Part shown: piece after piece, positions 1 to 38,803 of the stretch
Position numbering within the stretch: position 1 is the first letter of the stretch
How the letters are laid out: the number at the start of each line of letters is the position of its first letter
NCBI GenBank assembly: GCA_028286725.1
Contig: JAQBQZ010000010.1
Location: forward strand, 1-38,803
Direction: 5' to 3'
Origin: Candidatus Tayloriibacteriota bacterium
Lineage (GTDB): Bacteria > Patescibacteriota > Minisyncoccia > Phycocordibacterales > CAIRYW01
Length of the DNA: 38,803 nt
Notes under the pieces: model-generated
Told to the model about the DNA's origin: nothing
The model's input: the letters and a program-made list of their open reading frames with translations, nothing else
Databases searched by the model: none
Position numbers and translations under genes: made by a program

Positions 1-30
1 AATATATTCTTGTGGTATTTTGTTTTTTTG

Positions 31-104
31 TGTCGAGGGTGGGACCCGAACCCACGACCTTGCGATTATGAATCGCACGCTCTAACCAGCTGAGCTACCC
101 CGAC
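31..104 (-). tRNA. tRNA-Met (anticodon CAU)
   Basis: Reverse complement GTCGGGGTAGCTCAGCTGGTTAGAGCGTGCGATTCATAATCGCAAGGTCGTGGGTTCGGGTCCCACCCTCGACA folds as a cloverleaf; anticodon arm TGCGA-TTCATAA-TCGCA gives CAU. CCA is not encoded. Confidence 0.95.
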
Positions 105-149
105 TTAAGGATATTAACCGATTTTTATACTAAAAACAATGGGAATACA

Positions 150-178
150 TTGCAAAAGTGGGATTTTTGTCGTAATAT
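150..178 (+). promoter_or_regulatory. sigma70-like promoter for tRNA-Asp
   Basis: TTGCAA (150-155), 17-nt spacer, TAATAT (173-178), ending 10 nt before tRNA-Asp. Confidence 0.6.
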
Positions 179-188
179 AGTCCACATT

Positions 189-260
189 GCGGCTGTAGCT
201 CAACGGTAGAGCACTCCCCTGTCACGGGAGAGGTCGAGGGGTCAGCACCCTTCAGCCGCG
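189..260 (+). tRNA. tRNA-Asp (anticodon GUC) with non-canonical T-loop
   Basis: Acceptor GCGGCTG/CAGCCGC, D arm GCTC/GAGC, anticodon arm CTCCC-CTGTCAC-GGGAG (GUC), T arm GAGGG-GTCAGCA-CCCTT, discriminator G. The T-loop GTCAGCA departs from the TTCRANN consensus. Confidence 0.85.
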
Positions 261-265
261 CAAAA

Positions 266-291
266 TAAAACCGCCGAAAGGCGGTTTTTTT
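266..291 (+). terminator. Rho-independent terminator after tRNA-Asp
   Basis: CCGCC-GAAA-GGCGG followed by TTTTTTT. Confidence 0.8.
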
Positions 292-311
292 CGTGGCTGA
301 AGGGTGCTGAC
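292..311 (+). repeat. Inverted copy of tRNA-Asp 3' end (T-loop to discriminator)
   Basis: CGTGGCTGAAGGGTGCTGAC is the reverse complement of 241-260 with one mismatch. Confidence 0.85.
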
Positions 312-323
312 GGGCGGAGCGAT

Positions 324-460
324 GTTTTGTCAGTAGACAAAACCGCGAGCCGGGGTCGCGAAAAATTTTTGGGACGACAAAAATTTATTTGTGACCAGAC
401 ACCCGGTGCTGACGAGCTTTTGGATAATTTGTGAGGAACGAAACAAATTATCCAAAAGCT
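324..460 (+). repeat. Cluster of three strong hairpins (element E1)
   Basis: GTTTTGTC-AGTA-GACAAAAC (324-343); GGTCGCGAAAAATTTTTG/CAAAAATTTATTTGTGACC; perfect 18-bp stem AGCTTTTGGATAATTTGT (415-432)/ACAAATTATCCAAAAGCT (443-460). Confidence 0.8.
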
Positions 461-530
461 ATACTGTTCGTGTAACGAAAAGCACCCTACTAATGGTGGA
501 TAAGCGATAAAACTATGATATTATTTTTGT

Positions 531-1070
531 ATGGATATTATCAAAAAAGCAAAAGATTTTGCTTCTCACATTCACAAAGACCAAGTTCGTAATGATTCAA
601 AAAAGACCCCTTATATCCCTCATTTGTTAGAAGTGTCGGAGCTGGTCACGCAATCGGGAGGAAATGATGCGGAAATAGTTGCCGCATGGCTTCATGATGC
701 AGTTGAGGATACAGATGTCACTATAGAAGATATTCAAAAAGAATTTGGAAATGAAATAGCCGATATCGTTAATGGATTAACTGATTTACCTGAGTGGCTC
801 TCATTATCTTTATATGATCGCAAAACAAAGCAGGCAGAGCGAGTGGCTAATGAAAGTGCTAGTGTAAAGAGAGTTAAGTTGGCAGACCAGATCTCAAATG
901 TACAGATTGTTGGTAAGGGCGATTTAGATTGGGGTATGGATATGGATTTTGCATATCTTGAAAGTGCAAAGAAAATTGCTGAATCTTGTGTTGGAGTCAG
1001 TTTGTATTTAGATAATCTTTTTAGTGAGCGTTATCAGAAGGCGTTTAACAATTTAAAAGCTCGTAAGTAA
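531..1070 (+). CDS. HD-domain phosphohydrolase, MESH1/SpoT-hydrolase-like
   Basis: HxxxVRxxSKKTPYIPHLLEV...AAWLHDAVEDTDVT...VKLADQISNV, typical of the RelA/SpoT HD domain. Confidence 0.8.
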   Translation: MDIIKKAKDFASHIHKDQVRNDSKKTPYIPHLLEVSELVTQSGGNDAEIVAAWLHDAVEDTDVTIEDIQKEFGNEIADIVNGLTDLPEWLSLSLYDRKTKQAERVANESASVKRVKLADQISNVQIVGKGDLDWGMDMDFAYLESAKKIAESCVGVSLYLDNLFSERYQKAFNNLKARK

Positions 1071-1130
1071 AACTTTTCTTCCTCACTCGTCATAATATAC
1101 AGAAGATTATTAATTAATTCTTTTAATATT

Positions 1131-1334
1131 ATGGCAAAAAAATATAGTACAAAAGCACAAAGTAAAATTAAAAAAGTAATGCATGAATATAAGAAAGGGA
1201 AGCTAAAGAGTGGTAAAAGTGGACAAAAGGTAAAAAGCCGAAAACAAGCTATTGCTATAGGAATATCTGAGGCTAGAAGAAAAGGACTCAAAGCTCCAAA
1301 AAGCAAAGGACGAAAAAAAAGCTCTAAGAAGTAG
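1131..1334 (+). CDS. Small very basic DUF6496-like protein
   Basis: MAKKYSTKAQSKIKKVMHEYKKGKLKSG...KVKSRKQAIAIGISEARRKG; Lys-rich. Confidence 0.7.
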   Translation: MAKKYSTKAQSKIKKVMHEYKKGKLKSGKSGQKVKSRKQAIAIGISEARRKGLKAPKSKGRKKSSKK

Positions 1335-1372
1335 GTTCTTTGAATATAGTCTATCTTGTTGTAGAATCGGAT

Positions 1373-1451
1373 AATATAGTCCAAAGATCACAAGGTATTG
1401 GACTATATTTACTCCTCGGCTTGGAAATGAACATGAGTACATGTTCATTTC
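1373..1451 (+). promoter_or_regulatory. Twin perfect hairpins upstream of alr
   Basis: AATATAGTCCAA (1373-1384)/TTGGACTATATT (1398-1409) and GAAATGAACATG (1424-1435)-AGTA-CATGTTCATTTC (1440-1451). Confidence 0.6.
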
Positions 1452-1473
1452 ACTCGCCTTATGTCGTAAAATA

Positions 1474-2607
1474 ATGAAAAACCCGCTTTCTTACATTGAG
1501 ATTTCAAAATCTGCATTACGGAATAATATAGCTCAATTTAGAACACTTTTACCAAAGGGTAATTTGCTTGTACTCGTGGTCAAGGCAAATGCATACGGTC
1601 ATGGATTGAAAGAGGTTGTTAAAATTGCAAACTCTTTTGTTGATATGTTCCAGGTTGATGATATTGAGGAATTACGCGAAGTTCGTATTGTTACGAATAA
1701 AAGGGTTCTCATTTTGGGATATATTCAAAACAGTGATCTTGAGGAATTGGCAGATTTGAATGCAACACTCGGAGTTTATAATATAGAAACTCTAAAAGAG
1801 CTCGAAAGAATAGGAAAGAAGAAAAATAAAAAGATGATTATACATCTAAAAATTGATGCGCTTCTCGGTAGGCAAGGAGTTTTACTTGCAGATTTGAAAG
1901 AAATTTTAAATACAATCCAAAAGTCGAAATACCTTATACTCGAATCTATCTATTCTCATTTTTCCAACATTGAAGATACGGATAATTTAGAGCATGCGCA
2001 AAACCAATTTGAATATTTGATGGAGGCAAAAAGAATTGTTATCAATTTTGGATTCAAAAATATTACTCATCACATCTCTGCAACTTCAGGGATGCTCTCT
2101 GATATAAAGAATAATTGGGAAGGAGTGCTTGTTAGATTGGGTATTGGAGGCTACGGTCTCTGGCCGTCAGAAGGGATGAAAAAGATATTTTCAAAAAAAA
2201 TAAAACTAACACCTGTACTTCGGTGGGTGTCACACATTGCTCAGGTAAAAGTGGTACCAAAAGATTTTCCGATTGGATATGGGCTTACATATATAACAAA
2301 GAGACAAACGAAGATCGCGATAATTCCACAAGGGTACAGTGATGGGTATGATAGGGGCCTATCTAATAATTCGTTCGTGTTGATAAAAGGGCAGAAATGT
2401 TCGGTCTTGGGAAGAGTGGCAATGAATATGTTTGTTGTAGATGTATCATCTGTAAAAGATGTGAAGCTCGAAGATGAGGTGATACTTTTGGGCAGTCAAA
2501 ATAAACGTGAAATTACTTCAGAAATGTTGGCAGAAAAGCTTAATACTATCAACTATGAGATCGTGGCGAGATTAAATCCTCTTATTCGGAGAGTGATTGT
2601 TAAATAA
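1474..2607 (+). CDS. alr: Alanine racemase
   Basis: ORF 1441-2607. VVKANAYGHG PLP-lysine motif and C-terminal GRVAMNMFVVDV. Start at 1474 (MKNPLSYIEISKSALRNNI) preferred because the upstream ATG lies in a hairpin. Confidence 0.93.
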   Translation: MKNPLSYIEISKSALRNNIAQFRTLLPKGNLLVLVVKANAYGHGLKEVVKIANSFVDMFQVDDIEELREVRIVTNKRVLILGYIQNSDLEELADLNATLGVYNIETLKELERIGKKKNKKMIIHLKIDALLGRQGVLLADLKEILNTIQKSKYLILESIYSHFSNIEDTDNLEHAQNQFEYLMEAKRIVINFGFKNITHHISATSGMLSDIKNNWEGVLVRLGIGGYGLWPSEGMKKIFSKKIKLTPVLRWVSHIAQVKVVPKDFPIGYGLTYITKRQTKIAIIPQGYSDGYDRGLSNNSFVLIKGQKCSVLGRVAMNMFVVDVSSVKDVKLEDEVILLGSQNKREITSEMLAEKLNTINYEIVARLNPLIRRVIVK

Positions 2608-2621
2608 TGTTATAATGTGTT

Positions 2622-3254
2622 ATGTCTAAAAAGGTCATTATTTTTGATATGGATGGAGTTCTCTTTGATACAATCCCGTATGCAAGGGAGGTATTTACTA
2701 AACGGCATCCAGGCGTAACTTCGGAAATGTATAATGAAATGCATTCTGGAAATTACCATGACGAGGCAGCAAAATATGCCCATCTCAAAATAATAGAAAC
2801 TGAAGAAGAAAAAGAAAATCATAGAATGAGTTATGTAGAAAAGAAAGGTAAAACAGCGATGTTCGTAGGGATGAAAGATCTTTTGAAGAATTTGCACCAT
2901 GAAGGATATTTACTTGCAATAAATACAAATGCATTTGATAAGACTTGTTTACCGCTCTTGGAATATTCACAAATAAAGCAATACTTTGATTTTATTGTAA
3001 CTGCGGATGTCACCAAAGATAAGGTGGAGAAATTCAAATTGATAGAAGAAAAATATGATAGAGAGAAGAAGGGTATGTTGTTCGTAACCGACGCATTAGG
3101 AGATATTAGAGATGCGGATGTAGCGCAAGTGCCAACGGTTGCAGTTACTTGGGGAGTGCAAGACAGATCTTTCTTTATGAGGGATCCACATCCGAACCTT
3201 GTTGGTATTGTGGATACTGTTGACGAGCTGGCTGAATTTATTAAGAAATATTAA
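2622..3254 (+). CDS. HAD superfamily hydrolase
   Basis: IIFDMDGVLFDT motif I; TNAF, FVTDALGDIRDAD. Confidence 0.85.
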   Translation: MSKKVIIFDMDGVLFDTIPYAREVFTKRHPGVTSEMYNEMHSGNYHDEAAKYAHLKIIETEEEKENHRMSYVEKKGKTAMFVGMKDLLKNLHHEGYLLAINTNAFDKTCLPLLEYSQIKQYFDFIVTADVTKDKVEKFKLIEEKYDREKKGMLFVTDALGDIRDADVAQVPTVAVTWGVQDRSFFMRDPHPNLVGIVDTVDELAEFIKKY

Positions 3255-3258
3255 TTCA

Positions 3259-3487
3259 CCCTCTAAAGTTTTATCTATCGTTATGCAATTTGAGTATGTC
3301 TTTCTAAATTAAATGAAGTATTTTATTTATATGCCGTCTCAAAATATTACTAAACCGTTTAAAATTGCATAACAAAAAGTTGATACAGCTTTTATTTTAA
3401 GATTTCTTAGGTGCCTAGTATGAACATGATTTATGTGATATATATAGCACTATGAATCAACTTTTTAATAGATAAAATTTTCTAGGG
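3259..3487 (+). mobile_element. GIY-YIG-associated structured element, copy 1 (ORF decayed)
   Basis: TIR CCCTCTAAAGTTTTATCTAT / ATAGATAAAATTTTCTAGGG (17/20), helices GTTATGCAATTT(3280-3291)/AAATTGCATAAC(3362-3373) and AAAAAGTTGAT(3374-3384)/ATCAACTTTTT(3456-3466). Same ends as copies at 11692 and 28383. Residual reading MQFEYVFLN* ... NQLFNR*. Confidence 0.8.
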
Positions 3488-3490
3488 TAA

Positions 3491-4186
3491 ATGGTAAAAA
3501 GCAAAAAATTTTGGAACGACGAATATAAAAATCCTGAGCACCTTGCGATGTCAGATGAACCTTCAGGTGACCTCATTACTTTTGTGAGATGGGCAGAAAA
3601 GAATGCAGAGTGGCAGCCATTCCCAAAGGATGGATTTGTTCTTGATATTGGATGTGGTAATGGGCGAAATATAATCTCACTTGCCAAAGAATCGGGTATG
3701 AAAGGTCTCGGATTTGATATATCAACTGAAGCAATAAGACAGGCCAAAAAAATGGCAGATAAGCTTCCAATTGAATTTACTGTTCAAGGGGCGGAGGAAA
3801 AACTGCCTGTTCCAGACGAAAGTGTTGATGTGGTCCTTGATATGATGGCAACGCATTTTTTGAATGAAGCTGAAAGAAAAGAGCTTGTGACCGAGATTGT
3901 TCGAGTAATGAAGCCTTACGGATGGTTATTCTTTAAGACTTTTGTGCTTGAAGGTGATAAGAATGCTCAAAGACTGCTTGCAGAAAGTCCTGCGAGTGAG
4001 AAAAACTCGTATATTCACCCAAAGATCAAAGTGATGGAACATGTGTGGACTGAGGACGAAATACATGACACATTTTCTCCTTATTTTAAAATATATAAAA
4101 TGATCAAATCTCATAAACATATAAAAGATGGTCAACCTCACAAACGAAGAACTGTTTCAGTCTATATGGAGAAAAAACGAGATTAA
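3491..4186 (+). CDS. Class I SAM-dependent methyltransferase
   Basis: FVLDIGCGNGRNIISLAKE motif I and VDVVLDMMATHFL. Confidence 0.85.
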   Translation: MVKSKKFWNDEYKNPEHLAMSDEPSGDLITFVRWAEKNAEWQPFPKDGFVLDIGCGNGRNIISLAKESGMKGLGFDISTEAIRQAKKMADKLPIEFTVQGAEEKLPVPDESVDVVLDMMATHFLNEAERKELVTEIVRVMKPYGWLFFKTFVLEGDKNAQRLLAESPASEKNSYIHPKIKVMEHVWTEDEIHDTFSPYFKIYKMIKSHKHIKDGQPHKRRTVSVYMEKKRD

Positions 4187-4249
4187 GAGAAGGTTAAATC
4201 GTAATTTCTAATACTTTCAACTTTCTGTTTTCTGTCTTATAATATATGA

Positions 4250-4630
4250 ATGTTTCGTTTAATTCTTTCATATTTTATTTGGCATTACACTCAAGCGTTT
4301 AAGGACATTTTCAATCTCTTTAGGAACTTTGCTTGGTTTGTATACCACTTCTTTTCTATCAAAGTACTTTCAAAAACACTTTTTAGTCCATGGAGAAAAC
4401 TCAATGAGTCTTATGAGAAGGGGTGGAATCTTAATGCGTTTTTTGAGACCTTGGTGGTTAATTTTATTATGAGAATTGTTGGATTTTTGGTTCGACTTTT
4501 TATTATTTTGACTGGTATTATTTCTCTCGCTTTTGTCTCTATTGTGGGGGCAACAGTCTTCATTGCTTGGATATTCCTGCCTTTTATTATTACACTTCTT
4601 TTCGTGTCGAGTCTCCGGCTTCTTATATAG
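4250..4630 (+). CDS. Hypothetical membrane protein
   Basis: 126 aa with several hydrophobic segments; extended -10 (TATAAT 4238-4243) 6 nt upstream of ATG. Confidence 0.65.
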   Translation: MFRLILSYFIWHYTQAFKDIFNLFRNFAWFVYHFFSIKVLSKTLFSPWRKLNESYEKGWNLNAFFETLVVNFIMRIVGFLVRLFIILTGIISLAFVSIVGATVFIAWIFLPFIITLLFVSSLRLLI

Positions 4631-4715
4631 AATCTATTTTAAAATTAATGAATAATATAAAACCAAAAATTTCGAAGGAAAAAAGGAAGTATGAGGAGGG
4701 AGACATACCTGTGGT

Positions 4716-7229
4716 ATGTCGACTGACGAATCTTTCTTTTTTACCGAGATTTTGGATTTTAGATATGCAAGCGTTGATTTCCCATATTTATTACAAGCGG
4801 TTAATTTTGAAATAGATTCTGATATGGCTTCAAAACAATCTAAAAAAATATTAAGTGGAATTGAAGAGGTATTGACGCTCGAAGATCTTTTTCCTCATCG
4901 GGTGAGAAGGGTGATATTCCAGATGTTTGGTAGCGCGTCTTTAATACTCATCATTGCTCTTATTTTTGGTGGCGATACTTCAGATCCGCATATTAAAGGC
5001 GGGGTATTCTTGTGTGTGTCTATCGCTTTATTTTTGTTTACACTGGAAGCATACTTTTATTCTACAGTCATACGTTCTCGCGAGAAATTCTTTGTATCAT
5101 CTGATATCGGTGAACTTATTTATTATGTTGAAGACAATGATCTGACCTCAGCACTTCTTTTTTCTGATATTGGGGACAGGGGAATGAAAAAACTCGGATA
5201 TACCGAAAGCGACATTAAAGAATTTCTTGTTTCAAGAAATTGCACTCCAAATGCTCCAGCATTCGATTCTTTAACTGACCACATGTATGCAGAAGACTAT
5301 TTCAAACTTATTTATGAAAATGATAATGATCTTCGGGATTTCTTATTCAGAAAAGGTATAGGTGAAAACGAGTTTGTGGGAGCGATGGTGTGGGTAGTGA
5401 ACAAAAATCGCAAGGGAATAGAGAAAGAAAGATTTTGGTCTCGAGATAATCTAAGCCGTATTGCAGGTATCGGCAAGAATTGGTCTTATGGGGAAACGTA
5501 TACATTGGACAAATATGGATATGATCTGACAGAAAGCGTCAAAGATTTTGAGCGAGTGTATGTGAAATCAAAAGAGAAAGTGATCGCACGGCTCGAATCC
5601 GTGCTTGTTCGAGGTAATGGTTCAAATGCGATTATTGTGTCTGATGATGAATCATCAAGAACGGATGTAGTGACAATGTTGGCGCAAATGATCAATGAGG
5701 GTAAATCGCTCATTAGGCTTCAGCACAAAAGAGTTTTTCTTATTAATCCAAATCTTATTATCGAAAGTTCTCACGATAAGATCTCTTTTGAAAGAGAGTG
5801 TAGCCTGATGCTTGGAGAGGCAGAGAGAGCGGAAAATATTATCCTTGTGATCCCAGAATTATCTGCGTTTATGAAAAATGCTGCAACTATCAATGCTGAT
5901 ATTGTGTCGCTTCTTTCACCATTCGTACATTCGCCAGCTATTCATATTGTAGGGCTTGATTCTAAAAAGGAATATTACAATTTTCTTAGCAACAAAAGCA
6001 CTATTACAGAAAACTTTGAAATGATCGCGACTGATAATGGGGATGACACATCTCTTATTGCAATGCTCATTGAAGAAGTGGAAGAGATAGAATTGAAAGG
6101 TACTATACTGGTGACATACCCTGCTATTCTTGCAATTGTTGATTCTGCAAAAAGATATTTTGAAGAAGCACTTCGTGCAACAAAATCCAAAGAGCTTTTG
6201 ATAGAGTCTGTGGGACTTGTTCTGAACCAGGGAAGAAAGACTGTTCTCAAATCAGATGTTCTAGCTCTGATTGAAACGGAGACTGGTATTCCGACCTCAA
6301 TTCCTACAGGTAAAGAAAAAGAAATCTTGCTTCATCTTAAAGAAAAACTTCAGGCGAGAATTATTGGTCAAGATGAGGCGTGTGAAGTAGTCGCAGAAGC
6401 GCTCAAGCGGGGACGAGCAGGTGTACGAAATCCTAATAAGCCCATTGGATCGTTTCTCTTTTTGGGACCAACGGGTGTAGGCAAGACTGAGACGGTCAAA
6501 GCGCTCGCAGAAGTAATGTTTCAGAGTGAAAATAATATTTCACGGTTTGATATGTCGGAATATAGGGACTATTCTGCAACGGAGAGACTTATTGGATCAT
6601 TCAATACTGATCAATTAGGAACACTCTCGCTCGCGCTTCGTGAAAAACCTTATGGAGTAATGCTTCTTGATGAGTTTGAAAAGACCACTCCAGATGTTTT
6701 GAATCTCTTTCTTCGTATATTTGATGAGGGTGTGTTTACTGACGCTCATAATAATAAAGTAAATGCAAAGAATAATGTTATAATTGCGACTAGTAACGCG
6801 GGGAGTGAAATAATATGGGATATAATTCGAAACGGCGGCAAACTTGAGGAAGAGAAAAATCGAGTCATTGATACTATAATTGCAGGAGGCGTGTTTAAAC
6901 CAGAGTTATTGAACCGATTCGATGCCGTGATCCTTTTCCATCCGCTCCAGACTGTTGATCTGCAAAAGATTGCCCAATTAATATTGGAGAGATTTTCAAA
7001 TAGAATGAAAGAGCGGGGGATTATTATGCACACTACGCCAAAATTCGTAGAATATGTTGCCAACAAAGGCAATGATCCAAAGTTTGGAGCAAGACCTATG
7101 AATCGTGCGGTGGAAGAAGAGGTTGAAAGATTTGTTGCTGACAAGATCATTCGAGGCGAAATCAATCAAGGAGACAAGATCACCTTTGATATAAACGGAG
7201 AAGGGGCGATCAATTTCAAAAAGAATTAA
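4716..7229 (+). CDS. Membrane-anchored Clp/HSP100-type AAA+ ATPase with degenerate first AAA domain
   Basis: Two N-terminal hydrophobic helices (SASLILIIALIFGG, GGVFLCVSIALFLFTLEAYF); C-terminal D2 Walker A GPTGVGKTETVKAL, LLDEFEKTTPDVLN, NVIIATSNAGS, D2-small domain. No Walker A in the D1 position. Confidence 0.88.
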   Translation: MSTDESFFFTEILDFRYASVDFPYLLQAVNFEIDSDMASKQSKKILSGIEEVLTLEDLFPHRVRRVIFQMFGSASLILIIALIFGGDTSDPHIKGGVFLCVSIALFLFTLEAYFYSTVIRSREKFFVSSDIGELIYYVEDNDLTSALLFSDIGDRGMKKLGYTESDIKEFLVSRNCTPNAPAFDSLTDHMYAEDYFKLIYENDNDLRDFLFRKGIGENEFVGAMVWVVNKNRKGIEKERFWSRDNLSRIAGIGKNWSYGETYTLDKYGYDLTESVKDFERVYVKSKEKVIARLESVLVRGNGSNAIIVSDDESSRTDVVTMLAQMINEGKSLIRLQHKRVFLINPNLIIESSHDKISFERECSLMLGEAERAENIILVIPELSAFMKNAATINADIVSLLSPFVHSPAIHIVGLDSKKEYYNFLSNKSTITENFEMIATDNGDDTSLIAMLIEEVEEIELKGTILVTYPAILAIVDSAKRYFEEALRATKSKELLIESVGLVLNQGRKTVLKSDVLALIETETGIPTSIPTGKEKEILLHLKEKLQARIIGQDEACEVVAEALKRGRAGVRNPNKPIGSFLFLGPTGVGKTETVKALAEVMFQSENNISRFDMSEYRDYSATERLIGSFNTDQLGTLSLALREKPYGVMLLDEFEKTTPDVLNLFLRIFDEGVFTDAHNNKVNAKNNVIIATSNAGSEIIWDIIRNGGKLEEEKNRVIDTIIAGGVFKPELLNRFDAVILFHPLQTVDLQKIAQLILERFSNRMKERGIIMHTTPKFVEYVANKGNDPKFGARPMNRAVEEEVERFVADKIIRGEINQGDKITFDINGEGAINFKKN

Positions 7230-7231
7230 AT

Positions 7232-8362
7232 ATGGACAAGCAAGACAAAACACAATCAAAAATATATATTCAGACAGAAAAAGATAATTTTTCTGGCAAA
7301 AGGACCATTGTTTTTCCAAAATTTGTTCGAGATCACACTCGAAGACATTTTATTTTACATTCCATTGTTGCAATCATTGTTGGAATTTCTGTGCCGTATT
7401 TTTTTGTTGATTTTAGTATGAAGATGTATCACCAATTTGTTGGAGTTTCAGAACCTAAAGTAGAAAAGGTGGTTGAAAAAAATAACATGCCTGAAGCTAA
7501 TTTGAAGCCCCAAGGCTCAGATGATTCCGCTAATGTGACAGATGAAGTTCCTCGAGGGGGGGAGTTGAAAATTAATCCTGATACTAAGGGCCAGTATTAT
7601 TTTTTGGGTCCTAATTATCAAATACCAAAAACAAATGCGCTCGGATATGTTGTTGCCGATGCTGATACTGGAGAAGTCATTATTGAAAAGAATCCCGATA
7701 TGATAATGCCTATCGCATCGATCTCAAAGCTGATCACGACACTTGTTGCAATGCAAAATATTGATATGCATAAGCCTCTTACGGTGACTAAATCTTCTAT
7801 TGAAATGTACGGAACATTTGGAGGGCTTCGACTAGGAGAAAAAATATTGGGAAGCGATCTTCTTTATCCACTTCTTATGGAATCTTCAAATGATGCTGCT
7901 GAAGTCTATGCCGAAAATTATGGCTACGATGATTTTATAAAGCTCATGAATGCTAAAGCAAAAGAGCTTGGTATGGACAGCAGTTCTTTTGTTGAGCCGA
8001 GCGGTCTATCAGAAAAAAATGTTTCGACAGCGGCAGATCTCCAGAAGCTTGTACAATATATAACAAAGAATCATCCAGAAATATGGGACATCTCCCGAGT
8101 GAAACAGTATTCGATCCTCAATCACTCATGGGCTAATGGAAGTTCTATTTCACGAAAGCCTTCATTTATTGGAGGTAAGAATGGATTTACTTATGAGGCA
8201 CACAGTACTACTGCATCTATGTTTGGACTTGAGATTCCAGGTGGTAAGAGAAGAATTGCGGTCACACTCATGAAGAGTGATGCGCGTGAAAACGATGTTG
8301 ATCTACTTTTGAAATTTGTAACTAAATGGGTGGGGTATTTGCCTGAAGGGCAGGAGCTGTAG
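7232..8362 (+). CDS. D-alanyl-D-alanine carboxypeptidase (peptidase S11)
   Basis: SISK (SxxK), SSNDAAE (SxN), GGKNGFTYEA (KTG box read as KNG); N-terminal TM helix. Confidence 0.88.
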   Translation: MDKQDKTQSKIYIQTEKDNFSGKRTIVFPKFVRDHTRRHFILHSIVAIIVGISVPYFFVDFSMKMYHQFVGVSEPKVEKVVEKNNMPEANLKPQGSDDSANVTDEVPRGGELKINPDTKGQYYFLGPNYQIPKTNALGYVVADADTGEVIIEKNPDMIMPIASISKLITTLVAMQNIDMHKPLTVTKSSIEMYGTFGGLRLGEKILGSDLLYPLLMESSNDAAEVYAENYGYDDFIKLMNAKAKELGMDSSSFVEPSGLSEKNVSTAADLQKLVQYITKNHPEIWDISRVKQYSILNHSWANGSSISRKPSFIGGKNGFTYEAHSTTASMFGLEIPGGKRRIAVTLMKSDARENDVDLLLKFVTKWVGYLPEGQEL

Positions 8363-8370
8363 AGGCTAAA

Positions 8371-8402
8371 AATAAGCCGCACCCAAAGAGTGCGGCTTAT
8401 TT
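8371..8402. terminator. Bidirectional terminator between convergent genes
   Basis: AATAAGCCGCAC...GTGCGGCTTATT with A/T tracts. Confidence 0.85.
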
Positions 8403-8414
8403 TTTAATTTAGAA

Positions 8415-9923
8415 TTATATATTAATGATTGTTTGGTCTCTATCTGGTCCAACTGAAACAATATCGATTACGATGCCAGTTTTTGATTTTATAAAATCCA
8501 GTATTTTGATGAGGTTTTGTGGCAGAGAATCATATGAAGTTGTTTGTGTAATATCGGAAAGCCAACCATCAAATTCTGTATAGAGAGGTTTGCAGGCGGA
8601 AATAACTTCTTTGTCAGGAATTGCGGTTTCGATGAGATCTCCTTTCTTCAGTGTCTTTTCTCCAATTTGATAATTTTCACCTGTATATTCATATGCATGG
8701 CAGATCTTTATCTTTTCACATTTATCCATTACATCGATCTTTGTGAGTATGGTGTGCGGTCCGCTAAATATTGTTGAATATTTAAGAAGGGGAAGATCAA
8801 GCCATCCTGTTCTTCGGGGTCGCCCAGTTGTTGCGCCGTATTCGTATCCTGCAAATCTTACTCCAATACCTTGGTTAAATTCATTTGCATCATTCACTGT
8901 CGCATCAGAATATTTTTCCTTTTCAAGAGTCTTGTTAACTCCTTTTGTTCCACACCACTTGGCTGATTCGAGACCACCGAGTTCGGTAGGGAATGGTCCT
9001 TCACCGACGCGAGTCATATATGGCGCTTTGACGATACCAAGTGTCAGATCAATATCTGTCTCTTTGAGTCCGCATCCTTTTGCAAGTCCAGTCACGGAAC
9101 AGTCAGACGAGGTTACGAATGGGTAGGTGCCGATATCAATGCTCAAAAGATTGCCCTGAGCGCCTTCAAGAAGAATCTTTTTCTTTCCTATATTGTTTCG
9201 AATAATGCTTTCTGTGTCAGCGATATTTTTTTTAAATATTTCAGCAAATTCTCGATACGCTTTTTCTATCTCTTCAATATTAAAAATTTCTTTTTCATCA
9301 AAAAATCGCCCGCTCCCAATATGGGGATGGTTCATTATTTCTTTAACGATATTGATATCGATAAGTTTTAAAAGTTTTACTTTATCCGATAAATTTCGCT
9401 TCAATTTCTCCTTGAAGTTTTTCATATTCAAAAGGTCATTAACCGTAAGGCCTATTCGCGCATAATGGTCGGTATAGACTGGTCCGATACCTCGACCTGT
9501 TGTACCAATTTTACCTTCTGTATTGATCTCTTTGACTCTGTCCATTACAAGATGCTGAGGAAGCACAAGAAGAGCATTTCGAGAAAAAAGAAGATTATCA
9601 AATGATAAACCTTCTTTTTTGAGTATCTCCAATTCTTCCGCGATTATATTGGGGTCGAATGCAACTCCACTTCCAATAATATTTATTTTACCTATTTTGT
9701 CATAAAGGATTCCTGACGGGACAAGGTGAAATATATATTCTTGATCTTTGATTCGGATAGTGTGACCAGCATTTGCACCGCCTGTGCCTCGAGCGATTAT
9801 ATCCGCCCAATCTGCAAAGTAATCAACGAATTTACCTTTGCCAGTGTCACCCCATTGGTTGCACACTATCGCAAGCGTATTGACGCCCGAAAGTAGTTTA
9901 TCTCTTTGTTCCTTATTATTCAT
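8415..9923 (-). CDS. purA: Adenylosuccinate synthetase
   Basis: CNQWGDTGKGKFVDYFADWADIIARGTGGANAGHTI; GTTGRGIGPVYTDHYARIGL; YEYGATTGRPRRTGWLDL. Confidence 0.93.
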   Translation of the reverse strand: MNNKEQRDKLLSGVNTLAIVCNQWGDTGKGKFVDYFADWADIIARGTGGANAGHTIRIKDQEYIFHLVPSGILYDKIGKINIIGSGVAFDPNIIAEELEILKKEGLSFDNLLFSRNALLVLPQHLVMDRVKEINTEGKIGTTGRGIGPVYTDHYARIGLTVNDLLNMKNFKEKLKRNLSDKVKLLKLIDINIVKEIMNHPHIGSGRFFDEKEIFNIEEIEKAYREFAEIFKKNIADTESIIRNNIGKKKILLEGAQGNLLSIDIGTYPFVTSSDCSVTGLAKGCGLKETDIDLTLGIVKAPYMTRVGEGPFPTELGGLESAKWCGTKGVNKTLEKEKYSDATVNDANEFNQGIGVRFAGYEYGATTGRPRRTGWLDLPLLKYSTIFSGPHTILTKIDVMDKCEKIKICHAYEYTGENYQIGEKTLKKGDLIETAIPDKEVISACKPLYTEFDGWLSDITQTTSYDSLPQNLIKILDFIKSKTGIVIDIVSVGPDRDQTIINI

Positions 9924-9946
9924 TATGTTTAATTAAGTATTAATTG

Positions 9947-10120
9947 ATAGGACCAAAGGCATTCGTAAAATTTCTAAATATTTTTGAATCAGGATTTGCA
10001 GACATATTAGGTATATTTTGAAGAATCATGATGAAAAAAGATGACGAAATTTTGCGAACCTGATTGGCGAATGAAAATATGCTAAATCAATTTCTTTTTT
10101 CATGAGTGCATTGGTCCTAT
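9947..10120. repeat. TIR-bounded interleaved inverted-repeat spacer between guaB and purA
   Basis: ATAGGACCAA (9947-9956)/TTGGTCCTAT (10111-10120); TTCGTAAAATTTC (9962-9974)/GAAATTTTGCGAA (10046-10058); AATCAGG (9987-9993)/CCTGATT (10059-10065); ATGAAAAAAGA (10031-10041)/TCTTTTTTCAT (10093-10103). Confidence 0.65.
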
Positions 10121-11604
10121 AACTTGTCTGTAATAACGATATCATGAGGATGCGATTCAGCTAATCCTGCATTTGAAATTCTGTAGTAGTCTGCTTTTTC
10201 TTGGAGCATCGTAATAGATTCAGCACCAACATATCCCATTCCACTTTTAAGGCCGCCCACCATTTTGTGTATTACACTTGAGACATCTCCTTGATAGGGA
10301 ACAATGCTCTCAACACCTTCGGGCACAACTTTGTCGATAGATACTTTATCTTGTCGGTATCTTTCACGAGATGCGATGCTTGATTTCATTGCGCCCAATG
10401 ATCCCATTCCTCTGTACACCTTGAATCGTCCGCTTGATGTTTCTTTGATGTCTCCTGGTGTTTCTGTTGTCCCTGCAAGTCCGCGACCAAGCACAACGCA
10501 GTGTGCTCCAGCACCAAGTGCAATAGGCAGATCTCCGGAATGTTTGATCCCACCATCTGCAATAATTGGCACTCCACTTCCTCTAATAGCTTTTGCACAG
10601 TTATAGACTGCAGTAACTTGAGGGCAGCCAATACCTGCGACGATTCTTGTTGTACAGATCGATCCTGGCCCTTGTCCAACTTTAACGCCGTCAGCACCTG
10701 CATCAACAAGTCGTTTTGCTGATGCTCCTTCTGAGACATTGCCTGCAACAACATCGATATGCGGATAGTTTTGTTTAAGTTCCTTTAAAGTATCGATGAC
10801 ATTTTTTGAATCGCCGTGAGCAGTATCGATGACCATTACATCCACTCCTGCCTCTGAGAGCAGCTTCGCTCGAAGCATCGCATCAGCTCCAACGCCAACC
10901 GCAGCACCTACGCGAAGATGTCCTTTTGCATCTATATTGAAAGAATTTGAACTGACATTCAAGAGTCGGACAAGATCAGAAAAGACATACATGCCAGCAA
11001 GCTTTTGATTTTCGTCAATAAGTGGCAGCGCTTTTTTCTTTGAATTCAAAATAATCTTATATGCTTCTTCGAGTGTGGTGCCTTTTGGCGCTGTAATCAT
11101 TTGTGGAATTGTCGTCATTACGTCTTTGATTTTTAGAGTATTATCTGTACACATTTCAAAATCATTTTTTGTAATGATTCCGATCAGTTTGTTCTCAATG
11201 TCTACAACGGGGAAGCTTTGGAATGAATAATTCTTCTCTTCACACTTGTTGAGGATTTCTTGAACTATTTGTTCGGGATTTGTAGTAATTGGGATCTCTA
11301 TAAGGCCGTTCAAATGAAGTTTTACTTTTTTGACATGGTGGGCCTGTGTTTCAGGATCGAGCCCTCGATGGATGATCCCAAGTCCTCCGAGTTTTGCCAT
11401 GGCGATAGCCATTGGTGCCTCAGTGATCGTATCCATTGCAGCGCTCACGATCGGGTACTTCAAAGGTACTCGCTTTGAGAAGAGGGTTTCAACGGAAGCT
11501 TTTGTCGGGTCTGTCTCAGAATAGCTTGATTTTAATCGAACATCGTCGAAAGTGAGGGCCAATCCCAAAGCTTCCATTTTATTGAAAAATTCATCTTTTA
11601 TCAT
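10117..11604 (-). CDS. guaB: Inosine-5'-monophosphate dehydrogenase
   Basis: [25 protein letters not shown], two CBS domains, [27 protein letters not shown]. Confidence 0.96.
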
Positions 11605-11691
11605 AATGTCATTATAACAATTTTAACCAAAAGCAACACATTGACCATACATATACTGTCTGTTAATCTTTTGTATATAAATCTAAAATAA

Positions 11692-11982
11692 CCCTCTAAA
11701 GTTTTATCTATCGTTATGCAATATGTCTATATTTTACAGAGTAAAAAAGACTTAGATTTATATATCGGATGTACAGGAGATATCAAGTCACGCCTTATAT
11801 TGCATAACAAGAAAAAAGTTGAATCGACAAAGAGTCGTACACCCCTTATACTAATTCACTATGAAGCATACCTTGATCCTGAGGATGCGTTTATGCGTGA
11901 GAAGTACCTAAAAACGCAATGGGGTAGAAAGTTTATAAACAAAAACCTCTCCAACTTTTTTAATAGATAAAATTTTCTAGGG
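11692..11982 (+). mobile_element. GIY-YIG-associated structured element, copy 2 (ORF intact)
   Basis: TIR CCCTCTAAAGTTTTATCTAT(11692-11711)/ATAGATAAAATTTTCTAGGG(11963-11982); helices GTTATGCAATAT(11713-11724)/ATATTGCATAAC(11797-11808) and AAAAAGTTG/CAACTTTTT; encloses the GIY-YIG ORF. Confidence 0.85.
11716..11970 (+). CDS. Small GIY-YIG endonuclease-domain protein
   Basis: MQYVYILQSKKDLDLYIGCTGDIKSRLILHN...EAYLDPEDAFMREKYLKTQWGRKFIN; start and stop lie within the element's helices. Confidence 0.88.
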   Translation: MQYVYILQSKKDLDLYIGCTGDIKSRLILHNKKKVESTKSRTPLILIHYEAYLDPEDAFMREKYLKTQWGRKFINKNLSNFFNR

Positions 11983-11985
11983 TAA

Positions 11986-13584
11986 ATGCTTACAATACTC
12001 AAAAATTCGAACGAAGAATCAATACGACAGATTGACGAGGAGAAAAAAATTCGGAATACGAATGAGTTATTCATTCTTTTTGCGCTCGGCAGCCAGTTTG
12101 ATCATCTCATAAAGCTTGCCTTTGAAAAACTTGGGGTATTTTGTCTTGTGGCAGATCCACGGTCTGTGACTAGTGATGATATTAAAAAAATTAATCCAAC
12201 AGGAATAATTCTTTCTGGAGGTCCAGCCTCTGTGTATGATGAAGGTGTGCCGTTCGATACAAAGATCTTTGATCTAGGAATTCCAACACTTGGTGTTTGT
12301 CTCGGGTTTCAATTATGGGCTCATTATATTGGAGCGAAAGTTTTGGGTGCCAACAAAAGAGAATTCGGTGTGCATACGCTCCATATCCAAAACAACGATT
12401 CGCTCTTTAAAGGATTTGGAAATACAACGAGGGTGCTTGAAAGCCACGGGGATAGAATTGAACCTTATGAGAAATTCGAAGTATTGGGAACTACAGATGA
12501 TGCGCCGATCTCTGCTGGAAAATATAAACATCTCTATGGTGTGCAGTTTCATCCGGAAACAACTGAGAGTGAAAATGGAATAAAGATATTTGAGAATTTT
12601 TGCTTTGAGATCTGTAAAGCGGTGGATAGGTTTCCTGCGGAGAACATTGCAGAGAAAAAAATAAAAGAAATAAAAGAAATTGTGGGGGATAAAAAAGTGC
12701 TGATCGCGCTTTCGGGAGGATGTGATTCTTCGGTGGTAGCAGGACTTATCCGTAACGCGTTGGGAGAAATGAGTGGGCGTGTAATGGCAATATATATAAA
12801 AGGAATTGACAGGCCTGATGATGAAAAGACTGTAATGGACAATTTTGGAAATGAATCGTGGCTCCAAGTAAAGATAATTGATGCTACGAACCAATTCCTT
12901 GAGGTACTCAAAGGAAAGGTTACAATGCCAGAAAAAAGATTGGCGATGAGAGAGGTGTATAAGGAAGTTTTGGAACAAGAGATAAAAGAATTTGATGCAT
13001 CATTTATTGCACAAGGAACTCTCTATACCGATCTCTCAGAAAGTGGAGTGGGACACGACGGTGCAAGACGAGCGCAGATCAAGCTTCATCACAATACAAA
13101 TCTTCAATTTTCTGTTCCAGAATTAATGCCTCTCGCTGATTGTGTCAAAGATGGGGCAAGAGATATTGGAAGAGCGATCGGAGTCAAAGAGGAGCTCCTT
13201 GTTCGGCATCCATTTCCAGGCCCTGGGCTTGTTGTTCGAATTGAAGGGGAGGTTACAAAAGAAAATTTAGTTATCGCACGGCAAATTGATGGTATCTATG
13301 TTGAAGAACTTCGAAAAGCGAAATTATATGAAACAGTCTGGCAGGCTGGGGCAGTTGTGACTAATTCGATGATTACTTGTACTAAAGGTGATGATGCGTC
13401 GCAAGGTGTTGTAGTGGCGCTTTGGGCTGTATGGAGTGTAAATGGATTTACTGCACAATTTGCAGAATTGCCTTATGAATTTTTACGCAAAGTTTCTCAA
13501 AGAATTACAAACGAAGTTCGAGCGGTAGGTGCGGTTACATACCGTATTTCAGATAAGCCTCCGTCTACTATAGAGTGGGGGTAA
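11986..13584 (+). CDS. guaA: GMP synthase (glutamine-hydrolysing)
   Basis: GATase GGPASVYDE, GVCLGFQLWAHYIG, QFHPE; PP-loop ALSGGCDSSVVAGLI; C-terminal PHFPGPGL-like HPFPGPGLVVRIEGEV and KPPSTIEWG. Confidence 0.94.
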   Translation: MLTILKNSNEESIRQIDEEKKIRNTNELFILFALGSQFDHLIKLAFEKLGVFCLVADPRSVTSDDIKKINPTGIILSGGPASVYDEGVPFDTKIFDLGIPTLGVCLGFQLWAHYIGAKVLGANKREFGVHTLHIQNNDSLFKGFGNTTRVLESHGDRIEPYEKFEVLGTTDDAPISAGKYKHLYGVQFHPETTESENGIKIFENFCFEICKAVDRFPAENIAEKKIKEIKEIVGDKKVLIALSGGCDSSVVAGLIRNALGEMSGRVMAIYIKGIDRPDDEKTVMDNFGNESWLQVKIIDATNQFLEVLKGKVTMPEKRLAMREVYKEVLEQEIKEFDASFIAQGTLYTDLSESGVGHDGARRAQIKLHHNTNLQFSVPELMPLADCVKDGARDIGRAIGVKEELLVRHPFPGPGLVVRIEGEVTKENLVIARQIDGIYVEELRKAKLYETVWQAGAVVTNSMITCTKGDDASQGVVVALWAVWSVNGFTAQFAELPYEFLRKVSQRITNEVRAVGAVTYRISDKPPSTIEWG

Positions 13585-13674
13585 TTTCGGGTTGGGGCCC
13601 GAAATTACGGTCGCAACGAGCGGAGGCGAGTGAGACGGGGTCGCGAAATTTTTCAACAGAAAAATATTTGTGAC
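13581..13674 (+). repeat. Hairpin element E2 downstream of guaA
   Basis: GTAATTTCGGG(13581-13591)/CCCGAAATTAC(13598-13608) overlapping the guaA stop, then GAGCGGAGGCGAGTGAGACGGG and GTCGCGAAATTTTTC(13640-13654)-AACA-GAAAAATATTTGTGAC(13659-13674); shares GGGGTCGCGAAA...ATTTGTGAC with E1. Confidence 0.75.
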
Positions 13675-13696
13675 GATTTTGGGATGAGTGGCACTT

Positions 13697-13749
13697 AAGC
13701 AAAATGCGCTGCTACTTTGTCGCAGTACATTTTGCTTTTATGTTATAAT
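13697..13749 (+). promoter_or_regulatory. Hairpin followed by extended -10 promoter
   Basis: AAGCAAAATG...CTGC / GCAG..CATTTTGCTT, then TGTTATAAT (TATAAT 13744-13749) 9 nt before ATG 13759. Confidence 0.6.
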
Positions 13750-13758
13750 TTCTTCCAT

Positions 13759-14136
13759 ATGAAATGGCTACAAGATTGGATTAAACCAGAAGCGTTACCA
13801 ACGCATGATTTACATCCTGATTTTAAAATTGATGCGGAAGGGTGGAGTTGGAATCGAGAATATAATGAAGGAGTTGATGGTGAAATAGTCTGCAAATCAA
13901 GATATGGATTTAATGAACCTGCTCTTTTGGATAGTTGCCCTTTTATGGCTAAGATAGGTCAAAATGAAGATCCAGAAATAACAGCAAAATGGATTGGTCT
14001 CGCTTATGCAAACGGGGCTCGAAAAGAAGAGCTTGTAGAATGGTCTAAAAGATTTCCTTATGCGGAACTTATTGAGGATTTGGATGTACAAGGAAATGGG
14101 CATTCCGAGAGTGTGGTTACAAAAATTACGGATTAG
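13759..14136 (+). CDS. Hypothetical protein (short, acidic, Trp-rich)
   Basis: ORF 13717-14136; start 13759 (MKWLQDWIKPEALPTHDL) fits the promoter position. Confidence 0.65.
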   Translation: MKWLQDWIKPEALPTHDLHPDFKIDAEGWSWNREYNEGVDGEIVCKSRYGFNEPALLDSCPFMAKIGQNEDPEITAKWIGLAYANGARKEELVEWSKRFPYAELIEDLDVQGNGHSESVVTKITD

Positions 14137-14151
14137 TGCTGTCACTTCTAT

Positions 14152-14202
14152 CAAAATGCACCGTTGCCCGTGGCCGCGGTGCATTTTGAATTATGCTATA
14201 AT
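14152..14202 (+). promoter_or_regulatory. Second hairpin plus extended -10 unit
   Basis: CAAAATGCACCG(14152-14163)/CGGTGCATTTTG(14177-14188), then TGCTATAAT (TATAAT 14197-14202). Confidence 0.6.
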
Positions 14203-14231
14203 TTATCCACTTAATAAATTAGTATAAATAT

Positions 14232-14987
14232 ATGATTTTATATATCGGTATTGCAGTATTTGTAGTTTTGTTATCACTCTCACTTCGGGTGGTTAAAGAA
14301 TATGATAGAGGTGTCATTTTCTTTTTGGGTAAATGTACAGGGGTGCGAGGTCCTGGGCTCATTATTCTTGTTCCAATTCTCGAACAGATGACAAAGGTGG
14401 CGCTACGAACGATCACAATGAATATTCCATCACAGAAGATTATTACAAAAGATAACGTGTCTATTGATATTGCAGCTGTTGCATATTATAAAATAGTTGA
14501 TGCAGAGAAATCTGTTGTGGCAATCGAGGATGTGTATAATGCGGTCAACCAGATCAGTCAGACAACCGTACGAAATGTGATCGGACAATTCAAGCTCGAT
14601 GAAATTCTTTCGCAAACACTTGATATTAATTCAAAAATCAAAGACGTAATTGATTCTCATACAGAACCATGGGGAGTTCAGGTAACTGCGGTTGAGATCA
14701 AAGATATTTCTCTTCCTGATAACATGCAGCGAGCAATGGCAAAAGAAGCAGAGGCGGAAAGAGAGAGGAGAGCAAAGATTGTGGCAGCGGAAGGAGAATT
14801 CCAGGCGGCGGTAAAGCTTGGAGAAGCAGCAGATATTATTGCAGCACATCCAGTAGCGCTACAGCTTCGAACACTTCAGACAATGTCTGAGATAAGTGTT
14901 GAGAAGAACTCAACAATTATTTTCCCTGCGCAGTTCATGACAACGGTTGCTGAGGCGGTCAAAATGATAAAAGGAGATACTAAATAA
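14232..14987 (+). CDS. Slipin / stomatin-like SPFH (Band 7) protein
   Basis: N-terminal [53 protein letters not shown]. Confidence 0.92.
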
Positions 14988-16171
14988 TGTTAGAGGGTCA
15001 AGATAAAATTACTTATGTTTTATTTGGTGCCACGGGCAACTTGGCGCAAATAAAAATTATTCCAGCACTTTGCTCATTATTTGAGCAAAGTGTTTTGGCC
15101 CGTGATTCAAAAATTATTACCTTCGGCAGAAGAGAATGGGGAGATAAAGAATATAGGGATTTTATAAAGCCTGCACTTTCAAAATTCGATGAAAAAGTTG
15201 TCGCTTCATTTTTGGACCGTATTACATTTGTAAACGGAACTTTCGATGATCCGGTATCCTTTGAAAAGCTTAAATTAAAGATTGGTACAGGAGAAGTGTT
15301 CTATCATCTTGCTGTCTTGCCAGATGCTTACTCAAGCATCATTAAAGGTCTTGGGAGCGCTGAACACAAAGGAAAACTTCTCATCGAAAAGCCTTTTGGA
15401 AATAGTGTTGAATCTGCAGAATCGCTTGAAAATCTGATTGAGAATTATTTTGGAGAAAATGATATTTTGCGTATTGATCATTACCTCGGCAAAAAAGGTC
15501 TCAAGGCGATCGTAGAAAAAAGAAAAACTGATCCAGTGTTTGAATCAAAATTAAATACTGAACATGTTTCAAGAATAGTTTGTCGACTTCGAGAGGTTAT
15601 TGATATCCAAGGGCGTGGAGAATTTTATGACAAGGTGGGGGCATTTATTGACGTGGGACAAAATCATGCGCTCGAGCTTGTCGCGACACTTCTTATGGAA
15701 CTTACAGAAGATCAAAGTGATGCTCGAAAAGATGTCATAGGACGTCTCTCATTTACACAAAGGAGTCTTATTCGCGCACAGTATGAAGGATACAAAGAAG
15801 AGAAAGGTGTTGCTCCAGAATCGACAACTGAAACCTATTTTAGATTTGGGCTTCAAAGTAATCTCCCAAAATTTGATGGTATCGAGATTGTGCTTGAAGC
15901 TGGTAAAGCACTTGAAAAAGAAGAGAGAAAAGAGGAGTTGGAAATAAATTTTAATGACGGAGAAAACTTTGTATTCAATATTGATATCCCAAAGCACTAC
16001 AATGCGTACGAGACTGTCATTGAAGCTGCTCTCAAAGGCGATAAGGATACTTTTGTCGGAAAGAACGAGATATTGGCACTTTGGCGTTTAGCAGACGAGG
16101 TGAGAGAAAATATGAGCAATACGCCTTTGGTATTTTATAAGAAAGGCAATGGGCCCCAGTTTACAAATTAA
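14987..16171 (+). CDS. zwf: Glucose-6-phosphate 1-dehydrogenase
   Basis: FGATGNLAQIKIIPAL, IEKPFG, RIDHYLGKKGL; ATG overlaps the previous stop (TAATG). Confidence 0.92.
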   Translation: MLEGQDKITYVLFGATGNLAQIKIIPALCSLFEQSVLARDSKIITFGRREWGDKEYRDFIKPALSKFDEKVVASFLDRITFVNGTFDDPVSFEKLKLKIGTGEVFYHLAVLPDAYSSIIKGLGSAEHKGKLLIEKPFGNSVESAESLENLIENYFGENDILRIDHYLGKKGLKAIVEKRKTDPVFESKLNTEHVSRIVCRLREVIDIQGRGEFYDKVGAFIDVGQNHALELVATLLMELTEDQSDARKDVIGRLSFTQRSLIRAQYEGYKEEKGVAPESTTETYFRFGLQSNLPKFDGIEIVLEAGKALEKEERKEELEINFNDGENFVFNIDIPKHYNAYETVIEAALKGDKDTFVGKNEILALWRLADEVRENMSNTPLVFYKKGNGPQFTN

Positions 16172-16186
16172 TCATAAATAATAGAG

Positions 16187-17107
16187 ATGAAACCAACAGT
16201 TACAATTTTTGGATTAGGAAAGATGGGTGCGCAGATTGCAAGACGACTTCATAAAAACAAATTTAAAGTTCTTACTTGGAATCGTGGCGAAGATAAAATA
16301 AAGGAAATTAAAAAGAACAAGATTTTCGGGACAACCAATCTTGAGGAAGTAATGTTTAAGTCTCGTGCAGAAAAAAGTGTGTATTGGATTATGATTCCTC
16401 ATGATACAGTCGATGAATTTATTTTTGGGGAAAACGGAATTGGGAAATATCTCAAGAAAGGAGATATTGTGATTGATGGAGGAAATTCTTTTTATAAAGA
16501 AACGATTGCTCGAGGGGAAAAGCTTGCAAAGAAAGGTGTCTATTATTTTGACTCTGGAACATCAGGTGGGGTCTGGGGAGAGAAGAATGGATTTGCACTT
16601 ATGATAGGTGGACCAAAGCAGAAGTGGAATATTGTAGAACCGATATTTAAGACTCTCTCATCTGGAGATAACTATGCATACTTGGGCAAATCAGGTGCAG
16701 GACACTTCACAAAGATGGTGCACAATGGGATCGAATATGGAATGATGGAAGCGATCGGAGAAGGGTATGCGGTATTAAATGCGAGTCCATTTAAGCTTAA
16801 TCTCAAAGATGTCACAAGAGTGTATCAGCAAGGATCTGTTGTTCGAAGCTGGCTCATTGATCTTTGTCGAAATATCTTTGAAACAGAAGATCTTAAAAAG
16901 ACCAATGGTTTCATAAATGCGACAGGCGAGGGTGCGTGGACAGTGAACGCTGGAAAGGAATTCGGAGTAGATGTGCGAGTGATTGAAGATGCACTTAATG
17001 TACGTAAAGAATCTAGCGATCCAAAAAACCAGGACAAGTTCTCAAACAAGATCGTTTCACTTCTTCGGAAGCAGTTTGGAGGTCATGGAGTGACAAAAAA
17101 TAAATAA
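16187..17107 (+). CDS. gnd: 6-phosphogluconate dehydrogenase, decarboxylating (short form)
   Basis: GLGKMGAQIARRL, DGGNSFYKET, GTSGGVWGEKNGFALMIGG, GAGHFTKMVHNGIEYGMMEAIGEGY. Confidence 0.93.
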   Translation: MKPTVTIFGLGKMGAQIARRLHKNKFKVLTWNRGEDKIKEIKKNKIFGTTNLEEVMFKSRAEKSVYWIMIPHDTVDEFIFGENGIGKYLKKGDIVIDGGNSFYKETIARGEKLAKKGVYYFDSGTSGGVWGEKNGFALMIGGPKQKWNIVEPIFKTLSSGDNYAYLGKSGAGHFTKMVHNGIEYGMMEAIGEGYAVLNASPFKLNLKDVTRVYQQGSVVRSWLIDLCRNIFETEDLKKTNGFINATGEGAWTVNAGKEFGVDVRVIEDALNVRKESSDPKNQDKFSNKIVSLLRKQFGGHGVTKNK

Positions 17108-17126
17108 AAAGTTAATAATTATGATG

Positions 17127-17160
17127 TGTAATTTTCTACACGGTCGTGTAGAAAATTACA
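17127..17160 (+). repeat. Perfect 15-16-bp hairpin in the gnd-pgl gap
   Basis: TGTAATTTTCTACAC-GGTC-GTGTAGAAAATTACA, no T-tract. Confidence 0.75.
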
Positions 17161-17172
17161 AATAGAGATAAT

Positions 17173-17835
17173 ATGGAATATATAAAATCAGAAAATTACA
17201 AAAAAGGATCAGAAGATTTGGCGAATGCTATTACTCTTGAATTAAATCATGGTAAAAAAGTTCTCTGGTTTCTTACGGGTGGATCAAGTATTCCATCTTG
17301 CATTGAAACATTAAATATTCTTAAAGCAACAAACCTTGATCTTAAAAAGATCACGGTGACTTTGACTGACGAGCGATACGGCGAAATTGGACATGCTGAT
17401 TCAAGCTGGAAAAAACTTACGGACGCAGGATTTGATTTTGAAGCCTTAAATGCAATTCGTGTCGTAACGGGTCAAAGTTTTGAACAAACTGTAAATGATT
17501 TTGAAAACAATCTCTCAAACGCTTTTAGAGATCATGAAGGAATCATTTCACAATTTGGTATTGGATCTGATCTGCATATTGCCGGGATCTTGCCGGGGAG
17601 TCTTGCGACAGATGAAACAAATCTTGTATCCGGCTATATCTCAGAACCATTCAAAAGAATAACATTGTCTTTTGCTGCAATTCGAAAGATTCAAAAAGCT
17701 TATGTTTTTATATTTGGAGAATCAAAAAAAGATGTTACTGCAGAACTCAAAGAAAGCAAAGCGTCGCTAAAAGAAAAGCCTGCCAATATCTTAAAAGAAA
17801 TTCCTGAGGTGTTTGTATATTCAGACGCAATCTAA
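17173..17835 (+). CDS. pgl: 6-phosphogluconolactonase
   Basis: LTGGSSIPSCIETLN, VTLTDERYG, GIGSDLHIAGILPGS; position after zwf-gnd. Confidence 0.85.
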   Translation: MEYIKSENYKKGSEDLANAITLELNHGKKVLWFLTGGSSIPSCIETLNILKATNLDLKKITVTLTDERYGEIGHADSSWKKLTDAGFDFEALNAIRVVTGQSFEQTVNDFENNLSNAFRDHEGIISQFGIGSDLHIAGILPGSLATDETNLVSGYISEPFKRITLSFAAIRKIQKAYVFIFGESKKDVTAELKESKASLKEKPANILKEIPEVFVYSDAI

Positions 17836-17836
17836 T

Positions 17837-18436
17837 ATGGATAAGAATATTACAACTTTTATATTTGACTGCTTTAAAGTATTTCTTACCCCACCTCTTT
17901 CGGCATGGTATGCAAAAAATATTTCAAATACAGGACATTCTGATCCTGACTTCGTGAATATTGTGAGAGAAAGTGATCTCGGTAATTTATCTGAGGATGC
18001 TTTTTTAGATTATCTTTTAAGCCATCCTTGGATCAAGTCTACGAAGCAAGAAATATTAGATGAGATCGATCAGTTTTGTATATTAGACAGACAATTGGTT
18101 GAAGTTGCACAGAAACTTAAATCAAAAGGATATAAAATTGCATTGCTTTCAAATGCAAATAATTCGATCTTTAACAGAAAGGTGTATAAGGACTATCCCG
18201 AATTCAAAGAGTTATTCGACAAAATAGTTATTTCATCAGAAGTAAAGATGTTAAAACCAGACCCTGAAATCTATCTATATACGCTTGATTTCATTGATTC
18301 AAAACCTGAAGAGGCAATCTTTGTAGACGATAATATTCATAATGTGGAAGCGGCAGAACAGTTAGGTATCAAAAGCTTTGTTTATACAGATGTTCAAAGC
18401 TTTATTCAGTATCTTGAGAATGAAAGGCTTTTGTAA
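17837..18436 (+). CDS. HAD superfamily hydrolase
   Basis: FIFDCFKVFLTP (FDxxxV), ALLSNANNS, KPDPEIYL, IFVDDNIHNVEAAEQLG. Start 17837 preferred over 17813. Confidence 0.85.
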   Translation: MDKNITTFIFDCFKVFLTPPLSAWYAKNISNTGHSDPDFVNIVRESDLGNLSEDAFLDYLLSHPWIKSTKQEILDEIDQFCILDRQLVEVAQKLKSKGYKIALLSNANNSIFNRKVYKDYPEFKELFDKIVISSEVKMLKPDPEIYLYTLDFIDSKPEEAIFVDDNIHNVEAAEQLGIKSFVYTDVQSFIQYLENERLL

Positions 18437-18518
18437 TCGGCTTAATTATTTGTTTTGTCACCAAAACTTCTAGAATACGTCTTCTATATTAGGTAATTAA
18501 TAAATATCTAATTATTAT

Positions 18519-19472
18519 ATGGAAATCAACAAAATCACCACTTTTTTAAGCGCTTTTCTTTTTGCGATGTCTACCTTTCTTACGGCGCATGCTGACAATA
18601 TTGTCGCTCCTTCGACATCATGTGTCCAAATTTCAAAGAATCTTTCTCTTGGTCTTTCAGGAAATGAGGTGACTAAATTGCAGTTGTATTTGTCACAAAC
18701 AGGCTATTTCAGTGTTGCTCCTTCGGGATACTTTGGGCAGGTAACTATGGGTGCGGTACGTAATTTTCAAAGAGATCATGGTATTACTATACTTGGATCT
18801 GTGGGACCTTTGACTCGTGCCGAGATAGCTCGAGTCTCTTGTGGCACAGTAACAGCTTTGACCCCACATATTGATTCGATAACTCCCACGAAAGGCTCAT
18901 CGGGTACTGTAGTAACAATTTTAGGAAGTGGTTTTGCAAATAGTAATATCATTAAGTTTGGTAGTGGTGGGATAAATACTTCTATGGTGACAGCAAATGG
19001 TACACAAATTACATTTACAATTCCTAAATTTATAGGAAATTATTGCGCTCCAAATATGTTTTGTTCAATGCTTGCTCGGCAAGTGTCTCCTGGAGATTAT
19101 GATGTTTCCATAAAGAATGATGATACTCCAGAGAGTAATAGTAAAATATTTACCGTTACAAGTGATACAAGTAATGGTCCGCAAATCATTGGTACTGATG
19201 CGCCAAATGGTTTGAAAGTGGGTCAGTCAGGATCGTGGACAATACACATGGCTGCTCAAGCAATAGGGACATATAATTATTCTGTTGTGTGGGGTGATGA
19301 GGTTTACAACCCTAGTGCAGCAGCTGCTACACAGTCTTCAACACAATTCCAATCAACTACATTTACTCACGCATACAGTTCTCCAGGTACGTACACTCCT
19401 CGATTTGTTGTAACAAATTCAGGGGGAGCAAGCGCGAGCGTTACTTCAACGGTAGTTGTTACAAATAATTGA
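18519..19472 (+). CDS. Secreted protein: peptidoglycan-binding domain + IPT/TIG + PKD-like
   Basis: Signal peptide; LGLSGNEVTKLQLYLSQTGYF..GYFGQVTMGAVRNFQ; ITPTKGSSGTVVTILGSGF; TFTHAYSSPGTYTPRFVVTN. Confidence 0.82.
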   Translation: MEINKITTFLSAFLFAMSTFLTAHADNIVAPSTSCVQISKNLSLGLSGNEVTKLQLYLSQTGYFSVAPSGYFGQVTMGAVRNFQRDHGITILGSVGPLTRAEIARVSCGTVTALTPHIDSITPTKGSSGTVVTILGSGFANSNIIKFGSGGINTSMVTANGTQITFTIPKFIGNYCAPNMFCSMLARQVSPGDYDVSIKNDDTPESNSKIFTVTSDTSNGPQIIGTDAPNGLKVGQSGSWTIHMAAQAIGTYNYSVVWGDEVYNPSAAAATQSSTQFQSTTFTHAYSSPGTYTPRFVVTNSGGASASVTSTVVVTNN

Positions 19473-19486
19473 ATAAGGGATTAATA

Positions 19487-19515
19487 AAAAACACGACACT
19501 TAGGTGTCGTGTTTT
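19487..19515. terminator. Bidirectional terminator
   Basis: AAAACACGACAC...GTGTCGTGTTTT. Confidence 0.8.
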
Positions 19516-20797
19516 AAATTTTCTTTATATTATCACCTGCCACAAATCCTGTGGTCCAGCAAAGCTGAAGCGAATAGCCACCAGAAGGGCGATCAATGTC
19601 TAAGACATCACCAACAAGAAAAAGGTTTGGAAAGAGTTTTGACTGCATTGTCTTGGTATCAACTTCTTTGAGATCTACACCTCCTGAAGTGATAATTGCT
19701 TTGTCAGTTCCAAGAAGTTCTAGAACCTCCATCTTCATATTTTTTGCTACTTCGATCAGTTTCATTCGTTCATCAAAGGTAACACTATTACATTTCTTAT
19801 CGATATCTATTCCTGCTTTTTCTAAGACAATTGGAGCGAGCGCACTTACAAATAATTCATCAAGAGAGTTCTTAATTTTCTTATTGTGTTCACGAGCAAA
19901 TATTTCTTGAAGCTTTTTGTTGAGCATTCCATGATCAAGAGAGGGAAGTAGATCGAGCACAATGAACACATCTCCATATGAGAGAAGTTCTCCGATGCTT
20001 TTGCTCATATTGAGGATCGTCGGACCTGTTACTCCAAAGTGGGTAAAGAGGATCTTTCCTTTCGATACTTTTTGTTTCTTTTCGAATTGAACTGTGGTGA
20101 TCTTTACTTCAGGAAGTGTAATACCTTGAAGGGCCTTAAACCAATTGTTTTCTTTATTATCTCTAATAGCAACGGGCACAAGCGAGGCTGTCGGCTCTGT
20201 GACCTTGTGTCCGATGGCTTTAAGCCATTTGAAGCCATCGCCAGTAGACCCGGTCTCTGGGCGAGATTTGCCCCCTGTTGCGAGAATAAAGTTTTTTGCA
20301 TAAATAATATTATCTTCTCGCATTTTGACTCCCGTTATTTGGCCATCTACTTTTATAAAACCTTGAACCTCGGAATCGTAAAGTATTTCGACCTTACTCT
20401 TTTTGAGTTCCTCAACAAGAACAGACCAGACCGACTCTGCTCTATTGGTCGCAGGGAATACTCTTTGGAGTGCTTCTGTTTTGGTAGGCATTTTTCGTAA
20501 GTGGAAGAATTCGAGCGCATCTTTAACAGCGAATTGTGAAAAAGGTGAGTAGAGGAAGTTTTCAGCACCTTTGAATTTGGCGAGAATTTTTTTGTTGTCG
20601 TATTCTTCATTTGTCACATTGCATCTGCCTCCGCCTGTGATGAGGAGCTTTTCACCGAGTCTAGAATTCTTTTCGAGAAGTAAAACATCAAGACCTTTTT
20701 TCTTGGCTTGTATGGCTGACATCATTCCAGCGGGTCCGCCACCGATAACGACGACATCCCAGATCTTTGATTTAGTTTTATTTTCGTTTTGATTCAT
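19514..20797 (-). CDS. NAD(P)/FAD-dependent oxidoreductase, HI0933/YhiN-like flavoprotein
   Basis: VVIGGGPAGMMSAIQAKKKG, LLITGGGRCNVTNE, ATGGKSRPETGSTGDGF, GGYSLQLCWTTGFVAG. Confidence 0.9.
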   Translation of the reverse strand: MNQNENKTKSKIWDVVVIGGGPAGMMSAIQAKKKGLDVLLLEKNSRLGEKLLITGGGRCNVTNEEYDNKKILAKFKGAENFLYSPFSQFAVKDALEFFHLRKMPTKTEALQRVFPATNRAESVWSVLVEELKKSKVEILYDSEVQGFIKVDGQITGVKMREDNIIYAKNFILATGGKSRPETGSTGDGFKWLKAIGHKVTEPTASLVPVAIRDNKENNWFKALQGITLPEVKITTVQFEKKQKVSKGKILFTHFGVTGPTILNMSKSIGELLSYGDVFIVLDLLPSLDHGMLNKKLQEIFAREHNKKIKNSLDELFVSALAPIVLEKAGIDIDKKCNSVTFDERMKLIEVAKNMKMEVLELLGTDKAIITSGGVDLKEVDTKTMQSKLFPNLFLVGDVLDIDRPSGGYSLQLCWTTGFVAGDNIKKI

Positions 20798-20838
20798 TAT
20801 ACAAATTATATTTTCACTTTAGGTTATAAAAAACTTTG

Positions 20839-20867
20839 CCGCACCTGACTTGGCTGTTCAGGTGCGG
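20839..20867 (-). terminator. Terminator for the 20896-21183 minus transcript
   Basis: CCGCACCTGA...TCAGGTGCGG; on the minus strand followed by CAAAGTTTTTT. Confidence 0.65.
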
Positions 20868-20895
20868 AGAGAAGGTTGAGATTGATTGTTGTGGT

Positions 20896-21183
20896 TTACA
20901 CAAACATCCACTCATGGCAATAAAGTTGACCGTTAACCATAATCTTTGTTGTAACCGGTTCTTTAAACACAGCTAATTGTCCAAGATGTCTGGCGAGCAT
21001 TTTTTTGTAATAATCGGAGGTCGCCTGGAGACTAGTGCTTGCCCATGTTCTATAGGGGTCGCCGGTGCCTACGGCTACAGGTGTTCCTGTAAGCGTTACT
21101 CCGAAGTATCCAATTTCAATCATTGTTGATGGTTGTATTGTGACTTGTATGAGGAGGGCTGCTGTGAGTTCGTGAATGTTCAT
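20896..21183 (-). CDS. Small hypothetical protein
   Basis: 95-aa ORF with its own downstream minus-strand terminator and an upstream hairpin. Confidence 0.45.
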   Translation of the reverse strand: MNIHELTAALLIQVTIQPSTMIEIGYFGVTLTGTPVAVGTGDPYRTWASTSLQATSDYYKKMLARHLGQLAVFKEPVTTKIMVNGQLYCHEWMFV

Positions 21184-21195
21184 GTTTTTAGGATT

Positions 21196-21239
21196 GGTTG
21201 TGAAGTTTAGAGTATGTAAACACGCTAAACTTCACAACC
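21196..21239. repeat. Perfect 15-bp inverted repeat upstream of the 95-aa ORF
   Basis: GGTTGTGAAGTTTAG (21196-21210)/CTAAACTTCACAACC (21225-21239). Confidence 0.8.
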
Positions 21240-21349
21240 AAAATCAATCTTTTAAAGAGCTTTCGTGGCTGAATAATGTCACAAATTATGTTGAAAGTCA
21301 ATCATAATCCTTGACAAAATAATTAGATAATATATACTGTATTTTAAGT

Positions 21350-21523
21350 GAATCTCATCTAAATCATTCAATCGAATGCAACTTTGGGAGTCATTTCCAA
21401 AGCATTCGAACGCTTGGTGACCCAAATTAAATTATAGCTAGGGTCTAAATAAAGCAAAAGCTGTGAATTAAATTCACATTTTAATATTTTTGCTTTTCTA
21501 ATCAGGGATTAATATCCCTTATA
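21350..21523 (+). promoter_or_regulatory. Structured 5' leader of the DEAD-box helicase
   Basis: TCGAATGC(AAC)TTTGG-loop-CCAAAGCATTCGA, AGCAAAAG/CTTTTGCT flanks, GTGAATTAAATTCAC, AGGGATTAATATCCCT. Confidence 0.6.
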
Positions 21524-21529
21524 TTGTTT

Positions 21530-22894
21530 ATGTATAACAAAACAGGAGGAGCTCCAAGAGGAGCAGGTGCTAGAGGATTTGGACAAAGAAGTCCAAGTCC
21601 TCGTGCCGGTGGATTTACAAGTCAGAGAGCGCCAGCATCTGGAGGATTTGCTCCAAGATCAGGTGGTTTTAGTGGAGGTTCAAGTGAAAATCGAAGCGAC
21701 GGAAGTCGTGGCGCTTATGGACGACCTCAAAGCGGAGGATTCCGTGGCGGAAGTCGTGGCGGAGGACGAGGAGGATTCCGATCAAAAGGACCTCGAATCG
21801 ACATCTCACGATTCATCAACAAAGCTGTTGTGACTGAAGTACAAGAAGTCTTCAAGCCAGAGCATCTCTTTGCTGATTTCAATATTGAAGAAAAACTAAA
21901 AGCGAATGTTCTCAAAAAAGGGTACACAACTCCAACTCCTATTCAGGATAAGGCTATTCCTTATGTACTCAAAGGTCAGGATGTTGTCGGTATTGCAAAC
22001 ACAGGAACAGGTAAGACTGCTGCGTTCCTTATTCCACTCATTAACAAAGTGATCATGGATCCAAAGCAGAATTGTCTCATTATGGTTCCTACTCGAGAGC
22101 TTGCGATCCAGATCGATCAAGAACTCAAAGAGCTTACACCAGGAATGAAGATCTATTCTGTCTGTGCTGTTGGTGGTGCGCCGATCAGCATGCAAATGCG
22201 AGATCTCCGATATCACAACAACTTTATCATCGGAACTCCAGGACGACTCAAAGACCTTGAGCGAAGACGAAGTATCAACTTCGGAGAATTCGCAACAGTT
22301 GTTCTCGACGAAGCTGACCGAATGCTTGATATGGGATTCATTGCAGATATGAAATATGTGATGGGACTTATGCCAGCTGAAAGACATACACTCTTTTTCT
22401 CTGCGACAATGTCACGAGATATTGAAGTTTTGATCAAGGATTTCTTGAAGAATCCGATCAGTATCTCTGTAAAGACTGGAGACACATCAAAATCAGTTGA
22501 TCAGGATGTTGTTCGAGTAGAACGAGATCAGAACAAGCTTGAGGTATTGCATGATCTTTTGAACGGCAAGGATTTTTCAAAGGTGCTTATCTTTGGACGA
22601 ACAAAGCATGGAGTTGAAAAACTCATGGATACTCTTATTCAAAAAGGATTTAAGGCTGAGTCTATTCACGGTGATAAGAATCACGGAAGACGACAGCGAG
22701 CTCTTAAAGCATTCAAGGATAGCAGTGTTCAGATCTTGGTTGCGACTGATGTTGCAGCAAGAGGGCTTGATATTCCAAATGTGACCCACGTGATCAATTT
22801 TGATCTCCCGGAAACTTACGAAGACTATGTTCACCGAATAGGACGAACAGGACGAGGAGGTGCGAAAGGAAAGGCGCTTACATTCATAGACTAA
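21530..22894 (+). CDS. DEAD-box RNA helicase with N-terminal RGG/GGF-rich disordered region
   Basis: ANTGTGKTAAFLIPL, PTRELAIQ, VLDEADRMLDMGF, FSATMS, ATDVAARGLDIPNV, HRIGRTGRGG; N-terminal ~90 aa rich in GGF, RGG and SGG. ATG at 21524 is an alternative. Confidence 0.95.
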   Translation: MYNKTGGAPRGAGARGFGQRSPSPRAGGFTSQRAPASGGFAPRSGGFSGGSSENRSDGSRGAYGRPQSGGFRGGSRGGGRGGFRSKGPRIDISRFINKAVVTEVQEVFKPEHLFADFNIEEKLKANVLKKGYTTPTPIQDKAIPYVLKGQDVVGIANTGTGKTAAFLIPLINKVIMDPKQNCLIMVPTRELAIQIDQELKELTPGMKIYSVCAVGGAPISMQMRDLRYHNNFIIGTPGRLKDLERRRSINFGEFATVVLDEADRMLDMGFIADMKYVMGLMPAERHTLFFSATMSRDIEVLIKDFLKNPISISVKTGDTSKSVDQDVVRVERDQNKLEVLHDLLNGKDFSKVLIFGRTKHGVEKLMDTLIQKGFKAESIHGDKNHGRRQRALKAFKDSSVQILVATDVAARGLDIPNVTHVINFDLPETYEDYVHRIGRTGRGGAKGKALTFID

Positions 22895-22903
22895 AGCAAA
22901 AAA

Positions 22904-22944
22904 AATAAAAAGCACCGCAGCTACGCTGCGGTGCTTTTTATTTT
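22904..22944. terminator. Terminator downstream of the helicase
   Basis: AATAAAAAGCACCGCAGC-TAC-GCTGCGGTGCTTTTTATT. Confidence 0.85.
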
Positions 22945-23248
22945 ATGCAGGTATGCAACCAATTACCATAACCAGAGCAAATAATCCTATTTCTCCGATT
23001 TTTAAGGTCTTATGAAGGATTATTTTAAGGTGATATTTTACGTTATTCATATAAATTTAAATTAAGTCTAATAAAGGAGTTTATAGATAAAACAGAGCCT
23101 CCTTAACTGTACTTACATGATAGGAGACGGAAGGTGGATAACTTTCTTTACAAATACTCCTCGATTTATATAATAAACATCCCCAATTGGGTTCAAATGT
23201 TGTATTGTGATTTTATGTCATAAATATTACTCCTAATCGTCAACAACC

Positions 23249-23770
23249 ATGGAAGAACAAAAGAACAACTTTATAAAAGCCTACGAAGAAAATGCCGACG
23301 CCCTCTTTCGACACTGTCTTTTTAATATTAGAGACAGGGAAGTTGCTAAAGACGTGTTACAAGACACTTTCACAAAGACTTGGAATTATGTTGTAGGAGG
23401 AGGCCAGATTTTGAATCTAAAGGCGTTCTTCTATCAAACTATGAAGAATTTGATAATCGATTATTATCGTAAGAAAAAGTCAGTATCACTTGATGCTCTA
23501 AGCGAAGACGAGAATTTTGATCCTCCAGCTCCTGTCGAAGTTTCTATAGAAGAGCATTCAGAGAGCCTCCTTGCTTTCCGGCTCCTCGATAAGATCCCGG
23601 AAGAATTTAAAAGTGTTATAGTAATGAGGTGTGTTCAGGAATTAAGTTTCAGAGAAATATCAGAGCTCACTGGCGAACCTGAAAATACGGTAGCGGTGAG
23701 ATATCACAGAGCAATTAAAAAAATAAAAAAACTTTTTAATCATGACGAGCCGGTTCAAGAATATAATTAA
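23249..23770 (+). CDS. Sigma-70 family (ECF-like) RNA polymerase sigma factor
   Basis: Region 2 ADALFRHCLFNIRDREVAKDVLQDTFTKTW; region 4 VIVMRCVQELSFREISELTGEPENTVAVRYHRAIKKI. Confidence 0.92.
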   Translation: MEEQKNNFIKAYEENADALFRHCLFNIRDREVAKDVLQDTFTKTWNYVVGGGQILNLKAFFYQTMKNLIIDYYRKKKSVSLDALSEDENFDPPAPVEVSIEEHSESLLAFRLLDKIPEEFKSVIVMRCVQELSFREISELTGEPENTVAVRYHRAIKKIKKLFNHDEPVQEYN

Positions 23771-24764
23771 ACAAGCAAAAGATGTTTCTCTTTCTAGTAA
23801 AGAGAATGATAGTATAAAAGCTTCTCTTTTGGAGCATATGGAAAGCCACCCCCTCATAGAAGGGAGTGGTGGTTTCAATATGCACAAACGAATCTCGTAT
23901 AGTGAATGGGTGGGTAATTATTTTTCCAATAAAAAATTTATGGTGCCGTCGGCACTATTACTTTTGCTCGTGCTTACAGGTGGAATCAGTTTTGCTTCTA
24001 GCGGGGCTTTACCTGGAAGCCTTTTATATCCAGTCAAGATTCTAAATGAAAAAGTTAGTTTGGCTTTTGCGACAGATCAAAAAGAAAAGGTTCAAATGTT
24101 GACTACAAATGCCAATACTCGACTAGAAGAGGCTGAAGAATTGTATACACAAGGAAAGCTCGACCAAAAGACAGAAACCAATCTTGCGCAGTCGTTTGAG
24201 GAAGATTCTGTGCAGGCTAACGTCTCACTTGAACATATGAAAAAAGATGATAAGGGTTCAAGCGATGAAGAAGCTTCAAGATTCAGAATTGATCTCGGAA
24301 AACATCGAAAGATCATTGGTGACCTTCGTCTCGACAATAAACAAACATCTTCTTCAACTTTACCAGAAGCAATAGATAAAGTAATCGCTCGATTCGATCA
24401 GCTTTTCAATCCACTAGCGGACTCTCATGATAACGATGTCAAAAAAGATATCAAGAGACCTGTGTTGAGACAAGTGTTCGCGAGACCAAAAGAGGCTGCT
24501 TCAGAGAATAAAGGGACAAGTACAATAGAATTGAGTGTTGCTTCTACGAGCCCAACTTCCACATCGTCTACGGTTGATACTGACGGTTCGCTAAATTTCT
24601 GGACCCAATATAAAGGCGATCCAGTACTTAAGAAAGCAGATGCTGCTCAAACAAATTCAAATACAAATACAGGATCAAATCATCAAAATAGTATCAATAT
24701 TCCGGGCGTTCATGTAGAGACAAATACTGGTATTAAGATCAGTGTTCCTAAGATACATCTATAA
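23742..24764 (+). CDS. Membrane protein with DUF5667-like domain; candidate anti-sigma partner
   Basis: Overlaps the sigma gene by 29 nt; one TM (VPSALLLLLVLTGGISFAS) then ALPGSLLYPVKILNEKVSLAFA; Ser/Thr-rich C-terminus. Confidence 0.75.
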   Translation: MTSRFKNIIKQAKDVSLSSKENDSIKASLLEHMESHPLIEGSGGFNMHKRISYSEWVGNYFSNKKFMVPSALLLLLVLTGGISFASSGALPGSLLYPVKILNEKVSLAFATDQKEKVQMLTTNANTRLEEAEELYTQGKLDQKTETNLAQSFEEDSVQANVSLEHMKKDDKGSSDEEASRFRIDLGKHRKIIGDLRLDNKQTSSSTLPEAIDKVIARFDQLFNPLADSHDNDVKKDIKRPVLRQVFARPKEAASENKGTSTIELSVASTSPTSTSSTVDTDGSLNFWTQYKGDPVLKKADAAQTNSNTNTGSNHQNSINIPGVHVETNTGIKISVPKIHL

Positions 24765-24805
24765 AATAAAAAGAGCCGCACCCAAAGGGTGCGGCTCTTT
24801 TTATT
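24765..24805. terminator. Bidirectional terminator
   Basis: AATAAAAAGAGCCGCACCC-AAA-GGGTGCGGCTCTTTTTATT. Confidence 0.88.
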
Positions 24806-26459
24806 AATTCTTTTTCTTAATGTATTTCTTTATATCTTCAAATGTTCCACCTACTTTCTTTCCAGGATTGAATATGTTTTGAGGGTCAAAAATTTGTTTG
24901 GTCTTTTCAAAGACTTCTACCATTTTTTCTCCATACATCTGCTTTAAATACGGTGTTCGAATGATTCCATCATTGTGTTCTGCGGTGATCGATCCATGAT
25001 ATTCATGCACGAGATCATATACCTTTTTAGAAAGCTCGAGGATCGTGTCAGAAGAGAAAGGGGAGTCGAGATCCATAAGCGGAATGATATGGAAGTTGCC
25101 GTTACCTGCATGTCCTGCGATTGTATAGGTGAGTTTGTACGCATCAATCAGCGCTTTGACCTTCGGAAGGAACTCTGGAAGATATTCTGGTTTTACGATG
25201 ATGTCGTCGATGAATGGTGCGGTTCTTTGGTTATGTACATGCTTTCGGAGCATATTAAAACTTTCACGACGGATTCTCCAGTATTTATCTGCTTCACCTT
25301 CATCTTTTGCAATATGCATTTTATAGCCAAAATGTCTTATTTTTTCTTGTATTGTGATGAGCCTGTCTTTGACATCTTTCTGATCTTGACCTGTGACTTC
25401 AACAAGAAGGATAAGTTTCGGTACGCCTCTTGTGATTATCATCATCGCCTCAGGAATAAATTTAAATCCAAGCTTTATTGCTCCCCAAAATCCAAGAGAT
25501 TTGAAGAAATCAAAGAAGAACTTTACTGCTAATTCCATACTGTAGTCATCGTATGTTTCGAGGCTATCTGGCTTGAAAGGGAGTATCTCGTTTACGATGT
25601 TGCTGAGCTGTGTAATATCCGGCATAAATACCGCAAGAAGGTTTGCATATGGCTCAACTGGAACAAGCTTCCAAGTAATCTCCGTCACGATCCCAAGTGT
25701 TCCTTGGCTTCCACAAATAAGCTGACAGAGATCAAATCCTTCGTGGTCATCAACAACGTTCCAGAGATAATATCCGGCTGAGTTTTTAGAAACAGCAGGT
25801 TTTGCTTCGAAGATCTCTTTTCTATGTTCGAGTATAAGATCGTAAAGCTGTTTGTACATTCGGCCTTCAAAGGAATTTTCAACTGTCTTTTGCATAAGTT
25901 CGATATGCGTAAGCGGCTTTATCTCGTATTCATTACCATCGATGAAAACCACTTTGAGTTTTTCGATAAAATTTTCCACCTTTCCGTATTTGATCGCTTT
26001 TTCTCCACCTGAGTTGTTGGCTATCATTCCTCCAACTGCGCAGATCTCTTTTGAGGCGGTATATGCGGGCATAATTCGTCCCTTGGCGAGAGTCGCTTTC
26101 TCCATGTCGCGGTAGAAACACCCAGGTTCTACTATTGCACGTACAAGATCCACGGCAATGATCCGATTCATGTATTTTGTAAAATCGAGAATGATCGAAT
26201 TGTTGATCGAGCCGCCTGACATATCTGTTCCTGCACTTCGAGCAGTGATAGAAAGAGTTGGATCAGTCTCTTTATGTTCGTTTACATATTTGATAATTGC
26301 TTTCACATCCTCGGTATCTTTTGGAAAGATCACAAGAGTTGGTCTTATTTCAAAAAGACTTGCATCGTTTGATCGAGCTTGAAGCATCTCATCAGTTTGA
26401 TCCACATCGCCTTTAATAATTGATTTTATTTCGTCTATTTGTGTTTGATTCATTCCCAA
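24804..26459 (-). CDS. FAD-linked oxidase (GlcD / D-lactate dehydrogenase-like)
   Basis: SITARSAGTDMSGGSINNSIILDFTKYMN, GGMIANNSGGEKAIKYG, GSQGTLGIVTEI, HAGNGNFHIIPLMD, EHNDGIIRTPYL. Confidence 0.9.
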   Translation of the reverse strand: MGMNQTQIDEIKSIIKGDVDQTDEMLQARSNDASLFEIRPTLVIFPKDTEDVKAIIKYVNEHKETDPTLSITARSAGTDMSGGSINNSIILDFTKYMNRIIAVDLVRAIVEPGCFYRDMEKATLAKGRIMPAYTASKEICAVGGMIANNSGGEKAIKYGKVENFIEKLKVVFIDGNEYEIKPLTHIELMQKTVENSFEGRMYKQLYDLILEHRKEIFEAKPAVSKNSAGYYLWNVVDDHEGFDLCQLICGSQGTLGIVTEITWKLVPVEPYANLLAVFMPDITQLSNIVNEILPFKPDSLETYDDYSMELAVKFFFDFFKSLGFWGAIKLGFKFIPEAMMIITRGVPKLILLVEVTGQDQKDVKDRLITIQEKIRHFGYKMHIAKDEGEADKYWRIRRESFNMLRKHVHNQRTAPFIDDIIVKPEYLPEFLPKVKALIDAYKLTYTIAGHAGNGNFHIIPLMDLDSPFSSDTILELSKKVYDLVHEYHGSITAEHNDGIIRTPYLKQMYGEKMVEVFEKTKQIFDPQNIFNPGKKVGGTFEDIKKYIKKKN

Positions 26460-26509
26460 ATTATATACTACGATGACAGTTTATTAAAATTTGGTATCAT
26501 ATCTCTTAT

Positions 26510-27118
26510 ATGTCACCTCGACTAAAGTATATTTTAATATTTATCTGCGGAGTACTTGTTATTTTGGCTGCAACTTTTGTTATCTCAAAGAAATATGTTG
26601 AACCAAAGGCGGTGGATGTGACAGATGCTGCATCCACGCCTACTGCAGAAAACAATATGGAAAGGGTAGTGGTCTCTCGGGTGGTTGATGGAGATACTTT
26701 GAAGATCAAGACAGGAGGCACGGAAGACACGGTTCGTTTGATCGGGATCAATACTCCAGAGTCAGTTGATCCACGGACAACGGTAGAATGTTTTGGAAAA
26801 GAAGCCTCAACAAGAATGAAAGAGATCGCGGAAGGCAAAGAAGTCCTCGTGGTCAAAGATCCAACCCAGGGTGAACGAGATAAATATCATAGACTCCTTG
26901 CATATGTATATCTCACTGATGGAATACTCCTTAATCAGAAAATGATTGAGGACGGATACGCATTCGAATACACCTATAATATTCCATATGAATTTCAGAC
27001 AGAGTTTAAGGGTGCAGAAAAAGATGCACGAGAAAAAGGCTTGGGACTCTGGGATAAATCAAAGTGTGATTACACTTCCGACCCAAAGAAATCCTCAACT
27101 AAATCAAGTTCAAAATAA
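26510..27118 (+). CDS. Thermonuclease (SNase) family protein, membrane-anchored or secreted
   Basis: VVDGDTLKIKTGGTEDTVRLIGINTPES; YHRLLAYVYL; DAREKGLGLWDKS; N-terminal hydrophobic helix. Confidence 0.92.
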   Translation: MSPRLKYILIFICGVLVILAATFVISKKYVEPKAVDVTDAASTPTAENNMERVVVSRVVDGDTLKIKTGGTEDTVRLIGINTPESVDPRTTVECFGKEASTRMKEIAEGKEVLVVKDPTQGERDKYHRLLAYVYLTDGILLNQKMIEDGYAFEYTYNIPYEFQTEFKGAEKDAREKGLGLWDKSKCDYTSDPKKSSTKSSSK

Positions 27119-27120
27119 TT

Positions 27121-27825
27121 CTAAAGAGGTCTTTTTTTTGCCAGACCTTCTGCGCGTGGATACTCTTTTGGAGTTCCCTTTATCTTTTCTATGAGTATGA
27201 GTTGACGTTCAAGAAGGATCTCTGAATCTATTTTTATTTTTTCTTTTATATTTCCTCCGAGTGTTTTGATTGCTTCCGCTGAAGTTTCGATTTCCTCAAG
27301 ACCATCTTTCTTTTGTGCGATAAATATCCCACCCACTTTTACAAAAGGCAATACATATTCAAGGAGTGTAGGGAGGAGCGCAACTGCTCGTGAAAGAGCC
27401 ACATCAAAACTCTCTCTATAACTAGGATTATGTCCCAATATTTCTGCACGATTCTGGATCGCGATAGTATTTTTGAGTTCTAAAATCTTCACCATGTGCT
27501 TCAAGAACTCCACCTTTTTGCCTGTGGCGTCCATAAGTGTCACATGGAGTCGGGGATTCAAGATCTGGATCACAAGGCCAGGTAATCCTGCACCTGTCCC
27601 AATATCAATGATCTTGATCGCCTTTTCGGGAATTGATTTAAAGACTGTCAGGGAATCCATAAAATGCTTGTGCCATATGTCTTGAGGCTCTGTAATGCCT
27701 GTGAGATTGAATTTCTCGTTCCATTCCAAAAGCTCCTTGAGGTAGAGCTCCAAGTCCGCAATCGTTTTATCAGTGATTTTGATCCCTTCTTTTTCCGCAT
27801 ATTTTTTGAATTCTTCCATATCCAT
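27121..27825 (-). CDS. rsmG: 16S rRNA (guanine527-N7)-methyltransferase
   Basis: EWNEKFNLTGITEPQDIWHKHFMDSL, IIDIGTGAGLPGLVIQI, ALSRAVALLPTLLEY. Confidence 0.93.
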   Translation of the reverse strand: MDMEEFKKYAEKEGIKITDKTIADLELYLKELLEWNEKFNLTGITEPQDIWHKHFMDSLTVFKSIPEKAIKIIDIGTGAGLPGLVIQILNPRLHVTLMDATGKKVEFLKHMVKILELKNTIAIQNRAEILGHNPSYRESFDVALSRAVALLPTLLEYVLPFVKVGGIFIAQKKDGLEEIETSAEAIKTLGGNIKEKIKIDSEILLERQLILIEKIKGTPKEYPRAEGLAKKRPL

Positions 27826-27906
27826 TCATTTAAACATTAAAAGTGTGTTTTGTAAATATTTTGGCTTCAGCTTGATACTTGGCACATAATCCTTCATACT
27901 TTCTTT

Positions 27907-28368
27907 ATGAACTACTGGTTAATAAAAAGTGAAGGAGAGTGCTATTCGATAGATGACCTAAAACGCGACAAGAAAATTGCCTGGGAAGGTGTGCGTAATT
28001 ACCAAGCGAGAAATTTTATGATGAATGGAATGCACGTGGGGGATCTTGCACTTTTTCATCATTCAAACGGTAATGACAAAAATCCAACCGGCATCTATGG
28101 TCTTGCAAAGGTTGTGTCTAAAGTACATCCAGATATGTCTGCACAAGACAAAAAACATGAACACTATGATCCAAAAGCGACAAAAGAAAAACCAATTTGG
28201 TATTGTGTTGATTTTGCTTTTGTGGAGAAATTTAAGATCCCGCTCACTCTCAAAGAAATTAAATCTGATGATGTATTGAAACACATGGTCGTAGCACAAA
28301 GAGGCTCAAGGCTTTCGATAAGTCCCGTGTCAGAGCTTCAATTTAAGCGGATTGAGACTCTTCTGTAA
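27907..28368 (+). CDS. EVE domain-containing protein
   Basis: MNYWLIKSEGECYSIDDL...WEGVRNYQARNFMMNGMHVGDLALFHHSN. Confidence 0.92.
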   Translation: MNYWLIKSEGECYSIDDLKRDKKIAWEGVRNYQARNFMMNGMHVGDLALFHHSNGNDKNPTGIYGLAKVVSKVHPDMSAQDKKHEHYDPKATKEKPIWYCVDFAFVEKFKIPLTLKEIKSDDVLKHMVVAQRGSRLSISPVSELQFKRIETLL

Positions 28369-28382
28369 TTTGATACAATTCA

Positions 28383-28607
28383 TCCTCTAAAGTTTTACCT
28401 ATCGTTATGCAATATGGGTTTAACTAAATGCTATCTAAAGTGCTTTAATTAGGTCTACTGTGTAAACTTGGGTCAAGAAGATGAATATTGCATAACAAAA
28501 AGTCGGTTAAAACAGTCTATCGTACACAAAAGATCCTTATATTATTCATATTTAAGATAAGGTATAATATTAATAACCGACTTTTTAATAGGTAAAATTT
28601 TCTAGGA
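28383..28607 (+). mobile_element. GIY-YIG-associated structured element, copy 3 (no intact ORF)
   Basis: TIR TCCTCTAAAGTTTTACCTAT(28383-28402)/ATAGGTAAAATTTTCTAGGA(28588-28607); GTTATGCAATAT(28404-28415)/ATATTGCATAAC(28485-28496); AAAAAGTCGGTTA(28497-28509)/TAACCGACTTTTT(28574-28586). Confidence 0.82.
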
Positions 28608-28612
28608 TAAAT

Positions 28613-28870
28613 ATGGATAACAAACTATGGTTTAGAGCAAAAAGATATGGATACGGATGGACGCCAAATACTTGGCAGGGATGGGGTGTAATGGTTCTTT
28701 ATGTTTTGGCACTTGTTGGTTTGTCTTGGAATATTCGCGTAATGTCAGACGGAGATGGAAACCTCTTGGTCAATTTTGTTTTTCCATTTGCAGCACTTAC
28801 TTTTTTCTTGATTGTGATCTGTATCTTAAAAGGAGAGAAGGCTCGCTGGAGATGGGGGAAAGATAAGTAA
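28613..28870 (+). CDS. Small membrane protein
   Basis: 85 aa, two hydrophobic helices; AGGA 5 nt upstream of ATG. Confidence 0.65.
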   Translation: MDNKLWFRAKRYGYGWTPNTWQGWGVMVLYVLALVGLSWNIRVMSDGDGNLLVNFVFPFAALTFFLIVICILKGEKARWRWGKDK

Positions 28871-28906
28871 TTTTAATAGAATATTATTAATTAATTTAAA
28901 AAAATT

Positions 28907-29272
28907 ATGTCTTTAGGAGATATGTTCAAGAAGGTAACGACGGGAGGTGCAAGTGCATTTAATGATGCTCGTGGACGAATGATGAGTGAGAAGAAAGCGC
29001 ACGACAAAATGATGGAAGGGCGAGAAACAGATCGTATGAAGCAAGAAATTTCTCATAAGCGGCTCGAAAAGCAGAGGGTTGAAGGGAATGTTCAGCGAAT
29101 ACGAAGAGAATTGCTTCACCTAAGAACTGGGCATCAAGATTCACGAACTTTGAGTCTTATCCGAAGTATGGAAGCAGAGCTTCGAACACTCGAATCAGAA
29201 TCGCGAACGATCGATAGTGATATCAGGTCAAAAACATTTGAGGTGCAGCGACATGGAGGAATGAGTTTTTAA
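28907..29272 (+). CDS. Hypothetical coiled-coil protein
   Basis: 121 aa, charged heptad-like region HDKMMEGRETDRMKQEISHKRLEKQRVEGNVQRIRREL. Confidence 0.6.
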   Translation: MSLGDMFKKVTTGGASAFNDARGRMMSEKKAHDKMMEGRETDRMKQEISHKRLEKQRVEGNVQRIRRELLHLRTGHQDSRTLSLIRSMEAELRTLESESRTIDSDIRSKTFEVQRHGGMSF

Positions 29273-29347
29273 TCAGATTAAATTTTTAAATTAAAAAATG
29301 GCTGCGATAGATCTCTCTAAAGCAGCCGTAGATAGTGGAAGGAAGAA

Positions 29348-29530
29348 TCATGCCTTGTGGTCATGCGGAGACTTTCGTTTCGGCCAGAGACCGAATAGAA
29401 GTATGAACGCAATAACACACAATCCGGCAATGTAATCTTCCTTACCAACCGTACTTTGGAACACAGGTGGAATCATGAGGAACAGTTGCATAGGGACTAT
29501 AACTATGTCATAAATATCTAAAATATTCAA
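29348..29530 (-). CDS. Possible small membrane protein
   Basis: 60 aa, two hydrophobic segments; no homology recognised. Confidence 0.3.
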   Translation of the reverse strand: MNILDIYDIVIVPMQLFLMIPPVFQSTVGKEDYIAGLCVIAFILLFGLWPKRKSPHDHKA

Positions 29531-29542
29531 TAGATTGATTAA

Positions 29543-31651
29543 ATGAAATATATAAAAGTATTCAAAGAATTGGGACGAGGTGATGCAAACATTGCTGGAG
29601 GTAAAGGTGCGTCCTTAGGGGAAATGGCTAATGTAGGCATACCAGTGCCTCCGGGATTTGTAGTACTTTCAGATGCCTTCGAATACTTCATTCGTGAGAC
29701 GGATATTATTTCGGAAATCGAAGCAACTCTCAAAAAAGTAAATCATAAAGAAATGGAATCTGTAGAACGAGCGTCTCAAGTCATTCGAGATATCATTGAA
29801 AATGCTTCGATGCCAAAGACTTTAGAGAAAGAAATATTTGATGCATATAAAACATTAAACGCAGAATGGGTGGCTGTAAGAAGTAGTGCGACTGCAGAAG
29901 ATGGTGCAGAACATGCGTGGGCGGGGCAGCTCGATAGTTTTTTGAATACTAAAAAGACAGATCTCATTCAAAATGTTCAGCGCTGTTTCGCATCGCTTTT
30001 TACTCCTCGGGCAATATTTTATAGATTTGAAAAAGGTCTCCATAATGCACATATATCTGTTGCAGTTGTAATACAGAAAATGGTTCAAAGTGAAAAAAGT
30101 GGTATAGCATTCTCAGTTCATCCTGTGACCGAAGATCACAACCAAATGATTATTGAAGGATCGTGGGGGCTTGGAGAAGCGATTGTATCAGGACAAGTGA
30201 CTCCAGACTCATATGTTGTGACCAAAAAACCAAAAGAAATTTTGGATACAAATATTGCAGAAAAATCTCGAGGCTTGTTTAAATCAAAGACTGGATCAAA
30301 TGAATGGAAAGAGATTGAGAATAAAAAAGCGAATGAACAATGTCTATCGGGTAAAGAAATATTAGAACTTGGAGATCTGGTATTAGAAATCGAAAACCAT
30401 TATGGATTCCCATGTGATATTGAGTGGGCGTATGAAAATAAAAAGTTTTATATTGTACAGAGTCGACCTATTACTACATTAAGTTCTAAGCCGATTGATA
30501 GTGCTCCCCTGAAGGAGATTCAAAAAACACTGAAAACAAAAGCAGAATACCATTTTCATTTTAAAGCATCGACGTTTCCTTTTGTAGTAACTGAGTTCTG
30601 TTGGACTGGAAACAAAAGCTATGGACAATTTGAGTATCTTCTTTTTCAAGAAGGGGATTTAATGACCGGATACTGTTCTTCAAAAGGCGTTGAAGAACAG
30701 TATAATTATGGAAAGAAAACTTATTTTAATCCAGAGAGAATGGGAAAAGCCTTCGTGCAGATGGATAAGCTTGATCTTGAAATGAGAAAGTTTTTAATTA
30801 AACCTATCATGAAAGAAAAAGATTGGGGTGTTTTTTATAAAGAGGCAAGAAAAATATTCATAGATTTTGGTAAGATTTATTTTTTGATGGAACCTATGGC
30901 GCTTGAATCTCTTGCAAAAGCTGTTGAAAGTTTGTGTGAACGAGATGGTTTATCACAAGATCAGGTTTTACATGATGTTAGTATCGCCAAAAAATTCTCT
31001 TCAAGTGAAAAGTATCTTGTAAAACTTCTTATTAAGCTTGGACACAAAAAGTTTATTCTTCATGAACATATTGAACCTATCCTCCGGGAGCTTTTTTATA
31101 TGTTTCACTTTATCTCTGAATCAAAGAGTTTGCCTCTATCTGAAGTTGTGATGATGAATGATAATGATATCCAGGAGTTTTTTAAAACTAATAAAATAAA
31201 TAAAAAAATTTTGAAAGATCGAACTGGCGGGTTGGTCATCTTGTCCAAAAAGAATACAAACCTTAAGATTTTGAAAGGCGAGATGTATAAAAAATGGAAA
31301 AATAAAATCGAGCCACAATTTAAGGGTGAGATAAAAGGGATAACTGCCTATAGGGGTTGTGTTACAGGTAAGGCAACAATAAATTTGAGCTGGATAGATA
31401 CAGTTGAAGTTCCAAAGGGAAATATTTTGATAGCAGGCATGACTAGTCCGCAAATGGTTCCGTTTCTCCAAGGTGCTGTGGCACTTGTGACAGATGAAGG
31501 CGGGCTAACATGCCATGCGGCTATAATTGCCCGCGAGATGAAAATTCCTTGTATTGTTGGTACCAAAGTGGCTACGAGGGCTATAAAAGACGGTGATCTT
31601 ATTGAAGTGGATGCGGACAAGGGAACGGTGAAAATTATAAAAAATAAATAA
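29543..31651 (+). CDS. PEP synthase/rifampin-phosphotransferase-like protein: PPDK-N ATP-grasp + middle domain + C-terminal His swivel, no PEP/pyruvate TIM barrel
   Basis: AGGKGASLGEMANVGIPVPPGFVV, AVRSSATAEDGAEHAWAGQLDSFLN, GIAFSVHPVTEDHNQMIIEGSWGLGEAIVSGQVTPDSYVV, YIVQSRPITTL, DEGGLTCHAAIIAREMKIPCIVGT. Confidence 0.9.
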   Translation: MKYIKVFKELGRGDANIAGGKGASLGEMANVGIPVPPGFVVLSDAFEYFIRETDIISEIEATLKKVNHKEMESVERASQVIRDIIENASMPKTLEKEIFDAYKTLNAEWVAVRSSATAEDGAEHAWAGQLDSFLNTKKTDLIQNVQRCFASLFTPRAIFYRFEKGLHNAHISVAVVIQKMVQSEKSGIAFSVHPVTEDHNQMIIEGSWGLGEAIVSGQVTPDSYVVTKKPKEILDTNIAEKSRGLFKSKTGSNEWKEIENKKANEQCLSGKEILELGDLVLEIENHYGFPCDIEWAYENKKFYIVQSRPITTLSSKPIDSAPLKEIQKTLKTKAEYHFHFKASTFPFVVTEFCWTGNKSYGQFEYLLFQEGDLMTGYCSSKGVEEQYNYGKKTYFNPERMGKAFVQMDKLDLEMRKFLIKPIMKEKDWGVFYKEARKIFIDFGKIYFLMEPMALESLAKAVESLCERDGLSQDQVLHDVSIAKKFSSSEKYLVKLLIKLGHKKFILHEHIEPILRELFYMFHFISESKSLPLSEVVMMNDNDIQEFFKTNKINKKILKDRTGGLVILSKKNTNLKILKGEMYKKWKNKIEPQFKGEIKGITAYRGCVTGKATINLSWIDTVEVPKGNILIAGMTSPQMVPFLQGAVALVTDEGGLTCHAAIIAREMKIPCIVGTKVATRAIKDGDLIEVDADKGTVKIIKNK

Positions 31652-31653
31652 TT

Positions 31654-32631
31654 ATGTACTACAAAGCATACACAAGAGATACGGGACTTATTATTCAGCA
31701 GGCGTGGATCTTTGGATTTGAAACATTGTATAAAAAGCTAAAGGGTCAGAAGTCTGCGTATCCAATGGTTATCGATTTTGTGAGTGAGGGAACTATTGAG
31801 ATATGGCAGCATAAGGAATTAGAAGAGGAACTTTCTCTACTCATTCTTGATAAAAATAAGAATGATGTAAATTTTTTCAATAAAAATCTTGATACATATA
31901 TTAGCGAGCTTCCTTATTATGAGAAATTTTGGAAACAAAAACACGCGGACTCTTCTCAGGAATTGAAAGAATTTGTCAAAAAACTTAATAAGCAAGTCGA
32001 AAGATATATTCTCTATTATTTCACTCTTCTCAATAAAAAAAGTCCAAAAAAACTTATTGATATTGCGACTGAATTTAGAAAGACTGATGAATTTTGGGCT
32101 AAGACATCAAAATTTTTGAGGAACTCACTTATACATCTGTACCCAGAGACAAAAGGATATGAGGATACTGTTTTGCAAAAAGAGGTAAGCAAGATTCCTA
32201 TAAAAGAAATATTAGAAAATAGAAAAAAAGGTTTTGTCGTCTTGAAGAACGGGAATTTTATTGGCAAGTATGATGATTTGCCATACCAATTTGAAACTTT
32301 TAAAACGAATACAGAGATAATAAAGGGAAGATCGGCTTTTCTTGGTAAAGTTCAAGGAGAAGTATTTATTCTCAAAAGTATTGCAAATTCAAGCAAAATT
32401 AAGGAAGGTCAAATTTTGGTTTCACCAATGACTACTCCTGATATGATGCTGGCTATGCAGAAATGCGGAGCTATAGTCACTGATGAAGGAGGGCTTACTT
32501 GTCATGCGGCAATAGTGGCTCGTGAACTTAAAAAGCCTTGCATCATCGGCACTAAGATCGCAACGAAGGTCTTGAAGGATGGCGATCTCGTGGAGGTAGA
32601 TGCGGAGAAGGGGATTGTAAGAAAAATATAA
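31654..32631 (+). CDS. Stand-alone middle domain + PEP-utilizer His-swivel protein (array member 2)
   Basis: TDEGGLTCHAAIVARELKKPCIIGTKIATKVLKDGDLVEVDAEKGIVRKI; no ATP-grasp. Confidence 0.88.
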   Translation: MYYKAYTRDTGLIIQQAWIFGFETLYKKLKGQKSAYPMVIDFVSEGTIEIWQHKELEEELSLLILDKNKNDVNFFNKNLDTYISELPYYEKFWKQKHADSSQELKEFVKKLNKQVERYILYYFTLLNKKSPKKLIDIATEFRKTDEFWAKTSKFLRNSLIHLYPETKGYEDTVLQKEVSKIPIKEILENRKKGFVVLKNGNFIGKYDDLPYQFETFKTNTEIIKGRSAFLGKVQGEVFILKSIANSSKIKEGQILVSPMTTPDMMLAMQKCGAIVTDEGGLTCHAAIVARELKKPCIIGTKIATKVLKDGDLVEVDAEKGIVRKI

Positions 32632-32640
32632 TTATCTATT

Positions 32641-34137
32641 ATGAAAATTCCAGCAAATATCATAAAAAGAATTGAAGAAAATAAGGATTGGTATAATAAA
32701 AGTTACAGCGGTTATTTTATTGGTATTTGTTTACAAGGGGAAGCGATTGGTGGAGAAGCAAAGGTTAATCCGTATGCAATGAAATATGGTCTTTGTTATA
32801 ACAACTATAAGATCAAGGATCATTTTGATTGGTTTTGGGATAGTGTTGAATTGGTGAAAAAGCGTAGAAAGCTGATTAAGGCGGCGATGCTTGATAGTAG
32901 TCTATCAAAAAAGGCATTGATTATTGGTGAAAAGAATCATGTAAATTTTGTTAAAATTTGCGACGAAATAGCGAAGGGTAAAATTAAGATAATGAACGAT
33001 AGGACGCTTCTTAAGAACATTAAAGATCTCTATTATGGATTGCTCTCAATAAATAACTGGTCTTATGCCGTCGATGTGTTTTTGTCTGATGAACAAGAGG
33101 ATTGGCTCGAAGCATTAATTAAAAAGGAATTAAAAAGTGCTGCGACTGCTGATGTTTTGGCTATGCTCACGCTTCCAACATTTCAGTCTTTTGTGAACCA
33201 GGCTGAGGTATTATTTCTACAGATCGTCTCCTCAATCCAGTGTAATGATTTAACAAAAACAGAAAAGCTGTCCGCTCTATATAGTAAGAGGTATTACTGG
33301 ATTCGATCAAACTATAAGGAATTTAAAAGGGTGGAATCAAGAGATATACTTAATGATGCAAAAAATGAATCAAAAATTTTATCTCCTGATTCTGTAATTT
33401 CTAAAATAAAAAAAGAAAAAGATGCTGTTGTTTTAAATGTCAAAGAAAAGGAATTTTTGTACAAGAAATTAGATATTTCGAAATCATTAAAATCAATGAT
33501 TAGAACATCTGAAGTTATGACACATCTCCAGGATAACAGAAAGGATCGTGTACTTCGAATGAATACATTGTTTTATGAGTTGATAGAAGAGGTCGCAGAA
33601 AGAAAAGCTATTGAATCGCACCTTATTTTTTATTTTACTCCGCGAGAGGTAATATCACTTTTTGAAGGTGAGAAAATTGATATGGATGTAATAGAAAAAA
33701 GATCCAAAGAAGGTGTATTGAGTATCTTTGCTAATGGAACTTACTTCACCATTGATGCGGAGTTATATAAAAAACTTTCATGGGATAAAAATTTTTTTAA
33801 AGATGAGGGCAATGTTACAGAGATTAAAGGGTCTGTGGCATTTCGTGGGATAGTAAGAGGTGTTGTTGAGGTTTTAAGAACTGTTGAGGATATTAAAAAA
33901 TTCAAATCCGGATCAATACTTGTAGCAAATCAAACAACACCTGAATTTGTACCTGCAATGAAAAAGGCGGCCGCAATCATTACAGATCAAGGCGGCATTA
34001 CTTGTCATGCAGCCATTATATCTCGAGAGTTAAAATTACCTGCAGTTATCGGTACAAAAATCGCGACGAAGGTATTGAAAGACGGGGATGTGGTGGAGGT
34101 GGATGCAAATACTGGTGTGGTAAAAATAATTAAATAA
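32641..34137 (+). CDS. His-swivel protein (array member 3)
   Basis: TDQGGITCHAAIISRELKLPAVIGTKIATKVLKDGDVVEVDANTGVVKIIK; divergent N-terminal ~400 aa. Confidence 0.88.
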   Translation: MKIPANIIKRIEENKDWYNKSYSGYFIGICLQGEAIGGEAKVNPYAMKYGLCYNNYKIKDHFDWFWDSVELVKKRRKLIKAAMLDSSLSKKALIIGEKNHVNFVKICDEIAKGKIKIMNDRTLLKNIKDLYYGLLSINNWSYAVDVFLSDEQEDWLEALIKKELKSAATADVLAMLTLPTFQSFVNQAEVLFLQIVSSIQCNDLTKTEKLSALYSKRYYWIRSNYKEFKRVESRDILNDAKNESKILSPDSVISKIKKEKDAVVLNVKEKEFLYKKLDISKSLKSMIRTSEVMTHLQDNRKDRVLRMNTLFYELIEEVAERKAIESHLIFYFTPREVISLFEGEKIDMDVIEKRSKEGVLSIFANGTYFTIDAELYKKLSWDKNFFKDEGNVTEIKGSVAFRGIVRGVVEVLRTVEDIKKFKSGSILVANQTTPEFVPAMKKAAAIITDQGGITCHAAIISRELKLPAVIGTKIATKVLKDGDVVEVDANTGVVKIIK

Positions 34138-34191
34138 AAACCCGCTTCCGTCTTTCGAGGGAAGCAGGTGGGGGGGCGGGATGATTTGATG

Positions 34192-34710
34192 CTACGAAAC
34201 CTCGGTGATGTGGCAGTCTCCAGGTTCGTCACCGATGGTGATTTGGTATGCGGTTGCTGATTTGCCAGCATCCACTGATCCCATTAGTGTCCCGATGAGT
34301 TCACGTCCGGTGACCAAGAGTGCTCCATCTTCAACGCGCTCCCTGAGGAACTTCCAGAGATCAATCCCTGGTGTTCCGTTGAGGCCAATGTAGTTACCCA
34401 GTGGGACCGCTGTTCCATCAGTCAGGAGCACATTCCAACCTGTTTCACCTCTGTCGCCGCTGTCTGCAGATCCCAGGAGAGGGGAATATTTCGGATCGAT
34501 GTTTTGGAGATTTCCATTGCCCGCATCCTGTGCCAAAAGGATTTTGTAGGTGTGGATGAATCGCGCCCCGGTGCCGATGATGATCTGTTTGATCGAATCC
34601 ATGGACAACTTTTTTGCCAGTTGCAGAATTTCATTGACACCTGTTTCGTTGAGGACTGGGTTTGTGCCTGCTGCTTTTTTGCCGTGTGTGACGGCCCATA
34701 TCGTTTTCAT
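34192..34710 (-). CDS. Divergent histidine-phosphatase-superfamily-like protein (RHG box reads THG)
   Basis: MKTIWAVTHGKKAAGTNPVLNETGVNEILQLAKKLS...IIIGTGARFIHTYKILL resembles xxRHGE...LTxxGxxQAxxLAxxL...SSPxxRAxQTA. Confidence 0.55.
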   Translation of the reverse strand: MKTIWAVTHGKKAAGTNPVLNETGVNEILQLAKKLSMDSIKQIIIGTGARFIHTYKILLAQDAGNGNLQNIDPKYSPLLGSADSGDRGETGWNVLLTDGTAVPLGNYIGLNGTPGIDLWKFLRERVEDGALLVTGRELIGTLMGSVDAGKSATAYQITIGDEPGDCHITEVS

Positions 34711-34868
34711 GAGGGTGTGGGGTAGATGTTGTGAGACTTTGGAGTGTGTTGATCGGTAAAAACATGAGGCTTTTTATGCATCAAATTATCGAAGATCAAT
34801 CTTGATGTAAATAATAGCATATTTTATGCATATTGTCAAACATAAAAGAGAATGGTAGTATTGTATAT

Positions 34869-36293
34869 ATGGAGATTTTATATAAAAACAAGAAGTGGAT
34901 TATAGGCGCTAGCCGTAATTGCTCGTTTTTGCAGCAAGTATTATTTTCGGGATATGTACATACAGTTGATTTCGGCGCCCCTCCAATATGTAGAAATGGA
35001 GTTGTGACGATTGATGGTACAAAATCTGATATTACATGGGAAGAAGAGGGGATGGTCCATTTTGCAAATGGCATCGTTGATATGTCTCGTTTCCCAAAGA
35101 AAATTGATAGGCTCGAGAGAAAATACTACCTTTTTGCAAAATCTTTTTTGAAAAGCGTAGAGCTTTTAAATAAAAAAATAACTCCTAAGTCTCTCGATCT
35201 GTTTTTAAAACAGAATGCGCTTTATTCTGGCGGACTTTTTATTACACTGATTATCGGACGAGCTGTGTTTGACGCACTCTATTCTCGGCTTAAAGAATTG
35301 GGCTATGTAGAAATTGACGATATGATCAGTATTTTGTCATATCCTGAAAATCATACTCCACTTGCTGAATCTCGAATAGAACTATATAAAATCGGTGTTA
35401 AGGAATACAAAGAAGAGAAAAAGCTTGATCAGGAGTTATATAAATGGCTTCTGAAATTTCAGCATATCCCTGTAAATTATTGCGAGGATCCTTGGGATCT
35501 CGGTGATGCTCGAAAACAGCTCAAAGAATCTGGAGATAATCCCAAAGATCTATTGAAACAAATGGAGTTGAATCATAAAGAGAGGGTAAAAAATAAAAAG
35601 GCACTGCTTAAAAAGATTAATGATGATGAAGTGTCGAATTTTTCTTATGCACTAGCCAAAGGTACAACCTTAAACGAATTTAGAAAAAATGTGTTTTGCA
35701 AAGTGTCGCTTGAGTATCGCCCAGCATTTCAAAAAATAGGAGAAATGGCTGGTTCTACTGAATGGAGAGATTGTTTTTATTTATTGCCTTCTGAAATTAA
35801 AAAAATAGTTGATGGTAAAAAAGTTGATATAAAGAAAATAAAAGATAATCGTAAGGAGGTCGGAGTAATTTTTAAGAAAAATGGAGAACCTGTCATTCTA
35901 AGTCGTTCAGAACTCGAATTATTTCTAAATGCTAAAAAGGTAATTCCACAAAATAATGCTTTTGATTCGAATCAAATAATAAAAGGGACAGTTGCTAATA
36001 AAGGTAAGGTGACTGGTAAAGTAAAAGTGGTGTCTGGCCGCAGTGAATTTGGCAAATTTGAAAGAGGTGACATTCTTGTTGCAACTATGACGTCAGTAGA
36101 TTTTGTGCCTATTATGGAAATGGCTGCTGCATTTGTCACAAATGAAGGCGGAATCACATCGCACGCTTCAATTGTGGCAAGAGAGATGAATAAGCCTTGT
36201 ATTATCGGTACAAAGATCGCTACTAAAGTCTTGAAGGATGGAGATGTGGTAGAGGTGGATGCGGAGAAGGGAATCATAAGAATAATTAAATAA
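34869..36293 (+). CDS. His-swivel protein (array member 4)
   Basis: TNEGGITSHASIVAREMNKPCIIGTKIATKVLKDGDVVEVDAEKGIIRIIK. Start 34869 (MEILYKNKKW) preferred; track ORF begins 34833. Confidence 0.87.
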   Translation: MEILYKNKKWIIGASRNCSFLQQVLFSGYVHTVDFGAPPICRNGVVTIDGTKSDITWEEEGMVHFANGIVDMSRFPKKIDRLERKYYLFAKSFLKSVELLNKKITPKSLDLFLKQNALYSGGLFITLIIGRAVFDALYSRLKELGYVEIDDMISILSYPENHTPLAESRIELYKIGVKEYKEEKKLDQELYKWLLKFQHIPVNYCEDPWDLGDARKQLKESGDNPKDLLKQMELNHKERVKNKKALLKKINDDEVSNFSYALAKGTTLNEFRKNVFCKVSLEYRPAFQKIGEMAGSTEWRDCFYLLPSEIKKIVDGKKVDIKKIKDNRKEVGVIFKKNGEPVILSRSELELFLNAKKVIPQNNAFDSNQIIKGTVANKGKVTGKVKVVSGRSEFGKFERGDILVATMTSVDFVPIMEMAAAFVTNEGGITSHASIVAREMNKPCIIGTKIATKVLKDGDVVEVDAEKGIIRIIK

Positions 36294-36296
36294 ATT

Positions 36297-37406
36297 ATGT
36301 TTACAAAAAACAAAGCGTTTAATTTTAATATTGATGAATACCAGAGACTTTTTTCTTTTTATGGATATATTCCTTTTATATTTTCATATTGTTTTGCTAA
36401 AAATTATTTAAGATTTGGAGCAATAGCTTTTTCTGATCAAGAAGAATGGTTAAGTTTTGTTTCAAAGAAGAAATTAGGTGCAAGTCTTAAAGAGGGTGTA
36501 ATCATCTATGGTCATAAAAAGAATTATCTTAATTTTTATAAAGGTGTCTATGGAACTATTGATAGTATAAGGTCTTTGACAAGTATGATTCTAAGTTCAG
36601 ATTTTAACAAAAAGACAATAGAAAAATACTTAGGACTGCTCGATAGATTTAGGGATTTATACAGGAAAACAGAGTTTTTCTTTACTGATGATGTTTTTGC
36701 AAATCAAGACAAATATCCTGATTTTAAAGATAATTTCAAAACATTTGAAAAGCTAAAACTTGACGGTAGAAAATTTTTGAATGAATTGTTTTACTCAGAA
36801 AAACCTTTTTTTGTTGATGTGCTAACCGCTGTAGCGAAAAAGAAAAACGTGAATCCGAATAATCTTCTGAGCTATACACTTGATGAGCTCATGGATCTTT
36901 TTAACGGTAATCAAGTGGATCAAAGTACAATTCAAAAAAGAGAACAGGCATACCTATTTTATATTGCTCGTGGAAAAATAAAGATTGCTTGTGGTGAAGA
37001 TGCGAAAGAATTAATTCATAATATTCGTGAGAGTAGAAATAATACCCAAGTTCTTAAAGGGGTAATTGCCTCTCAAGGTAAGGTTGTTGCAAAGGCATAT
37101 GTGATAAAGGTGAGCATGAAGAATCTCTCATCTATCTCTAAGGTGATAGATGAGATGAATCAGGGTGATGTGCTGATCGTGGAAAGCACTGAACCATCTG
37201 TTATACAAGCATGTAAAAAAGCGTCTGCGATTCTCACAAATCAAGGAGGAATGATGTCTCATGCAGCAATTGTGGCGAGAGAATTTAAAATTCCTTGCAT
37301 TGTCGGTTTGGGCAATGCTACAAATCTTATAAATACTGGAGATTTGATTGAAGTGGATGCAAATGCTGGGGTAGTAAAAATAATTAAAAAAGTAGATGAA
37401 AAATAA
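36297..37406 (+). CDS. His-swivel protein (array member 5)
   Basis: TNQGGMMSHAAIVAREFKIPCIVGLGNATNLINTGDLIEVDANAGVVKIIK. Confidence 0.86.
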   Translation: MFTKNKAFNFNIDEYQRLFSFYGYIPFIFSYCFAKNYLRFGAIAFSDQEEWLSFVSKKKLGASLKEGVIIYGHKKNYLNFYKGVYGTIDSIRSLTSMILSSDFNKKTIEKYLGLLDRFRDLYRKTEFFFTDDVFANQDKYPDFKDNFKTFEKLKLDGRKFLNELFYSEKPFFVDVLTAVAKKKNVNPNNLLSYTLDELMDLFNGNQVDQSTIQKREQAYLFYIARGKIKIACGEDAKELIHNIRESRNNTQVLKGVIASQGKVVAKAYVIKVSMKNLSSISKVIDEMNQGDVLIVESTEPSVIQACKKASAILTNQGGMMSHAAIVAREFKIPCIVGLGNATNLINTGDLIEVDANAGVVKIIKKVDEK

Positions 37407-38803
37407 ACTCTCAAAAAAAGTTGAAAAGGAAATCTTGAGTAAAGAATGGACTTTTGGATATGATCGCCGAATGGGATTTAGACTGATCAATCTTTTTTAT
37501 GATGGATACACTAGAGCTTTTAATACTTATTTCGGAACCCAGTTCAGTGATAATGTTTTTCGAATTAAAGATGGAATAGTTGCGCAATATTTTCCAACTA
37601 ATAGTGATAAGAAAAATTTAAAGAAAATTGAAGGTTTGTTTTTGGATAATAAATTTGCTTCAAAAATCTTAAAACAAATTGTTTCGAGCTATAGAATATT
37701 TAATAGGTATGTTGAAAAAATGCCGATTTCGTATACAGGAAAATCAAATCAATTTCATTATAGACAATTAAGTAAATTCTTAAAACAAGAGCGAGGCATA
37801 TCTCGTACAAGTAGAATATTATTTTCTCCATTTGAGGAGCTTTTGGTGAAAAGATTGGATTCTTTGCTCAAAGAAAAGGAGATGTCGAATGCTTCGGACA
37901 TAAAAGAAACATTATCATTACAGACAGAACTTTTACCAAGCGACGAGTATAAAAAAGACTTATGCTCAGTTGTCCTGAAAAGAATGACTATCAAGACGCT
38001 TACAAAGAAGTATAAACATTTTGGCATGCTTGATTGGTATTATGAGGAAGAGACTGAGGCCGATCATTTGAAAAAAATACAAGAACTTACAGAAGAAGGT
38101 GCTCAATCATATCTTAATGAATTGAAGGATAAATATAAAAATCGGAAGTTGGATGTTTCAAAGATTAAAAAGATATTCAAAAATGATAAGGTTCTTTCGT
38201 CGCTTATTGATCTGTATGTAGTATATGCAAATTACAAAGAACTGAAAAATTATTGGAGGGGCATGGCTTCCTATAAATTGAAGTTTATTATGTCAGAAAT
38301 AGCTCAGAGGTTAAACCTTTCAAATGAGCAGGTAGCTTTCTTAACTTACGAAGAAATTGAGAATGCCTTATTGTTTAAAAAAGAGATAAAAAAAGAAGAG
38401 TTGGATAATAGAATGAAAAATAGTGTTTTTATCTACAAACAAGATAAATTATATATAGTTAATGATGGTAACTTTTTAGAGAGGCTTGATATTGTTTTAA
38501 ATTCAAAAGAGCAGACTGAATTGCAAGGCACTTCTGCATTCAGGGGTTTGGTAAGAGGTGTGGTTAAAATTGTGATAAGTAGTAATGATTTTAAAAAAGT
38601 AAATCAGGGGGATATTTTGGTGACAAGTACTACGCGTCCAGATTATATAAAAGTAATGGAAAAAGCTGGAGCCTTTGTGACAAACGAGGGAGGAATGCTT
38701 TCTCATGCTGCTATTTTGGCAAGAGAAATGAAAAAACCTTGTGTTATTGGTACTAAGGTAGCAACCAAAGTATTAAAAGATGGTGATTTGGTGGAGGTTG
38801 ACG
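37396..38803 (+). CDS. His-swivel protein (array member 6), truncated by window end
   Basis: ATG at 37396 overlaps the previous stop by 11 nt; open to window end (absent from the ORF track because no stop): MKNKLSKKVEKEILSKEWTFGYDRRMGFRLINLFYDGYTRAF...TNEGGMLSHAAILAREMKKPCVIGTKVATKVLKDGDLVEVD. Confidence 0.85.
   Translation, partial: MKNKLSKKVEKEILSKEWTFGYDRRMGFRLINLFYDGYTRAFNTYFGTQFSDNVFRIKDGIVAQYFPTNSDKKNLKKIEGLFLDNKFASKILKQIVSSYRIFNRYVEKMPISYTGKSNQFHYRQLSKFLKQERGISRTSRILFSPFEELLVKRLDSLLKEKEMSNASDIKETLSLQTELLPSDEYKKDLCSVVLKRMTIKTLTKKYKHFGMLDWYYEEETEADHLKKIQELTEEGAQSYLNELKDKYKNRKLDVSKIKKIFKNDKVLSSLIDLYVVYANYKELKNYWRGMASYKLKFIMSEIAQRLNLSNEQVAFLTYEEIENALLFKKEIKKEELDNRMKNSVFIYKQDKLYIVNDGNFLERLDIVLNSKEQTELQGTSAFRGLVRGVVKIVISSNDFKKVNQGDILVTSTTRPDYIKVMEKAGAFVTNEGGMLSHAAILAREMKKPCVIGTKVATKVLKDGDLVEVD

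Follow-up and report, generated by a model that had tools for sequence, protein, structure and literature searches.

Very small GIY-YIG-encoding elements with paired ends at gene starts: a candidate family of mobile elements in Candidate Phyla Radiation genomes

Introduction

In the stretch of DNA analysed here, a 38,803-nt contig of a Candidatus Tayloriibacteriota bacterium hereafter called the window, guaA is preceded by a compact unit in which a GIY-YIG nuclease gene and an inverted-repeat structure are superimposed. The question raised by this locus is whether the unit is a mobile element spread by its own nuclease, a leader RNA of the host, or a passenger of some other enzyme or process. 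An earlier sequence-only reading favored the first of these, and the covariation, the empty sites and the like design of homologs from other families described below support an element that is mobile, structured and GIY-YIG-encoding.

Results

Architecture of the unit upstream of guaA

The unit has exactly the boundaries proposed from the letters alone, with its right end 3 nt from the guaA start as read (Table 1). The 20-nt ends, which had been described as imperfect terminal inverted repeats (TIRs) matching at 17/20 positions, form a helix (P1) of 17 Watson-Crick pairs and one G-U pair, for a total of 18/20, interrupted by a 2x2 internal loop that is conserved. The G-U pair is conserved on the coding strand, and the other strand would have a C-A mismatch at that position. 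The two internal inverted pairs noted in the same reading were recovered as helices P2 and P3, paired at 12/12 and 10/10 positions respectively. The nuclease ATG was likewise found in the first internal helix and its TAA in the right arm, although the ORF covers 255 of the 291 nt and not the whole unit as had been claimed. RNA folding produced a closed three-way junction with a z-score of -6.1 relative to dinucleotide shuffles; the value for the ORF-less copy at 3259-3487 was -4.8. The z-score of -6.1 combined with 14 copies in the genome and covarying helices excludes a chance origin of the unit.

Table 1. Positions of the element copies and their parts in the window.
Feature	Position	Strand	Remarks
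ORF-less copy, 229 nt	3259..3487	+	directly after HAD-family gene; methyltransferase start codon 3 nt on
Complete GIY-YIG-encoding copy	11692..11982	+	291 nt; between divergent guaB and guaA
P1 left arm CCCTCTAAAGTTTTATCTAT	11692..11711	+	
P2 5' strand GTTATGCAATAT	11713..11724	+	nuclease ATG inside
GIY-YIG nuclease ORF, 84 aa	11716..11970	+	stop codon within right P1 arm
P2 3' strand ATATTGCATAAC	11797..11808	+	
P3 5' strand AAAAAAGTTG	11812..11821	+	
P3 3' strand CAACTTTTTT	11952..11961	+	
P1 right arm ATAGATAAAATTTTCTAGGG	11963..11982	+	GIY-YIG stop codon and SD-like AGGG, 3 nt 5' of guaA start
guaA, host gene	11986..13584	+	start codon abutting element
ORF-less copy, 225 nt	28383..28607	+	5 nt before start codon; compensatory changes in P1 (ACCTAT/ATAGGT) and P3 (GTCGGT/ACCGAC)

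Copies in the genome and conservation of the structure

The three copies counted in the sequence-only reading are those of the window; the genome (905,920 bases in 14 contigs) contains 14, most of them without the ORF. An intact ORF is present in two, the copy upstream of guaA and that at C12:62572-62862, which are 81% identical at the DNA level. The ORF-less copies other than C5b (described below) number 11 and are about 200-232 nt long. Among the copies lacking the ORF, C9b has a ruined left arm and C9a retains a resemblance to coding sequence. In all copies except C5b (13/14) a downstream start codon follows the right end at a distance of 3-5 nt, and the genes behind the 13, named from our own reading of the translations, include guaA, ftsA, ribE, comM, uppP, holA, a helicase, a phospholipase-D-like protein, an MFS protein and a methyltransferase, among others. 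These positions indicate that the element is placed at start codons. The exceptional copy (L055:3014-3177; G000 C5, about 83212-83375) is located between convergent genes, one of which obtains its stop codon from an arm of the element; the order of P2 and P3 is normal with the arms swapped, such that the interior is inverted relative to the arms as if by recombination between them.

Conservation of the fold was evaluated in an alignment (A3) of ten copies used without edits; of the four left out, two contain indels, one is truncated at its left end and one is inverted. Across the ten copies 97.8% of cells were paired, and P1, P2 and P3 contained 11 pairs changed on both sides and 24 compensatory cells. 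None of 500 shuffles reached these pairing and covariation values, and controls with slid partners yielded at most 4 pairs changed on both sides. The stems of the ORF-less copies were 85% identical whereas the loops, with 57% identity versus 56% when shuffled, contained no alignable signal. Since the stems are conserved and the loops are at the shuffled level, it is the structure and not the loop sequence that has been kept, and the results indicate that the structure of the element is under selection.

Empty sites and mode of insertion

The gene pairs ybeY-ftsA, ribF-ribE, dksA-comM and polA-holA are adjacent, with the element absent, in genomes of the same family or order. Cleaner comparisons came from pairs of sites within single genera, in which rpsO is filled in G229 and empty in G109, hisS is filled in G033 and empty in both G110 and G159, and htpX is filled in G010 and empty in G093. 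The adjacency of the same genes without the element in relatives, congeners included, identifies the element as an insertion, and comparison of these sites indicates that it is mobile. Empty sites, the absence of which had been named in the sequence-only reading as evidence against mobility, thus exist as orthologous gene pairs without the element. The rpsO site of G109 reads GATATGTTTATGGGGCA-ATG, and that of G229 has the same left flank followed by a 303-nt element and the ATG, a comparison showing that the element itself brings the GGAGG ribosome site found at its right end. Elements with an identical right arm are located at different genes in the congeners G010 (htpX) and G093 (dnaX). The glyA site is filled in G041, and in G198 the place of the element is taken by other sequence of about 100 nt. 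The unit therefore combines complementary ends, defined boundaries, multiple copies and empty sites, the features of an inverted-repeat mobile element. The native spacer is short by about 20-25 nt at the filled hisS and htpX sites and no target-site duplication was seen at the compared filled and empty sites, results indicating that insertion was not a clean transposition. The sequence TAAATG was considered as a target and dropped, since several homologs have ACATG, GTG or ATATG and the window contains TAAATG at many other places. An inverted-repeat insert of another kind, TCCCGTTAGAGGT...ACCTCTAACGGG, occupies the polA-holA junction of G002 (L127, C74) and stops precisely at the ATG of holA.

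The nuclease and its distribution

The 84-aa product matches the Pfam GIY-YIG domain (PF01541, E 2.4e-11), and Y3, Y5, Y16, R26, H30 and E62 are invariant in 13 homologs, which places it in the GIY-YIG nuclease superfamily defined by catalytic Tyr, Tyr, Arg, His and Glu residues. The two intact copies of the genome have a dN/dS of 0.14 (dS ~1.06), indicating purifying selection on the nuclease. Searches of PHROGs and PADLOC identified no phage-protein or defence-system family, and no homolog was found in phage and plasmid collections. UPF0213-type GIY-YIG proteins (PDB 1ZG2) have the domain in common and match weakly in sequence (E 0.008); we know of none that is a mobile-element protein.

A homolog with E<1e-8 is encoded in 156 of the 297 genomes of the order. 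The closest, 75% identical in protein sequence, is from G010 of another family, and homologs within the element's own family are at most 51-55% identical; the comparison indicates that the element has spread between families. Named homologs belong to Taylorbacteria, Zambryskibacteria, Portnoybacteria, Staskawiczbacteria, Uhrbacteria, Roizmanbacteria, Omnitrophota and others. Outside this genome, the 13 nearest homologs are encoded within elements with complementary ends of differing sequence, both flanks being readable in 12 of them (the sequence upstream in G210 is N), and their stop codons lie inside or beside the right arm. Homologous genes devoid of TIRs and helices had been proposed as grounds for rejecting the element; the homologs do have complementary ends. 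In most of these closest homologs a host start codon follows 0-17 nt downstream (rpsO, cysS, ileS, recA, mutM, glyA and others).

The association of the nuclease gene with terminal repeats was evaluated more broadly against shuffles and control ORFs, a control with mismatched ends having been dropped as too strict within one family. Terminal inverted repeats with z>3 were present at 85 of 136 distinct GIY-YIG loci versus 6 of 166 control ORFs from the same loci; about 38% of the sampled GIY-YIG loci (n = 136) have no clear terminal repeats. A same-strand ORF starts between -6 and +40 nt from the nuclease stop codon at 54 of the 85 repeat-bearing loci, compared with 4/85 in a mirror control and 7/51 at loci without clear repeats. 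The end sequences form several groups, assigned by eye, for example CCCGTTAGAG, ACCCTGTTAAAT and CCGCACACTAAC.

Other GIY-YIG genes, at L089, L090, L095, L247 and L262, end at or near the 5' end of a tRNA gene. The stop codon at L089 is at 1737 with tRNA-Thr from 1738, and L095 has an upstream partial copy of the 5' part of the tRNA. A related nuclease gene at L091 has its own hairpin at each end and not arms that pair end to end.

Comparison with described systems

The only ORF of the element encodes GIY-YIG and not the DDE transposase of a classical insertion sequence, and the target-site duplication of such a sequence was absent from the sites compared. The likeness to HEARO/IscB and IS200/IS605 elements proposed in the sequence-only reading holds as an analogy, but not as an assignment: a search for the HUH Y1 transposase (PF01797) returned no match in the 14-copy genome (G000) or in G033, the protein is neither IscB nor TnpB, and Rfam scans gave no above-threshold match that could represent an omega RNA. 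Hairpin ends, multiple copies, ORF-less derivatives and possibly single-strand recognition are in common with REPIN/RAYT and IS200/IS605 systems, from which the element differs in the fold of its enzyme and in that no flanking tetranucleotide rule was found. The Rfam scans also returned no intron match and the location is intergenic, in disagreement with a group I or II intron; the rli40 and Thr_leader matches, to L013 and L014, scored well under the threshold. With no Rfam match above threshold and loops at chance similarity, a riboswitch or known leader RNA is not indicated.

Free-standing GIY-YIG homing endonucleases of the phage T4 Seg type are similarly intergenic single-gene nucleases with empty alleles and horizontal spread. 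The element described here differs in encoding 84 aa without a separate DNA-binding domain, and in its complementary ends, its many non-allelic sites, its ORF-less copies and its placement at start codons. The mobile DNA of T4 is the subject of a review (PMC2988022). Of the described enzymes known to us, the nearest are the Ssn proteins, single-domain GIY-YIG ssDNA nucleases, together with their repeats, the repeated NTS sites in Neisseria. Compared by description only, the two systems have in common a small GIY-YIG protein and dispersed repeats near genes; here, in contrast, the gene lies inside the repeat, whose fold is a three-way junction and for which empty sites exist. GIY-YIG proteins have been reported in insertions of rRNA genes of the Candidate Phyla Radiation (CPR) that match no intron (PMC11270868). 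Those insertions resemble the element in host group, in the GIY-YIG ORF and in falling outside group I and II introns, and differ in lying inside rRNA genes. No description of elements of the present design was found in the literature searched, a search whose reach ended short of the Ssn work; a separate class of element is possible.

Discussion

We consider it reasonably probable that the unit is one of a family of tiny mobile elements for which the sole protein is a single-domain GIY-YIG nuclease acting on the element's own fold, that insertion places the element at start codons, and that ORF-less copies are kept as structured 5' leaders. The transcribed strand is predicted to fold as a three-way junction in which P1 joins the ends and P2 and P3 are internal, with the ORF running through both and stopping in the right arm of P1; this arm supplies the SD-like sequence of the host gene, with which the left arm pairs. 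The nuclease may recognise the ends in their folded form, on single-stranded DNA or on RNA, nick the donor or the target, and in this way drive the mobility of the element. GIY-YIG enzymes hydrolyse DNA and no joining step is known to us, from which it follows that integration needs help from the host; repair or recombination could copy the element in, perhaps during DNA uptake.

Given the location of its stop codon, the nuclease ORF may, when translated, open the right arm for the host gene. Such translation would help to expose the ribosome site and could thereby tie the ORF to an essential gene. Folding of elements from six other genomes agrees with this reading, the unpaired probability rising from 0.32-0.46 to 0.44-0.88, and in the element's own genome the effect of translation on exposure was mixed. 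Old copies may then lose the ORF and stay as structured 5' leaders. The random loops of the ORF-less copies make them look old, for which retention in place is a better fit than active non-autonomous jumping, and such copies seem to be long-standing derivatives that have been kept as leaders. A promoter in the P3 loop that frees the ribosome site in ORF-less copies received no support from folding; the -10-like boxes found in several left flanks and in most ORF-less P3 loops are only suggestive.

The same boxes could be cited for a host cis-regulatory leader RNA that regulates a group of genes from their 5' UTRs, with a GIY-YIG ORF entering two of its copies secondarily, as could the covarying stems, the distance of 3-5 nt to the start codon in 13 of the 14 copies and the pairing of the SD-like sequence with the left arm. 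This account is nonetheless unlikely, as orthologous genes of relatives are without the structure and the closest homologs of other families encode the nuclease within a like fold; moreover, the downstream genes belong to no common pathway, the junction contains no conserved ligand-like sequence, and the residual coding resemblance of C9a makes loss of the ORF the likelier direction. A free-standing homing endonuclease gene, spread only by cutting empty alleles and with ends that are merely expression hairpins, would agree with a single intergenic GIY-YIG gene, with congeners having empty alleles and with spread between families. Homing acts at one allelic site, whereas one genome holds 14 copies at unrelated genes, congeners carry the element at different genes and the complementary ends covary, and we regard this explanation as quite unlikely. 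Distinctly improbable is a non-autonomous element that is moved by an HUH/Y1 transposase, a RAYT or an integrase and carries GIY-YIG as cargo. Structured ends with ORF-less multicopy derivatives do recall REPIN/RAYT and IS200/IS605, and Y1 transposases are encoded in six of eight element-carrying genomes, but the two genomes that gave no Y1 match include the one with 14 copies, GIY-YIG is the only gene common to the diverse end sequences, and the association of its ORF with terminal repeats is family-wide.

Elements like the unit upstream of guaA are found throughout the CPR and appear to form a family of tiny mobile elements that has been overlooked. A broader proposal, advanced more tentatively, is that they represent a distinct class of minimal autonomous elements (about 250-300 nt with one GIY-YIG nuclease) that would recognise their own folded single strand, insert at gene starts (start codons and tRNA 5' ends), persist because the translation of an essential host gene comes to depend on them, and later be domesticated across the CPR as structured 5' leaders. 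If a mobile family is the correct interpretation, a large set of small CPR GIY-YIG genes would be among the smallest protein-coding mobile elements known, and these elements would have remodelled, in minimal genomes, the 5' ends of such essential genes as guaA, ftsA, rpsO, cysS, ileS, recA and glyA. It would also pose a testable question, the spread to new sites by a nuclease without joining activity.

Other features of the window

A strong terminator-like hairpin, GCCGCACCC...GGGTGCGGC, occurs in two nearly identical versions at distant gene ends (8369-8410 and 24768-24809). Positions 29543-37406 encode five tandem proteins (repeat family D1) with differing N-terminal parts and a common C-terminal domain, which we take to be of the PEP-utilising swivel type.
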